This document shows positions 1 through 64,000 of a stretch of 64,000 nucleotides of DNA, piece after piece. Source of the stretch: Candidatus Iainarchaeum sp. (GTDB taxonomy: Archaea; Iainarchaeota; Iainarchaeia; Iainarchaeales; SKW153). The notes under the pieces are model-generated. The model saw only the letters and a program-made list of their open reading frames with translations. It did no database searches and was not told the DNA's origin. Location of the stretch: assembly GCA_026414365.1 (NCBI GenBank), contig JAOAJD010000001.1, positions 62,001-126,000 on the forward strand, given 5' to 3'. The position numbers and the translations under genes were made by a program. The number at the start of each line of letters is the position of its first letter. Position 1 is the first letter of the stretch.

Positions 1-2
1 GT

Positions 3-836
3 GACATTTATTGGAGTATCCTAAGATATGACAACGGAGGAAACCCTAGAGTACTTATAGTTTATGGAGATGGTGGTTTGGGAGATCATGAGTTATTAGC
101 AAACATAATCCAAGATCCACAACATGTCGGAAAAAGAGTGTTTGTAAGGCATATTGAAGAGGTTAGTTTAGGAAATCTAAAAAATTACGATTTAGTAATA
201 GTGGAGGAATGTAGAAGGATGAGTACAGATAAAATGAAAATGTTTATAGACTATGCTATTTCAGGTGGTAAAAAATTAGTTTGGATAGGTGATGCAGGCA
301 CAGAGCTTTATCAAGGAGATGAAATGGTAAAATGGAAAGAACACCCAGAATATGATAAAAATTCAGATGAACCAATAAGCCCATGGATAAGAAAGAAAGG
401 AGAAAACATTATTTCATTAGAAGCTTTGTTAGGAGTTAGATATAAAACTAATTATTGCGATATAAAAGAATGCAAAAGCTCAGAACTTCCGTGGGTAGGA
501 ACCTTAAATGCCGAAGATAGAACACATAAATTAGTACGTGGAATAAAAGCAGACTTACAAATGTACGGTAACTTTTCGATAGTAGAAGTAATATCAAGTG
601 CTGAAACAAAGAAAGTTTTAGATGTTGATTTTGGCTCAAGCCTAATAACAAAAGATGGGAATAGCTTAGGAAGGTATTTTCCAATCATTGTAACATCTGG
701 TTTTGGGGAAAATATAGCATATTATGCAATTCCTCCAGAAACTATGGCTTCAGATAAGATGCCAAAAAACGAGGAAGGAGAAGTTCTAAGATATTATTCT
801 CTTGTCGAGAAATTGTATTATGGTATGTTATATTAA
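3..836 (+). CDS. Membrane-associated/GATase-like-fold protein, 5' truncated by window edge
   Basis: Frame stays open to the left edge (…DIYWSILRYDNGGNPRVLIVYGDGGLGDHELL), so the listed TTG start at 78 is probably internal. Resembles 1797..2654 (NYDLVIVEE…GGKKLVWIGDAG / NYDMIMLAG…GGKLITIMDAG). Confidence 0.6.
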   Translation, partial: DIYWSILRYDNGGNPRVLIVYGDGGLGDHELLANIIQDPQHVGKRVFVRHIEEVSLGNLKNYDLVIVEECRRMSTDKMKMFIDYAISGGKKLVWIGDAGTELYQGDEMVKWKEHPEYDKNSDEPISPWIRKKGENIISLEALLGVRYKTNYCDIKECKSSELPWVGTLNAEDRTHKLVRGIKADLQMYGNFSIVEVISSAETKKVLDVDFGSSLITKDGNSLGRYFPIIVTSGFGENIAYYAIPPETMASDKMPKNEEGEVLRYYSLVEKLYYGMLY

Positions 837-874
837 AATTCTTCCTAACAAACCAAAAAAACATTAAAAAAATT

Positions 875-1642
875 TTATATTTTTATTTCTAAAAATGTAA
901 AAAGCAACATCAAAAATATTCCCAAAACTAAATAAATGAAGGAAGAGAAAGACTTTTTTATATCTTTTTCTTTATGAAGTTCTGGAATTATATCGGAAGA
1001 AGCAATATAAAGAAAACCACCAGCTGCAAAAGATAATATATATACAGGAAGAATGCTGTCTTTAATCACAAAAAATCCGATTATGCCACCCAAAATACAG
1101 AATGCTTGCGATACAAAATTAAGAAGTAATGCCTTCACTCTACTTATTCCGCTATAGACTAACAAAGCAAAATCTCCTAGTTCTTGTGGAATCTCATGGA
1201 CAATAACCAACAGAGTAGTCAAAACACCTAAATTAAAATCTACTAAAAATGAAGCAGCTATTGAAATTCCATCAACGAAATTATGAATACCATCGCCTAC
1301 TATTATTAAGTTACTCATAGGATGTATATCGCATTTTTGTTCATGACAATGTCTCCACCTCAAAGCTCTTTCCAAAATAAAAAATAAAACAAAACCAACA
1401 ATAACTAATAAAAAAACACTAATTGATTCTAATTTATCTAAAGCCTCTGGAATCAAGTGTAAAAAAGCACCACCTAATAGAGCACCTGCAGAAAAAGAAA
1501 CTAGTGCAAATATCATCTTTTCCTGTATTTTCTTATTAAACAATGTTACCAAAAAACCTACAAACGAGACTAAACTAACTACTAAAGTTGCAAAAAATAT
1601 TATTAACAACAAGTCTAGCCTACAGACTGAACAGTCAAACAT
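875..1642 (-). CDS. ZIP family metal transporter
   Basis: Multi-TM protein with ZIP motifs HNFVDGISIAASF and HEIPQELGDFALL. Confidence 0.9.
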   Translation of the reverse strand: MFDCSVCRLDLLLIIFFATLVVSLVSFVGFLVTLFNKKIQEKMIFALVSFSAGALLGGAFLHLIPEALDKLESISVFLLVIVGFVLFFILERALRWRHCHEQKCDIHPMSNLIIVGDGIHNFVDGISIAASFLVDFNLGVLTTLLVIVHEIPQELGDFALLVYSGISRVKALLLNFVSQAFCILGGIIGFFVIKDSILPVYILSFAAGGFLYIASSDIIPELHKEKDIKKSFSSFIYLVLGIFLMLLFTFLEIKI

Positions 1643-1796
1643 ATTAAATAGTGGATCAACAAAAAGTCTTATAAAAATTCTCTATTTTAAAAAGATTTTA
1701 AAACACAACCAAAATAAAAAAGAAAAGTTATATAAATGTAAAAGTAGAAATAATAATTTAGGAAGTTAGAATAAATTAATTAAAAAAGGTGAAAAA

Positions 1797-2654
1797 ATGT
1801 ATCCTGAAGATGCTGGAGCAGAAGCACCACCTGCTAATTATTACCCCGAACCAAGTATACAATCAAAAATAGCATATCATTTAGAAGGTCTTGTACCTAT
1901 TTTAATAATTCTTATTTTGGCGCTCTTCTTAGCAGTTAAGTTTGATATTATAACTACAAATACTCCTGTTTTAGGAATATTGGCAGATGTTGTAGAACCT
2001 ACAAAAAAGATAAACGTATTGATTATAAGTGAAAATGAAAATAGTGTGTCTCCTTTCATAATAGAAACTTTAAATCAAAACTCGGATTTAGTTAAATATA
2101 GAATAAGATCTGCTAATGATCTATCAATAAATCCAAAACAAAAGATAGAAAATTATGACATGATAATGCTAGCAGGAGTAAAGTATATGCCATTAAGCTT
2201 AGGTAAAGCTATTGTGGAATATGTTAAAGGTGGTGGGAAACTCATAACAATAATGGATGCTGGTATAAGAAGACCTTCCACACCAGATGTTTTAGGATGG
2301 GAAGAAACTTTTGAGGATATAATACCTGTTACATGCGAAAAAAATTCTTCAGGTAGGCCAGGTTGTATAGATAGAATCTATGTAAGAGGAAAACTCTATA
2401 GAGAAGACGAAGAGCATAAAATAATGAGAGGATTTGAAGAAGTTCCACAAGAGCCCAATGCATACAAAGACTTTGAAATATTGGACCTAACATACACAGG
2501 TAATGAAATAGCATATATCAAAGGAGGACAATATCAAAAACCATATCCTGGTATTGTGGAAAAGAAACTTGTGTTTGGAAAAAGTATTTATTTTAATTAT
2601 GATCCTGGTACTACTCCAGGTATTCTAATGGCTACTATTGATTACTTGAAGTAA
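1797..2654 (+). CDS. Membrane-anchored protein with GATase-like domain, paralogue of the gene at 3..836
   Basis: One N-terminal TM segment followed by an alpha/beta domain (KINVLIISENENS…NYDMIMLAGVKYM…GGGKLITIMDAG). Confidence 0.6.
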   Translation: MYPEDAGAEAPPANYYPEPSIQSKIAYHLEGLVPILIILILALFLAVKFDIITTNTPVLGILADVVEPTKKINVLIISENENSVSPFIIETLNQNSDLVKYRIRSANDLSINPKQKIENYDMIMLAGVKYMPLSLGKAIVEYVKGGGKLITIMDAGIRRPSTPDVLGWEETFEDIIPVTCEKNSSGRPGCIDRIYVRGKLYREDEEHKIMRGFEEVPQEPNAYKDFEILDLTYTGNEIAYIKGGQYQKPYPGIVEKKLVFGKSIYFNYDPGTTPGILMATIDYLK

Positions 2655-2780
2655 AAAATAGTTTTAGCCTTTTTTTAATTTCTATTTTTAACACAAAACA
2701 AAATCTTTATATTAACTATCTAATATAATAACTTTTATATAAAAAAATAGAAATTCAGTAACACACACGGAGGTATCACT

Positions 2781-3062
2781 ATGGCTGAAAATTTGCAAGA
2801 AAATGTAGTTTTTGTTGGTAAGAAAAGCACGATGGCATATGTGCTAGCAGTAGTAACTCAGCTAAACCAAAACAATAAAGAAGTAGTAATAAAAGCTAGA
2901 GGAAAGGCAATAAGTAGAGCTGTCGATGTTGCTGAAATAGTAAAGAACAAGTTTATGAAAGATATAAAAGTAAGCAACATAAGCATCTCTACCGAGGAAA
3001 TTCCTTCACAAGAAGGAAATCCTTTAAAAATATCCGCTATAGAAATAGTTCTAAAAAAGTGA
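2781..3062 (+). CDS. albA: DNA/RNA-binding protein Alba
   Basis: [44 protein letters not shown] is the Alba signature. Shine-Dalgarno GGAGGT lies upstream of the ATG. Confidence 0.95.
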
Positions 3063-3082
3063 CTACTGAGTTACTCAGTAGT
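3062..3082 (+). terminator. Hairpin directly after the alba stop codon, followed by a T-rich tract
   Basis: ACTACTGAG-TTA-CTCAGTAGT (9-bp perfect stem) then TAACTTTTCACTTTTTATTTTTTT. Confidence 0.5.
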
Positions 3083-3152
3083 TAACTTTTCACTTTTTAT
3101 TTTTTTATTAATTATATACTATTTAGTTTAATGAGTTGGAGAGTGTATATTA

Positions 3153-3650
3153 GTGAAAACTTTAATATGTGAGAATGATCTAAAAAAAGGTAGTTTATGC
3201 AAAGAATGCAGTAAAAAGTTAGAAGAAGGCAAGATAACAGAGTTGGAGGTTAAAATATCTAAAAAACTTTATGCACTGGATAAAAAATTCTTTTTTTTGG
3301 ATTTAGAATTGAAGGGTGCAATAGAAGTTGAAGATATTGTGATTCTACTTTGCAAAGGGAATATAGGACAACTTATTGGTAAAGGAGGAAAAATTATTGG
3401 AGAGATAAGCAAAGAAATAGGAAAAAAATGTAGAATCGTTGGTGTAGATAAAGATGAAAAGCAAGTAGCACAGGACTTGTTTGGCAACGTAAGAGTTATT
3501 GGTCTAAATAAAATATACAATTTAGGAAACTTAGAATATGTTGTAATTATAAAAAAAGATGATGAAAAAAACTTAAATTTTAAAATTAATTCCTTGGAGA
3601 AAATACTAGAAAAGATACTTGGAGCAAAAACAAAGATAGAATTTATGTAA
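3153..3650 (+). CDS. KH-domain RNA-binding protein (NusA-like)
   Basis: KH loop IGQLIGKGGKIIGEISKEIGKKCRIVG; N-terminal CxxC pair. Confidence 0.7.
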   Translation: MKTLICENDLKKGSLCKECSKKLEEGKITELEVKISKKLYALDKKFFFLDLELKGAIEVEDIVILLCKGNIGQLIGKGGKIIGEISKEIGKKCRIVGVDKDEKQVAQDLFGNVRVIGLNKIYNLGNLEYVVIIKKDDEKNLNFKINSLEKILEKILGAKTKIEFM

Positions 3651-3743
3651 GACGTTGTTTTTGAGCTAATAATCAAAAACTTTGTTGTAAAATATTAATA
3701 ACAAAAAAATAAAAATATTTAACTAAACTATTTTTTTAATCTG

Positions 3744-4163
3744 ATGGTGATAAAGATGGATTGCGTATTTTGTAAAATTGTTAAAGGAGAAATACCCTGT
3801 TCAAAACTATACGAAGATGATTTGGTTATGTCTTTTCTAGATATTATGCCTGCATCGAAAGGACATTCTTTAGTAATAACAAAAAAACATCATGAAACAT
3901 TACTTGAACTATCGCAAGAAGAATTAGAAACAATATTGAAAACAACACAAAAAGTAGCTTTTGCTATAATGAAAGCAACAAAAGCTGATGGTTTTAATAT
4001 TATTCAATCAAACGGAAAGGCTGCTGGCCAAGTAATAAATCATATACATTTTCATATAATACCTAGAAAACAGGGAGATGGTCTTAATTTTAGTTGGAAA
4101 CAAAATAAAGAAGATCTCCAAAATTTAGAAGAGCTAAAAAAAATGATTATAAAACATTTATAA
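3744..4163 (+). CDS. HIT family protein
   Basis: CVFCKIVKGEIPCSKLYEDD… and the histidine triad HIHFHIIPR. Confidence 0.93.
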   Translation: MVIKMDCVFCKIVKGEIPCSKLYEDDLVMSFLDIMPASKGHSLVITKKHHETLLELSQEELETILKTTQKVAFAIMKATKADGFNIIQSNGKAAGQVINHIHFHIIPRKQGDGLNFSWKQNKEDLQNLEELKKMIIKHL

Positions 4164-4183
4164 TAATATGGAATGGGGTTAAA

Positions 4184-4735
4184 TTGAAAGAACTTTTTTT
4201 TGTAACTGGGAACAAACATAAATTTCAAGAGATAAAAAGCATATTAAAAAATATAAATCTAAAACAAATAGATATAAAAATCTCAGAACCAGATTTGAAA
4301 GAAGAAGAAGTTGCGTTACATAAAGCAAGAGAAGCTTTCAAAAAAATAAAAAAGCCACTAATAGTTGAAGATACTGGAGTTTACTTTTCGGCATATAGAA
4401 ATTTTCCTGGGAATTTGGCAAAGAGAGTTTACGAAAGCATAGGATTTAAAGGTTTAATTGCACTATTAAAATCAACAAAAAACAAAAAAGGATATTTCAA
4501 AACAGTTATTTGTTACAAAGATGCAAAAAGAGAGAAAATATTTTTAGGAAAAATGAGAGTAAAATTTTTAACCAAGATTGTTGCTAAACATAAAGATAGA
4601 TTGCCATATGAGAAGATTGCGTATCATGAAAAATTAAAAAAGGTTATCTGTGATTTAAAAAAAGAGGAAAAAAACAAAATTAGTCACAGAGCAAAAGCTG
4701 CAAGGAAGTTGGAAAAATGGTTAATGAAAATTTAG
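4184..4735 (+). CDS. Non-canonical purine NTP pyrophosphatase, RdgB/HAM1 family
   Basis: FVTGNKHKFQEIKSIL, PLIVEDTGVYF, and a C-terminal SHRAKAARKLEKWL. Confidence 0.9.
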   Translation: MKELFFVTGNKHKFQEIKSILKNINLKQIDIKISEPDLKEEEVALHKAREAFKKIKKPLIVEDTGVYFSAYRNFPGNLAKRVYESIGFKGLIALLKSTKNKKGYFKTVICYKDAKREKIFLGKMRVKFLTKIVAKHKDRLPYEKIAYHEKLKKVICDLKKEEKNKISHRAKAARKLEKWLMKI

Positions 4736-5580
4736 AAGAAAAATTATCTTTTACATACATCTTTGCAAACATTACTTTATTTTTTATTAGATTAATGGGA
4801 TCTATATTGTTTGGTAGTGTTGCACTACTATCTGATGCACTAAATTCATTTTCAGATATAATATCTTATTTTGTAATACATTTAAGTATAAAGATCTCTA
4901 AAAAAGCACCAGACAAAGAACATCCTTATGGACATTATAGAGCTCAACCTTTGGCAGCATTTTTTATTGCTGTTTTAATAGGAATCATGGGCTTGGAAAT
5001 AATAAAAATATCTATAGAAAAAATCATTACAAGAGATATTTCTATCAAGACTGAAGAAGTTTTAGCAATTTTAATTATAACAATGTTTATCAAAATAGCA
5101 ATGTGGCTTACTGCTAAAAAAGGTTATGAAAAAACAAAGAGTGTAGCGTTAGAGGCAATTGCTGCAGACTCTAAAAATGATATATTAATAGATGTTGTCG
5201 CTTTGATGGGAGTTTATATGAGTAGTTTTGGTTATGTTTTATTTGATCCTTTAGCTGGTCTTCTTATAAGTATTTTTGTAATAAAATCAGGTTACAATAT
5301 AGGTACAAAGAATATAAAATATTTGATGGGTAACAGTCCAGGAGAAGAAAAAATAAAAGAGATTGAAAAAAAGGCTTTATCTGTAAAAGGGGTAAAAAAA
5401 ATACATTCTATAAAGGCCCAATATATAGGAAACAAAATTCAAGTTGAGATAAATGCAGGGGTTGACAGCAGAAAGACAATTAATGAGGCTCATAATATAA
5501 GTTCAAAGGTGGAAGAAAAAATAAAAGAGATTGAAGATATAAAAGAATGTGTAGTTCATATAGAACCTACAAAAAAATAG
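4717..5580 (+). CDS. Cation diffusion facilitator family transporter
   Basis: SVALLSDALNSFSDI…HPYGHYRAQPLAA and ADSKNDILIDVVAL, typical of CDF proteins, plus a C-terminal cytoplasmic domain. Confidence 0.92.
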   Translation: MVNENLEEKLSFTYIFANITLFFIRLMGSILFGSVALLSDALNSFSDIISYFVIHLSIKISKKAPDKEHPYGHYRAQPLAAFFIAVLIGIMGLEIIKISIEKIITRDISIKTEEVLAILIITMFIKIAMWLTAKKGYEKTKSVALEAIAADSKNDILIDVVALMGVYMSSFGYVLFDPLAGLLISIFVIKSGYNIGTKNIKYLMGNSPGEEKIKEIEKKALSVKGVKKIHSIKAQYIGNKIQVEINAGVDSRKTINEAHNISSKVEEKIKEIEDIKECVVHIEPTKK

Positions 5581-5654
5581 CTTAAAGATAACAAAGTTAA
5601 ATATTTTTCAATATATCCTCATTAAAAAAAAGCATTTGCCAAAGCTATAAAATT

Positions 5655-5738
5655 GCAGGGGTGCCCGAGTGGCCAAAGGGGTACGGTTGAGGGCCGTATG
5701 GCTTAGTGCCTTCGCGAGTTCGATTCTCGCCCCCTGCA
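5655..5738 (+). tRNA. tRNA-Leu(GAG)
   Basis: Acceptor GCAGGGG/CCCCTGC, anticodon arm TACGG-TTGAGGG-CCGTA, long variable arm (class II), T arm GCGAG-TTCGATT-CTCGC. Confidence 0.95.
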
Positions 5739-5804
5739 TAATCGCAAACAAAAATACATCTAACTAAAACAAAAAATTTAAAATTAGAAAGCAATAATTT
5801 AAAT

Positions 5805-6710
5805 ATGGGCAAGAAACCACAGATTTTTACAAAAAAAAGTGTTGAAAGAGATATAATATTTAGAGATAACTATCCTACAAAATTCCCTGTTGAAACAAAA
5901 AAATTTTTAACAAAGGAAAACATAAAACAAATAAGAGACAGAGCTAAAAGTACATTTTGTGCTACTAGATTTATTGTAACGCATCCGATAAAAACGATTA
6001 AGTTCAGAAGACTGGCAGGGAGTTATGCATCAAGAAGAATAAGATTAATAATGGCTAAAAGTTTTTTAGCAAGTATCTTAGAAACAGAGAATATAAAACC
6101 ACTATCCATGATTTCGAGAGTAAAGAGAGCATATTCTTTATATGCGAAAGCTGAGAGAAAAAATGTTCCTATAGAAAATATTGTCGATGAAGCATTAGGA
6201 ATTAGAGTTATAGTAAAAAATACGCAAGAATGTTACGATGTTTTAAATGCATTAAAAAAACATTTTCCTAATGCAAAATATAAAATAAAAGATTATATAA
6301 CAAAGCCTAGAGCAGGTGTTTATAGGGGAATTCATGTTATAACAGATGCACTTGGTCAAGATATAGAGATACAGATAAGATCTGTTAGAATGATAGCTGA
6401 AACAAATATGATGGACCAATTATTGGGTGATTATAGAAAAGGAAATAAAGAGAAGAGAGCTAAGTTAGCAGAAATGACCAAAGACTTATATACAAAATTT
6501 GAGAAATATCCTAATCAAAAAGTGAAATATTTCATAGATTGGTTTATTTCGACAGGAGTAAGCGCAGAATTTGCAACTTTTGCTGCTAGAATAATGCGAG
6601 AAGCAGGATTACTAAGTAAGAAGGAAAAGGAAACGGTAACAAACGCAGTTAAAAGGATAGCAAAAGATTTAATACAAAGAGAAGAAAATATAAAAAATAA
6701 GATTACTTAA
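5805..6710 (+). CDS. RelA/SpoT-like nucleotidyltransferase domain protein (putative alarmone synthetase, no HD domain)
   Basis: SRVKRAYSLYAKAERKNVPIENIVDEALGIRVIV…CYDVLNALKKHFPNAKYKIKDYITKPRAGVYRGIHV…IEIQIRSVRM aligns with RelA/SpoT RPKHIYSIxRKMxxK…DxxAxRVxV…DYIxxPKPNGYxSxH…EIQIRT. Confidence 0.8.
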   Translation: MGKKPQIFTKKSVERDIIFRDNYPTKFPVETKKFLTKENIKQIRDRAKSTFCATRFIVTHPIKTIKFRRLAGSYASRRIRLIMAKSFLASILETENIKPLSMISRVKRAYSLYAKAERKNVPIENIVDEALGIRVIVKNTQECYDVLNALKKHFPNAKYKIKDYITKPRAGVYRGIHVITDALGQDIEIQIRSVRMIAETNMMDQLLGDYRKGNKEKRAKLAEMTKDLYTKFEKYPNQKVKYFIDWFISTGVSAEFATFAARIMREAGLLSKKEKETVTNAVKRIAKDLIQREENIKNKIT

Positions 6711-7228
6711 AAATTTTCTTTTACTAAATCTCCTATTGAACTTTTTAGATCAGACAATAATTTTTTACTAGCCTTCAATTTAAGATACGTATTTTTTGTT
6801 TCTTCATCAGTATAAGATATTTCAAAAACACCATCAGCTCTCTTTAATAAATTCACATTATTTCCATACTTCTTCTTTAAAGCTTCAATCAACTCTTCTT
6901 CTTTCAATATTAAATCTAATTTGGCACTTAAATAACTTTTAACTTTGTTAAGCTCAAGAATATGTTCTCTAACTTCATCTAACAAACTTTGGTGCCCATC
7001 TGAATGAGGTGCTATTTCCAAAGGTGTTTCAGTTAGTCCTTTTTTAGATATTTCCACAAACAATTCTCTATTTTTAGTTTCAATAATTTCCTGCATTTTA
7101 CTAAACCTATCTATCTCATCTTCTATCTTTGATAAAAGGAATCTTAATCTCTCTTCTTTATCTTTCAGATCTTCCATTTTGGTCACCAAATCTAAAATAA
7201 ATATCTTAGTTAGCTTTTTATATTCCAC
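6707..7228 (-). CDS. Coiled-coil protein of unknown function
   Basis: Long open frame, heptad-like charged sequence; abuts the HerA-like gene. Confidence 0.5.
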   Translation of the reverse strand: MEYKKLTKIFILDLVTKMEDLKDKEERLRFLLSKIEDEIDRFSKMQEIIETKNRELFVEISKKGLTETPLEIAPHSDGHQSLLDEVREHILELNKVKSYLSAKLDLILKEEELIEALKKKYGNNVNLLKRADGVFEISYTDEETKNTYLKLKASKKLLSDLKSSIGDLVKENF

Positions 7229-7284
7229 CTATTTAAAAAAAATAAATACTTAACTTATTTAAATACTAAACTATTATTCTAATT

Positions 7285-8580
7285 ATGAATGTAGACATTG
7301 TATCAGAAGACGCAATTATAGGAAGAAGTTTAGATGATATTGAAAAATATGGGCAAAAAGGTACAGCATATATTGGCAAAGTGGTAATGTCATCTGGCGA
7401 AAGACCAGTACTTGGTAGAAGAATCTTGTGTGATGTTGCAAGACCTCATGTTGTACTAATCTGTGGGAAAAGAGGTGGAGGAAAAAGTTATACCATGGCT
7501 GTTTTTATAGAAGAATTTGCAAGATTACCTCTTGAATTGAAAAAAAGGATTTCTGTTATAGTTATAGATACTGTAGGAATATTTTGGAGTTTAAAAATTC
7601 CAAACAAACTAAATGTTTCGGATATAGAAAAGTGGGGTTTGAGAGCTGAGGAAACCAGAGTTAGAGTTTTAGTACCAAAAGGTAAAAAAGATTTTCTAAT
7701 CAAAAAAGGAGTGCCTGTGGATGATGCGTTTACTATAAAGGTGAGTGATTTAGATGAAACAGAGTGGTTAGCATTATTTAGATTAAGTTGGAAAGATCCA
7801 GAAGGTGTTTTATTATCAAGATCTATTGAAAAAGTGAAAGAAACATTAGGCACTTATTATGGAATAGAAGATATAATAAAAGCAGTAAGGACAGATGAAG
7901 AAGCAGATAAAATAACGAAACATGCTGTTATAAACAGATTAAAGGTAGCTCAAAGTTGGGGTTTGTTAGAAAAAGAGGGAACACCTATAAAAGAGATTGC
8001 AAAAGCAGGAGAAGTTACAATAATAGATATATCAACATATAGAACTACTGTGGGTATGGAAAGTACTGGAGAGATGATTGTTGGATTACTAGGGAAAAAA
8101 TTATTTGAAGAAAGAATGCTTTATAGAAAAGAAGAAGAGACAAAACTAATACAAGGAAAAGAAAGAGAAAGTGAAATGCCCATTGTTTGGTTATTTGTAG
8201 ATGAAGCTCACATGTTTATGCCAAATGATAGGCCAAGTATTGCCCTTGAGGTTTTATTAGAGTGGATAAGAATAGGTAGACAACCTGGATTAAGTTTGGT
8301 TTTAGCAACACAAAGAACAGAGAAACTTCATTCGGATGCAATTTCACAATGCGATATATTTATAAGCCATAGAATGACAGCAAGATCAGATATAGCTGCA
8401 GTGGCACAACTAAGACCGAGTTATATGCATCAGGACTTTGATAAATATTATGAGGAAATGCCAAAAGCAAAGGGATTTGCACTAATACTTGATGATAACT
8501 CTGAGAAAATATGGCTTGTTAAAATAAGACCTAGATTGTCTTGGGATGCCGGGGTTACTGCAAACGCTTTTAGAAAATAG
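7285..8580 (+). CDS. HerA-like ATPase (DUF87 superfamily)
   Basis: Walker A VLICGKRGGGKSYTMAVF, Walker B WLFVDEAHMFMP, LATQRTEKLHSDAISQCDIFISHRM. Confidence 0.88.
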   Translation: MNVDIVSEDAIIGRSLDDIEKYGQKGTAYIGKVVMSSGERPVLGRRILCDVARPHVVLICGKRGGGKSYTMAVFIEEFARLPLELKKRISVIVIDTVGIFWSLKIPNKLNVSDIEKWGLRAEETRVRVLVPKGKKDFLIKKGVPVDDAFTIKVSDLDETEWLALFRLSWKDPEGVLLSRSIEKVKETLGTYYGIEDIIKAVRTDEEADKITKHAVINRLKVAQSWGLLEKEGTPIKEIAKAGEVTIIDISTYRTTVGMESTGEMIVGLLGKKLFEERMLYRKEEETKLIQGKERESEMPIVWLFVDEAHMFMPNDRPSIALEVLLEWIRIGRQPGLSLVLATQRTEKLHSDAISQCDIFISHRMTARSDIAAVAQLRPSYMHQDFDKYYEEMPKAKGFALILDDNSEKIWLVKIRPRLSWDAGVTANAFRK

Positions 8581-8595
8581 TAAATGAAAAGAGAA

Positions 8596-9270
8596 CTATT
8601 TTTTTTCTTTGTATAATAGTTCAATTCTTCTAATTGTGGATGGTTCAGCAACAACCTTTAGCTCATTAGGTTTTAGAAATATTACTGTTATTTTTGAATT
8701 GGCTAACATAAAATTTTCTTTTATATTATGATTCTTTAGTAAGGATAAAACCTCTGTAACACTCTTATCTCTTACCACTACAGAATTATTTTGAATATCT
8801 AATAAATTGGCCTTTGCAAACTCATCCAACTTTATAATTCCTAATATTTGTGGTGTAATTAATATAGTATCATCTTTATTTATTTCAAAACATTTTTCTA
8901 CAAACATAAACATTTCATTCTGATCTTTAAAAATAAATGTGTCAAAAGTTTTCATTTTTGAAAAAAGTTCTTTTAAATTATCTAATTTAGAGCTTAAATT
9001 TGAAAACTTATTACCAAAGTCATACAATTCTTTTGAAAGATCATCAACAACAAAATCTAACTTTTTACTAGAAATTTTCTCTCTAATTAATCTCTTGTAA
9101 TTTTCTTCATAAGAAATTTTTTTTAACTTCTCAGAATCTTCAAACAAAGAATCAGAAAGTTTATCTAGCTCTTTTAAATTTCGCAGATAGTTTTTATATA
9201 AATACAAATTATGTTCTATTGAATTAGCCAATTTTTCGATCTCTTTAATCTTCTCAAAATCTTTGACCAT
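8596..9270 (-). CDS. Coiled-coil protein of unknown function
   Basis: Long ORF with extended Leu/Lys/Glu-rich heptads. Confidence 0.5.
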   Translation of the reverse strand: MVKDFEKIKEIEKLANSIEHNLYLYKNYLRNLKELDKLSDSLFEDSEKLKKISYEENYKRLIREKISSKKLDFVVDDLSKELYDFGNKFSNLSSKLDNLKELFSKMKTFDTFIFKDQNEMFMFVEKCFEINKDDTILITPQILGIIKLDEFAKANLLDIQNNSVVVRDKSVTEVLSLLKNHNIKENFMLANSKITVIFLKPNELKVVAEPSTIRRIELLYKEKK

Positions 9271-9296
9271 AAAAAATAGAGATCTAAAGATATATA

Positions 9297-10751
9297 TTAA
9301 TTTCCTAACAAAAAACTTCTATCCAATAATGCAGAAGTTTGGGTCTTATTATTGTTAATAGAGTAGCAATTAAAAACATAAGTTAAAACATCGCAGTTAA
9401 AAAGATCAGAATATGCATAGACATAATTATCTCTTATTTCCTTAACTATAAAGAAATTTGATTGACACTCTAAGAGAAACTTGGGATTTTCTTTAGTTAA
9501 CACAACATAATCTTTCTTACTATTCCCCAATTTTTTGATAACGAGATAACTACCTAAAGAAAGCTTATTTTTTAATTCTAAAGATATTCTATCTAGACTA
9601 TAGTTACCCTTTGCATACCCACTAACAAAACAAACATGACCAACATAATAAACTATATTTAAGTCATAGAAATAATAAGATAAACTATCTAGAACTTCTT
9701 TGTTCAGATTAGAAGGTAAACCAGCAATAAATAAAGTATATCTCTGACCCTTTATCACCGAATTTTGCAAATCTGCAGAAATGAAAATAGAAGAAAGACA
9801 TAATATAAAAAGTAGCAGAAATAGAATATAACAAATTAATGAAAATTTATTTTTTAATAAAAAACTAGATAACTCTAAAAATATTAAAAAAGAAATTAAA
9901 GAAAGAACTAATGAAATATGATAGTAAGGTGTTAGAAAAAGTATTGTAAAGGCAGCTATAAGCAACAAAAAAGATATGTAAAAAAAATAAATTTCTCTTT
10001 TAGCAGCTTCAAATAATTTGTTCTCTTTGTATATTAAAAAATAAAAAAAAAGTAGAATCATAGAATTTTGACCAACATAACTAAACAAACCACCATCTAT
10101 TGCAGAAACAATAGAACAAAAAGAAGTAAATGACCAAAACAGAACCTTCGGAGTAATTCTATCAGAATATATATTGCAAAATTCAAGTATTGCATAAGCA
10201 ATAAGAATGACTATTAAAAAAAACAAAAGTAAGGAAAATAAATTTGCGAAAGGTGTTATTTTAAACAAAGGCAAACCATTATCAAAAGCAGAAAGATGAT
10301 TAGAAAATGTAAGGAAAGTTAATAATATTTTATTAGAATGTATGTGACCAAAAAAAGAAGCTTCCCAAAGGAAAAGATCATTTTCTTTAACAAATGCACC
10401 TATACAATCAAATAAGAGTGGAATTTCTTTAAAATGATAATAGAAAGTAAAAATGTAGATAAAGAAACCAAAGAAATAACATAAAATCAACAAAAAAACA
10501 AAATTGTTGAAAAATTTTTTTTCATTATTAAAATGAAGCTGAATAAAGCCTTTGCTTTTAAGATACAAAAAAGAAAATACAAAAAAGAACCACAACAAAA
10601 AGAATATCATTTTACCCAAAGAAGTACCTTCTGCTAAAAGCTTTACAAAAATTTTTAAAAATAACAAAAATTCTTTAGAATAAGCCGATAGGACAATAAA
10701 CAATAGAAAAAGTATAGAAAGATGCTTTGCGTTTAATTCCATTTCGATCAA
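9297..10751 (-). CDS. Polytopic membrane protein, possible GT-C-type glycosyltransferase relative
   Basis: About 10 hydrophobic segments followed by a C-terminal soluble domain; 4-nt overlap with the gene upstream of it on the same strand. Confidence 0.5.
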   Translation of the reverse strand: MIEMELNAKHLSILFLLFIVLSAYSKEFLLFLKIFVKLLAEGTSLGKMIFFLLWFFFVFSFLYLKSKGFIQLHFNNEKKFFNNFVFLLILCYFFGFFIYIFTFYYHFKEIPLLFDCIGAFVKENDLFLWEASFFGHIHSNKILLTFLTFSNHLSAFDNGLPLFKITPFANLFSLLLFFLIVILIAYAILEFCNIYSDRITPKVLFWSFTSFCSIVSAIDGGLFSYVGQNSMILLFFYFLIYKENKLFEAAKREIYFFYISFLLLIAAFTILFLTPYYHISLVLSLISFLIFLELSSFLLKNKFSLICYILFLLLFILCLSSIFISADLQNSVIKGQRYTLFIAGLPSNLNKEVLDSLSYYFYDLNIVYYVGHVCFVSGYAKGNYSLDRISLELKNKLSLGSYLVIKKLGNSKKDYVVLTKENPKFLLECQSNFFIVKEIRDNYVYAYSDLFNCDVLTYVFNCYSINNNKTQTSALLDRSFLLGN

Positions 10752-13042
10752 CTAAAATAATATAAATTTCTATGTATTGACCAAAAACCATCTGAATAAA
10801 CACAATCTAGAAAATCAAACTTAAGACTTTTATTTAATATCTTATTACCAGAGAGTTTTTCGTTTATTACATAATCCATAGAAACAACATACGAAATATT
10901 ATATTTTCTTAATATCTCTACATTTTTCTCCTTTAAAAACTTAAAACTATCTAAAAATTTTTCCTCATCAGCATACTCTACTTGTATATCTGCCAAAACA
11001 GGATTACCTACATAGTAAGTAATAGCATGACCTAAGATAGGATCGCATAATATCTTTTCACTATCATGAGAATTGAGCTTTAAATAATCTAAAGCCTGAA
11101 TATTAATTTTTGAAGTTTGGAAAATGTATGCTACAGAAATATAATGTAAAATAGAACAGAAAAGTAAAAGTAAAAGTGCAAGCCTGAAATTTTTTTCACT
11201 CTTAAAATTATCAGGCATTGTTTTAACAAACAATAAAGAAACTATTGTTATTGTCAATATATTCCATCTGTAACTTATGAAAATTTGTATAATAGAACTT
11301 AGTACAAAAGAAAAAAACAAATATTTTACCTCATCTTTAAGTTTTTTATTTTTTATTGCATCGTAAGTCCAGAAAAAGATAAGAATCGAAGTTGGCAAAA
11401 GTAAACTTGCAAAAAAATCATTTATAAAGAGGCTTTTAGAATGGCCCCACTCAGAAGAACTTATTTGATAAGGAATACCAAACTTAATAAGGTTAGGTAA
11501 AAACATCAAAAAGAAAATAAAAACACCAGACAAGAAATTTATTATAAACGCTTTATTGTCCCTTTTTAAAGGCAATAAAAAATAAAATATAGGAAACGCT
11601 AACAAAAGAGGAGCTTGTACAAAAGCAGTGAAAGCAATAAGAGAAGCATTCAATAAATAAGAATTTTTGTTATTTATTAAAGAATAAAAAGTAAATAAAA
11701 ACAAAGCTAATGCTAACGTTGGCCTCGGAACAAAAACAAGATTTGACAAAATAACAGTAGATGATAAAAATATTAATATACTATAAACTATTTTCTCTCT
11801 GCTAATATTTAAGGCCTTAAAAAAGCAATATAGCGACAAAATAAGTACAATCTGACTTACTATTAACATAATAGCAAAAATTTTACTATCTTCTAGACTT
11901 AACAGCCATCTAAAAGATGCGTTTATTAAAAAATAACCAGGAATAAAAGAAAAACTTTTACCTAAATAAGATAAAGGATCAAATATTGGTATATAAAATG
12001 ACTCAGCAATGTACTTTGACTGTCTCTCATAAAAGACATTAACTTTAGAATAATAACTCGAACTAAATAGATGAAAAGCAAAGAATAGTATCGATAAAAT
12101 TAACAATAAAACTAAAAGCTCAATAGATATTTCTTTATTAATTTTTACTTCTGGCAAACTAAGTTTAAATTTACTTTTTAATACGCACATAAAACAAATT
12201 AAAATATAAACAAACAAAAACGACCATAATGATAGAAAATCTAAAAAGTGAAGTACAAATGGTATTACCATAAGCAAAAAAAGGTTAAAAATGATAGAAT
12301 AGGTAAACCTCTCAATAAAATTATTCTGATTAAATAAAAAACCATAGAATATAAAAGTTGCCAAGACAAACAACAACAAACCCAATAACCAAAAAGATTC
12401 TTTTTTATTAAACTCAATAGTTCTTGAAACAACCTTGTTATCTAAAATTACATCTATACTATTAAGACCATCTTCTAGAGTTATGTTTTGAGTTATTGTA
12501 CCGCTGACTGCCAAAGGTTTAATCCTTTTATAAAGCTTTTTGTTAATGTAGATTTCAAAGAAAGAATTATTCACATCGAAATTATTAAAGCTTATAGTTA
12601 AATAATTCTTATTTAGAGCTATAATTTCAAAATTAGCGGATTTATTAATATTAGTATCATTAGACAGCTTAGAGAAACTAAAAAAGATTTCATGAGTACT
12701 ATTTCTTATGATTATTTTGTTATAACCTACAGGGACATCTAATGCTTTGATACATCTTTCTAGATTAATTCTTTTCGAAACATTAAAATCTTCTTTTAAT
12801 ATTATCTTATCATTTAACAATATCTCTAAATAAATCTCTTTATTAACTCCCTCTAGGGGATTTATTGAAAAATAAAAACAAACATCCTCTTTGTTGCCAA
12901 CGACCTTAGGGTATTTATGCAGTTCAATAGAGTAATATGATTCTTTAACAAAAACATGCCAAAAATTACTTACAAATATTGCTAACACCAACATTAAAAA
13001 GAAAAGAACGAATAATAGCACATTATTTCTAAAATTATCCAT
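10748..13042 (-). CDS. Large polytopic membrane protein, GT-C glycosyltransferase-like
   Basis: N-terminal extracytoplasmic domain, many TM segments, C-terminal soluble domain (CDPILGHAITYYVGNPVLADIQVEY…NISYVVSMDYV) typical of GT-C/oligosaccharyltransferase-like proteins. Confidence 0.55.
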   Translation of the reverse strand: MDNFRNNVLLFVLFFLMLVLAIFVSNFWHVFVKESYYSIELHKYPKVVGNKEDVCFYFSINPLEGVNKEIYLEILLNDKIILKEDFNVSKRINLERCIKALDVPVGYNKIIIRNSTHEIFFSFSKLSNDTNINKSANFEIIALNKNYLTISFNNFDVNNSFFEIYINKKLYKRIKPLAVSGTITQNITLEDGLNSIDVILDNKVVSRTIEFNKKESFWLLGLLLFVLATFIFYGFLFNQNNFIERFTYSIIFNLFLLMVIPFVLHFLDFLSLWSFLFVYILICFMCVLKSKFKLSLPEVKINKEISIELLVLLLILSILFFAFHLFSSSYYSKVNVFYERQSKYIAESFYIPIFDPLSYLGKSFSFIPGYFLINASFRWLLSLEDSKIFAIMLIVSQIVLILSLYCFFKALNISREKIVYSILIFLSSTVILSNLVFVPRPTLALALFLFTFYSLINNKNSYLLNASLIAFTAFVQAPLLLAFPIFYFLLPLKRDNKAFIINFLSGVFIFFLMFLPNLIKFGIPYQISSSEWGHSKSLFINDFFASLLLPTSILIFFWTYDAIKNKKLKDEVKYLFFSFVLSSIIQIFISYRWNILTITIVSLLFVKTMPDNFKSEKNFRLALLLLLFCSILHYISVAYIFQTSKINIQALDYLKLNSHDSEKILCDPILGHAITYYVGNPVLADIQVEYADEEKFLDSFKFLKEKNVEILRKYNISYVVSMDYVINEKLSGNKILNKSLKFDFLDCVYSDGFWSIHRNLYYFS

Positions 13043-13118
13043 AAAATAAAAAGTATTGAGAAAATATTAATAACTAAAGCTATTGATAATAATTATATTA
13101 AAAGAATCGCTTAATTTT

Positions 13119-14543
13119 ATGATGATAGATTGTAATAAAACAACAATCTTTAAGGAAAATCAAAAACTTCTGAAAATTTTTATTTCGTTTCTTCTAATAA
13201 CTGTTTTGTTATCTTATTTGAATTCCATAATTAGCATAAAAAACCTTTTTGGAGACCAATTTGAGAGGGCAAGAATTGTAGGAAAAATAATAGAAACAGA
13301 AAATTATCCAGTAAATATAGAAATATATAAACCAACGCCTAAGAATAACTATCCGCCGCTAACAGATATGCTCTTGTCGATATTTGTAATAATGTCAGAC
13401 ATTGAGATTATAAATATCCTTAAAACAATATCGGCAATTGCACTACTATTAATAATATTTATTATAACACAATTAATTCTCAAGAAGGAAGATATCAAAG
13501 TAAAAATATTCATAACTATTTCTTTTTTATTAACCCCTTGGATAACAAGATTAATTATAATACCTCTAGCTGAAACATTAGGAGTAATCCTATTTCTTAT
13601 TAATATATATTTGATAAAAGATGGAAAAGAAAAATTATTAGTTATTTTTTTGCCGATTCTTTTGTTAACGCATATTAGAACCTTTATTTTATTTTGTCTA
13701 CTTCTAGCTATATCATTAATAAATAAAGTAATATTAGAAAAAAAGAATTTTGGACACATCAAACACTTAGTAATCTCATTTCTAATTGCTATTATAATAT
13801 TCTTAGCCATCTTTGGATTACCAAAAAGCCCCATAATAAAAAACTTTTGGGTACTTAACTATGGTGTAAAAGATGTGTTATCATTACTCTTCTTTGTGGG
13901 TATAACAATAATTAGCTTTTTAGTAACAAAAATAGACAGACTAAAAAATTATGAAAAAGAGTGGATATTTTTCACAATATTAATTCTTGCTTTTTATTTA
14001 ATTAGAGTAAGTGGAGAAAACAGTTTCAGATTAATAACATACACAGCATTCTTTCTTTGTTATTTTACTATTAAAACTATAAATAAAAAAACTGATGAAA
14101 AAATTAGTGCTATTATTATCACATTCTTTACACTGGGGCTCTTCGCAACAAATACAGTATTTTATGAAAACTTTAACTATGACAAAGAACTTATAGATTC
14201 AATAAATTTTCTAAAAAAATATGAACATAAAGTAATACTATCTGACTACAGTACATCTTATTTAATACCATACTACACAAAAAACAAAGTTGTGATAGGA
14301 GCATTCTTAGAAAGTCTAGAAGATGCTAACGAAAGAGCTTTGTTATCATACAATGCATTCCACGACTGTGAAAAATTTGAAAATTTGCTAGATAAATATG
14401 ACATAGATATTGTATTTATAAAAAGTGAATTTAGGTACTTTAAAATAAATGAATGCGCTCATGCAAGCAAGAAATTAATTAGGGTTTATTACACAGAAAG
14501 AGCAGAAATATATGAAAAGAAAAAAGATCAAAAAAATACATGA
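13119..14543 (+). CDS. Polytopic membrane protein, GT-C glycosyltransferase-like
   Basis: Multiple TM segments; C-terminal KVILSDYSTSYLIPYYTKNKVVIGAFLES…YDIDIVFIKSE resembles the GT-C tail of 10748..13042. Internal ATG used in place of the TTG at 13083. Confidence 0.55.
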   Translation: MMIDCNKTTIFKENQKLLKIFISFLLITVLLSYLNSIISIKNLFGDQFERARIVGKIIETENYPVNIEIYKPTPKNNYPPLTDMLLSIFVIMSDIEIINILKTISAIALLLIIFIITQLILKKEDIKVKIFITISFLLTPWITRLIIIPLAETLGVILFLINIYLIKDGKEKLLVIFLPILLLTHIRTFILFCLLLAISLINKVILEKKNFGHIKHLVISFLIAIIIFLAIFGLPKSPIIKNFWVLNYGVKDVLSLLFFVGITIISFLVTKIDRLKNYEKEWIFFTILILAFYLIRVSGENSFRLITYTAFFLCYFTIKTINKKTDEKISAIIITFFTLGLFATNTVFYENFNYDKELIDSINFLKKYEHKVILSDYSTSYLIPYYTKNKVVIGAFLESLEDANERALLSYNAFHDCEKFENLLDKYDIDIVFIKSEFRYFKINECAHASKKLIRVYYTERAEIYEKKKDQKNT

Positions 14544-14558
14544 GGGCTTTTAAAATTA

Positions 14559-14630
14559 TAGGGGAGGCGAGAATCGAACTCGCGACTTCCACCGTGTGAA
14601 GGTGGCGTCATACCATTAGACCACTCCCCT
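14559..14630 (-). tRNA. tRNA-Val(CAC)
   Basis: Reverse complement AGGGGAG…CCACC-TTCACAC-GGTGG…GCGAG-TTCGATT-CTCGC-CTCCCCT-A. Confidence 0.95.
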
Positions 14631-14660
14631 TTATGAAAACTATGAAAAATATTTACAGGA

Positions 14661-16106
14661 TTAATATGATTTGGCAAAATAAACTTTTCTTTTCGCAACA
14701 GAGCCGCATTTAACACAAACTCCTTCTTTATTCTTCTGATCAAAAGGAATACATCTACTTGTAGCAGTAGTTTCTCTCTTTATCTCTTCCTCACACTCTT
14801 TACTCTCACAAAAATATGCAAAAACTAATTTTTTGTTTTCAATTGCATTCTTAAACTCAACCCATGTTCTAACTTCCACTATGCTGCTGTCCAAAAACCT
14901 TTTAGCTCTGGCAAATAATTCTTCTTGGATTTTATCTAAAGTTTTTTTACATTCTTTAACCACAGACCTAATTTCTACAGCTTTCTTATCAAAAGTATCT
15001 CTTCTGACTAATATAACTTTTTTAGAAGTTAAATCTTTTGGACCTATCTCTATTCTTAAAGGTATGCCTTTCAATTCCCATTCATTAAATTTCCAACCAA
15101 CACTTACATTCTCTCTTTCATCTACAAAACAAATTAAACCATTCTTATTTAACTTTTCACAAATTTTTTTACTCTCTTTCAAAACTTTGTGTTTCGAATC
15201 CTCAAACAAGATGGGAACTATAACTATTTGAGCATAAGCCACCTTTGGTGGCATTATCAATCCTTTGTTATCACTATGAGTCATAACCAACGCACCAATT
15301 AATCTTGTACTAAACCCCCAAGAATTCTGCCATGCAAATTGTCTATTGCCCTTATCATCTAAAAATTCGATACCAAAAGATTTTGCAAAATTTTGTCCTA
15401 AATTATGAGAAGTCCCCATTTGCAAAGCTTTGCCATCGGGCATAAAAGCTTCAATGGTGAACGTTTGTTTTGCACCAGAAAATCTCTCTTTTGCAGTCTT
15501 TTCTCCTTTTATTACTGGAATTGCCAAAATATCTTCACATAGTTTTCTATATTCTTCTAAGAATGTTAAAGCTTCTTTGACACATTCTTCTTCAGTAGAG
15601 TAAGCACAATGTCCTTCCTGCCATAAAAATTCTCTAGTTCTTAAGAAGAGCTTAGTTTGACTAACTTCCCATCTAAGAATATTACACCATTGATTAATTC
15701 TAAGAGGCAAATCTCTATGGCTCCTTATCCATTTTGAATAAGAATCGTACATTATGGTTTCTGAGGTTGGTCTTATAGCCAATCTTTCTTCGCTATCTTC
15801 AGATTTTCTTTCTATCCATGCTAACTCAGGTGCAAACCCTGCTGCATGTTGTGCCTCTCTCTTAAAAAAAGATTCTGGAATCAACAAAGGAAAATAAGCA
15901 TTTTTCACTCCTCTTTCTTCTAAAACTTTGTTAAAATAGTTTTGTATATTTTGCCAAATTGCATAACCATTTGGTCTTATTACCATACATCCTCTTACAG
16001 GAGCATAATCTGCCAATTCTGCTTTTAGAACTATTTGATTATACCACTCAGAAAAATTATCTTCTTTTTTTTCCGTAATACCTAAAAGACTTCTTTTTTC
16101 TTCCAT
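14661..16106 (-). CDS. proS: Prolyl-tRNA synthetase (archaeal type)
   Basis: Class II aaRS motifs (RGCMVIRPNGYAIWQNIQNYF, LAIRPTSETIMYDSYSKWIRSHRDLPLRINQW), C-terminal zinc-binding domain. Start chosen at the ATG preceded by GGAGGT. Confidence 0.95.
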   Translation of the reverse strand: MEEKRSLLGITEKKEDNFSEWYNQIVLKAELADYAPVRGCMVIRPNGYAIWQNIQNYFNKVLEERGVKNAYFPLLIPESFFKREAQHAAGFAPELAWIERKSEDSEERLAIRPTSETIMYDSYSKWIRSHRDLPLRINQWCNILRWEVSQTKLFLRTREFLWQEGHCAYSTEEECVKEALTFLEEYRKLCEDILAIPVIKGEKTAKERFSGAKQTFTIEAFMPDGKALQMGTSHNLGQNFAKSFGIEFLDDKGNRQFAWQNSWGFSTRLIGALVMTHSDNKGLIMPPKVAYAQIVIVPILFEDSKHKVLKESKKICEKLNKNGLICFVDERENVSVGWKFNEWELKGIPLRIEIGPKDLTSKKVILVRRDTFDKKAVEIRSVVKECKKTLDKIQEELFARAKRFLDSSIVEVRTWVEFKNAIENKKLVFAYFCESKECEEEIKRETTATSRCIPFDQKNKEGVCVKCGSVAKRKVYFAKSY

Positions 16107-16150
16107 AAAGACTACCTCCAAATAATTACTAAAAATTTCATTCATTCTGA

Positions 16151-16939
16151 TTAATATTTAATTAACTTTCTTCTGCTAACTATAACAGATATTGTGTCTT
16201 TTATTATTTTTTTAATATTTGAACTTCTCATAATTTCTAAGCCTGCATCCAAAACATAATTATCTGAATAACTTTTTTTTACCAGATTATCATACATCGC
16301 CCTTTGATTAAAAATTAATTTAGCGCTCCCTAAAAATGTTTGATTTGCTAATGTAAAAGCTTCTGCTTTTGTTAATCCACTTTCAATAGCTGCTTCCACA
16401 AAACAACTTAAAATGTACGCGTAAAAAACTGGTCCAGCACTAATTAGGATTGCCACTGTGTCAAATTCATTCTCGCTGACCTCAAGATACTTCCCACAAG
16501 AAGATAACATTAAAGTAACAGCTCTCTTATATTTTTCAGGGAAATCTTTAGAAAAAGATACTGCGCACATCCCTTCTTTTACAGAAACTGGTATGCTGAA
16601 GACTACTCTTGCAATCGGTGCCTTTATATATTTTTGTATTGTAGCTATTCTAACACCCTCAACTACTGAAACAAAAATTTTACCTTGAGCTAAAGGGGAT
16701 ATTTCCTTAAATATGTTTTCTAGATCATTTAGTTCAACACAAATAAATACAATCTCAGAATTTTTGATTACAAAAAAAGTTTCTTTGAAAACATTTACTT
16801 TAAAAGATTTCATTAACTTTACTATCTTCGTATTCATAGTACACACAAATATGTCTTTTGGCGAAAACATGCGAGTATCTAACAAAGACTTAATAATAGA
16901 TCCTACGATTTCTTCAGATCCTATAAAACCAATTTTCAT
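16151..16939 (-). CDS. proC: Pyrroline-5-carboxylate reductase-like protein
   Basis: MKIGFIGSEEIVGSIIKSL Rossmann start; SIPVSVKEGMCAVSF, SAGPVFYAYILSCFVEAAIESGLTKAEAFTLANQTFLGSAKL P5CR signature. Confidence 0.82.
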   Translation of the reverse strand: MKIGFIGSEEIVGSIIKSLLDTRMFSPKDIFVCTMNTKIVKLMKSFKVNVFKETFFVIKNSEIVFICVELNDLENIFKEISPLAQGKIFVSVVEGVRIATIQKYIKAPIARVVFSIPVSVKEGMCAVSFSKDFPEKYKRAVTLMLSSCGKYLEVSENEFDTVAILISAGPVFYAYILSCFVEAAIESGLTKAEAFTLANQTFLGSAKLIFNQRAMYDNLVKKSYSDNYVLDAGLEIMRSSNIKKIIKDTISVIVSRRKLIKY

Positions 16940-16976
16940 TAAATGGCACCCACAAAAAAACAATCAAAATAATGAG

Positions 16977-17097
16977 TGGGGTAGCCCGGATTTGAACCGG
17001 GGTCTTACGCTTTTTTGCAACTCTAAAAAATATTTAAAAAAATACTTGAAAAGATGTCCCAAAGCGCAAATACTAGACCAGGCTATACTACTACCCC
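16977..17097 (-). tRNA. tRNA-Pro(TGG) with intron of about 46 nt at 37/38
   Basis: Acceptor GGGGTAG/CTACCCC; anticodon stem TGCGC/GCGTA split by an intron after TTTGGG; T arm CCCGG-TTCAAAT-CCGGG. Confidence 0.9.
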
Positions 17098-17237
17098 GCA
17101 AAAACACTAAAATAAAAATAGTACTAAAAAGAATAAAACTATTTTGTTTGCTTTGGAAGTAAATCCCTTTTTAAGATCATATTTAAACATTAGTAATAAA
17201 CTATTAAAAACCAAACTCAGCAAATTAAAAAGGGTAA

Positions 17238-18263
17238 TTACTTTTTTTGTTGACTCTGTTGAGGCTGCAAAATTTTAGATATTTCTCTATTTATTATCTT
17301 AGTTATGAAATTAAGCACTTTTGCATAACGAGAATAATCTTTAAGCTTAAGCTTAATAATACACTCGTACCACCCTGGTGCCTTTGTTTTTGTTAAAATG
17401 ATTTCTAGACTACTTATATCTACATCACTATCTAACTTTTCTTTCTTTAATTCTTCTTTTAATATATTCTCTAAATAATTTGGATCAACCATAGAATGAA
17501 CATCAAAATAAAAAAAAGCCAAACCACTAGATTTCCCTTTGCTTAATAACTGAAATCTGGTTTTAGCAAAATCAGAATTAGACATTATAATAGTTGTATC
17601 ATATGCGTCTATAAGTTTAGTTGATCTTAGTCCAATTTTTCTTAATCTTGCAACATCTCCACTTGGTAACCTGACATAATCTCCATAATTTATTTGCCTA
17701 TCTAATTGCATAGCTATTCCTGCAAAGAAATTTGCTAAAGTTTCTTGAGAGGCTAAACCAAGGATCAAAGTTATAACGCTTGTAACTGCCAATATTGCAG
17801 TAACATCTACCCCCAATTCAGCCAAAAACAAAGCACTGCCGAATAATACTACTAAAACCCTTGTAATTTTTTGTAGAAGCGGCAATAGAGACAAATCTAC
17901 TTTTATTTGTGACTCTTTTATACCTTCTTCATAATACCAATCAAACAATGCCTTTACAACTTTATATGCAAGATATGTAATTAGCAATGTTAAAGCTGCA
18001 ATAGTGTATCTCTCTGTAAAAGTTACATAGCTTTCAAACATTGCAAAAAAATGCACACCTAAATAAATCAAAAACAAAAAGAAGAATGATTCAAGAGGAC
18101 TTCTTATCGCATCTAAAACTCTGTCATCCAGAGTACTTTTTGTTTTAATAACTAACTTTCCTAAAAGCCAAACAACAAAAGGGCCTAAAATTTTACCTAA
18201 TAAAAAAGATATTATTATCAGCAATACTAGGTATAAATAAATTAATAAGTCCATAATTAACAA
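17238..18263 (-). CDS. MscS family mechanosensitive ion channel
   Basis: TM3/beta region VTAILAVTSVITLILGLASQETLANFFAGIAMQLDRQINYGDYVRLPSGD. Confidence 0.92.
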   Translation of the reverse strand: MLIMDLLIYLYLVLLIIISFLLGKILGPFVVWLLGKLVIKTKSTLDDRVLDAIRSPLESFFFLFLIYLGVHFFAMFESYVTFTERYTIAALTLLITYLAYKVVKALFDWYYEEGIKESQIKVDLSLLPLLQKITRVLVVLFGSALFLAELGVDVTAILAVTSVITLILGLASQETLANFFAGIAMQLDRQINYGDYVRLPSGDVARLRKIGLRSTKLIDAYDTTIIMSNSDFAKTRFQLLSKGKSSGLAFFYFDVHSMVDPNYLENILKEELKKEKLDSDVDISSLEIILTKTKAPGWYECIIKLKLKDYSRYAKVLNFITKIINREISKILQPQQSQQKK

Positions 18264-18307
18264 ACAAAAAAAATATTTTAAAAATAATAACTATTCTGGT
18301 AAATCTT

Positions 18308-18327
18308 GGTTAATATAAAAGTTAACC
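18308..18327 (+). promoter_or_regulatory. Inverted repeat bracketing a TATA-like element upstream of lig
   Basis: GGTTAA-TATAAAAG-TTAACC in the divergent MscS/ligase intergenic region. Confidence 0.4.
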
Positions 18328-18378
18328 CTCATAAGAATTCAAGGTTGGCTTTAAATAATAAAAAAATAATAAATAAAT

Positions 18379-20238
18379 ATGCAATTTGAAAGATTGGTAG
18401 ATTATTTTGAAAGACTTGAAAACACTTCTTCTAGAATTGAGATGATTAAAATATTGTCTGAACTATTAAAAGAGGCATCAGCAGGAGAAGCAAAAAAAAT
18501 AGTTTATTTATGTCAAGGAAAAGTTTTGCCTGATTATGAAGGATTAGAAATTGGAATTGGTGAAAAATTTGTAGAAGAAGCAATTGCTACAGTGAGTGGA
18601 AACAGAAAAGAGAATGTTGAAAAAGAATACAAAAAAGAAGGAGATTTGGGATTAGTTGCAGAAAAAATGTTAGCTAAAAGGAAACAGAAGAGCTTATTCT
18701 CACAAAAACTAAGTGTAGATAAAGTTTACGATAATCTACTAAAGATAGCAAAATCTACAGGACAAAAAAGTCAAGATGTTAAGATAAGATTACTTTCAGA
18801 GCTTCTAAACTCTTCAACACCTCGAGAAGCAAAATATATAATAAGATTCCCAATAGGTACTTTGAGATTAGGTATAGGAGACCCTACAATAATGGATGCA
18901 TTGGCAGAGATATATTGGAAAGAACATGAAAATGATGAAGATATCAAAAACAGAATAAAAAAAGAAAAATATAAAGATGAAGAGGAATTTGGAAGAAGAG
19001 TTAGAAGCTTACTTAGAGAAAAGATAGAAGCCAAATATAACATACATCCAGATTTAGGTGAAATAGCAGACATTATAAAAAAATATGGAATAGAAGGATT
19101 AGAAAAAATAAAAATAGAACACGGGATACCTATAAGGCCAACATTAGCAGAAAGATTATCATCAAGTGAAGATATTATAAAAAAAATAGGTAAATGCGCG
19201 ATAGAGGCTAAATATGATGGATTTAGATTACAAATTCACAAAAAAGAAAATAATGTAATAATATTCTCAAGAAGATTAGAAAAAATGACTCAAATGTTCC
19301 CAGAAATAGTAAAAGCAGTTAGAGAAGAAATAAAAGTAAAGGAAGTCATCTTTGAAGGAGAAGCATTGGCCTATAATGAAAATACCAAAGAATTTTATCC
19401 ATTCCAAATAACAATACAAAGAAAAAGAAAGTATGATATAGGAAAAATGTCTGAAGAATTCCCACTAAAATTGTTTGTATTCGATGTTATGTTCATGGAA
19501 GGCAAGAATGTTATGGGAATGCCATTTAAAGAAAGAAGAAAAATAGTAGAGCAAATAACAAAAGGAGGTAAAAATATTGTAGCTACTGAGAGTATAATAA
19601 CTGAATCACCACGAGATATTGACAAATATTTCAATGAGTGTATCGAGAGGGGTTTAGAAGGTATTGTTGCAAAAGATCTCAACGCACCATATATTGCTGG
19701 TGCAAGAAAATTTGCATGGATAAAGCTAAAAAGAAGTTATAGAGGGGAGCTCAGTGATAGTGTAGATGTAGTTATTGTCGGCTATTTTAAAGGTAGAGGG
19801 TTGAGAGCAAAATTTGGATTAGGTGCTTTGCTAACTGCCGTATATGATAAAAAAGAAGATTGTTTTAAAACTATAGCTAAAATTGGCTCTGGCTTCAAAG
19901 AGGAACAAATTGAAGAGCTTGAAAAAATATTATCAGAGATTAAGATAGATAAAAAGCCTGCAAGAGTTATATCTAGAATAGAACCCGATGTATGGGTTGA
20001 ACCAAAATATGTAATAGAAGTTGTTGCTGACGAAATAACTAAAAGTCCAATACATACTGCAGGCATGAAAAAAGAAGAGGGGCTGGCTCTAAGATTCCCA
20101 AGGATGATTTCTTTTAGAAGAGACAAAAAACCAGAGGATTGTACAACTGTAGAAGAAATTGAAAGAATGTATATCAACCAAAAAGTTGTAAATCTTACTG
20201 AAACAGAAGAAAGAATAGATGGGGATTTGACAGTATGA
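18379..20238 (+). CDS. lig: ATP-dependent DNA ligase
   Basis: Nucleotidylation motif CAIEAKYDGFRLQIHK; RRLEKMTQMFPEI; AWIKLKRSY; FRFPR-like C-terminus (ALRFPRMISFRRDKKPED). Confidence 0.96.
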   Translation: MQFERLVDYFERLENTSSRIEMIKILSELLKEASAGEAKKIVYLCQGKVLPDYEGLEIGIGEKFVEEAIATVSGNRKENVEKEYKKEGDLGLVAEKMLAKRKQKSLFSQKLSVDKVYDNLLKIAKSTGQKSQDVKIRLLSELLNSSTPREAKYIIRFPIGTLRLGIGDPTIMDALAEIYWKEHENDEDIKNRIKKEKYKDEEEFGRRVRSLLREKIEAKYNIHPDLGEIADIIKKYGIEGLEKIKIEHGIPIRPTLAERLSSSEDIIKKIGKCAIEAKYDGFRLQIHKKENNVIIFSRRLEKMTQMFPEIVKAVREEIKVKEVIFEGEALAYNENTKEFYPFQITIQRKRKYDIGKMSEEFPLKLFVFDVMFMEGKNVMGMPFKERRKIVEQITKGGKNIVATESIITESPRDIDKYFNECIERGLEGIVAKDLNAPYIAGARKFAWIKLKRSYRGELSDSVDVVIVGYFKGRGLRAKFGLGALLTAVYDKKEDCFKTIAKIGSGFKEEQIEELEKILSEIKIDKKPARVISRIEPDVWVEPKYVIEVVADEITKSPIHTAGMKKEEGLALRFPRMISFRRDKKPEDCTTVEEIERMYINQKVVNLTETEERIDGDLTV

Positions 20239-20495
20239 TAAGGCAAATACTAGAAATAACAGAAAAATTGCTTCTTATAAGTGTTGCTTTTTTACTAGTG
20301 GTAATAATACTATTGAGAATGCACACTGTTTTAGGAGAAATAAGACTTGATCTTCTTAAAAGTGGTGATTATGAATGGTTATTGTATATAACCCTCTTTG
20401 GTTTAATAATAACTTGGCTCCTAAAAAAACTACTCGTATGGGAAATTCATGCCACTTTAGGAAACCCTAAAATAAAGAAGCAGTATCGTAGATAA
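20235..20495 (+). CDS. Small membrane protein
   Basis: Two hydrophobic segments; overlaps the lig stop codon (ATGA-type coupling). Confidence 0.55.
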   Translation: MIRQILEITEKLLLISVAFLLVVIILLRMHTVLGEIRLDLLKSGDYEWLLYITLFGLIITWLLKKLLVWEIHATLGNPKIKKQYRR

Positions 20496-20497
20496 TT

Positions 20498-21424
20498 ATG
20501 CCAGAGAATATTTTCAAAATTGGTGTATATGTTGTAATAACTATTATAATAATATCTTTATTATTTAACTACTTCCAAAAACCTACTAAAACAAACATTG
20601 AAATAATAAAGGAGTTAATAAAAGATGCAGAGTTTAATGAAGGTATGGTTATTGAAAAAGAAATAGAGATAAAAGAAAAAGAGGTTATAAATGTACAAAC
20701 AGTAGAAAATAATGATAGAACCGTTAGGATAAAATGCACAAGTGAGATTCTTTGTACACCAGACAGTTTAGAATTTGATGAAAGAATATTAAAAGCAAAC
20801 AAAAATATTCCTAATTTAAAAGTATATGTAAGATGTGAACATCAATTAGACTTATCTGTATGTAACATTTATTTTGGAAAAAAACCAGCACAACTTTTTA
20901 TAAAAAAATTAGAATTATTTGAAGATAAAACAAAAATTTTTTTAGAATTAGAAAATATCGGAGAATTTAGTTGCAAAGATATAAATGTTACAATAAAAAA
21001 ATGTAGAATTGGAGAAAACGAAAATATCACGAAAGAAAAATATTGTGTTGAAAAAACAGAATTTTTAGAAGAAATCAATGCAAATGATAAAAAAAATGTT
21101 ATTATAAATTTGGGAAATATTACAAATGGGAGATATTTGTTTGAGATAAAAACATATGCTGAAGAATGTGGCTTAAACGTGAAAAGTTTGCATGATATAA
21201 TAGAAATAGAACAAACAAATCCTTGTTTGTTAGGAGAAATCGGGGAATCTGTTTTAATAGAAGGAAAATGTAAACAAAGATTCTATTGCTCTAATTGTCA
21301 ATATGCCTATCAATGTAAAGAAGCTTGGGCACAAAAAATACCTGAGAAAGCACAATTATTTGAGATAGAAAGTAAAGAATACACTATAATCCAATACGAA
21401 CCAACAGAAGGTCGTTGTGAATAA
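20498..21424 (+). CDS. Membrane-anchored extracytoplasmic protein of unknown function
   Basis: N-terminal TM anchor, CARDB-like segment (LFIKKLELFEDKTKIFLELENIGEFSCKDINVTI), many cysteines. Confidence 0.5.
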   Translation: MPENIFKIGVYVVITIIIISLLFNYFQKPTKTNIEIIKELIKDAEFNEGMVIEKEIEIKEKEVINVQTVENNDRTVRIKCTSEILCTPDSLEFDERILKANKNIPNLKVYVRCEHQLDLSVCNIYFGKKPAQLFIKKLELFEDKTKIFLELENIGEFSCKDINVTIKKCRIGENENITKEKYCVEKTEFLEEINANDKKNVIINLGNITNGRYLFEIKTYAEECGLNVKSLHDIIEIEQTNPCLLGEIGESVLIEGKCKQRFYCSNCQYAYQCKEAWAQKIPEKAQLFEIESKEYTIIQYEPTEGRCE

Positions 21425-21455
21425 AATAATAATTATAACTATGAAATTTTGATAG

Positions 21456-22601
21456 TTAAATCTTATACTTTTCTCTAACAACTGATGCTTTACCTATTGC
21501 ACTAAAAGCCTTGAAAAACAACAAGGAATTTGCATAACAAATATCTTCAATTGCTTTAACCGTATCTTTTTCTAAACTATTTACTTTCTCAAAAAATGGT
21601 TTGAACGCATTCTTTATATATTTGCCCAAAAACTCTTCCTCAGATTTTATATTTTTTTTCTTTGCTTCTTCATCATAATTCTGATGAACCCATTCTTTTA
21701 TTTCTTTATATAAATCTGGTTGATAAACTTTAACAACATCGTAAAAAAGATTTTGCCAATTTGTACCAACATTACCCTTTACTATATATTTTTTTGGAAA
21801 CTTAGTAGCAATTAAATCCAAAGGAGTTCCTGTTATGCCATGTTGAACAATACCAACTTTTGCAACTTTCCTAACGGCCTCTCCAACCCTAACTGTTTGT
21901 GGTATATCGATACTTAATTGAGGTACCAAATTACCTTCTGCATCGTAAGTATTCCCATGAGCAGAACCATTAGCTATAGCTAAACCTTGCGGATAAACTC
22001 CATTTTCGTTTAACTTTTTTATAAAATATGTTGCTTCCTCAGGAGTTGTTAAAACTCTTCCATGTTCATCTTTCTTACCTATCTCACCTACTTCAACTTC
22101 TAAACCAAAAGATTTTCCTTTCATATTTTCTTCAATATATTTTGCAAGCTCAGTAGTAACTTCAATATTTCTCTTTAGTTGCTCTGCAACACTATTAACT
22201 TTATCATCAAAAAGAAAAGATGCATCTATAGCAAAAGAAGTATAACCCGCTTTTATCTGTGCATCAATTAATTTCTTTATCTTTTCAATCTCTTCATTAT
22301 CTCCTTTTTTTACTGTTATATGATCCGCATGTAAGGCCCAAACATCATATTTAACTTGCTTAGCTATGGTTCTTACAGCCTCACTATATTTTTGTGGAGT
22401 AAAACCTGTATAACCACCATTTAAGTCACATTCTGACTTTGCAAGTTCCATCATCATTGGAGCATCTAAATCTTTAGCTGCTCGAAAAATGCCTTTTGCA
22501 ACACCTACAGTAGTTCTAGTATTGCAAGCCATTATTATACATTCATCATCAATAAAACAATCAAATAAATAATTCCCTGGTAAAGGATCAAATTTTGCCA
22601 T
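21456..22601 (-). CDS. Class II (metal-dependent) fructose-bisphosphate aldolase family protein
   Basis: ALHADHITVKKGD metal-binding histidine motif, LEVEVGEIGKKDEHG, AIANGSAHGNTYDAEGN, VQHGITGTP. Confidence 0.85.
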   Translation of the reverse strand: MAKFDPLPGNYLFDCFIDDECIIMACNTRTTVGVAKGIFRAAKDLDAPMMMELAKSECDLNGGYTGFTPQKYSEAVRTIAKQVKYDVWALHADHITVKKGDNEEIEKIKKLIDAQIKAGYTSFAIDASFLFDDKVNSVAEQLKRNIEVTTELAKYIEENMKGKSFGLEVEVGEIGKKDEHGRVLTTPEEATYFIKKLNENGVYPQGLAIANGSAHGNTYDAEGNLVPQLSIDIPQTVRVGEAVRKVAKVGIVQHGITGTPLDLIATKFPKKYIVKGNVGTNWQNLFYDVVKVYQPDLYKEIKEWVHQNYDEEAKKKNIKSEEEFLGKYIKNAFKPFFEKVNSLEKDTVKAIEDICYANSLLFFKAFSAIGKASVVREKYKI

Positions 22602-23502
22602 GCTCTAAACCTCCATTTAAAAATTCTTCTGCTGCCTTGACAACATTTCTAGAACCAATATAAAGAGGCACTCTCTGAGATATTTTCTCTGGCCTTATAT
22701 CTAATATTGGTTTATTCCCATTTGAAGCATACCCCTTCGCCTCTTTAGTAATAAAAGCCAAGGGATTAGCTTCAAAAAGAAGTCTCAATTTCCCCTCTGG
22801 TTTTTCTCTCAAAGAAGGATACATGAAAATTCCACCATAACAAAGTATCTGATTAAAATCAGCAGTTAATGATCCTGAATATCTTAACTTGAATCCTTGT
22901 CTTTCAAGCTCTTTTACATACAAAGTATGTCTATCAGTCCACTCCGATGGTAATCCACCTGGTGAATATATTTTACCTTCAGGAATTTCTATTGATTCTC
23001 TCCTAAGAATAAAATCATTTTTTATTGGATCTAAAACGAACTCATGAGCACCAAAACCTTTATATGCGTAAGTTAAAGTTGTGAGAGGACCATAAAGAAC
23101 AAAACATGCAGCGTCCATTCTATTGCCCTTCTCTAGAACATTGCCTTCATTAAACATACCAACTATAGTCCCAACTGCTAAATTTGTCTTTACACAGCTA
23201 GAACCATCTAAAGGATCTAAAGTGACTCCCCAACTACCTTCTGACCTTAAGATTTCTTTTATAGAACCCTGTTCCTCAGATGCTATGTTCCTAACAAGAT
23301 TTGTTTTTTCTAAACTTTCCGTAAAAAGATTGTCTGCAAATTTATCTAATTCTAATTGAGCTTCTCCATAAATATTCTCTGAATTGCACAAACCTGTAGC
23401 ATAAACAAAATGTTTATTCAATTCTTTTGCACAGTTAGCCACAGTGAGGATTAGTTTTCTAACATCTGGATCAATATTAAACAAATGTTCCACAAGTTTC
23501 AA
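22588..23502 (-). CDS. fbp: Class I fructose-1,6-bisphosphatase
   Basis: ASEEQGSIKE and VTLDPLDGSSCVKTNLAVGTIVGMF; LRYSGSLTADFNQILCYGGIFMYPS. Confidence 0.92.
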   Translation of the reverse strand: MKLVEHLFNIDPDVRKLILTVANCAKELNKHFVYATGLCNSENIYGEAQLELDKFADNLFTESLEKTNLVRNIASEEQGSIKEILRSEGSWGVTLDPLDGSSCVKTNLAVGTIVGMFNEGNVLEKGNRMDAACFVLYGPLTTLTYAYKGFGAHEFVLDPIKNDFILRRESIEIPEGKIYSPGGLPSEWTDRHTLYVKELERQGFKLRYSGSLTADFNQILCYGGIFMYPSLREKPEGKLRLLFEANPLAFITKEAKGYASNGNKPILDIRPEKISQRVPLYIGSRNVVKAAEEFLNGGLEHGKI

Positions 23503-23672
23503 GATATCACCAATATGATAATAGTAAACTCTGCACGTTTATTATTAACTAAAAAATATAAAAAGGTTAAAAATAATAAAGCCTCATACTAAGTATGAAC
23601 ATCTATTACTCACTTCAAATGACTAATAACAAAAGCTATCTTTTAAAATAATTTTACAATTATTTTTAAAGT

Positions 23673-25007
23673 ATGGATTATAAAAAAGTAATGAAAAAAT
23701 TTGGAGTAAACGAAGGTGAGTTTGTAGAGATACACTCAGAAGGATATGTATATGAAGGCTATATTTTACCATCATCAAAAAAAGAATTCTTTACTCTTAA
23801 ACTAAAATCAGGATATAATATTGGAATAGCTGCAGAAAAAGTTGAGAGAATAAACAAGCTAAAGGAAGAAGCTGCTATAGAAAAAAAAGTATTCAAAGAA
23901 ATAGAGAAAAAAGAAAATTTGCCACGAATAACAATATTACATACTGGAGGAACAATAGCAAGTAAGGTAGATTATAGAACAGGTGCTGTGGTATGTTCTT
24001 TTTTGCCAGAAGATTTAATAAATATGTTCCCTGAAATCAGCGAAATTGCAAATCTGGATTCTAGATTAATTGCAAATATGTGGAGCGATGATTTAAGATT
24101 TAAACATATAAGTATGATAGCAAAAGCTATAAAAGAAGAGGTAGAAAAAGGGGTAGATGGGATAATTATAGGAATAGGTACTGATAATTTGGCTCCTGCT
24201 GCTGCAGGGTTAGCTTTTGCTTTAGAAAATTTGCCAATAGCAGTAATCTTGGTTGGTGCCCAAAGAAGTTCAGACAGAGGAAGCAGCGATGCTGCAGTAA
24301 ACATAATAAGTGCTGCTAATTTTATAATAAAAAGCGACTTTTCAGGAGTTGCTATATGTATGCACGGATCAACCTCTGATGATTTTTGTTATATTCTACC
24401 ATCGTGCAAAACAAAAAAAATGCACAGCTCTGCAAGAGATGCTTTTAAACCAATAAATGATACACCAATTGCCAAAGTGGAATATCCAAGTGGCAAAATA
24501 GAATTTTATAAGAAAGATTATATTAAAAAAGACAAAAATAGAAAATTAATACTAAAAGAAAATTTTGAAGAGAAGGTGGGACTACTAAAAATAACTCCCA
24601 ATATGTTCCCTGAACAATTCTCTTTCTATAGAAAGAATAAGTTTAAAGGGTTAGTTATTGAAGGTACTGGTTTAGGACATACTCCTGCTCATGTACCAAA
24701 CCAATATGCAAAGATTCACAAAAAAATATATGAAGAAATAAAAAAACTTACAAAGAGTGGTTGTATTGTTATAATGACAACAACATGCTTACAAGGTAGA
24801 GTTAATATGAATGTTTATAATAAAGGAAGAGACTTACAAGAGGCTGGAATAATAAGTGGTGAAGATATGCTCGCCGAAGTAGCATTTATGAAATTATCTT
24901 GGCTTTTAGGAAATTTTGAAGATCGTGATAAAATAAAAGAGATGATAAGCAAAAACTTGAGAGGTGAAATAAGAGAAAGAACTTTGTTAAATGTTGAAAA
25001 ATGGTGA
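23673..25007 (+). CDS. gatD: Glu-tRNA(Gln) amidotransferase subunit D
   Basis: N-terminal GatD domain plus L-asparaginase-type motifs ILHTGGTIASKVDYRTGAV and GIGTDNLAPAAAGLAF. Confidence 0.95.
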   Translation: MDYKKVMKKFGVNEGEFVEIHSEGYVYEGYILPSSKKEFFTLKLKSGYNIGIAAEKVERINKLKEEAAIEKKVFKEIEKKENLPRITILHTGGTIASKVDYRTGAVVCSFLPEDLINMFPEISEIANLDSRLIANMWSDDLRFKHISMIAKAIKEEVEKGVDGIIIGIGTDNLAPAAAGLAFALENLPIAVILVGAQRSSDRGSSDAAVNIISAANFIIKSDFSGVAICMHGSTSDDFCYILPSCKTKKMHSSARDAFKPINDTPIAKVEYPSGKIEFYKKDYIKKDKNRKLILKENFEEKVGLLKITPNMFPEQFSFYRKNKFKGLVIEGTGLGHTPAHVPNQYAKIHKKIYEEIKKLTKSGCIVIMTTTCLQGRVNMNVYNKGRDLQEAGIISGEDMLAEVAFMKLSWLLGNFEDRDKIKEMISKNLRGEIRERTLLNVEKW

Positions 25008-25018
25008 AATAAAAAAGG

Positions 25019-25555
25019 TTGATAAAAATGTATGTTCTGGCAATATGTGGAAGTCACAGAAATGGAAACACTGAATATATTTTAAGAAAGATATTAGATA
25101 TCTTCAAAAGAGATAACAACAAATGCGAGCTTATACTTTTAAGAGAGAAAAATATAGAATTATCTGATGGAAATATTGATAATAAACACTCAAAAGAAGA
25201 CGAAATGAGTAAAATATACCAGAAAGTGAGAAACGCAGATATTCTAATATTAGCATCACCTGCTTATTTCAACAATGTCTCCACAATTATGAAAAACTTT
25301 ATAGATAGATTTAACAGATACTGGGAAGATGAAGCATTAAAAGGAAAAAAGGTTTTATTAATATCAGTAGCCGCAACAAAAAAATCTGCAGAAAAATGTT
25401 GTGAATATTTGGCAGAATTCGCACAGATTTGTAAAATGAAAATCATAAAAAAACTAACATTTGAAATAGAAAACGTCTCAGATTTAGACAGAAAAGAACA
25501 AATTTCAAGAGAGATAGAAAATGAAATAAGAGGTGATTTATATGGTAAATGTTGA
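25019..25555 (+). CDS. Flavodoxin-fold NAD(P)H-dependent FMN reductase family protein
   Basis: MYVLAICGSHRNGNTEYILRKIL…ADILILASPAYFNNVSTIMKNFIDRF. Confidence 0.88.
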   Translation: MIKMYVLAICGSHRNGNTEYILRKILDIFKRDNNKCELILLREKNIELSDGNIDNKHSKEDEMSKIYQKVRNADILILASPAYFNNVSTIMKNFIDRFNRYWEDEALKGKKVLLISVAATKKSAEKCCEYLAEFAQICKMKIIKKLTFEIENVSDLDRKEQISREIENEIRGDLYGKC

Positions 25556-26096
25556 ACCAGAAGAAGCGATAAGACTAATATCACCTAGAGTAATAGCATT
25601 AATAACCACAACTAATCCAGACGGAAGTACAAATGCTTCTCCTTATTCATGGGTGTTTCCATTCTCATTTGAACCACCTATGTTAACAGTAGGTGTTGGT
25701 AAAGGTGGGAAGAATACGCAGAAAAATGCAGAAAGAGAGAAAGAATTCGTTGTAAATTTAGTAAGCAAAGACTTTGGTCAAAAAGCGTGTGATTTAGAAT
25801 GGATAACTGGGAAAGATCAATTAAAAAAAGTTGGACTCTCTGAAATTGATTCAAAAAAAGTTAAGACAAAATCGATAAAAGAGTCAAAAGTTAGAATTGA
25901 ATGTGAATATCTAACTACCGTTGATGTAAAAGAATCAGATCATGTTCTAGTTGTAGGTAAAATAGTTGCTGCGGAGTGCTTAGCAATGAAAGGAAAAGTA
26001 CCTGACTTTGATAAGCTTGACCTGTTAACGCATGTGGCTGGAGATGAATTCAGAGAGGTAGGAAAAAAAGTTTTATTTAAAAGGAAGAGAGGTTAA
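25533..26096 (+). CDS. Flavin reductase family protein (FMN-binding split barrel)
   Basis: PRVIALITTTNPDGSTNASPYSWVFPFSFEPPMLTVGVGKGGKNTQKNAEREKEFVVNLVS. Confidence 0.88.
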   Translation: MIYMVNVEPEEAIRLISPRVIALITTTNPDGSTNASPYSWVFPFSFEPPMLTVGVGKGGKNTQKNAEREKEFVVNLVSKDFGQKACDLEWITGKDQLKKVGLSEIDSKKVKTKSIKESKVRIECEYLTTVDVKESDHVLVVGKIVAAECLAMKGKVPDFDKLDLLTHVAGDEFREVGKKVLFKRKRG

Positions 26097-26100
26097 AAAA

Positions 26101-28011
26101 ATGGAAGAAAATATAGAAATAACTGCTGGATTAGAAATACATCAACAGATAGGTAGTAAAAAACTATTTTGTAGGTGTAAAGCACAACTAAAGGAAGACA
26201 ATCCTGATGCGATAATAAGAAGAAGGATTAGATTAGCTGCTTCAGAATTAGGAGAATTCGACAAAGCTGCTCTAGAAGTTTTCAAGAAAAAATATTACTT
26301 TGTTTATCAGTACTTTAAAGATGTATGCTGTTTAGTTGAACTAGATGAAGAACCGCCACACAGTTGTGATATTGAAGCATTAAAGACAGCACTAGAAGTT
26401 TCTTTACTCATAAATGCCAAAATTCCTGACATTTTATATGTTATGAGAAAGACTGTTATAGATGGTAGTAACGTATCTGGTTTCCAAAGGACAATGTTGG
26501 TATCTATAGGAGGCAATCTAAAACTTAAAAATGGTAAGGAAGTACAAATACAAAGTTTAGCATTAGAGGAAGATGCAGCACGGCTTATAGCTAAAGATGA
26601 GACAAAAAAAGAAATAATTTATAATTTAGATAGGCTAGGAATTCCTCTAATAGAACTATCCACTACCCCCTGTCTGAAAACACCGACAGAAGTAAAAGAA
26701 GCTGCTTTAGCAATAGGTGAGCTCTTAAGGATTACTTGTAAAGCAAGAAGAGGGCTTGGAACAATAAGGCAAGACTTAAATATATCTATAAAAGGGGGTG
26801 CGAGAGTAGAGATAAAGGGTGTTCAAGAATTAGAACTAATCGATGAGTATGTAAGAAAAGAAGTTTTGAGACAAAAAAATTTAATAGAAATAAAAAAAAT
26901 TTTAGAACAGAGAAAGTTATCAAAAGAGGAATTAGATGAAGAACCACTGAACATTAACGAACTGATGAAAGAATGTAAATGCAATTTTATCAAAGAAGCT
27001 GTGCAAAATAAAAAGTTTGTATATGCAAAAAAATTTGCAAAGATGAGAGATATATTTGGTAAAGAAATTCAACCAAATAGAAGATTCGGAACTGAGATAG
27101 TTAGCTATCTAAAAGCAAAAACAAACATAAAAGGATTTATTCACAGTGATGAAGATTTAAAAAAATATAAATTTGAAGATGATGAAATAAGAAAAATAAA
27201 AGAAAAACTAAGGATAAACGAAGAAGACGCTTTTGTTATAATAGTTGGTAATGAAGAAGACTGTTTAGATGCATTAAGAGTAATAACAGAAAGATGTAAA
27301 CAAGCAATAGAAGGTGTGCCAGAAGAAACAAGAAATGCACTAGAGGATGGAAATAGTGAATATAGTAGACCTTTGCCAGGAGCCGCAAGAATGTATCCAG
27401 AAACAGATATCCCACCAATATTAATAGATAAAGAACTTTTAGAAGAGATTAAAAGAAATTTGCCAAAAACCGCTGATGAAAGATTTGAGATTTATACTAA
27501 AAAGTACGGTTTAAGCGAAAAACTGGCTAATGAAATGAAATTAAATAACTATGCTAGATTTTTTGAAGAGATGGTAGAAGACGGCGTAGAAGCTAAAACT
27601 CTAGCAGTCTTCTTGCTTGAATGGATCACACAACTAAAGAGAGAAAATTTAGATGTTGACAAAATTGACGAAATCTTTATAAAAGATGTAATAGATGTGT
27701 ATATGAAAGGGATAGTTACAAGAGACAATCTTTTAGACTTTATTAGATATTGTCTTATATCTAATGAACCTGTCAAAGAAGCTGCAATAAAATTCAAAAA
27801 AGACACTATTTCTATAAAAGAAGTAGAAAATAAAATAGAAGAGATAGTGAAAACAAATAGAGAATTAATAAAAGATAAAAAAGAATATGCATTTAGTGCA
27901 TTGATGGGAGATGTAATGAAAGAATTAAAAGGAAAAATACAAGCAAAGATACTTTCTGAAATTTTAAGAAGAAAAATTGCTGAAGAAATCGAGTTGATAG
28001 AAAAAAGCTGA
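26101..28011 (+). CDS. gatE: Glu-tRNA(Gln) amidotransferase subunit E
   Basis: TAGLEIHQQIGSKKLFCRCKAQL…RRGLGTIRQDLNISIKGGARVEIKGVQELELI; YSRPLPGAARMYPETDIPPI. Confidence 0.96.
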   Translation: MEENIEITAGLEIHQQIGSKKLFCRCKAQLKEDNPDAIIRRRIRLAASELGEFDKAALEVFKKKYYFVYQYFKDVCCLVELDEEPPHSCDIEALKTALEVSLLINAKIPDILYVMRKTVIDGSNVSGFQRTMLVSIGGNLKLKNGKEVQIQSLALEEDAARLIAKDETKKEIIYNLDRLGIPLIELSTTPCLKTPTEVKEAALAIGELLRITCKARRGLGTIRQDLNISIKGGARVEIKGVQELELIDEYVRKEVLRQKNLIEIKKILEQRKLSKEELDEEPLNINELMKECKCNFIKEAVQNKKFVYAKKFAKMRDIFGKEIQPNRRFGTEIVSYLKAKTNIKGFIHSDEDLKKYKFEDDEIRKIKEKLRINEEDAFVIIVGNEEDCLDALRVITERCKQAIEGVPEETRNALEDGNSEYSRPLPGAARMYPETDIPPILIDKELLEEIKRNLPKTADERFEIYTKKYGLSEKLANEMKLNNYARFFEEMVEDGVEAKTLAVFLLEWITQLKRENLDVDKIDEIFIKDVIDVYMKGIVTRDNLLDFIRYCLISNEPVKEAAIKFKKDTISIKEVENKIEEIVKTNRELIKDKKEYAFSALMGDVMKELKGKIQAKILSEILRRKIAEEIELIEKS

Positions 28012-28027
28012 AGATAAAGGTGTTTAG

Positions 28028-29488
28028 TTGAGATTTATAAGTAATTATGACATGAAACTCTTTGAAAGATTTGCTAATCAATTTGGTATCAGTAACAAAA
28101 CACTTATGGAAAATGCAGGTAAAGCAATTGTTAACGAAATTGAAACCACAGTTGGTAAAAAAGTTAGATTTTTTGTTTTGTGTGGGGTTGGTAACAACGG
28201 CGGTGATGGTCTAACCACTGCAAGAATTCTAAAAGAACATGGTTATGAAGTATATGTCTATCTAATTGGAGAACCCAAAACAGAAGAAGCAAAAGAAGCA
28301 TACAAAAAATTATTATCAAAATACAAAAACGTGTTTGTTAGTGAAGCTTTTTTAGATAGGCTTAATGAGAAATATATAATAATTGACGCAATTTTTGGGA
28401 CAGGTTTTAGGGGCAAAGTTGATGGCAAAATAAAAAAAATTATAGAAAAGATCAATAAAATAAAAGCTAAAAAAATATGTATTGATATTCCATCCGGATT
28501 TGATAAAAATTGTATTGATAATAATTATGTTTTACCAGATAAGATATTGTGTCTTCATGCCGCAAAAAAAGGTTTAGAAGGTTTTTCAAGAAAAATTAAA
28601 ATATTAGATATAGGAATACCAAAAGAAGTGGAATTAGTTATAACTAGTGATCACGTTAGAAAAATGCTTAAAGAAAGAGAAACAAATTCTTACAAAGGAC
28701 AAAATGGTAAGATTTTAATAATAGCCGGAAGCGAAAAATATCCTGGATCAGCAATACTTTGTTACAATGCATCAAAAGCTTGCTTTCGTACAGGTGTGGA
28801 TTTAGTAAAAATCTTCACAGTAGCCAAAGTAGGGTGGCTAATTAACTTAAAACTTCCCGAAGCAATAACGACAAAAATAGATTGTGATTTTTTAAAATAC
28901 GATCATATTGAAGAGGCATTAGATTTAGCAAAATCCAGCGATGTTATTTTGATTGGCCCTGGAATTGGTGAAAATAAAGAAACCAAAATATTTGTAAAAG
29001 AAATAATAGAAAAGATAAAAGACAAAAAAACAATAGTAGATGCTGATGGAATAAAAGCATTAGCTGGAATCAAACTAAACAAAAACGTATTAATAACGCC
29101 TCATAAAAGAGAGTTAGAAATATTTTCTGACAGAGAAATACCAATGGAAATTACATCAAGAGCAAGAATAACTAAAGAGATTGCAAAAAAACAAAATTGC
29201 AATATATTACTAAAGGGTCCGATAGACATAATTACAAACGGAAAAGAAATAAGTTTTAATGCAACTGGTAATCCTGCTATGACAACTGCAGGTACCGGCG
29301 ATGTTTTGGCAGGGTTGTGCGCAGCTTTTGCAACAAATAATTCTTTAATAAAAAGTGCTGAAGCAGCAGCATATATTAATGGTTATTGCGGAGATATGCT
29401 TTATGAAGAAAAGAATTATGGCATACTTGCATCAGATATAATAGAAAAAATACCTGAAGTGATAAATAATATTAAGGTGAGTAAATGA
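28028..29488 (+). CDS. nnr: Bifunctional NAD(P)H-hydrate epimerase / ADP-dependent NAD(P)H-hydrate dehydratase
   Basis: Epimerase VLCGVGNNGGDGLTTARIL; dehydratase NATGNPAMTTAGTGDVLAGLCAAF. Confidence 0.94.
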   Translation: MRFISNYDMKLFERFANQFGISNKTLMENAGKAIVNEIETTVGKKVRFFVLCGVGNNGGDGLTTARILKEHGYEVYVYLIGEPKTEEAKEAYKKLLSKYKNVFVSEAFLDRLNEKYIIIDAIFGTGFRGKVDGKIKKIIEKINKIKAKKICIDIPSGFDKNCIDNNYVLPDKILCLHAAKKGLEGFSRKIKILDIGIPKEVELVITSDHVRKMLKERETNSYKGQNGKILIIAGSEKYPGSAILCYNASKACFRTGVDLVKIFTVAKVGWLINLKLPEAITTKIDCDFLKYDHIEEALDLAKSSDVILIGPGIGENKETKIFVKEIIEKIKDKKTIVDADGIKALAGIKLNKNVLITPHKRELEIFSDREIPMEITSRARITKEIAKKQNCNILLKGPIDIITNGKEISFNATGNPAMTTAGTGDVLAGLCAAFATNNSLIKSAEAAAYINGYCGDMLYEEKNYGILASDIIEKIPEVINNIKVSK

Positions 29489-29835
29489 TTTATGAAGAAA
29501 AAAGACCTTGGGGATTATTCAAAACTTATGCATTCAATGAAAAATGTACTGTTAAAATATTAGAAGTTAATCCGAAACAACAATTAAGTTTACAAAGCCA
29601 TAAAAAAAGGAGTGAATTGTGGGTTGCATTAGACGATGGTTGCTATGTGCAAATAGGAAACAAAATAAAAAAACTTGTTAAAGGAGATTTTATAATAATA
29701 AAAAAAAGGCAAAAACACAGATTAATATCTAAAGGTAAAAAATTTAGGGTCTTGGAAATCAGTTTTGGAAAATTTGATGAACATGATGAAATAAGATATG
29801 AAGATATCTATGGAAGAACAAATAAAAATAAATGA
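29485..29835 (+). CDS. Cupin, mannose-6-phosphate isomerase type II C-terminal-like
   Basis: EKRPWGLFKTYAFNEKCTVKILEVNPKQQLSLQSHKKRSELWVALDD…FGKFDEHDEIRYEDIYGR. Confidence 0.88.
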   Translation: MIYEEKRPWGLFKTYAFNEKCTVKILEVNPKQQLSLQSHKKRSELWVALDDGCYVQIGNKIKKLVKGDFIIIKKRQKHRLISKGKKFRVLEISFGKFDEHDEIRYEDIYGRTNKNK

Positions 29836-29856
29836 TATTATATTTTTTATAAAACT

Positions 29857-30003
29857 TTAAAAAAATCCTCTTGCTATTTTGATCGATTTTCTCAAACATT
29901 TTTTATGCCAATACTTACCAGCCCATTTTTTATCAATGCCTGGTTTGCCACAAAGAGCACAAGACTCATTTGAATTTAAATTGGTATCCTCAACCATAAA
30001 CAT
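29857..30003 (-). CDS. Small zinc-finger-like protein (48 aa), not in supplied ORF track
   Basis: Own translation: MFMVEDTNLNSNESCALCGKPGIDKKWAGKYWHKKCLRKSIKIARGFF*; CxxC…HxxxC metal-ligand spacing. Confidence 0.55.
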   Translation of the reverse strand: MFMVEDTNLNSNESCALCGKPGIDKKWAGKYWHKKCLRKSIKIARGFF

Positions 30004-30014
30004 CTTTGTAAAGA

Positions 30015-30087
30015 TAGCCCCGGAGAGATTCGAACTCCCGTTCCAGGGTCCAAAGCCCTGTGTGCTTGGCCGCTACACTACGGGGCT
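30015..30087 (-). tRNA. tRNA-Gln(TTG)
   Basis: Acceptor AGCCCCG/CGGGGCT, anticodon arm CAGGG-CTTTGGA-CCCTG, T arm GGGAG-TTCGAAT-CTCTC. Confidence 0.95.
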
Positions 30088-30223
30088 ATTAACATAAAAA
30101 TAAAACAATGAAAAGGTTTAAAACACTTAAAATGTAAAAGATTATTTATCAATTATAAATTATTATTGTAAGTTCAAAGCTTAAAAAGATTAATTATTGA
30201 AAATTTTTACTAAAAACAAATAT

Positions 30224-30298
30224 GGGCGAGTAGCTTAGCCTGGTTGGAGCACTCGGCTGATAACCGGGGGGTCGGCAGTTCAAATCTGCCCTCGCCCA
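30224..30298 (+). tRNA. tRNA-Ile(GAT)
   Basis: Acceptor GGGCGAG/CTCGCCC, anticodon loop CTGATAA, T arm TTCAAAT. Confidence 0.95.
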
Positions 30299-30368
30299 CT
30301 TTTAATAAATTTATTTCCTTAGAAAAAAACAAAATAAAAATTAAAAAATTGGTAGGGAACTATTTGCT

Positions 30369-30779
30369 CTACTCATTTGATAAAACAAGAACAATAACTT
30401 TTCTTTCTCTTGGACCATCAAATTCACAGAATAATATACCTTGCCATGTGCCTAAAACTAAAACAGAATCTTTAACTAACAACGAGACGCTATTGCCTAT
30501 CAAAGAACTTTTTATGTGAGCATCACTGTTACCTTCACTATGTGCATAATTATCATTCATAGGTAAAAGCTTAGCTAATTTATCCAAAATATCTCTTTTT
30601 ACAGAAGGATCTGCATTCTCATTAATTGTCAATGCTGCGGTAGTATGAGGAACAAAAACAACACATAAACCTTCTTTTATTTTACTCTTTAAAACAATCT
30701 CCTCAACTCTCTTTGTAATATCTACTATTTCTTCTCTTCTGTTAGTCTTAATAGAAAAAAATTCTATCATGATCATCAC
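30369..30779 (-). CDS. YjbQ/UPF0047 family protein (secondary thiamine-phosphate synthase-like)
   Basis: GLCVVFVPHTTAALTINENADPSVKRDIL…YAHSEGNSDAHIKSSLIGNSVSLLV…LGTWQGILFCEFDGPRERKVIV. Confidence 0.93.
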   Translation of the reverse strand: MMIMIEFFSIKTNRREEIVDITKRVEEIVLKSKIKEGLCVVFVPHTTAALTINENADPSVKRDILDKLAKLLPMNDNYAHSEGNSDAHIKSSLIGNSVSLLVKDSVLVLGTWQGILFCEFDGPRERKVIVLVLSNE

Positions 30780-30786
30780 AAACTTT

Positions 30787-32193
30787 TTACATTTTCCCTT
30801 TTTCCAATAATTCTCTAACTAATTTTTGGACAATTCTTGGTTCCGCTTTGCCTCTCAAATGGCGCATTGTTTGGCCAACTACAAAATTAATAACTTTATC
30901 TGGTTTTTGTTTATAATCCTCAAAAATATTTTTGTGATTTGCTAATACTATTTTTACAGCATTATATATATCTTCTTCTGATTTATCTATAAGTAAATTC
31001 TCCTTTGCTAAAAATTCTCTTGGTTTTATTTTGTCTAAAACATATCTTATTAAAGCTTGTTTTGCATTCTTTTCACTAACTCTATTTTCATTAACTAACC
31101 TCAAGAGCTCTATAATTTCTTTAGCTTCTATACCGGACTGTTTTAAGGTTAAATCATTGTAATTTAATACACCCATGATTTCTCTAGTTACAAATTTTGC
31201 TGCAAATGTTGGCTCTACTTCCTTGCAGATATCTTCATATAATAAAGATATTGAATAATTAGAACATAAGACCTTTGCATCGTAATTTGTTATTTTATAC
31301 TGCTCTACAAATCTTTTGGCTTTTTGTTCAGGTAATTCTGGCATTTCTCTTTTTAGCTCTTTCAACCAATCTTCCGAAACTTCTATAATAGGCAAATCTG
31401 GCTCAGCAATATAACCATAATCCTCTTCAGTCTCTTTAGTTCTCATAGAGTAAGTTATTTTTTCTTTGTCATCAAAACCTCTCGTTTCTCTAGATATCTT
31501 TTCTCCCTTACTAATCAATTCTCTTTGTCTCTTCTCTTCGTAAGTTAAAGCAACCTCCACATTCTTAAAACCATTTATATTCTTTATCTCAACCCTCTCG
31601 TAACCTTCTATAGAAATATTTGCATCACACTTTAAAACAGATTCACCAACAACAAAAACACCTAAGTACTCTAAAATAGTGATAAGTTTGTTTAGAAATT
31701 CCCTTGCTTCAGAAGGACTATTAATATCCGGTTCTGTAACAATTTCAACTAATGGAATTCCAGAGCGATTATAATCTATTAAACAATAAGAGCTCGTAGA
31801 AATGCCTGCACTATGAACTAAAGAAGCTGGATCTTCTTCAAGATGAATTCTTCTAATCCTAACTTTTTTGCCAGAATCTAAGAAAACAATACCGTTTTTA
31901 CCTAATGGTACTTCATACTGTGTAATTTGAAAATTTTTGGCTAAATCAGGGTAAAAATATGTTTTCCTACTAAAGTAAAATTCTTTATTTATCTCACAAT
32001 TTAAAGCTAATGCAACCTTTAACCCATAATCTAAAGCCTTTTTATTAATCTTAGGCTTTGAACCAGGAAAACCTAAACAAACCTCACAGACAGAAGAATT
32101 GGGTAAATCTGATTTTGTTGAACAACTACAGAAAAGCTTAGAGTTAGTGTTTAATTGAGTATGAACTTCTAAACCAATTACAACTTTGTTCAT
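30787..32193 (-). CDS. gatB: Asp/Glu-tRNA amidotransferase subunit B
   Basis: VVIGLEVHTQLNTNSKLFCSCSTKSDLPNSSVCEVCLGFPGSKP; LVEIVTEPDINSPSEAREFL. Confidence 0.96.
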   Translation of the reverse strand: MNKVVIGLEVHTQLNTNSKLFCSCSTKSDLPNSSVCEVCLGFPGSKPKINKKALDYGLKVALALNCEINKEFYFSRKTYFYPDLAKNFQITQYEVPLGKNGIVFLDSGKKVRIRRIHLEEDPASLVHSAGISTSSYCLIDYNRSGIPLVEIVTEPDINSPSEAREFLNKLITILEYLGVFVVGESVLKCDANISIEGYERVEIKNINGFKNVEVALTYEEKRQRELISKGEKISRETRGFDDKEKITYSMRTKETEEDYGYIAEPDLPIIEVSEDWLKELKREMPELPEQKAKRFVEQYKITNYDAKVLCSNYSISLLYEDICKEVEPTFAAKFVTREIMGVLNYNDLTLKQSGIEAKEIIELLRLVNENRVSEKNAKQALIRYVLDKIKPREFLAKENLLIDKSEEDIYNAVKIVLANHKNIFEDYKQKPDKVINFVVGQTMRHLRGKAEPRIVQKLVRELLEKGKM

Positions 32194-32981
32194 CAGATCC
32201 TCTCCAATGAATTTAATAGATCCTTATGAACATCTTTATGACATATAATAAAATGACCTGCAAAGATATCTGCCTCTTTCCCATTTATGTCTGTGATCAC
32301 AGCACCCGCTTCTTTTGCAATGATATATGCTGCAGAAACATCCCAAGGCTGGAGTTCATAAAAGAAAACCCCTCCAAAAACATTCCTCGCAACATAACAA
32401 ATATCTAAAACCGCAGATCCTAAACGCCTAATACCTAAACTTTTATATGAAAGAACATGTATTGCTTTTGCAGTTTTGTCTTTTTTCTCTCCATCAGCAT
32501 AAGGAAAACCAGTTCCTATCAAACAATCTTTCAAAACTAAACTATAATTCAAACTTAATTTTTTGTTATTTAAATAAGCACCTTCCCCAACTTTACAAAA
32601 AAACAAATCTTTCATAATTGGATCGTAAACAACACCCAAGACAGGCATATTTTTTTTGACTAAAGCAATAGAGTGGCAAAAGATTGGCAGACCGCAAGCA
32701 AAATTATTAGTTCCATCTATTGGATCAACCACCCAAAAAAAATCATTATTATTTATATTTTTCTCAGTTTCTTCACCTAGAAATCCATGATCTGGAAATT
32801 TATCTAACAAGTATTGCTTAATATAATTTTCACACTCAATGTCAGCATTAGTAACTAAATTTCTAACACTTTTTTCCTTTACTCCTTTATCAAGACTATA
32901 AAAATATTCTAATGCTATTTTAGATGCTCCTTTAGCAGCATTTATGGCATATTTTAACTCTTTTGAGAATGCACTTTTCAT
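32193..32981 (-). CDS. Inositol monophosphatase family protein
   Basis: GEETEKN, WVVDPIDGTNNFACGLPIF, ELQPWDVSAAYIIAKEAGAVITDINGK. Confidence 0.93.
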   Translation of the reverse strand: MKSAFSKELKYAINAAKGASKIALEYFYSLDKGVKEKSVRNLVTNADIECENYIKQYLLDKFPDHGFLGEETEKNINNNDFFWVVDPIDGTNNFACGLPIFCHSIALVKKNMPVLGVVYDPIMKDLFFCKVGEGAYLNNKKLSLNYSLVLKDCLIGTGFPYADGEKKDKTAKAIHVLSYKSLGIRRLGSAVLDICYVARNVFGGVFFYELQPWDVSAAYIIAKEAGAVITDINGKEADIFAGHFIICHKDVHKDLLNSLERI

Positions 32982-34402
32982 AATAGTCCCTCCAAAAAGC
33001 TAGCAGCAGAGATAAGCTCAGATTCTCTAAGGAAATCAGCGGTTAACATAATACCACAAGGCAAATTGTTAACAAATCCCATATTAAGACTTATGTGTGG
33101 TAAACCTGATAGATTGGCAGGTACAGTAAATAAATCCATAAAATAATCTTGAACAGGTGTAAATTTTGATATATCCTCAAACTTTGGTGGTAAGATTGGC
33201 ATCGTAGGATGAACAACAAAATCAAATTTGGAAAAAATTCTTTTGTATTCATCTATTAATAAAGTCCTTGCTTTCATTGCCCTTAAATAAAACGCATCTC
33301 TAAAACCAGACATCCTTGCAAAAGTACCTAAAATAATCCTTCTTTTAGCCTCTTTCCCTAAATTATTTGATCTAACATCTGAAAAATAATCATCGAAATA
33401 ACCTTTAAGAACTTCATGTTTACCATATCTTAAACCACAGAATTTTGCCAAGTTGGTGGATGCTTCGCTAACAGCAATCAGATAATAAGTTGGGATACTA
33501 TATTTTGAATTTAATGGCAAAGAAACTTCCTTATAAGAAAATCCTTCAGACTCCATCTTATGAATGCAATTCCAAAAAATATCCAAAACTTTCTTATCAG
33601 CCAAATCACTTTCAACCAATTCTTTAGGTATTGCTATTTCATAATTTTTTCTTTTTAAAATAGAAATATCTGGTTGATCTCTTATAGAGGTACTATCTCT
33701 TTCATCATAACCAGAAATTATTTTTTGTAGCAAAAAAGCATCATTAACATTTTTACCCATTGAACCTATTTTATCTAAAGAACAAGCGTAGTCTATCAAA
33801 CCAAACCTAGAGACTCTACCATATGTAGGAGTTATTCCAACAATACCACAAAAAGAAGAAGGACAAGCAATGCTTCCACCAGTACTCTCTGCAATTGAGA
33901 CATGTGTATGTTTAGATATTGCTGTAAAACCTGCTGAACCCGAAGAGGAGCCTCCACAACTTCTTGACTCATCGAAAGGATTTTTTGGAATTTCGAAATC
34001 AACGCCTACATTTTTTCCAAAAGTACCAAAACCAAATTCATCTTGAGAAGTTTTTCCTATTATTATTGCTCCTTCAGCTCTAACCTTCGCAACAACAGTA
34101 GCATCGAAATTTGGTTTATAGCCCTCTAATATCTTACTACCTGCTTTTGACTCAACACCTTTAACACAGATACAATCTTTAATAGATACTGGAACTCCTA
34201 GAAGCAATCCACTAAAACCCTTTCTAACTTCTCTTTCAAGCCTTTCAGCTTCAGCTAAAGCAAAGTCTTCACAAATAGTAGTAAAGTAGTTGTATTTCTT
34301 ATTCACCTTTTTAGCCTCTTCGATTATTGAATAAGTATTTTCTGAGATTGAAATCTGCCCAGCCTTAACCTGATTCACAAAATCAGATAACTGTAGTATC
34401 AC
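32978..34402 (-). CDS. gatA: Asp/Glu-tRNA amidotransferase subunit A
   Basis: Amidase signature GGSSSGSAGFTAISKHTHVSIAESTGGSIACPSSFCGIVGITPTYGRVSRFGLIDYACSLDKIG. Confidence 0.96.
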   Translation of the reverse strand: MILQLSDFVNQVKAGQISISENTYSIIEEAKKVNKKYNYFTTICEDFALAEAERLEREVRKGFSGLLLGVPVSIKDCICVKGVESKAGSKILEGYKPNFDATVVAKVRAEGAIIIGKTSQDEFGFGTFGKNVGVDFEIPKNPFDESRSCGGSSSGSAGFTAISKHTHVSIAESTGGSIACPSSFCGIVGITPTYGRVSRFGLIDYACSLDKIGSMGKNVNDAFLLQKIISGYDERDSTSIRDQPDISILKRKNYEIAIPKELVESDLADKKVLDIFWNCIHKMESEGFSYKEVSLPLNSKYSIPTYYLIAVSEASTNLAKFCGLRYGKHEVLKGYFDDYFSDVRSNNLGKEAKRRIILGTFARMSGFRDAFYLRAMKARTLLIDEYKRIFSKFDFVVHPTMPILPPKFEDISKFTPVQDYFMDLFTVPANLSGLPHISLNMGFVNNLPCGIMLTADFLRESELISAASFLEGLL

Positions 34403-34695
34403 TTAACCACCTTTGGACCCTTAAAATAATAATCTTTCTTATGAACAGTATTGGCCAAAGCTTCTTCAGCACTAAAACTTCTATTTATTATATCTTCCCT
34501 CCAGACATTCTTGATTACAATAGGCTGAAAACTTGGCTTCGTTTTACTAATATCTAATTCTTCCAAGACAGAAAATGCATTAATAACCTCTTGCAACTGT
34601 GGCAAAAACTCTTTCTTCTCATCCTCTGTTAACCTTAATCTAGCATTCTTACAAATTTTTTCTAAAAGCTCTAAGTCTACTTTTATTTTGCTCAT
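34399..34695 (-). CDS. gatC: Asp/Glu-tRNA amidotransferase subunit C
   Basis: ICKNARLRLTEDEKKEFLPQLQEVINAFSVLEELDISKTKPSFQP…WREDIINRSFSAEEAL; position next to gatA. Confidence 0.92.
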   Translation of the reverse strand: MSKIKVDLELLEKICKNARLRLTEDEKKEFLPQLQEVINAFSVLEELDISKTKPSFQPIVIKNVWREDIINRSFSAEEALANTVHKKDYYFKGPKVVK

Positions 34696-34701
34696 GGCAA
34701 A

Positions 34702-36471
34702 TCATTTCTCTTTAATAATTTTTACACCAAGTTCTTTAAGCTGATCATCAGAAACTTCACTAGGTGCATTATCCATAAGAGAAACACATGCTTTATTTTT
34801 TGGGAATGCAATTACATCTCTTATAGAATCAGCACCTACTAATAGCATAACTAATCTATCTATACCCAAAGCAATTCCACCATGAGGTGGTGCTCCATAG
34901 CTAAAAGCTTCCAATAGAAAACCAAACTTTTTCTTTGCATCCTCTTCTGTAATTCCTAATATACTAAAAACTTTATTTTGTATATCTCTACGGTGTATTC
35001 TTATACTACCACCACCCAACTCGACTCCATTTAGCACAACATCATAACTTCTACTTTTTGCCTTTAATGGGTCTTTATCTAAAAGTTGTAGATCTTCTAA
35101 CACAGGTGAAGTAAATGGATGGTGTACTGCATTTATTTTTTGTTCTTCTTCACTCCACTCAAACATAGGGAAATTAACAACCCATAAGAAACAGTATTCG
35201 TCTTTTCTTATAAGGTTTAACATTTTACCTATCTGCAACCTTACTTGGCCCAAAGAATTGCAACAAATACTCCACTCGTCAGCAACAATAAAAATTAAAT
35301 CACCTGCCTTAGCTTTTGTTTTTTCTATTGCTTTTTTAATTTCTTCTTTAGTTAAGTGTTTTACAATCATAGAATCTATTCCATCTTCCAAAACTTTTGC
35401 AGTAACTAAACCTTTTGCACCATAAAGCCTAGCAGTATCCATTAATTTATTAAGATCACTTTTAGAAAACTTCTCAGATCCATTTGGAACTACTATTGCT
35501 TTTATACTACCCCCTGAATTTAACACATTTTTAAATATAGAAAAAGATGAATCTCGGAAACATTCAGAAATATCTATTAACTCTAAATCAAATCTTAAAT
35601 CTGGCTTGTCGGAACCAAACCTATTCATTGCTTCATCATAAGTCATTCTAATAAAGGGTGTTTTTATATCAATTCCTTTAATCTTCTTAAAAATCTCCTT
35701 GAGACAACCTTCTACCACACTATAAATATCTTCTTCATCTATAAAACTCATCTCAATATCTAACTGTGTGAACTCCGGTTGTCTATCTGCTCTCAAATCT
35801 TCATCTCTGAAACATCTAGCTATTTGGAAATATCTATCAAAGCCACTAACCATTAATATTTGTTTAAACAACTGTGGACTTTGAGGCAAAGCAAAAAATT
35901 TACCTTTGTGCACTCTACTTGGTACAAGATAGTCTCTTGCTCCTTCAGGAGTAGATTTTGTTAATATTGGAGTTTCCACCTCAATAAAATTCAAAGAATC
36001 GAAATAATCCCTAATAACTTTAATTATTTTATATCTTAAAATCAAATTTCTTTGCATATCTTCTCTTCTCAAATCTAAATATCTGTAAGCTAATCTAACA
36101 TCTTCGTTAGCTAAAACCTTAGAAGATATTTCCAAAGGCAGAGGCTGTTTTGCTGGATTTAAAATAGTAACCTCCTCCACCAAAACTTCAACTTTGCCTG
36201 TAGAAATCTTTGGATTCTCTGTACCTTTTGGCCTTAAAGCAACTTTACCCTTAACTGCAACTACAAACTCTTTACTAATGGATTGAGCAACACTATGAGC
36301 CTCTTTACTTATTTCTGGATTAAAAACAACTTGAGTAATCCCATATCTATCCCTTAAGTCTAAAAAAATTAAATTACCATGATCTCTTCTATTATGAACC
36401 CACCCGTTCAAGATTACTGTTTTACCTACTATTGATTCATTTGCATCATTACAGGTTACTGTTCTTTTCAA
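34702..36471 (-). CDS. aspS: Aspartyl-tRNA synthetase, bacterial type (with GAD insertion), probably non-discriminating
   Basis: [54 protein letters not shown] region [11 protein letters not shown]…[13 protein letters not shown]-terminal [36 protein letters not shown]. Confidence 0.95.
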
Positions 36472-36540
36472 AAAATCCCCTCCAAAACACGAAAAAAAAC
36501 ATCAAATGTTATTATGCAATATAAAAAAATATCCAGAGAT

Positions 36541-37266
36541 TTAATTAATAATCTTATTATTTTTACTATTTACGTAAAAACACGATTTAGATAAAAAACA
36601 ATCTCTGCAAAGAGGCTTTTTTTTGCAAAACTCTTTACAATGAACCACTATCAGAGCATGATATTCTTTAAATAGAAACACCTCCTTTTCTATATGGTTC
36701 TCTATATAATTTCTATATTCATCATAGTCATTAAAACTAACCCTTAAAAATCTCTCCAAAACTCTCTTAGTATAAGCATCCACAACAAATATTGGCTTAT
36801 TTGCAGCGTATAATATAATTGAATCTGCAGTCTCTTTACCTATACCTTTTAAAGAAAGGAGCTTATCTCTCAACTCTTGTAAGGGCAGAGAAAGAAATTT
36901 ATTGATATCCCCGTCATAATTCTTCATTAAAAAGTTGCAAAAGTTTTTGATTCTCTCAGCTTTCTGATTAAAATATCCGCTCGATCTAATCAATGATGCT
37001 AAATCCTTTTTGTCTATAAATGAAAGTTTTTTAGTGTCAATAAATTCATTTTCTAATAATCTTAGAATAGCTAACTCTGCATTTTTCCAATTTGTATTTT
37101 GGGCTAATATTGCACCTATGCATATCTCAAGCTTTTGATGCCCTGTTAATTTCTTTAATCTTTTGTATTCTATTTTATTACTTTTGTTACTAACAGGCCA
37201 CCAATTCTGGATACCGTAATAGGAAGATAAAAGCTCATACAACTTAAAGATGTTTTGCTCTTTCAT
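36541..37266 (-). CDS. Endonuclease III-like HhH-GPD DNA glycosylase with [4Fe-4S] cluster motif
   Basis: LEICIGAILAQNTNWKNAELAI, LLSLKGIGKETADSIILYAANKPIFVVDAYTKRVLERF, C-terminal CKEFCKKKPLCRDCFLSKSC. Confidence 0.9.
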   Translation of the reverse strand: MKEQNIFKLYELLSSYYGIQNWWPVSNKSNKIEYKRLKKLTGHQKLEICIGAILAQNTNWKNAELAILRLLENEFIDTKKLSFIDKKDLASLIRSSGYFNQKAERIKNFCNFLMKNYDGDINKFLSLPLQELRDKLLSLKGIGKETADSIILYAANKPIFVVDAYTKRVLERFLRVSFNDYDEYRNYIENHIEKEVFLFKEYHALIVVHCKEFCKKKPLCRDCFLSKSCFYVNSKNNKIIN

Positions 37267-37342
37267 TTAAAAATATATCATCAAAAAAATAATTAAACAC
37301 GATGCAAAAAGTATATATAGTTAATGTAAAAATTATTTAGAT

Positions 37343-38443
37343 ATGGTGAGCCATCAAAAAGAAAGCAACAAAAATGGAGAATCCCTCTTTGGTATGATAT
37401 TGGAAAAAAGAGGTTTTTGTTCTGTTTTAAAAAATAATGGTGAGACTGAGATTATTAATTCTGACAATGTGGAAACTTTTTCTAGTTATATAAAAAAGAA
37501 AAACTTTTGTTGGGTTGACTACGTATTAGAAAATTTTCATAAAGAAACACCAGAAGTAGCAAAAAAACTTGGTTTTAGTGAGAATTTAATAACTACTCTG
37601 ATGAAAGAACCGAAAGGTGGTTATTTAGATCTTGATAGAGAAATGGGCTTATTGTTGCCAGCAATAATAGTAAAAGGATTCGATGTAAAAACAGAGCCCT
37701 TAATCATTCTCATAAAAGAAGGACTTGTAGCAACACTCCACACAACAGAAGTAAAGAGATTCTTCAGGATGAGAAGATATGCAAACATATTCATGAAAAA
37801 ACTGTCTAACCTAGATATGAAAGATAAAATAACGATACTCTTAATTAGAATAATTGACGAAAATAATTCAAGAAACTTTGACCACCTGAGAGAGATTGAA
37901 GAAAAGGGAGATGATTTAAGTCAAAAATTAGCTGACGTAAAATATTCTAAGATATTATTTGCAAAACAAATTCCTGAAATGAAGCATGCATTAACTTTGT
38001 ATTTAGGTGGTCTATGGTCTACTTTAGATGTTTTGTATTCTTTAAGATATGGAGATGCTGAGCTTCTTACTGATGATCAAAATCTTTTAAATAGAATTAC
38101 TGGTCTGATATCAGAAGTAACTGCACACATTGGTTTAGCAGAACATCTAAGTGAAGTCTTAGTAAGCGGCTTAGAGGTTTTACAAACTATATACAATAAT
38201 CAACTCCAGATGCTTAACAACAGACTATCTTTGTTAATGAGTTATTTGACTATAATAGGTACTGCCTTGCTAGTGCCTAACACAATTGCTACTGTTATGA
38301 GCATACCTGTATTTGACTATGAAGCAATTGGCCAAACTAATTATATGATACTGATTATAGTATCTACAATATTATCTGGTGCTTTGGCTTGGTGGTTTAT
38401 TAAAATGAAAGGATTAATACCTGACAATGGAGATATAGTCTAA
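37343..38443 (+). CDS. CorA-like divalent cation transporter family protein
   Basis: CorA-like cytosolic domain (CWVDYVLENFHKETPEVAKKLGFSENLITTLM…), two C-terminal TM helices; canonical GMN motif not seen. Confidence 0.75.
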   Translation: MVSHQKESNKNGESLFGMILEKRGFCSVLKNNGETEIINSDNVETFSSYIKKKNFCWVDYVLENFHKETPEVAKKLGFSENLITTLMKEPKGGYLDLDREMGLLLPAIIVKGFDVKTEPLIILIKEGLVATLHTTEVKRFFRMRRYANIFMKKLSNLDMKDKITILLIRIIDENNSRNFDHLREIEEKGDDLSQKLADVKYSKILFAKQIPEMKHALTLYLGGLWSTLDVLYSLRYGDAELLTDDQNLLNRITGLISEVTAHIGLAEHLSEVLVSGLEVLQTIYNNQLQMLNNRLSLLMSYLTIIGTALLVPNTIATVMSIPVFDYEAIGQTNYMILIIVSTILSGALAWWFIKMKGLIPDNGDIV

Positions 38444-39420
38444 AAAAAACCAAAGAAATTAGCTAAGACTTTTTGTTTTTTTGTTAATGGAAAAGCATTA
38501 ATAGATAACTTTTTTCTAATATATTTGGCTAAAATCTCCGAATGGCCGTGATAAGTAAAGACCAGTTTCGGAGAGGATTCTTTAACATAATGTAATAATT
38601 GTTTAAAATCAGCATGATCGCTAAGTTCAAATCTTTTATATCTTTTCACAGGTTGGCCTGTTGCCAAAGCTACACTAATCTTTTTCTTAATTTGATGGGA
38701 TAAAGCCTCAACAAGAGAATTATCTATTAGATTTATTGGCAAAATAGCGACATTAGAATCTGAGAAATTATTATCTAACAGAATATAGTCACCTAAAGAA
38801 AAACCAACTTTTTCTATTAATCTATTTTTTTCAAAAATTGTTTTATAAACGAGGGGGGCACAAGATAAATACTCGTTACAAAATTTAGTTAATTCTTGTG
38901 CTTTACCTATAGAATAACCTCCTAAAATAACAAAGTTGTTATCTGCTAACATATCTTTTGCCCATTTTGCCATATCGTTATAAATTTCTTCCCTATCTTT
39001 GAATTCGTAATTAGGCAAGCCATAAGTAGATTCTATTACTAATATATCCGAACTCAGTATGTCTGCTGGCTTAGTTATAAGACTCTCCTGTAACTTAAAA
39101 TCTGATGTTATGGCAATTGAATTACTATTCTCAACCATAACTTGAATAGCCCCAGGAATATGACCAGAATTATAAAAACTTAAAGACACATCTCCAAAAC
39201 AAAGTTTTTTATCTAAACCAACCAAATTAAAATTATCTCTGATAGAATTGCTAACAAAATATGCTGTCTGCTCAGTTAAATAATAATTATTATTATTTTT
39301 CACTCTGGCATGGTCACTGTGTGCATGAGTAACAATTATCTCTTTGTTCTTTACTTTTAGAGAGTCAATAAAAATTTCTCTTTTTGCTTCCAACTTTATT
39401 CCATCACAAAGATACAACAT
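38440..39420 (-). CDS. MBL-fold / beta-CASP-like exonuclease (mRNA 3'-end processing factor-like)
   Basis: IIVTHAHSDHARV, NSGHIPGAIQVMV, LSDHADFKQLLHYVKESSPKLVFTYHG. Confidence 0.82.
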   Translation of the reverse strand: MLYLCDGIKLEAKREIFIDSLKVKNKEIIVTHAHSDHARVKNNNNYYLTEQTAYFVSNSIRDNFNLVGLDKKLCFGDVSLSFYNSGHIPGAIQVMVENSNSIAITSDFKLQESLITKPADILSSDILVIESTYGLPNYEFKDREEIYNDMAKWAKDMLADNNFVILGGYSIGKAQELTKFCNEYLSCAPLVYKTIFEKNRLIEKVGFSLGDYILLDNNFSDSNVAILPINLIDNSLVEALSHQIKKKISVALATGQPVKRYKRFELSDHADFKQLLHYVKESSPKLVFTYHGHSEILAKYIRKKLSINAFPLTKKQKVLANFFGFF

Positions 39421-39473
39421 AAAACTAAGAATAAGTTAAAAAATATATATAAGTATGGGTTTCACTTTAATGT

Positions 39474-40592
39474 ATGATTGAATTAGCTTTGGATAAATTA
39501 CATAATCAACTAGATGAATTACAAAATAGGATTAGAGAAAAGGCATGGAGATCATTAAATCCAAAAGGATTTGTTTTTGTACTTAATAATACTATAAATG
39601 ACATAGAAGACATAATGCAAACTCTAAATTCTATAAAAAAGGAATACGAAAGAGAAGGATTAACTGATTATCCAGAAATTAATGAATATTTAGAAAAAGG
39701 TAAAGATATTCTAAATTTGCTTAAAAAAAATAGAGATCTGGAAAAAGAGAAGATAGAAAACTTAGAGAATAATGATCAAAGTATAGAGCCACAAAAGGAC
39801 CTTTACTCTTCTTTAGAACAAAGCGTCTTAGAATTTTTACTTAAAACAAGATACCTAGCAGATAGATTAAACATATATGAAAGAAAAAGAGGAGAACATC
39901 CAGTACTTTCAAATCCAAAAAGGACAGTAATTGAACTACTAGAAAAAAAAGAAGGAGAATTTTCAGAATTAAAGAAAAAATATGAAGAGCTAAGATCTAA
40001 AACTCATCTTGGGTTGCTAGAAGAAAAGACAGTAGCAGATTTGGAAAAAGAATTTTATGATGAGATTAGAAAGCAAGATGTCGAAATAAAGATAATAGTA
40101 AATAATATAAACTCCTTTGAAAAAGAGCTCGAAGAATTAGGTAATAAATATAAGAAAATTAGAGGCATGCTTTCAAAAATGGAAGAAATAAGTGAAAAAC
40201 AAATAAACTTGGCGTCCGAACTTGTAAAACAATTAAAAAAAGAGAGGGATTACGCAAAAAGAGTTTTGTTAGACATCGAAAATGAAACATTGAAAATTAG
40301 GAGTGCATACTCAAAAGAACTTTTAGCACTAGAACAAGAAAAAGAGATTGCAAGAGAAGAGGCTTATCAAAAATATAAGACTAATCTTGGAAAATTAAGA
40401 AAAGAGATAGAGCAAAAAGATGAGCTAATAGCAGATTTAAGGAAAATAATTGAAACAAGAGAAGAAAAAATAAAATTGTTGAATAAAAAGATAGCAGAGT
40501 TAGAAAAGATTCAAAAAAGAGAAGAAAAGGAAATTGAAAAATTAAAAGATCAAGAACAAAAATATCAAAAAGAAAAAAAGAATGATGACTAA
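39474..40592 (+). CDS. Coiled-coil protein of unknown function
   Basis: Extended heptad-rich C-terminal two thirds (EQEKEIAREEAYQKYKTNLGKLRKEIEQKDELI…). Confidence 0.5.
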   Translation: MIELALDKLHNQLDELQNRIREKAWRSLNPKGFVFVLNNTINDIEDIMQTLNSIKKEYEREGLTDYPEINEYLEKGKDILNLLKKNRDLEKEKIENLENNDQSIEPQKDLYSSLEQSVLEFLLKTRYLADRLNIYERKRGEHPVLSNPKRTVIELLEKKEGEFSELKKKYEELRSKTHLGLLEEKTVADLEKEFYDEIRKQDVEIKIIVNNINSFEKELEELGNKYKKIRGMLSKMEEISEKQINLASELVKQLKKERDYAKRVLLDIENETLKIRSAYSKELLALEQEKEIAREEAYQKYKTNLGKLRKEIEQKDELIADLRKIIETREEKIKLLNKKIAELEKIQKREEKEIEKLKDQEQKYQKEKKNDD

Positions 40593-40650
40593 TTTTAATA
40601 AATTATCCAGAAGGATTATAGATAATTCTAGACAAATAGTTTAGATTTTT

Positions 40651-41553
40651 CTATATTAGACCCAAATCTTTCAAAACACTATCAATTTTTTTCTTACTCT
40701 CATCTGTAACATCTACTAATGGCAATCTTGGAACACCCACATTTATTCCTTTCCTCTTCAATGCATAATGCAAAGGACAAGGATTAGTTTCTATAAACAA
40801 AACATCAAACAAAGGTTTTAGTTTGGTATTTAATTTCTCTGCTTTTTCATAATTGCCTTGTAGAGCATAAGATATCATTTCAGAAACTTCTTTAGGAGCA
40901 ACGTTTGCAGCCACTGAAATACAACCCTTACCACCAGCCTTTATTATATCATAAGTTAGAGCATCATCTCCACTTATCACTGCAAAATCTAAATCAGAAG
41001 TTAATTCAATAACTTTTTTTATCTGAGCTAAATTACCAGAAGCCTCTTTTATACCTATAACATTACTATAATCTTTCGCTAACCTATATACAGTTTCCGG
41101 CTCTACATTTTTTCCTGTCCTGCCAGGCACATTATAAACTATTATCTCTCCATCTATAGACTCTGCTATCTTAGCGTAGTGTTGATAAATTCCTTCTTGA
41201 GTTGGTTTGTTTTGATATGGTGAAATTTGCATGTGAATATTAACACCAACATCCTCAATCTTTCTAGCTAACTCTATTGCTTCTCTAGTACAATTACTCC
41301 CATCACCAGCTATAACTAACACCCTCTCTTTTGCATATTCTCTAGCTTTGGCAATAAGTTCAATTTGTTCATTGACTGTTAACGCGGCCGCATGCCCTGT
41401 ACAACCACTTGGTACTATACCATTTACACCTCCTTTAATCACAAATTCTATTAGTTGTTTTAAAGCTTCATAGTTTATTGCATGATTTAACCTATTACCA
41501 TCTTCTTTCATAGGTGTCGGCAAAGCAGGGAAAGTACCTTTGATATCGACCAT
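40651..41553 (-). CDS. dapA: 4-hydroxy-tetrahydrodipicolinate synthase
   Basis: GGVNGIVPSGCTGHAAALTVNEQIELI, PYQNKPTQEGIYQHYAKIAES, VYNVPGRTGKNVEPET, GIKEASGNLAQI. Confidence 0.95.
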   Translation of the reverse strand: MVDIKGTFPALPTPMKEDGNRLNHAINYEALKQLIEFVIKGGVNGIVPSGCTGHAAALTVNEQIELIAKAREYAKERVLVIAGDGSNCTREAIELARKIEDVGVNIHMQISPYQNKPTQEGIYQHYAKIAESIDGEIIVYNVPGRTGKNVEPETVYRLAKDYSNVIGIKEASGNLAQIKKVIELTSDLDFAVISGDDALTYDIIKAGGKGCISVAANVAPKEVSEMISYALQGNYEKAEKLNTKLKPLFDVLFIETNPCPLHYALKRKGINVGVPRLPLVDVTDESKKKIDSVLKDLGLI

Positions 41554-41585
41554 TAAAAACCCTCCTCAAACAAAATCATAAAAAT

Positions 41586-42341
41586 TTAAGAATATCCTTC
41601 AATAATCTCGTCAAAAATATCACTGAAATTATAAAAGCCTTTCTTACCTCGTATCCATTCAGCAGCAATTAAAGCTCCTGCAGCAAAGCCTCTTCTTGTT
41701 CTTGCAATATGTGAAAGTTCAATACTATCAGCAAAAGAATCGAATATTACTGTGTGGGTACCTGGTACAAAGCCACCTCTCACACTAGCAAAATGAAATT
41801 CATCTGGGCATATTGCTCTATCAAGCATAGTATAAACGACCTTTTTCTTCTTTGAAAAGTTTTTAACTAGAATATCGGAAATTGATTTTGCAGTACCACT
41901 TGGTGAATCTTTCTTCATCTTGTGATGTATTTCATAAGCCAAAACATCATAGTCTTCAAACTTATTTATCAACTTAGACGCATCTTTAATTATTTTATAG
42001 AATATATTAACACCCAAAGAAAAATTAGATGCATAAATTAAACCTATGTTATGATCTAAAGCTATTTTCCTAACCTTATCTATCTCGTTATACCAACCTG
42101 TTGTACCAACAACAATATCTTTGCCTAGAGAAGCAACTCTCTTTATATTATCTATAACTACATCAGGAGTAGTAAAATCTATGCATACATCAACATCCTT
42201 CAAGGATTCTTTAGATATCTCCTTAAAGTTTGCCTCCTTAGCAACTGGATCTATAATTGAGGAGACTGTTATTTTTCTCTCATCTGCTAGCTCTTTTATT
42301 TCTCTACCCATTTTCCCAAAGCCTATCAATGCTACATTCAT
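41586..42341 (-). CDS. dapB: 4-hydroxy-tetrahydrodipicolinate reductase
   Basis: NVALIGFGKMGREI, GTTGW, YASNFSLGVNIFY, EIHHKMKKDSPSGTAKSI. Confidence 0.95.
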   Translation of the reverse strand: MNVALIGFGKMGREIKELADERKITVSSIIDPVAKEANFKEISKESLKDVDVCIDFTTPDVVIDNIKRVASLGKDIVVGTTGWYNEIDKVRKIALDHNIGLIYASNFSLGVNIFYKIIKDASKLINKFEDYDVLAYEIHHKMKKDSPSGTAKSISDILVKNFSKKKKVVYTMLDRAICPDEFHFASVRGGFVPGTHTVIFDSFADSIELSHIARTRRGFAAGALIAAEWIRGKKGFYNFSDIFDEIIEGYS

Positions 42342-42407
42342 ACTATCACATAAAAATATAATATACTAAAAAAATTCCTTTTGAAAACTATTTTAAAAGT
42401 AATTTAT

Positions 42408-42422
42408 TTACGAATTTCGTAA
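42408..42422. promoter_or_regulatory. Perfect 15-nt palindrome in the divergent dapB/dapL intergenic region (candidate operator)
   Basis: TTACGAA-T-TTCGTAA. Confidence 0.4.
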
Positions 42423-42484
42423 TAAGAAAATAACTTTAATCCTTACTAAAGAATCAATTTTATAACCCTAAACCATTTTTAAGT

Positions 42485-43687
42485 GTGATAATTATGTTTA
42501 GTAAAAATAGAGGAATGGAAAGGATAATGAAACAACCATATGCTTTTGACGTCGTTGAGCAAAATAAAGAATTGGCAATCAAGAAATTTGGGAAAGAATA
42601 TATTATTGATTTTGGAATAGGAGATCCGTCTGATCCAACGCCAGAAGAAATAAGAGAAAAGTGCAAAAAAGCAGTTGACGAGAGAAAGGATTCTGGATAT
42701 CCCCAAACACTAGGTCATTTTGAATTTAGAGAAGCTGTTTGCAAATGGATAAAAAAACGGTTTAATGTTTCTTTAAGTGAAAATGATATTATAGCAACAT
42801 ATGGTGCCAAATATGCTTGTTTCCATATTCCTTTATGCTTTACTAACCCAAATAATAATGATTTTGTACTTATTCCTAACCCTGGGTATCCCCCATATAC
42901 TGAAGGAACTCTTTTAGCAAATGCAGAACCATACTACCTAAACTTAACTGAAGACAATAATTTTGAGCCTAATGTTGAAGAAATAGAAAAAGATGTTGTC
43001 AAAAAATCAAAAATAATTTTTGTTAATTCTCCCCACAGTCCAACAGGAAGAATATACAAAAAAGAGAAACTTAAAGAAATAGTAGATTTCTGCATAGATA
43101 ATGAAATAATTTTAGTTTCAGACGAATGCTATTCAGAACTGTATTTTTCAGAGAAATCAATGTCAATACTAAATATAAAGAACGCTGAAGATTGTGCAAT
43201 AGTATTAAACTCACTATCGAAAAGAAGCATGATGACTGGGTATGCTGTTGGTTTTTACGCATCAAAAAACGAAGATTTGTTAAAAACATTTAAAGTATTA
43301 CAACAAAAAAGTGTACAAGGGGTTGCTACTTTCATACAAGATGCTGCTGCTTTTGCTTACCTAGAAGATAAACACGTTGAGAAAATGAGAAATGAATATA
43401 AGAAAAGAGTAGAAATAATGGTAGAAGCATTAAGATCTATCGGCTGTGAAGTAAGTATGCCAGAAGGTACATTCTATATATGGACAAAAACACCTAAAAA
43501 CAAAAACCCATTAGAGTTTTCTAGAGAGTTATTGCTAGAAAAAGGTATAAACAGCACACCAGGCAATTTGATATCTAAAGAGTTTAAAGGAAAAAATCCA
43601 GGAAAAGACTATGTGAGATTTGCAATGGTGCAATCTATTGAAAAAACAAAAGAAGCTGCAGAGAGAATTTTAGAATTAAAAAGATAG
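42485..43687 (+). CDS. dapL: LL-diaminopimelate aminotransferase-like PLP enzyme
   Basis: FGIGDPSDPTPEEIREKC, PNPGYPPYTEGTLLANAEPYYLNL, NSPHSPTGRIY, NSLSKRSMMTGYAVGF; adjacent to dapF and lysA. Confidence 0.82.
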   Translation: MIIMFSKNRGMERIMKQPYAFDVVEQNKELAIKKFGKEYIIDFGIGDPSDPTPEEIREKCKKAVDERKDSGYPQTLGHFEFREAVCKWIKKRFNVSLSENDIIATYGAKYACFHIPLCFTNPNNNDFVLIPNPGYPPYTEGTLLANAEPYYLNLTEDNNFEPNVEEIEKDVVKKSKIIFVNSPHSPTGRIYKKEKLKEIVDFCIDNEIILVSDECYSELYFSEKSMSILNIKNAEDCAIVLNSLSKRSMMTGYAVGFYASKNEDLLKTFKVLQQKSVQGVATFIQDAAAFAYLEDKHVEKMRNEYKKRVEIMVEALRSIGCEVSMPEGTFYIWTKTPKNKNPLEFSRELLLEKGINSTPGNLISKEFKGKNPGKDYVRFAMVQSIEKTKEAAERILELKR

Positions 43688-43698
43688 CTGAATTCTTA

Positions 43699-44529
43699 GT
43701 GATGAAGATGAAAATAAATTTTTCAAAGATACATGGTTTGGGAAATGATTTTATTGTTATAGACGAAGAAGAAAAAGAAATTGTAAATGCAAAAGCTGAA
43801 TTCTCAAGAAAATACTGTGAAAGGCATAGAGGAATAGGAGCAGATGGAGTTCTTTTTATGCAAAAATCTAAGAAAGCTGATTTTCTTATGAGGATATTTA
43901 ATGCTGATGGCTCAGAAGCAGAAAATTGTATAAATGGTATAAGATGTATAACTCTATTCAAAATGCTTAAAGATATTGAGAGAGGGATAAATAAAGACGA
44001 ATACTTAGTAGAAAGTAAAGCCGGATTAAATAAATTAAAAGTTGTAAAAAAGAATAAGAATAAAGTTATGTTTGAACTAAGTTTCCTAGGAAAAGCTGAA
44101 GTTATAGAAAAAAACAATATAAAAATTTTTGGAGAAGATATTGAATATATTTTTGTAGATGTTGGCAATCCTCATGCAGTGTTTTTCATAAAAAGTTCTA
44201 TAGAAAATTTCGAAGTTGAGAAATTTGGTCATCTAATAGAATACCATGAAAGATTCAAACCAAAAAGGACAAATGCAGAATTTGTAAACGTATTAAACAA
44301 AAATAAGGCTTTAATCAGGATACATGAAAGAGGTGCATGTGAAACAATGGCATGTGGCTCTGGAAGTATTGCAGTTTATTTAGCGGGATTGAAAGAAGGC
44401 ATCTTCAGCGACAAAGAATTTGTTGAGATTCAACAACCAGGAGGAAGCTTATATATAAAGAAAGAAAGCAACATTATTTTACTTAGAGGCGAAGCGGAAA
44501 AAGTTTTTGATGGTATTTTAGAAATTTAA
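43699..44529 (+). CDS. dapF: Diaminopimelate epimerase
   Basis: FSKIHGLGNDFIVIDE, IFNADGSEAENCINGIRCI, ERGACETMACGSGSIAVYLAGL (two catalytic Cys). Confidence 0.95.
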   Translation: MMKMKINFSKIHGLGNDFIVIDEEEKEIVNAKAEFSRKYCERHRGIGADGVLFMQKSKKADFLMRIFNADGSEAENCINGIRCITLFKMLKDIERGINKDEYLVESKAGLNKLKVVKKNKNKVMFELSFLGKAEVIEKNNIKIFGEDIEYIFVDVGNPHAVFFIKSSIENFEVEKFGHLIEYHERFKPKRTNAEFVNVLNKNKALIRIHERGACETMACGSGSIAVYLAGLKEGIFSDKEFVEIQQPGGSLYIKKESNIILLRGEAEKVFDGILEI

Positions 44530-44542
44530 TAAGGTGTTATAA

Positions 44543-45811
44543 GTGGAACATCTAGATGTGTTAGAAAATAGACTAAAAATTTGCGGTTTTGATGTTGCTG
44601 AGTTGGCAGAAAAATATGGTACTCCGTTATATATTTACAATTTAGATAGAATAGTTGAAAACTATGAGTTGTTGAAAAGCAGTTTTGAAAACGAAGGTAT
44701 AAATGTAAAAATTCACTATGCAATGAAAGCTAATTCCAATCCAGAAATATTAAAAGAGCTTAGAAAACTAGAATCCTGTTTGGATTGCGTATCCCCAAAC
44801 GAAGTCAAATTGGCAATAAAATGTGGCTTTAAAAGTAAAGATATCTTATTTACAGGTACATCTGTAAGTGATGAAGATCTGAAAATTTTGACTGAAGAAG
44901 AAATTTTAATAAATGTAGATTCACTTTCTCAAATAAAAAGACTGGCAAAAATAAATCCAAAAAGGAAAGAAATTAGTATAAGAATAAATCCTCAAATAGG
45001 TGCAGGAATTCATGAGCATACTATAACTGCAGGAAAATATGTTAAATTTGGAATACCGGAAGAGAATGTTATTGAAGCCGCGAAATTAGCTAATGGTTTT
45101 GGTTTTAAGATTAAAGGAATACACGAACATATTGGTTCAGGATGGTTAGGCAATGACGTCAAAAATTTTTTGACTACTGCAAATAAGTTAATTGAAATTT
45201 ACAAAAAGATTAGTTCTTTTTTGGGGTATGAACTAGAGTTTATAGACTTTGGTGGTGGACCTGGTATTCCATATAGAGAAAACGATGAAGAATTCCCAAT
45301 AAAACAATATTCTGCAGGAATTTCAGAAATTGTTAGAAAGGAAGACATAAATGCAGATGTTTTTATAGAACCTGGAAGATTTATAGTTGGTGATGCTGGA
45401 ATATTAGTTTGTAAAATAAATACTGTAGAAGACAAATATGTACCAATAATAGGGGTTGATGCAGGTTTTAATTGTTTAATAAGACCTGCGTTTTATGGAG
45501 CATACCATAGAATTATCCTATGTGAAAATGTTGAATCAAAAAATACAAAAGATTACTTAATTGCAGGTAACCTTTGTGAATCTGGAGATGTATTTAATGA
45601 AAACAGAGAAATTCTTAGAAAGTTACCAATTGCAGAAGAAGGACAGCATATTGCTTTATTAGATGCGGGAGCATATGGCTTTACCATGGCAAGCAACTAT
45701 AACCTAAGAACAAAACCAGCAGAAATTATAATAAAAGAGAGAAATATAAAACTTGTTAGAAGAAAAGAAAACTTAGAAGATATGTTAACAACTTTAGAAG
45801 AAAAATTGTAA
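44543..45811 (+). CDS. lysA: Diaminopimelate decarboxylase
   Basis: KYGTPLYIYNLDRI, KIHYAMKANSNPEILKEL, IDFGGGPGIPY, EPGRFIVGDAGILV, NLCESGDVF. Confidence 0.95.
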   Translation: MEHLDVLENRLKICGFDVAELAEKYGTPLYIYNLDRIVENYELLKSSFENEGINVKIHYAMKANSNPEILKELRKLESCLDCVSPNEVKLAIKCGFKSKDILFTGTSVSDEDLKILTEEEILINVDSLSQIKRLAKINPKRKEISIRINPQIGAGIHEHTITAGKYVKFGIPEENVIEAAKLANGFGFKIKGIHEHIGSGWLGNDVKNFLTTANKLIEIYKKISSFLGYELEFIDFGGGPGIPYRENDEEFPIKQYSAGISEIVRKEDINADVFIEPGRFIVGDAGILVCKINTVEDKYVPIIGVDAGFNCLIRPAFYGAYHRIILCENVESKNTKDYLIAGNLCESGDVFNENREILRKLPIAEEGQHIALLDAGAYGFTMASNYNLRTKPAEIIIKERNIKLVRRKENLEDMLTTLEEKL

Positions 45812-45815
45812 AAAA

Positions 45816-46178
45816 TCACTTAATCAACTCTTTTATTATCAAATCCCCGTACTTTGGGATTAAATCTTTTTCAGAAAGATCAAAATCATCAGGATCTATT
45901 TTTTTAATTAGCTTTAAAACTTTCTTTTGACTGGTGATTTCAAAATCGATTAGTTTTTCTAGTGCAACTTTTAGTTCTATAGATTCTTGTGTATAAAAAT
46001 AACTCACAAAAATAAGATCAAAATCTTTAAGACTAATCAATTTTTTTGGTAGATCTAAAAGAGAATCTAAAACGATTTGGGATATTTGAACATTTGCAAA
46101 GTTTTTTGTTAAATAATTAGATAAACCACTAAAGAAATTAAAGTATGTATCATTAAAAGTTATCAAAGCAACTTTCAT
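45816..46178 (-). CDS. Small alpha/beta protein, possible divergent lumazine-synthase/archaeal-riboflavin-synthase-like fold
   Basis: VALITFNDTYFNFFSGLSNYLTKNFANVQISQIVLDSLLDLPKKL…DFDLIFVSYF loosely follows the archaeal riboflavin synthase pattern; weak. Confidence 0.3.
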   Translation of the reverse strand: MKVALITFNDTYFNFFSGLSNYLTKNFANVQISQIVLDSLLDLPKKLISLKDFDLIFVSYFYTQESIELKVALEKLIDFEITSQKKVLKLIKKIDPDDFDLSEKDLIPKYGDLIIKELIK

Positions 46179-46624
46179 CTAAAAACCCAAAACCAAATTT
46201 TTCTATAATTGTTATCTTCTTTTCCATCTTGTAAAATTTTATTAACAGATATTGTAACTTTCAAAGGAAATTTTACGTTATATTTTGTTAAGTTTATGTC
46301 TTCAAAAAAATGTTTCTTTTCACCTTTTTTTAGATAAAAATTCTCTTCTTTTATTAATTCATCTCCAAAAAATAACCGGTACTTGTAATTAAAATCAGAA
46401 ATTTCTTGAGAATCAACAACAAATGAGAAACTCAAAACAGGCCATGAAAAATTATTGTAATCAACAAAATAAATTTGAGTAAACCCCGAAGGTTTATGTG
46501 TAAAAATTGAATAAACAATAAAAGCAATAACAATTAAAAGAACACTTACAACTATACAAAAAACATAATTTATGTCATTATCTTCCGAAATTGTTTTTGA
46601 AAGGTTATTTCTCTTATTTTGCAT
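46175..46624 (-). CDS. Single-TM membrane-anchored protein
   Basis: N-terminal hydrophobic anchor VFCIVVSVLLIVIAFIVYSIF then a beta-rich extracytoplasmic domain; 4-nt overlap with the next gene. Confidence 0.45.
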   Translation of the reverse strand: MQNKRNNLSKTISEDNDINYVFCIVVSVLLIVIAFIVYSIFTHKPSGFTQIYFVDYNNFSWPVLSFSFVVDSQEISDFNYKYRLFFGDELIKEENFYLKKGEKKHFFEDINLTKYNVKFPLKVTISVNKILQDGKEDNNYRKIWFWVFR

Positions 46625-46704
46625 TATTAAAATTTTTATTAAAAAGATATTTATATATAGTTATAAGGATATTGTTTATTGTAAATAAAACGATTATAAT
46701 ATAA

Positions 46705-48294
46705 ATGGCAACAATGCCGGAGGCTGGTTTTTTGCAATTAAAAAAACAAGAGATATATGACAAACCTACAACAACAGATGAAATAATTATAGATGATAGA
46801 AGTGATGCTGAAAAGGTTATCGATGGGACAAAAGAATTTTTATCCAAATATAAATTTGTCATATTGCTGATTATAATAATAGCTGCAATATCATTATTTT
46901 TATATGATTACTTTATTGGTAGTTACAGAGATGTTATTTTTGAAATAAAAAATACAGAAGGCGAAAATATCGCCGCTAACGTGAAAATATATGACGAAAG
47001 TAATAAAATAGTGGCTTCCTTTTCGGGTTCCCGCATAATTTCACTTAAAAAGGGTAATTATTTGGTGGAAATAGGTCAAATTGGATATATTCCAAAAACT
47101 CTACCTTTAGAAGTATCAGATAATGAAAACAAAGTTGTAGTAACAATTTTGAAAGGAATAGATGTAGAATTATCAGTAAAAACTACAGCTCCAGATATGG
47201 TATTCCAAGGAGAATCATTTAAAGTTGTGTTAGAAATATCAAATAAAACAGATCAACCACAAGAAATCACGCTTATTTCAGAGGGTTTTAATGATAAAAT
47301 ACTAATGGAGAAGTCATTCAAAGTATACCTTGGCCCCCGAGAAATAAGAGACTTAAATATTGAAATAAAGGTTGATGAAAAATTTCCTATAAACGAAAAA
47401 ACAAAAGAGGCAAGAGTCGAAGGTAAAATAAGATTAAAATATACAAACAAATCACAAGAAATAACTTTTAAAGTAATAGAATATAAGAGGGACAAAATAT
47501 ATATAGAAGAACAAAAAGGAAATAGTTACTCTCCAATAAGTCAGATTGTGTATGACTTAAACGCAGACAACCCAGTCACAAAAAGAATATTTATAAGAAA
47601 TAACAATGTTACATCTCTCAAAAATATAAAAATAACTATTGAGAAAACCAGTATAAATTACCTAAGAGAAAGTCTTTTAGACAGATTATTCACCATAACA
47701 CCAAATATATTAAGCGAAATTGACTCAAACGAAAGATTATCTATTGACATAACAATAAATCCCTCTATAAAACTTTTAGATATTCCTGAAAATCAAACAT
47801 CAGCAAAATATCTTGGCAAATTAATAATAAAAATAGGAGATTTCGATTCAATTCAAACACTAGTTGATTTAACAATTAGAAAACCAAATATAAAGCTAGA
47901 GATTTCCGGAATAAACTCAAAATATACTGCAAAATATAATATCAACGAGGACAAGTACACAGTAAGTAGTCCGGTGACTATAACAAACAAGGGTAATGTA
48001 GTATTAAAAAATGTTAGATTAAATGCATTCTTGTGTAGATATTCTATAACCCAAAATTGGAGTTTATCAACAGATTTGTCTCTTGGTGATTCAAGTTGGG
48101 ATAAAATATATCCTAATGAAAGCAAAAGGACAAATTTATATATAGCTTTACCTTCAACCTTCCCAGAAAACCAAACAATATATTGTAAAGGTCAAATTAT
48201 TTTAGACAACCCGTTATATAACGAATATAGTTTTACGATTCCGCCTAGCTTAACTGTAGATATCTCTGAATTTTCTATAACTACTAAAAAATGA
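46705..48294 (+). CDS. Membrane-anchored extracytoplasmic multi-domain protein (PEGA/Ig-like)
   Basis: Cytosolic N-terminus, TM at about residues 50-70, then PEGA-like repeat (SGSRIISLKKGNYLVEIGQIGYIPKTLPLEV) and Ig/CARDB-like segments. Confidence 0.6.
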   Translation: MATMPEAGFLQLKKQEIYDKPTTTDEIIIDDRSDAEKVIDGTKEFLSKYKFVILLIIIIAAISLFLYDYFIGSYRDVIFEIKNTEGENIAANVKIYDESNKIVASFSGSRIISLKKGNYLVEIGQIGYIPKTLPLEVSDNENKVVVTILKGIDVELSVKTTAPDMVFQGESFKVVLEISNKTDQPQEITLISEGFNDKILMEKSFKVYLGPREIRDLNIEIKVDEKFPINEKTKEARVEGKIRLKYTNKSQEITFKVIEYKRDKIYIEEQKGNSYSPISQIVYDLNADNPVTKRIFIRNNNVTSLKNIKITIEKTSINYLRESLLDRLFTITPNILSEIDSNERLSIDITINPSIKLLDIPENQTSAKYLGKLIIKIGDFDSIQTLVDLTIRKPNIKLEISGINSKYTAKYNINEDKYTVSSPVTITNKGNVVLKNVRLNAFLCRYSITQNWSLSTDLSLGDSSWDKIYPNESKRTNLYIALPSTFPENQTIYCKGQIILDNPLYNEYSFTIPPSLTVDISEFSITTKK

Positions 48295-48300
48295 GGAAAG

Positions 48301-48394
48301 AGCCCTGAGAGGGATTTGAACCCTCGACCACTCGCTTTCTTTTAAAAACACTTTTTATTACGAGGCGAGTGCTCTGCCACTGAGCTACCAGGGC
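48301..48394 (-). tRNA. tRNA-Thr(CGT) with intron of about 22 nt
   Basis: Acceptor GCCCTGG/TCAGGGC, D arm GCTC…GAGC, anticodon stem CTCGC/GCGAG interrupted after CTCGTA, T arm GAGGG-TTCAAAT-CCCTC. Confidence 0.92.
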
Positions 48395-48436
48395 TTAAAA
48401 AATAAAAATATAAAAATCGTAAAGTTATAAATCCCT

Positions 48437-49963
48437 CTATAGATCATCAAAAGAAATCTTCTTATTCTTCAAAAGCCAAAGCTTAGTGGGGATATCTGCT
48501 ATAAAAATTCTTTTTTGTTTCATAGTGTTTCTCTCTCTCAAAGTAACAGAATTATCACTAAGAGTTTCATAGTCTACAGTAATTGCATAAGGCACACCAA
48601 TTTCATCAATTTTAGCATACCTTCTTCCAATAGAAGCTTTTTCTTCATAAATAACATCAAAATCGTAACTCTCAAGGTCATTTTTTATTCTTTTAGCAAT
48701 TTCAGGTAATCCATCTTTACTAACTATTGGAAAAACTGCAATAAAATAAGGTGCAATTTCGTGTGATAAATCTAGATATATTCTTTCTTCCCTTCCCCTA
48801 ACTTCTTTCTTAAAAGCCAAGTCTAACAAAACATAAAATGTCCTATCTATACCTGCAGAAATCTCAAAAACATGCGGTATAAACCTAACACCATCTTCAA
48901 CAACTGACAAATCTTTTTTACTTATATTACCATGACCTTTCAAATCATAATCAGTTCTATAATTACACGCAACCAATTCTACCCAACCTAAGTCTATCTT
49001 AACTTCAAAATCCCAAGTTTCTTTTGAATAAAAAGCTTTTTCATCATCGGCTAATTGTCTAAATCTGATTAAATTGTTAGATATTCCTAAAGACTCATAA
49101 AATTGTTGTGTCCTCGCAAGAAGATAAGCTATTAATTTACCGGAAACTATCTTCTTAGCACATGCTTCATCACAAGATATTTTTTCAACATCTTCTTTAC
49201 CAAGCAAAAGAAGATTAAGCTTGTAATCCTTTACTTCATCCCAACCTTCAACATTATCTATTTTATTTGGATTAAAAAATACTTCAATCTCCATCTGACC
49301 CAATTCTCTCTCTCTTAACAAACTATTTCTTGGTGCAATTTCATTTCTGAAAGACTTACCAGCTTGTGATATGCCCAAAGGCAACTTTTGTATATTTTTA
49401 TATATTCTTAAGAAATCAGGGAAAATACTTTGACAAGTTTCTGGCCTTAAGTAGCATTCATTATCTTCAGTAGCACCTATCATTACTCTCATCATCATAT
49501 TAAACCTTCTAACATTACTGAAATTCTCACTTTTACATTTTGGACAAACTATTTTGTGCTTTTTTATTAAAGCTTCTAATTCTTGATTAGACATTGATTC
49601 AGGAACAATCTCATAGATACTATCTTTTATCAGTTCATCGGCTCTATGTAAAGAATTGCACTTCAAGCATTGAATTATAGGATCAGAAAAGCTCTTCAAG
49701 TGTCCAGAAGCCTCAAATACATCTCTTGGTAAAATTACTGTACCATCAATCTCAAGGAAACCTTCTTTTTCAACAAGCTTTTTTCTCCATTGCTCAACAA
49801 TCTTCCTTCTAATAATACTCCCAAAAGGACCAAAATTCCAAAAACCTGAAGGACTCGAAGAATATATTTCTGCAGCTGGGTAAAACAAATTTCTTCTTAA
49901 TGCTAAATTCATTATCTCGTCTTTTGGCAAAAAAACACCTTTTTTAAAATTTAAATTTAACAA
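48437..49963 (-). CDS. glyS: Glycyl-tRNA synthetase (archaeal/eukaryotic alpha2 type)
   Basis: FWNFGPFGSIIRRKIVEQWRKKLVEKEGFLEIDGTVILP, LRPETCQSIFPDFLRIYKN, QAGKSFRNEIAPRNSLLRERELGQMEIEVFF. Confidence 0.96.
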   Translation of the reverse strand: MLNLNFKKGVFLPKDEIMNLALRRNLFYPAAEIYSSSPSGFWNFGPFGSIIRRKIVEQWRKKLVEKEGFLEIDGTVILPRDVFEASGHLKSFSDPIIQCLKCNSLHRADELIKDSIYEIVPESMSNQELEALIKKHKIVCPKCKSENFSNVRRFNMMMRVMIGATEDNECYLRPETCQSIFPDFLRIYKNIQKLPLGISQAGKSFRNEIAPRNSLLRERELGQMEIEVFFNPNKIDNVEGWDEVKDYKLNLLLLGKEDVEKISCDEACAKKIVSGKLIAYLLARTQQFYESLGISNNLIRFRQLADDEKAFYSKETWDFEVKIDLGWVELVACNYRTDYDLKGHGNISKKDLSVVEDGVRFIPHVFEISAGIDRTFYVLLDLAFKKEVRGREERIYLDLSHEIAPYFIAVFPIVSKDGLPEIAKRIKNDLESYDFDVIYEEKASIGRRYAKIDEIGVPYAITVDYETLSDNSVTLRERNTMKQKRIFIADIPTKLWLLKNKKISFDDL

Positions 49964-50070
49964 TGTGTTAAGTTGGCATTTTTAAGCGACTAACAAAAAT
50001 TTTTAATTATAAATAAATACTTTAAAGTTATCTTTTTATAATATGCACAAACAATAAATTTTGAATTAAT

Positions 50071-50877
50071 TTGATCACTATGGATAACTTTGAAGAATTA
50101 AAGAAGAAGCTTTTAGAAAAGACAAAAACCGAAGTTAAAGAAAAACTTTCTAGTGACGAAATAAACATAATTAGAGCATATTCTCTAACCGAAAGTATAG
50201 ATGCAACTTCTAACCTACTTTATGAACAGCTGAGAGAATGGTATTCTTTATACTTCCCAGAACTAACCACACTAATAAAAGATCAAGAAATATATTTGAA
50301 ACTAGTTTATGAGCTGTGTACAAAAGAAAAATTTACAAAAGAAGAAATAACAGAATTCTATAAAAACACCAAGAAAGCTGAAGAAATAGAGAAGGCTGCT
50401 AAAAATTCCATTGGTTCTAAAATAGAAGAAGAAGCACTAGAAGAGATAAGGTTGTTAGCTTTGAACATTTTAAATCTTAAAGAAGAAAAAAAATATTTAA
50501 CAAAATATATTGAAAAGACAACTGATAGAATTATGCCAAATACTAGTTATATATTAGGAAATATGTTGGCTGCCAAAATGCTTTTAAAAGCTGGTTCATT
50601 AAAGAAACTTGCCAACATGCCTGCTTCAACTATACAAATCCTTGGAGCAGATAAAGCGATATTTTTACATATAAAAAAGAAAACTAAAAGTCCAAAATAT
50701 GGCATAATATACAACAGCAAGCTTATTATGGATGCACCTAGAAGGCAAAGAGGTAAAGTAGCTAGAATATTAGCAAACAATCTAGCTATCGCACTCAAAG
50801 TAGATTATTATACAAAGAGGTTTATTGGTGAAGAATTGAAAAAAAGAATTCTAAAAAAGATAATTAAATTAAAGTGA
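50071..50877 (+). CDS. Nop5/Nop56-Nop58 family C/D box RNP protein
   Basis: GNMLAAKMLLKAGSLKKLANMPASTIQILGADKAIFLHIKKKTKSPKYGIIYNSKLI is the Nop domain signature. Confidence 0.95.
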   Translation: MITMDNFEELKKKLLEKTKTEVKEKLSSDEINIIRAYSLTESIDATSNLLYEQLREWYSLYFPELTTLIKDQEIYLKLVYELCTKEKFTKEEITEFYKNTKKAEEIEKAAKNSIGSKIEEEALEEIRLLALNILNLKEEKKYLTKYIEKTTDRIMPNTSYILGNMLAAKMLLKAGSLKKLANMPASTIQILGADKAIFLHIKKKTKSPKYGIIYNSKLIMDAPRRQRGKVARILANNLAIALKVDYYTKRFIGEELKKRILKKIIKLK

Positions 50878-51551
50878 TTCCCATGTTAAAAGCATTGGAA
50901 ATTTTTAAAGGTGTTTATAAGATCGGAAATAAAATATTTACAAAAAATATGACTCCTGGAAAGAATACGTACGGAGAAGAGTTAATAAAAATAGATGGAG
51001 TAGAATATAGAGAATGGAATCCTTATAGAAGTAAACTGGCAGCAGCTATTATTAACAATCTTAATTTTTTCCCGTTTGATAAAAATTCCAAGGTTTTATA
51101 TCTAGGAAGCGCTGAAGGTACTACTATATCGCACATAAGTGACATTGTAGAAGAAGGAGCTATATTTGGTATAGATATAAGTGCAAAAGCAATGCAAAAA
51201 TTTGTATATCTATGTGAACAAAGGAAAAATGTTGTTCCGATATTGGCTGACGCTGAAAAACCACAAAGTTATTCAGATTATATTAAAAATTTCAGCATAG
51301 ATATATTATACCAAGATATTTCTCAAAAAGATCAAGTTTCAATATTTCTAAAAAATTCTAGGATGTATCTAAAACCAGATGGATGTGGGATATTAGTGCT
51401 AAAAATTAGGTCTATAAGTTTAGACGAAAAGACTGAAGTAGTGTTAAAAAGAGAAACTGCAAAACTAAACAAAGAATTCGAGATAATACAAGAAATTAAT
51501 TTAGAACCATATGATAAAGACCACTACTTTATAATTTGTAAAAGGAGATGA
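50874..51551 (+). CDS. flpA: Fibrillarin-like rRNA/tRNA 2'-O-methyltransferase
   Basis: YREWNPYRSKLAAAI, KVLYLGSAEGTTISHISDIV, VVPILADAEKPQSYSDYI, LYQDISQKDQ. Confidence 0.96.
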   Translation: MIPMLKALEIFKGVYKIGNKIFTKNMTPGKNTYGEELIKIDGVEYREWNPYRSKLAAAIINNLNFFPFDKNSKVLYLGSAEGTTISHISDIVEEGAIFGIDISAKAMQKFVYLCEQRKNVVPILADAEKPQSYSDYIKNFSIDILYQDISQKDQVSIFLKNSRMYLKPDGCGILVLKIRSISLDEKTEVVLKRETAKLNKEFEIIQEINLEPYDKDHYFIICKRR

Positions 51552-51554
51552 ATA

Positions 51555-52418
51555 ATGGATAGAAAAACTTTAAGAGCAATGGCATATTCTCCATCACACA
51601 TAACAGGTTTTTTTGTCATATTTAAGAAAGGTTCTACTGGAGCAGGCGTTAATGTAAAAGAAGGAGTAGTAACTGAAGTTGTTGCAAAACCAAGCAAAAA
51701 AAGCAAAATAATTATAAAAATAAACGGAAAGAAAGTAAAAGCAAAGACTTCTGAGAGGGTTATTAGAAAGATATTAGCAAGACTAAAAAATAAAAAATAT
51801 TTTATATTAGTCAAACACAAAACAAAAATTCCTATTGGTTATGGCCTTGGGATAAGCGGCGCAGGTGCTTTATCTCTCTCTTTAGCTATTAATAAAGCAC
51901 TATCTGTTGGACTTACAAAAAAAGAATGTGTAGATATAGCAAAAGAAGCTGAGATAGAAGAGGGTACTGGTTTAGGAGATGTGATAGCTGAACAATACTA
52001 TGGTATAATGATTGGAAAAAAACCATATCCATCAAAAGAGGTTGAAATTATCCCTACAAATAAAAAATATGTTGTGCTTGGTTTTTTCAAACCAATAAAA
52101 ACAAAAAGTGTAATAAGAAACCCTGCTATGAAACAAAAAATAAACAAGGTAGGAATTAAATGTATGAAAATATTAGAAAAAGAAAAAACACTCGAGAAAT
52201 TTATAGAACTTTGCGATTTTTTTTCTAGGGAAAGTGGATTGCTCACAAGAAGGTTAAAAAAAATTAAGGAAAAAATTCCTTATGCAAACATGTCAATGTT
52301 AGGGGAAACTTTGTTTGTGATAACTAACGAACCAATGAAAGAAGCAAACAAAATGAGAAGATATACTAAAAGAATTCTAATATCTGAGATATCAAAAGAA
52401 GGTGCTAAAACAATATAA
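51555..52418 (+). CDS. Pantoate kinase (GHMP superfamily)
   Basis: SPSHITGFFVIFKKGSTGAGVNVKEG…PIGYGLGISGAGALSLSLAIN…EEGTGLGDVIAEQYYG; followed by the phosphopantothenate synthetase gene. Confidence 0.9.
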   Translation: MDRKTLRAMAYSPSHITGFFVIFKKGSTGAGVNVKEGVVTEVVAKPSKKSKIIIKINGKKVKAKTSERVIRKILARLKNKKYFILVKHKTKIPIGYGLGISGAGALSLSLAINKALSVGLTKKECVDIAKEAEIEEGTGLGDVIAEQYYGIMIGKKPYPSKEVEIIPTNKKYVVLGFFKPIKTKSVIRNPAMKQKINKVGIKCMKILEKEKTLEKFIELCDFFSRESGLLTRRLKKIKEKIPYANMSMLGETLFVITNEPMKEANKMRRYTKRILISEISKEGAKTI

Positions 52419-52435
52419 TATTAAGAGGATAAAAT

Positions 52436-53170
52436 ATGCATAAAATACCAGAAACACACCCAAGATATAAATCTCTAAAAGAGAGGCACAAGATAGAAGA
52501 AGGTTATAAGAAAGGAATAACGCATATCCAAGGCTTAATAGCACATGGTAGAGGAGAAGCTTTTGATTATCTCATCAAAGAGAAAACACATAGATTTGCA
52601 AAAAAAGCAATAAAAGCATCTGCAGCACTTTTGTTAATAGCAAAAAGACCTATCATATCAGTTAACGGCAATAGTGCAGTACTCTGTCCTAATGAGATTA
52701 AAGAATTATCAAAAGAACTAAATTGTAAAGTAGAAGTTAATCTTTTCTATAGGACTAGGGAGAGAGTTGAAAGAATAGTTAATTATCTAAATAAGTTTGG
52801 CATAAATGCGCTAGGAAAAAAGGCAAAAAAGAAAATAAAAGGATTAAATTCAAAAAGAGCAATTGTAGAAGAAGATGGGATATACAACGCTGATGTTGTA
52901 TTAGTAATGCTTGAAGATGGCGATAGAACAGAAGCATTAAAAAAAATGCATAAAAAAGTTATTGCCATTGATCTAAATCCTTTGAGTAGAACATCAAAAA
53001 AAGCCAATATCACAATTGTAGATAATATAACAAGGGCTTTACCTTTGCTTGTAGAGGAGATTAAAAAACTGAAAAAATTTAAAAAAAATAAACTAATTAA
53101 GATATTAAAGAATTATAAAAATAAAGAAATTTTGGAAGAAGCGGAAAGAGAGATAAGAAAATCATTATGA
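52436..53170 (+). CDS. 4-phosphopantoate--beta-alanine ligase (archaeal phosphopantothenate synthetase)
   Basis: [89 protein letters not shown]. Confidence 0.93.
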
Positions 53171-53715
53171 ATAAAAAAGAACTTAAAAGGCAAATTGCGC
53201 ATATAGGACTTGGTATTATCATAATTAGTTTATTTCTACTAATTGGCAAAAAAACAGCAATAATAACCTTTCTAATAGCAGCATTTGGGATGATTATTTT
53301 AATACTCACACAAAACGAAAAAAATATCCCTATAATCTCTGAGGTATTAGAACAATTAGGGAGAAAAAATGAAACAATAAGAGGGATTGGAGCAGTGACA
53401 TTTTTTTTAGGATTAACTTTAGCTATAGCCCTTTTTAGTTATAAAGTTTCACTAGGTTGCTTAATAATATTAGTATTTGGAGATGCAGCTTCAACTATTA
53501 TAGGAACTAACTATGGAAAGATCAAGATAACTAAAGAGAAGACATTAGAAGGTAGTTTGGCTTTTTTAGTTAGCTCTTTTATTTTGTTGCTACCTCTTTT
53601 TGGATTTATAAAATCTTTTTTTGTTAGTCTCTTCGCTACATTAGTTGAACTCATACCTCTTGATGATAACATTGTATTGCCAATCATGACTGGAACTTTG
53701 TTAAGTATTATTTAA
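53167..53715 (+). CDS. Diacylglycerol/polyprenol kinase (dolichol-kinase-like) family protein
   Basis: [25 protein letters not shown]…[37 protein letters not shown]. Confidence 0.83.
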
Positions 53716-53779
53716 AACACAAAAATAAATTTTAAAAACATTGAGAAAGAAGGATTTAGTTATAAAGAGATGTAATGAA

Positions 53780-53866
53780 GGACCGGTAGCGTAGTTTGGA
53801 TAGCGCAACTGCCTCCTAAGCTCTAGAGCAAGCAGTAGGTCGCGGGTTCGAATCCCGCCCGGTCCG
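53780..53866 (+). tRNA. tRNA-Arg(CCT) with intron of about 12 nt
   Basis: Acceptor GGACCGG/CCGGTCC; anticodon stem ACTGC/GCAGT; loop CTCCTA interrupted by AGCTCTAGAGCA; T arm GCGGG-TTCGAAT-CCCGC. Confidence 0.9.
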
Positions 53867-53946
53867 CATTTTGTGAATTTAATTTGTTTTTTCAAATTTT
53901 TCTTCAACGAAACAGATTTAAACTAATAACAACATTATTTTTGTTG

Positions 53947-54651
53947 ATGGAGAAACTAGAACTGATAATAGCAGGTGAAATTGCTCTCTCCAAAGAACCA
54001 GGGAAAGCACTAAAAAAGTGGAGAGAAATATTTGGAATTAGCCAAATAGAACTATCTAAAGCTTTAGGTATAAGCCCATCAACAATTTCTGATTATGAAG
54101 GAGGGAGAAGGCAAAGTCCGGGAATAGGTGTTGTGAAAAGATTTGTTGAAACTATATTAAAAATTGATGCTGAGAGAGGTGGCCAAGTTACAAAACAACT
54201 CTTAAAAGAAATTGAACCTAGAAAAAGTATTTTTGACGTAAGAGAATTTGCAGATTCTGTAGATGGGACAAAATTTACTGAATTGATAGAAGCAAAATGT
54301 ATTGCAAACAAAAACAAACTCAAAGAGATAAAAATTTTTGGGTATACTATAATAGATTCTATAAAAGTTATCGTAGATGTGCCCGTTAATGAGTATATTG
54401 CAATGTATGGGAAAACACCACAAAGGGCATTAATATTCCTAAAGGTTGAAACAGGTAGAAGTCCAATGATTGCTGTAAAAGTAGGGAGATTCAGTACTGA
54501 AATGAGACCTGCTATTGTTGTTTTACATGGTGTTGAAAAAGTTGACCCTGTTGCTATAAAAATAGCAGAAAACGAAAAAATACCTTTATTAACAACTAAT
54601 ATGCCCGTTGAAAAAATAAGAGAAGTATTAAAAAAATTTGAAGTTTCTTAA
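53947..54651 (+). CDS. Archaeal XRE-family HTH transcriptional regulator
   Basis: LKKWREIFGISQIELSKALGISPSTISDYEGGRRQSPGIGVVKRFVE, conserved C-terminal domain; start at internal ATG. Confidence 0.9.
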   Translation: MEKLELIIAGEIALSKEPGKALKKWREIFGISQIELSKALGISPSTISDYEGGRRQSPGIGVVKRFVETILKIDAERGGQVTKQLLKEIEPRKSIFDVREFADSVDGTKFTELIEAKCIANKNKLKEIKIFGYTIIDSIKVIVDVPVNEYIAMYGKTPQRALIFLKVETGRSPMIAVKVGRFSTEMRPAIVVLHGVEKVDPVAIKIAENEKIPLLTTNMPVEKIREVLKKFEVS

Positions 54652-54667
54652 AGTTGAAAATAAACTC

Positions 54668-55357
54668 TTAAAGAAATCTAACACAGAAAGTAACTCTTTT
54701 TTTCATTTTATTCTTTTGCCTATCATAACCTACAACAGAATAAGTTTCCAAAACTTCAACATTAAATTTAGATAAAACATTTTTAACTAATCTTTTCAAA
54801 GATCTTGCAGAACCAATCTTTAAATCAATACCTTCTTTTAGTTGCTCTATAGAAACCACTGATGCTAAACTATCCTCTAATTTTTCTTTTTCGAAAAAAG
54901 AATTTACCTCATTTAAAAGTTTATCTTTATTAAAATTACCTCTTAATTGTAAGATTCCTTCATAATATTGACCACTTAATTTTAAACAACTTTCACAAAG
55001 CACTTTTTTTTCAAATATCTTAAACTTCTTCTCGAATCTAAATTCTTTTTTATTATTGGAAATGCGAATAACGAGCTTAACATCATAACCATAATCTTTC
55101 TGATAAAAATCCAAAGCAGCGTCAGTTATTTTTAAATTGCTAAAACTTATATTGTTCATTACGAAGTTTTTCAAACTCTCGTTGTTTTTTTCTAACCACC
55201 TTCCAAAAACTTTTATTTTACCACAACTCCTACAGACTAACAACTCTAAACATTCATTTACTTTTATTGGATTTTTTAATTCTAAGTAACATTTACTACA
55301 AAGTTTATCGAACAATTTGTTTACGGACTTACCACACTCAGGACAAAAATATCTCAT
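54668..55357 (-). CDS. NMD3-like protein
   Basis: Paired zinc motifs CPECGKSVNKLFDKLCSKC and CRSCGKIKVFGRW; SARSLKRLVKNVLSKF. Confidence 0.88.
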   Translation of the reverse strand: MRYFCPECGKSVNKLFDKLCSKCYLELKNPIKVNECLELLVCRSCGKIKVFGRWLEKNNESLKNFVMNNISFSNLKITDAALDFYQKDYGYDVKLVIRISNNKKEFRFEKKFKIFEKKVLCESCLKLSGQYYEGILQLRGNFNKDKLLNEVNSFFEKEKLEDSLASVVSIEQLKEGIDLKIGSARSLKRLVKNVLSKFNVEVLETYSVVGYDRQKNKMKKRVTFCVRFL

Positions 55358-55363
55358 AAAAAT

Positions 55364-56152
55364 TCACTTTATGTATTTAACATACGAAACCGGACTTAAA
55401 ACATATATGTAAGTAGAAATTATTGCAATGAAAAATCTTAGAATAACAAAAATTAAAAAGAAAATTGTTTTTTCTAATGTTCCGTGTGAAAGCTCTAAAG
55501 TAAACGACAATAAGAAAGTTAGCAAGGACAGAAAAACAGAAAAGAGTGCTAATTTCGAAACTAATTTAATATTCTTCTTAGAACAATCTATGCTATTTTT
55601 TATTGCACTGAACAAATTAAACTTTTCTAAAGAGGCTACTGGATAAATAAAATAAAAAATTATCGAAATAACAAAAATTACAAGAAGCGAAATTAGCAAA
55701 GATAAAAAGAAAGCAAATTTACCTAAAAAAAACAGTATTGCAGAAGCAGAGAATGCTAAAATTATCACTATGAGCATTGAAAAAAATTCAACCAAAAATG
55801 GGCTAAAAAAAGCAACTACAAACCTTTCTTTTAATTTATGAAATGCATTTATAAAAGATATTTTCTTTAACCTAAAATATTCTGCTACAAGAAAAGGATA
55901 TAATGCATTTATGCAAATATCAAGAATCGCTACTAAAATAGTAAACAACATAAAGAATAGAACATATTTCAGCAACTCTAAACTAGGTGTTGAAAAAGAC
56001 GAGATTGTCAAAGGAGGTATTACAAGGATTACTATTGAATAAAGAAAAGAAACTAATAATTTTGGTATAAACAACTTTGGTTCTTTGATTAACAACAATA
56101 AAGCATCTTTAAGTATCATTAAAACATTTTCTTTCTTTATAATTTTTTTCAT
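55364..56152 (-). CDS. Polytopic membrane protein
   Basis: About six TM segments; no catalytic motif recognised. Confidence 0.55.
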   Translation of the reverse strand: MKKIIKKENVLMILKDALLLLIKEPKLFIPKLLVSFLYSIVILVIPPLTISSFSTPSLELLKYVLFFMLFTILVAILDICINALYPFLVAEYFRLKKISFINAFHKLKERFVVAFFSPFLVEFFSMLIVIILAFSASAILFFLGKFAFFLSLLISLLVIFVISIIFYFIYPVASLEKFNLFSAIKNSIDCSKKNIKLVSKLALFSVFLSLLTFLLSFTLELSHGTLEKTIFFLIFVILRFFIAIISTYIYVLSPVSYVKYIK

Positions 56153-56196
56153 AAATAAATCCTACAATACAAATTATTAAAGAATATCCAAAAAAA

Positions 56197-56739
56197 CTAT
56201 GTAAAACCGCCCATTAAATCATAACAAACATCAAAAAAAATAATTGCCAGGAAATATTCAAAACTAAAATAACCAAACAAAACCAAAAATAAAATTGTGA
56301 ACTTAAGAACAGCCCTATACCTAAAAAAATAGTAAATAGAAAGCAAAAAATAATTTTTTTTGTTTTTTATCATATCGACTAAATCATTGCCAAACTCATC
56401 AACAATAGCAGCAAATAGTAAAATAGGAAGAAGATAGAACTGAATGTTAAAATTGCTAAAGAACAATAAAAGAAATATTGTTGAGATAAAACCAAGAAAA
56501 TGAGCAATATTATCTACTTTGCCTGCTAAAAATGAACCTAATAAAATAGATAGAAGAATGGTAGCAGATATTTCGCTTATCATCATAGCATAAACCCAAA
56601 TTAATGAAAGTAATAGTGCTATCAAAATCGCTTTATTCTTACTGAAACTATTTTTATCAAAAGCGTTGTCTATAATTTTTAACCCTGCTCCCAAAACACC
56701 ATACAAAAAAACTAGTAATAAATTGACACTTCCTATCAT
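56197..56739 (-). CDS. Polytopic membrane protein with conserved-looking acidic motifs
   Basis: GSFLAGKVDNIAHF, DEFGNDLVDM, FDVCYDLMGG within hydrophobic segments; next to lipid genes. Confidence 0.5.
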   Translation of the reverse strand: MIGSVNLLLVFLYGVLGAGLKIIDNAFDKNSFSKNKAILIALLLSLIWVYAMMISEISATILLSILLGSFLAGKVDNIAHFLGFISTIFLLLFFSNFNIQFYLLPILLFAAIVDEFGNDLVDMIKNKKNYFLLSIYYFFRYRAVLKFTILFLVLFGYFSFEYFLAIIFFDVCYDLMGGFT

Positions 56740-56753
56740 AAAAAATACTTGAC

Positions 56754-57806
56754 TTATTTTACCATAAGTCCAAATCTTTTTTTAGAATCTTTTATCTTAT
56801 TGGACTTTGATATCTTTAACATTACTCTATTTATTAGAGATTGACTTTTTTTTACATATGTCTCAAAGATTTTCTCTTTAGAATTAAATGCTTCTGCACA
56901 ATATTTGCCACTTTCCAAAGCAAAACTTATTCCTTCTCCACTGCTAGGACTTATCAAACAAGCTGCTTCTCCAACTAAAAAAATATTATTTTTTCCTAAG
57001 AAGATATCTCTCTTTGAATTTGGTCTACATATTAAATATGCTGAAAGTTTACCTTCATTTGATAGTTTAAACCTATCTTTAATTTTTTCCTTTAGTAATT
57101 CAAATCTAACCAATGCATCTTCTAAAGGTAAAGCAGAACCCAAAAGCAATTTATTACCTTTAGGAATAATCCAAGAATAAAAATCAGTTATACTATTGTC
57201 ATAAATGAAATAAGATATATTTAAACCAGGGTTATCGAATGTCTGTTGTATTGCTAAGTAATGAGGTATTGGTTTACCATATAGCTTTCTCCTTATAACA
57301 GAGCTAGCACCATCACATCCAACTAAATATTTGCACACTACTGTCCTAACCTCGGAGTTACTCTCTAGAACAACAACAACGAAGTCTTTTTTTTTGGTAA
57401 AGTAAAAATCTATTAGGAATGTTTTCTCTAAAAAAGAAATATTCTTATCATCTAACCATGATAATAACCACCTATCAAACTCTTTTCTGTTGACATTTAG
57501 AAAATTCTTTTTAGAATATTTCGTTATATTGTTCTCCAAATCCAAATAAATTAAATCCAATCTTTTTGGTTGTGAGAATATATTTTCTGGAATATCAAAT
57601 TTACTCAAAAACGATTCTGAGTTTTTTACTAATATACCACCACATGGTTTATCACGTGGAATTTTTGACCCATCTATCAACAACACAGAATAATCCTCAG
57701 TAGAAATGTCATTACAAAAAGAACAACCTGCAGGACCGCTGCCAACAACAACAATATCGTAAGCAGGCTTTATTTCATCAATAGAAATTTTTTTCAAATC
57801 AACCAC
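56754..57806 (-). CDS. Geranylgeranyl reductase family FAD-dependent oxidoreductase
   Basis: YDIVVVGSGPAGCSFCNDIS, KPCGGILVKNSESFL, LVGCDGASSVIRRKLYG, LVGEAACLISPSSGEGISFALESG. Confidence 0.92.
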   Translation of the reverse strand: MVDLKKISIDEIKPAYDIVVVGSGPAGCSFCNDISTEDYSVLLIDGSKIPRDKPCGGILVKNSESFLSKFDIPENIFSQPKRLDLIYLDLENNITKYSKKNFLNVNRKEFDRWLLSWLDDKNISFLEKTFLIDFYFTKKKDFVVVVLESNSEVRTVVCKYLVGCDGASSVIRRKLYGKPIPHYLAIQQTFDNPGLNISYFIYDNSITDFYSWIIPKGNKLLLGSALPLEDALVRFELLKEKIKDRFKLSNEGKLSAYLICRPNSKRDIFLGKNNIFLVGEAACLISPSSGEGISFALESGKYCAEAFNSKEKIFETYVKKSQSLINRVMLKISKSNKIKDSKKRFGLMVK

Positions 57807-57850
57807 ACTTTATATTAAACTGAAATGTTAAGAAATTATTTAATTAAGAT

Positions 57851-58756
57851 CTATAGCAAAAATTTGTGATATGCTGCTAATACTAGTAATGAATAATAAA
57901 AAAACATTGCCAAAAGCCTCCCTATTGCAAATGCTTTAACACCTTGTTTAGGTTCTGGATTATTAAAAAGAATATACTCGTTAGTGACAAATCCTAATAA
58001 AGTTATAAGGCCTACAAACCAAGCTAATATGTTATCCATATAAAAAGTATAAATATAGTAAACAGAAAGAGGAATAAATAGGACAGCACACAAAATAGCT
58101 AAAGGAATAATTTTATTTGGGCCATAAAGAATTGCAGCTGTCATTTTACCAGATTTCTTATCTCCTTCCACATCCTTAAAATCTTTTATCAGAGTAACTG
58201 ATAAATACACACCAGTCATAAACAAGCACAAAAGCAAGAAGTTTTGTGGTAAAATAAAAGAATCTTTTGCCAAAAAACCACCAAATAGTGCAGGAAGTAG
58301 AATAGTTGCAATAGCCAAACCAATGTTTGCAATTATCCCTTTTCTGTCAATTCTAAACGGAGGACAACTATATAAAACGCCAACAATTACAAATACTATT
58401 GCACCCAATAATAAATAGAAAGAAACTGAAGCAAAAATAAATCCTAAAAAATACATTAACACTGCAAATAATTTGGCCGATTTTAAAGAAATCTCTTTTT
58501 TAGACAATGGTCTGAAAGGCATATTATGTTTATCTTCCTCAATATCATAAACATCATTTAAAGTTGTTCCACCCATATAAAAAAGCAAAAAAGTCATAAA
58601 TGCAGAAAACAATAAAACCAAAGAAGGATTACTTGAAAGTAACAAATAAGTCAAAACAGCTACTGCTCCTATAAGAGCTCCATTCCAAGGTCTTCCTAGA
58701 AGAAGATAATTAAGTATTTTATTTTTTCCTGCTAGTTTAGAAAAAAATTCCTCCAT
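57851..58756 (-). CDS. UbiA family prenyltransferase (candidate geranylgeranylglyceryl-phosphate geranylgeranyltransferase)
   Basis: GRPWNGALIGAVAV, aspartate-rich NDVYDIEEDKHNMPFRPL and KDFKDVEGDKKSGK. Confidence 0.88.
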   Translation of the reverse strand: MEEFFSKLAGKNKILNYLLLGRPWNGALIGAVAVLTYLLLSSNPSLVLLFSAFMTFLLFYMGGTTLNDVYDIEEDKHNMPFRPLSKKEISLKSAKLFAVLMYFLGFIFASVSFYLLLGAIVFVIVGVLYSCPPFRIDRKGIIANIGLAIATILLPALFGGFLAKDSFILPQNFLLLCLFMTGVYLSVTLIKDFKDVEGDKKSGKMTAAILYGPNKIIPLAILCAVLFIPLSVYYIYTFYMDNILAWFVGLITLLGFVTNEYILFNNPEPKQGVKAFAIGRLLAMFFYYSLLVLAAYHKFLL

Positions 58757-58775
58757 GAAACCACCTCTAAAAAAA

Positions 58776-59426
58776 TTATTCTATTCCGAAAAATGCAGGA
58801 TCTTCTCCGAAATCTTTCATAAACTTAGTCTCTTTTTCTATTAAATAACTTAAATCAAACTGCTTTTTAATAAATTCTTCGCCTAACTCCGCAATTCTGT
58901 GTGGTGCTAAATTTGCATGCAAACAATATTGTCCATTTTGAGCTGCACACTCAAATTCAACATTATTCATCAAGGTTTCGTGAACCCAACAGCCACCACC
59001 TGATTCTATGCCCCTTACAAAATAACAAAAAATATTATCATTTTTATAGAATTGTAATGCAAAAGGATTTCCTATAACCTTAAATTTAGCATGATCTGCT
59101 CTTTTGAAGCTGAGTGTTTGATAATCACCAAAACCGAGTACACTCATTATATCCATACAAACTTTATATCTCTCTTCAAATTTTTTTAGTTTGAGTTGAT
59201 TAACTATATTTTTTGTTACAACAAAACCATATACCCAACCATAAAAATAAAGATCTGTTAAAGCCTTTATATCTTTTTTAAGCGCATCTCTGGTCATTTC
59301 TTTTATTGTTTCCATAGAACAAAGAAAGAAAGGTAAATCAAAAGCTATTATTTTTCCTTGTTCAAACTTTATTTTTCTTCCCAAAAGCAATTTTGCTAAT
59401 GTTCCCCCAAATTCCAACAAAATCAC
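58776..59426 (-). CDS. V4R-domain protein
   Basis: FCYFVRGIESGGGCWVHETLMNNVEFECAAQNGQYCLHANL matches the V4R core; 4-nt overlap with the KaiC-like gene. Confidence 0.65.
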   Translation of the reverse strand: MILLEFGGTLAKLLLGRKIKFEQGKIIAFDLPFFLCSMETIKEMTRDALKKDIKALTDLYFYGWVYGFVVTKNIVNQLKLKKFEERYKVCMDIMSVLGFGDYQTLSFKRADHAKFKVIGNPFALQFYKNDNIFCYFVRGIESGGGCWVHETLMNNVEFECAAQNGQYCLHANLAPHRIAELGEEFIKKQFDLSYLIEKETKFMKDFGEDPAFFGIE

Positions 59427-60223
59427 TTCATCAAAACATCCATTGCATTTGCCAAATCAACTTCGATACCTTTGTTTGATACTATTGAATAAGGAATATA
59501 ACTCTTATTATGATCAGTATACCTCATTTTTCTTATCCTGAGAGTTAGACTATTTGCTCCTTCTATGCCCAAAAAATATGTATTTATAACACCATCACAT
59601 ATGAACTCAGAAATCTCATCAGCACTCAAGAAATCTGTTTTCTCTGGAAGTTCAGAGGTCATAATCACAGTCGCATTAAACAATCTTAATTTTCTAATCA
59701 GATGATAAAGCATTGCCCTTGCTATTATTCTTTCAGATTTTGGAATTGGTGATACTGATGTAACTACTTTAGCAAAAGTATATGGCTTCTTTTCGCTATC
59801 ATCTGAAACTAAGATAGAATCTGTGAAGGTTGTTAATGAATCTATTACAATTCTTTGAGGGGCAAACTGAGCAACATTGTCATGCACTTTTTCTAAGAAA
59901 TCATCCCCTTCAACAATATCAAAATAAACTATTTTTAACAAATTTTTCTTTTCAAGATTTTCTAAATCCCAGCCAAATTGCATACCTGCTCTCAAAATCT
60001 CTGGCTTAGATTGCTCTGTGGATATGTAAAGGCCTCTCTCATTGTAAATCTTAGCCCCATTCACTAAATACTGCAAACAAAAAGTACTTTTGCCAGTTCC
60101 ACATCCGCCAGACAAAAGAACAATGTTGCCTTTTGGAATACCACCATTTAAAGCATCATCTAACCCTTTTATTCCTGTTGGAACTTTAGATATCAAATTA
60201 TTCTTAGATAAATTCTCAACCAT
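59423..60223 (-). CDS. KaiC-like single-domain RecA-family ATPase
   Basis: KVPTGIKGLDDALNGGIPKGNIVLLSGGCGTGKSTFCLQYLVNG…YISTEQSKPEI…RIVIDSLTTF. Confidence 0.92.
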   Translation of the reverse strand: MVENLSKNNLISKVPTGIKGLDDALNGGIPKGNIVLLSGGCGTGKSTFCLQYLVNGAKIYNERGLYISTEQSKPEILRAGMQFGWDLENLEKKNLLKIVYFDIVEGDDFLEKVHDNVAQFAPQRIVIDSLTTFTDSILVSDDSEKKPYTFAKVVTSVSPIPKSERIIARAMLYHLIRKLRLFNATVIMTSELPEKTDFLSADEISEFICDGVINTYFLGIEGANSLTLRIRKMRYTDHNKSYIPYSIVSNKGIEVDLANAMDVLMK

Positions 60224-60473
60224 ATTGTAGTAAATAATATAAAAACCCATTATTAAAACTTACTAAAAATAAAAATGGGGAAACTATTATTTTAATTATC
60301 TGATCATGGCACAGATAAATATTTTTTTGATAAATTTATTAGAATAACTAAGACATAAGTATTTTGTTAAATTTTACTTTATAGATGAGACTGAATATAT
60401 AAATTAACAAAAAATCTACTTAAATCGAACAAAATAAAATTTTAATAAGGATGTTAAGAAGAAAAATAGATAA

Positions 60474-61748
60474 TTACAAAATGATTTCTTCCCCAATATT
60501 TGGATTATATGTTTCAAAACCATCTTCTTCTAAATCTTTACCAAACTTCTCGATAACCTCGCTGTCTCCATGAACTAAAATCACCTTTTCTGGATCTAAT
60601 CTATTGATTATAGAGAGTAATTCTTTTCTACCGGCGTGAGCAGAGAAATCGTATTTTTCATAACCTATCTTAGGCTCAACCATGATACCATCAATATTTA
60701 TCTTACCACTATCTAGCAATATTCTGCCAGGTGTATCTTTTACTTGATAACCTGTTAAAAATAATTTAGAGTTTTTATCATTATAAAGTTCTCTTAAATA
60801 AAACTGGACTGGTCCACCTTGAAGCATCCCAGAAGTGGTTATAATTACACATGGCTTCTTCAACGCTGCTTTTCTCATCTTTAAATTTTTAACCCATATC
60901 AATCTCTCTAAAGCTTTCTTCAAAAACTTTGGTTTTCTGAGAAAATTAGGATTCTTTATATAAGTGATTGCCGCTTCTTGACACATCCCATCAAAATATA
61001 TGTCTGTATCTAATCTATATTCGTAAAGTATGTCTGCAATTTCCTGGCTTCTACCAACAGCAAAGGCTGAAATTAGTGCTATGCCTCCTCTATCTAAAAC
61101 GTCTTGTATATCCTCAACAAACCTTTTTTCTAATTCTTTTCTTGGGGGGTGATCTCTATCACCATAAGTACTTTCTATAATCAAATAATCGCATTTTTTT
61201 ATTTTTGAAAGATCTGCACCTGAATGCAATCTTGTTTCTTCCTCTTTGAAATCACCTGTATAAACTAAAATCTTATCGCCTACTGTTAATTTGACTATTG
61301 CGGAACCTAAAATATGTCCCGCATCTGAAAATTGCAATTTAATATTGTCTGTTATATTTATATCTTTTTTATAGTTTACTGCAAAAGTAAACCTTTCAGT
61401 TCTTATTATCTCTTGTTTTGAAAAGCTTGCATCAATACCTTCCATTCCGGCAATGTGTAATGAATCATGCCATAAGATTTTAGCAATTTCTAAAGTTGGT
61501 GATGTCATATAACTTAAAAATCTTGAATCTTTGAAAAGATGAGGAAGCTGACCAGAATGATCTAAATGGGCATGACTAATTATTGCAGCATCAATTTTTC
61601 CATTCGGCAATAGAGGATATTCGGTACCTTTAGGAGTTAGCTTAATACCATAATCTAAAATAACCTTATCACCACTATCAATTAAGAATCCACTTCTACC
61701 TACTTCTAAACCACCACCAAGAACTTTTAACTTTATAGACATAAACAA
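60474..61748 (-). CDS. MBL-fold beta-CASP RNase (archaeal CPSF-like)
   Basis: ISHAHLDHSGQLPHLF, DAGHILGSAIVKL, IESTYGDRDHPPRKELEKRF, TTSGMLQGGPVQFYLREL, FSAHAGRKELL, LVHGD. Confidence 0.93.
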   Translation of the reverse strand: MFMSIKLKVLGGGLEVGRSGFLIDSGDKVILDYGIKLTPKGTEYPLLPNGKIDAAIISHAHLDHSGQLPHLFKDSRFLSYMTSPTLEIAKILWHDSLHIAGMEGIDASFSKQEIIRTERFTFAVNYKKDINITDNIKLQFSDAGHILGSAIVKLTVGDKILVYTGDFKEEETRLHSGADLSKIKKCDYLIIESTYGDRDHPPRKELEKRFVEDIQDVLDRGGIALISAFAVGRSQEIADILYEYRLDTDIYFDGMCQEAAITYIKNPNFLRKPKFLKKALERLIWVKNLKMRKAALKKPCVIITTSGMLQGGPVQFYLRELYNDKNSKLFLTGYQVKDTPGRILLDSGKINIDGIMVEPKIGYEKYDFSAHAGRKELLSIINRLDPEKVILVHGDSEVIEKFGKDLEEDGFETYNPNIGEEIIL

Positions 61749-61922
61749 AACCGTTTTATAATTTTAAGAACTTTACAAAATAAAAAGGACTTTTATAAGA
61801 TTAAACTTAGATATGTTTATAAAAGTAGTTAATAAGATAACTAAATCTAAAATAACTCTAACAAAAGATAGAATTTTATTTTTGTGATTTTTCTTTGGAT
61901 TTTTAGTAAAAAAATGAAAAAA

Positions 61923-62222
61923 TTACTCTTTGCAATTAAGCAACTCTTTTTGGGCAAAAAATTCTTCTTCAAAAATCTTAAGAATAAAATCTTCCTTATT
62001 ACAAAAATACTTATTCGCATAACAACATATTAGCTTCTTACATTCCAGATTTTTTATTATTTCTTTTAGATATTCTTCATCTAGACAAAAAATCCTTTGA
62101 AGTTCTGTTCTGCTAATACCTTTATTCTCAACAAGTAGATTAATGATCCTTGCTTCCTCATAAGAAAGATAATTATTCTCAACCAACCTAAATAAACAAA
62201 AACTGAACAATGAAATAACCAT
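61923..62222 (-). CDS. Small winged-helix-like protein
   Basis: YLSYEEARIINLLVENKGISRTELQRIFCLDEEYLKEIIKNLECKKLI reads as wHTH. Confidence 0.5.
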   Translation of the reverse strand: MVISLFSFCLFRLVENNYLSYEEARIINLLVENKGISRTELQRIFCLDEEYLKEIIKNLECKKLICCYANKYFCNKEDFILKIFEEEFFAQKELLNCKE

Positions 62223-62273
62223 AAAAAAAGTTTATTGTGAAAATTAATATAATTTTGGTTTAATAAACAAAAA

Positions 62274-62834
62274 TTAAATGTTAATTTGTCTCCTAACAAT
62301 TTCGTTATTAAAATCAAAGTCAGAAGTTCTTTTTATCACAAACTCACAGAAAGGGTAATTTGTCGCATAACACTTTAGTTCAACGCAATCTACATTATCT
62401 TTAAAATAATGCGAAAATATACCTGCAAAAAACCCTCTAAGAATATGATCTACAGGATAATTTACCTTACCTTTTAAAGGCATTGCAATCGGCGAATTCT
62501 CTACCTTTAAGATTGCTCGCTTAAAATTCATATCCAAACTTAATGTCTCTATTGCTCCCCAACCAGAAGCAGAAATAAAATCTTCTAAAAGCTTTAAGAA
62601 CTGATGATCGTTTAATCTAAACTGCGAATCAAAACTTTTTACTAAATTTTTTAAAGTTGCCTCTTTAACATCTTCATAAAGAATTTTATCAAAAGTTAAG
62701 TTTTGCTCTGCACATATACCTAAAAGAATATCAACAGGCAATATTACAAAAGGAAGTTCTGCTAAGTAAAAGTTATTATGAACATACCTCAATGTTGAAG
62801 TATATAAAAATTTATCTAGAAAACTGTTAAGCAT
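62274..62834 (-). CDS. V4R-domain protein
   Basis: PVDHILRGFFAGIFSHYFKDNVDCVELKCYATNYPFCEFVIKR; 8-nt overlap with the HTH gene if the internal ATG is used. Confidence 0.62.
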   Translation of the reverse strand: MLNSFLDKFLYTSTLRYVHNNFYLAELPFVILPVDILLGICAEQNLTFDKILYEDVKEATLKNLVKSFDSQFRLNDHQFLKLLEDFISASGWGAIETLSLDMNFKRAILKVENSPIAMPLKGKVNYPVDHILRGFFAGIFSHYFKDNVDCVELKCYATNYPFCEFVIKRTSDFDFNNEIVRRQINI

Positions 62835-63144
62835 TCTTATCAACCTCAGAAGCCAAAATCTCGTGAATAGTTCTATATTTTTCAACCTCTGCCGGCCAAA
62901 CTATTAAAGCATTTCCTATACGTTTAGAAAATATTAGCTTTTTCTCATTAAGCTTTTTCAAATAATAAGAAAACTTAGAGGAGACTCTCCTTCTTTCATC
63001 CCTTGTTTTTGCAATTATGCCTAAATGTTCTGCTATCTCAACAGCACTTGTTGGCCAACATTCCAAAATACATTCCAAAATTTGCATTTCCCTAATTGAC
63101 AGATTATCTTCTTTTTTTATTGGCAAGCCAGATAGTCTTCTCAT
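62827..63144 (-). CDS. Winged-helix HTH transcriptional regulator
   Basis: LSIREMQILECILECWPTSAVEIAEHLGIIAKTRDERRRVSSKFSYYLKKLNEKKLIFSKRIGNALIVWP. Confidence 0.7.
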   Translation of the reverse strand: MRRLSGLPIKKEDNLSIREMQILECILECWPTSAVEIAEHLGIIAKTRDERRRVSSKFSYYLKKLNEKKLIFSKRIGNALIVWPAEVEKYRTIHEILASEVDKNA

Positions 63145-63293
63145 TTTAATCTAAAAGATAGAATAATTCTATTATATTTAAATGTTACTATAGTAATATG
63201 ATTCATCCAAATTTTGGCATGACAAAAATAGGATAAAAAATTCAGTTTAAAAAGAGGGAATATTTATAAAACCAATATAATATTTATAGAAAT

Positions 63294-64000
63294 ATGGAAA
63301 ACTGCATACTGTCAATTGATATGCATACACATCTCTTAGAAAAAAAAGTGAAACCAAAAAAATATTGGGAGAGAGCCAAAAAAATAGGACTAAACGCTGT
63401 AGCTATATGCGAACATTCAGAAATGAACCCAAAGAAAGCATATGATGTTTTGAAAAAAGAGATGATCCCTGAAACACAATTGATTCCGGGTATGGAGGTA
63501 AAAACTGAGAAAGGCCACATTTTAGCATACTCAGAGGATGAAAATATTTATTCAATTAAAGAACTTGGGCAGAAAGAGATAAATTTTGAAGAATTATTTG
63601 ATGTTGCCAAAGAGAATAATTTGATACTAAGCATAGCACACCCATGGGGATTTGATTATGATAGTTTAGGTTTCTATTTTGACCAAGAAGAAATTGAAGA
63701 GTTAGTAAAAAGAGAATTTGTAGGGGTAGAAGCCTATAATGGGATGATTGGATATCTAGGAAATTTCATTTATGATTCAAGTTGGATAAAAAAGCCCATA
63801 AACTTTTTTGATTTTCTTGAAAAAAACAAGATTTTAAGTAAAATAGGTATGACAAAAATTACGGGTAAAATAACAAAGACAATTGACAAACAAAGATTAG
63901 AAGTATTAAAGAGAAATATAAAAGCCATCGAGTTAAGCAAATTATCAAAATTTGTTACTGCCGGTTCGGATGCACACACAGCTGATAGACTCGGTACAGG
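63294..64000 (+). CDS. PHP-domain metal-dependent phosphoesterase, 3' truncated by window edge
   Basis: Own translation, open to edge: MENCILSIDMHTHLLEKKVKPKKYWERAKKIGLNAVAICEHSEM…LIPGMEVKTEKGHILAY…ILSIAHPWGFD…VTAGSDAHTADRLGT; HxH, IPGMEV, AHP and SDAH motifs. Confidence 0.88.
   Translation, partial: MENCILSIDMHTHLLEKKVKPKKYWERAKKIGLNAVAICEHSEMNPKKAYDVLKKEMIPETQLIPGMEVKTEKGHILAYSEDENIYSIKELGQKEINFEELFDVAKENNLILSIAHPWGFDYDSLGFYFDQEEIEELVKREFVGVEAYNGMIGYLGNFIYDSSWIKKPINFFDFLEKNKILSKIGMTKITGKITKTIDKQRLEVLKRNIKAIELSKLSKFVTAGSDAHTADRLGT

Follow-up and report, generated by a model that had tools for sequence, protein, structure and literature searches.

A stand-alone RelA/SpoT synthetase-type protein with a displaced catalytic acid in Iainarchaeales, an archaeal order whose long homologues appear divided into synthetases and hydrolases

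The window analyzed here is a stretch of 64,000 nucleotides from a contig of Candidatus Iainarchaeum sp. Near its beginning, a gene (P0001) coding for a short RelA/SpoT homologue (RSH) lies between a tRNA gene and a conserved convergent gene:

5654..5739, + strand: tRNA-Leu (GAG), 65 bp upstream of P0001; context only
5805..6710, + strand: P0001, short RSH with a stand-alone RelA_SpoT synthetase-type domain, 301 aa
6707..7228, - strand: convergent 173-aa gene (c173), a conserved neighbor of herA in the order; not an antitoxin partner (context)
7285..8580, + strand: HerA-type ATPase; context

A preliminary description, made from the letters of the window, had seen at 5805-6710 a RelA/SpoT-like alarmone synthetase homologue in an archaeal chromosome. 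The open reading frame is real, with exactly these boundaries on the + strand, an ATG start, 301 codons for amino acids and no interruption. Its codons follow the native usage strongly (rank 52 of 55 open reading frames), which indicates an established gene. Local GC content is unchanged, and the contig, 522 kb long, carries Alba, RadA and a family-I ProRS, so the archaeal chromosome also holds. The neighborhood corresponds to a conserved block (GLMA-like, Alba, sometimes a KH protein, c173 on the - strand and herA on the + strand), found whole or in part in the 12 relatives examined. In the window, this block (1797-3650 and 6707-8580) is broken by HIT, Ham1, a CDF transporter, tRNA-Leu and P0001. 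No RSH or P0001 orthologue was found at the same site of the block in the relatives, and the location of P0001 is lineage-specific. Looking for signs of integration at tRNA-Leu, we found no convincing att-like direct repeat. The DNA on either side also showed no trace of HD or TGS and is occupied instead by the tRNA gene and the converging conserved gene. Two observations concern other features. In several relatives (L233, L238 and others) the herA homologue has a break after residue 67, inside a single frame of ca. 810-909 aa, that resembles an intein or an inserted domain. At 48300-48394 of the window (- strand), ARAGORN reports a tRNA-Ile whose anticodon, AAT, is unusual in archaea; the tRNA may contain an intron or be miscalled.

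Membership of P0001 in the RelA_SpoT synthetase (SYN) family, named for the enzyme domain responsible for ppGpp, a starvation signal of bacteria, is confirmed. The only Pfam match over the cut-off was RelA_SpoT (PF04607), at 75.4 bits with a gathering score of 27 (E 5.5e-21, residues 104-199), and TIGR00691 covered residues 76-202 (E 2.7e-25). A sequence search of the PDB placed E. coli RelA and other Rel proteins at the top (1.3e-11), with RelP and RelQ much weaker. Pfam detected no HD, TGS or ACT domain, as the preliminary description had stated; P0001 therefore falls outside the long RSHs, which combine these domains, and within the SAS as defined by a SYN domain alone. The protein, which is basic (pI 10.1), can be divided as follows:

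5805..5984, + strand: residues 1-60, basic N-terminal extension; 1-31 of low model confidence, 37-59 helical; no family match
5985..6104, + strand: residues 61-100, helical linker (pI 11.5), collinear with its counterpart between HD and SYN in long Rel
6105..6404, + strand: residues 101-200, SYN core (Pfam, alignment, AlphaFold2 model, Foldseek)
6405..6707, + strand: residues 201-301, C-terminal extension, all helical, basic; no family match

An AlphaFold2 model, for which an alignment of 67 SYN domains served as input, was confident in the core (block pLDDT 81-98 for the most part, falling to 81 near residue 125) and weak at the N-terminal residues. The predicted structure has the SYN nucleotidyltransferase fold, and Foldseek matched it to Rel, RelA, RelP and RelQ with a probability of 1.00 (E 2e-8 to Rel). 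Neither Pfam nor the model revealed TGS, ACT or a beta-rich pseudo-zinc-finger in the C-terminal extension. Profile, structure and sequence matches thus agree on the family proposed earlier, with no sign of another nucleotidyltransferase family or of a clear loss of the catalytic acids.

The residues of the active site are located in four segments:

6117..6158, + strand: donor-site motif R105-x-K107-xxx-S111-xxx-K115-xx-R118 (FaRel2 R64, K66, S70, K74, R77)
6186..6206, + strand: D128-E129-A-L-G132-I-R134, displaced catalytic acid; E129 is canonical relative to strand beta2, D128 one before
6282..6335, + strand: K160-I-K162-D163-Y-I and G-loop P168-R-A-G171-V-Y173-R-G-I-H177; acceptor-base Tyr and His kept, Gly at the N306 position
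6366..6380, + strand: conserved beta5 motif E188-I-Q190-I-R192

P0001 retains the residues of all 14 columns that are invariant in the 67-row SYN alignment, and every motif named in the preliminary description is there (RxKxxxSxxxK, D128, D163-Y-I, Y173, H177 and E188-I-Q-I-R192), including the family signatures RxKxxxSxxxK, G-loop Tyr, His and ExQxR. Residues R105, K107, S111, K115, R118, R134, E188 and Q190 correspond to R64, K66, S70, K74, R77, R95, E145 and Q147 of FaRel2, which hold an ATP analogue in its crystal structure (PMC11782079). However, the motifs do not simply follow "in order", since the Asp of IVDEALGIR (D128) is six and not five residues before the conserved Arg (R134), with E129 in the canonical place. 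By motif, the five-residue spacing is found in 61/61 archaeal synthetase-type proteins (S-type, see below) and 64/66 other relatives; it is nearly universal in the RSH superfamily, yet no curated family model demands it. A one-residue shift like that of P0001 appeared in none of the 61 archaeal S-type proteins and in no confirmed bacterial case. Given that the predicted beta2 strand begins three residues before the Arg in P0001 and in a canonical bacterial Rel alike, the metal ligand could be E129, or else D128 accommodated by a bulge. Of the three G-loop changes pointed out before, only one is unusual. The N306G replacement occurs in 0/58 S-type, 1/55 other and 6/24 dead hydrolase-type (H-type) domains, but K304R is found in 5/55 non-S-type sequences, and roughly half of the relatives have another residue at G307.

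The presence of an RSH in an archaeon, which had been taken as the surprise, turned out to be ordinary for this lineage. The same genome codes for a full-length Rel, located just downstream of radA:

L026:7225-9054 (G000:C11): full Rel, 609 aa, with HD_4, RelA_SpoT, TGS and ACT_4

Its HD motif is degenerate (HN for HD, without ED), and it has canonical synthetase motifs. Long RSHs were detected in 64 of the 75 genomes of the order, whereas searches of the 12 other genomes of the class yielded no hit. RSHs were already reported in DPANN archaea in 2021, with a presence of 69.0% in Diapherotrites, which judging from RSH prevalence and group size is probably the phylum of the window (GTDB Iainarchaeota), and of 41.7% in Woesearchaeota (PMC8407392); the passage of that study on RSH presence does not describe a division between synthetases and hydrolases. 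Judged by sequence motif, the 93 long RSHs examined in the order appear to split into synthetase-only (S-type, 61) and hydrolase-only (H-type, 32) proteins, in a manner resembling RelA/SpoT but stricter, and no bifunctional Rel was found among them. HDxxED is present in 32/32 H-type and 0/61 S-type proteins, canonical catalytic-Asp spacing in 61/61 S-type, and ExQ[IAVL][RK] in 61/61 S-type versus 6/32 H-type, figures that measure the cleanness of the split and are no blind test of it, because the labels were first assigned by inspecting these same motifs. The H-type proteins form one clade on SYN sequence (SH-aLRT 99), and their SYN domain is degenerate, with RxK kept in 3/32 and EIQIR in 6/32 by motif; P0001 keeps both. 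With an H-type profile, we found an H-type gene in 34 genomes and an end fragment in one more (the 35th); the remaining genomes have only the S-type. Three near-complete genomes (G012, G011 and G003) have a synthetase-type RSH with degenerate HD and no RSH hydrolase that we could find; the S-type is the only HD_4 protein in G012 (99%, one contig) and G011, and no HD_4 protein was found in G003.

As for its origin, P0001 has the appearance of a long RSH reduced to linker and SYN domain, not of a SAS of the RelQ/RelP type, given that residues 61-100 are collinear with the stretch joining HD and SYN in long Rel. The profile ranking agrees, with 102.9 bits for the bacterial long-RSH SYN domain, 93.2 for the archaeal S-type, 70.7 for SAS (a profile built on only five sequences) and 58.0 for the dead SYN of the H-type. 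No full-length relative or orthologue was found in the 86 other genomes of the phylum that were searched (the class- and phylum-level searches covered the same 87 genomes), and DNA-level scans of genome and viral contigs recovered no close relatives. Phage and plasmid searches gave only generic Rel/SAS matches, with query coverage of at most 54%. In the trees, P0001 has a very long branch (0.74 to 2.85 changes per site) and a position, also relative to the named SAS subgroups, that moves with the taxon set; the profiles favor long RSHs. One tree made it sister to a divergent 193-aa RSH of genome G072 (SH-aLRT 96). We dropped this grouping because the G072 branch is itself 2.4 long and P0001 joins other long branches once G072 is removed. 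That G072 protein (L096:1969-2550) is highly divergent, with Glu at the usual place of the catalytic Asp and without the usual ExQIR Glu, and it adjoins open reading frames that by eye are NUDIX, cupin-like and CYTH-like. A second independent short RSH of the order, with 191 aa and canonical synthetase motifs, is found in G015 (L028:2757-3332).

We consider P0001 most likely to be an active ATP-dependent stand-alone pyrophosphokinase, derived from a long RSH and acting on a guanine nucleotide, a reading to which we give about an even chance. It would be what remains of a long RSH, its linker and synthetase domain, after the loss of HD, TGS and ACT and the addition of basic helical ends. ATP-Mg would be held in the retained donor site (R105, K107, S111, K115, R118, R134, E188 and Q190), the acceptor base would stack on Y173 and the pyrophosphate would be moved to the acceptor 3'-OH. 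The product would be a guanosine alarmone, additional to that of the full-length Rel of the genome. As P0001 is devoid of TGS and ACT, it would probably be free of ribosome and tRNA control, judging from the biology of Rel. In favor of this reading are the score above the gathering threshold, the Rel/RelP/RelQ fold, the 14 invariant columns, the FaRel2-like donor site, the collinear linker, the native codons and the conservation of RxK and EIQIR; against it are the Asp out of register, the Gly at N306, the very long branch and the absence, in our searches, of an orthologue that would reveal selection on the active site.

Three of these unfavorable features could mean that P0001 is catalytically dead or residual and has been kept for binding, as a nucleotide sensor or as a regulator of full-length Rel or of RNA, in the manner of the dead SYN of the H-type. 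This is possible, although clearly less probable. The one-residue insertion at the catalytic Asp, a loop replacement shared with 6/24 H-type and 0/58 S-type domains, and the very long branch all fit, and dead SYN and dead HD domains have been retained repeatedly in the phylum. However, P0001 differs from the H-type SYN in preserving every donor-site residue, together with EIQIR and the Tyr and His of the G-loop, and it offers an acidic residue in either register. A bolder version of the active pyrophosphokinase, which we regard as rather unlikely, would have this long-RSH-derived archaeal enzyme use a catalytic Glu or shifted Asp on a non-canonical acceptor (an adenosine nucleotide, a nucleotide of the IMP/XMP type or the 3' end of an RNA), with a monofunctional Rel working alongside it in an order that would have re-created the RelA/SpoT split.

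Quite unlikely, in our opinion, is a pyrophosphokinase directed to RNA, with the tRNA 3'-CCA end as acceptor, as in toxSAS, and the basic helical ends binding RNA. The linker and SYN segment is certainly basic (pI 10.1 versus medians of 9.3 in the S-type and 6.4 in bacterial long RSHs, with 11.5 for the linker), and toxSAS that act on tRNA make use of basic N-terminal regions (PMC11559606, PMC11782079); but the H-type segments are basic too (median pI 9.7). Similarly, the Foldseek alignment is longer to the tRNA pyrophosphokinase CapRel (254-258 columns) than to Rel, but by TM-score CapRel fits no better than RelQ, and the rmsd is high (9-11 A). The locus has no toxin-antitoxin organization, the downstream gene being convergent and ancestral to it, and P0001 has an all-helical C-terminus, with neither a beta-rich pseudo-zinc-finger nor an antitoxin domain of the CapRel kind; it also lacks an antitoxin-type YXXY, since its sole YXXY falls within the catalytic helix. 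We found nothing specific in common with toxSAS. A PADLOC match to PDC-S33 was rejected as a defense lead, as ordinary Rel domains score equally well and the match is generic. Finally, that P0001 is an artefact (a Rel fragment, a pseudogene or a contaminating bacterial contig) is very improbable, for although it occurs in a single genome with an assembly 68.5% complete, its intact frame, native codons, unchanged local GC, 522-kb contig, flanks syntenic with archaeal relatives and lack of adjacent HD/TGS remnants speak against it.

As of 2021, (p)ppGpp had gone undetected in every archaeon tested (PMC8646023), and in the view of 2011 archaea were without long RSHs (PMC3153485). Here is an order with a full putative synthetase in most genomes, a separate putative hydrolase in about half and, in one species, a stand-alone synthetase-like protein, a set that makes archaeal alarmone signaling directly testable with purified enzymes and laboratory E. 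coli strains. The displaced catalytic acid of P0001 would probe how much the RSH active site tolerates. These two, the displacement and the order-wide division, are the parts worth testing; the preliminary description had missed both, as well as the full Rel of the genome and the long RSHs of the order, and of its overall reading the RSH-family synthetase-type protein stands and the archaeal oddity does not.

Among known systems, the toxSAS tRNA pyrophosphokinases (FaRel2, CapRel and PhRel) share with P0001 the fold, the donor-site residues and the basic ends, but we found neither an antitoxin gene or domain nor specific sequence kinship. The unplaced archaeal and eukaryotic SAS known as divRel[S] (Atkinson et al. 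2011, PMC3153485) resemble it by their description, being SYN-only, sporadic and unplaced in trees; however, the archaea carrying them were said to lack long RSHs, and the genome of P0001 has a full Rel. RelP and RelQ are stand-alone SYN proteins as well (Foldseek probability 1.00, target-normalised TM 0.49-0.62), but they are shorter (ca. 210 versus 301 aa), the linker of P0001 resembles that of long Rel, and the sequence matches are weak (mostly E 3e-4 to 0.0084, the best being 6.6e-7 to B. subtilis YwaC; 32 bits with the YjbM/RelQ model, cut-off 320). The full Rel of the same genome is 36% identical across the SYN core, but has the HD-SYN-TGS-ACT architecture with a degenerate HD, the canonical D+5R and G-loop and an EFDD motif. 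Long RSHs (Rel/RelA) in general are the best sequence match, with a collinear linker and SYN core and shared invariant residues; P0001 differs from them in its missing HD, TGS, zinc-finger and ACT domains, the Asp displaced by one, N306G and its unique helical ends. At the level of the whole order, the apparent division recalls RelA and SpoT of E. coli, two proteins that share out the making and breaking of the signal.
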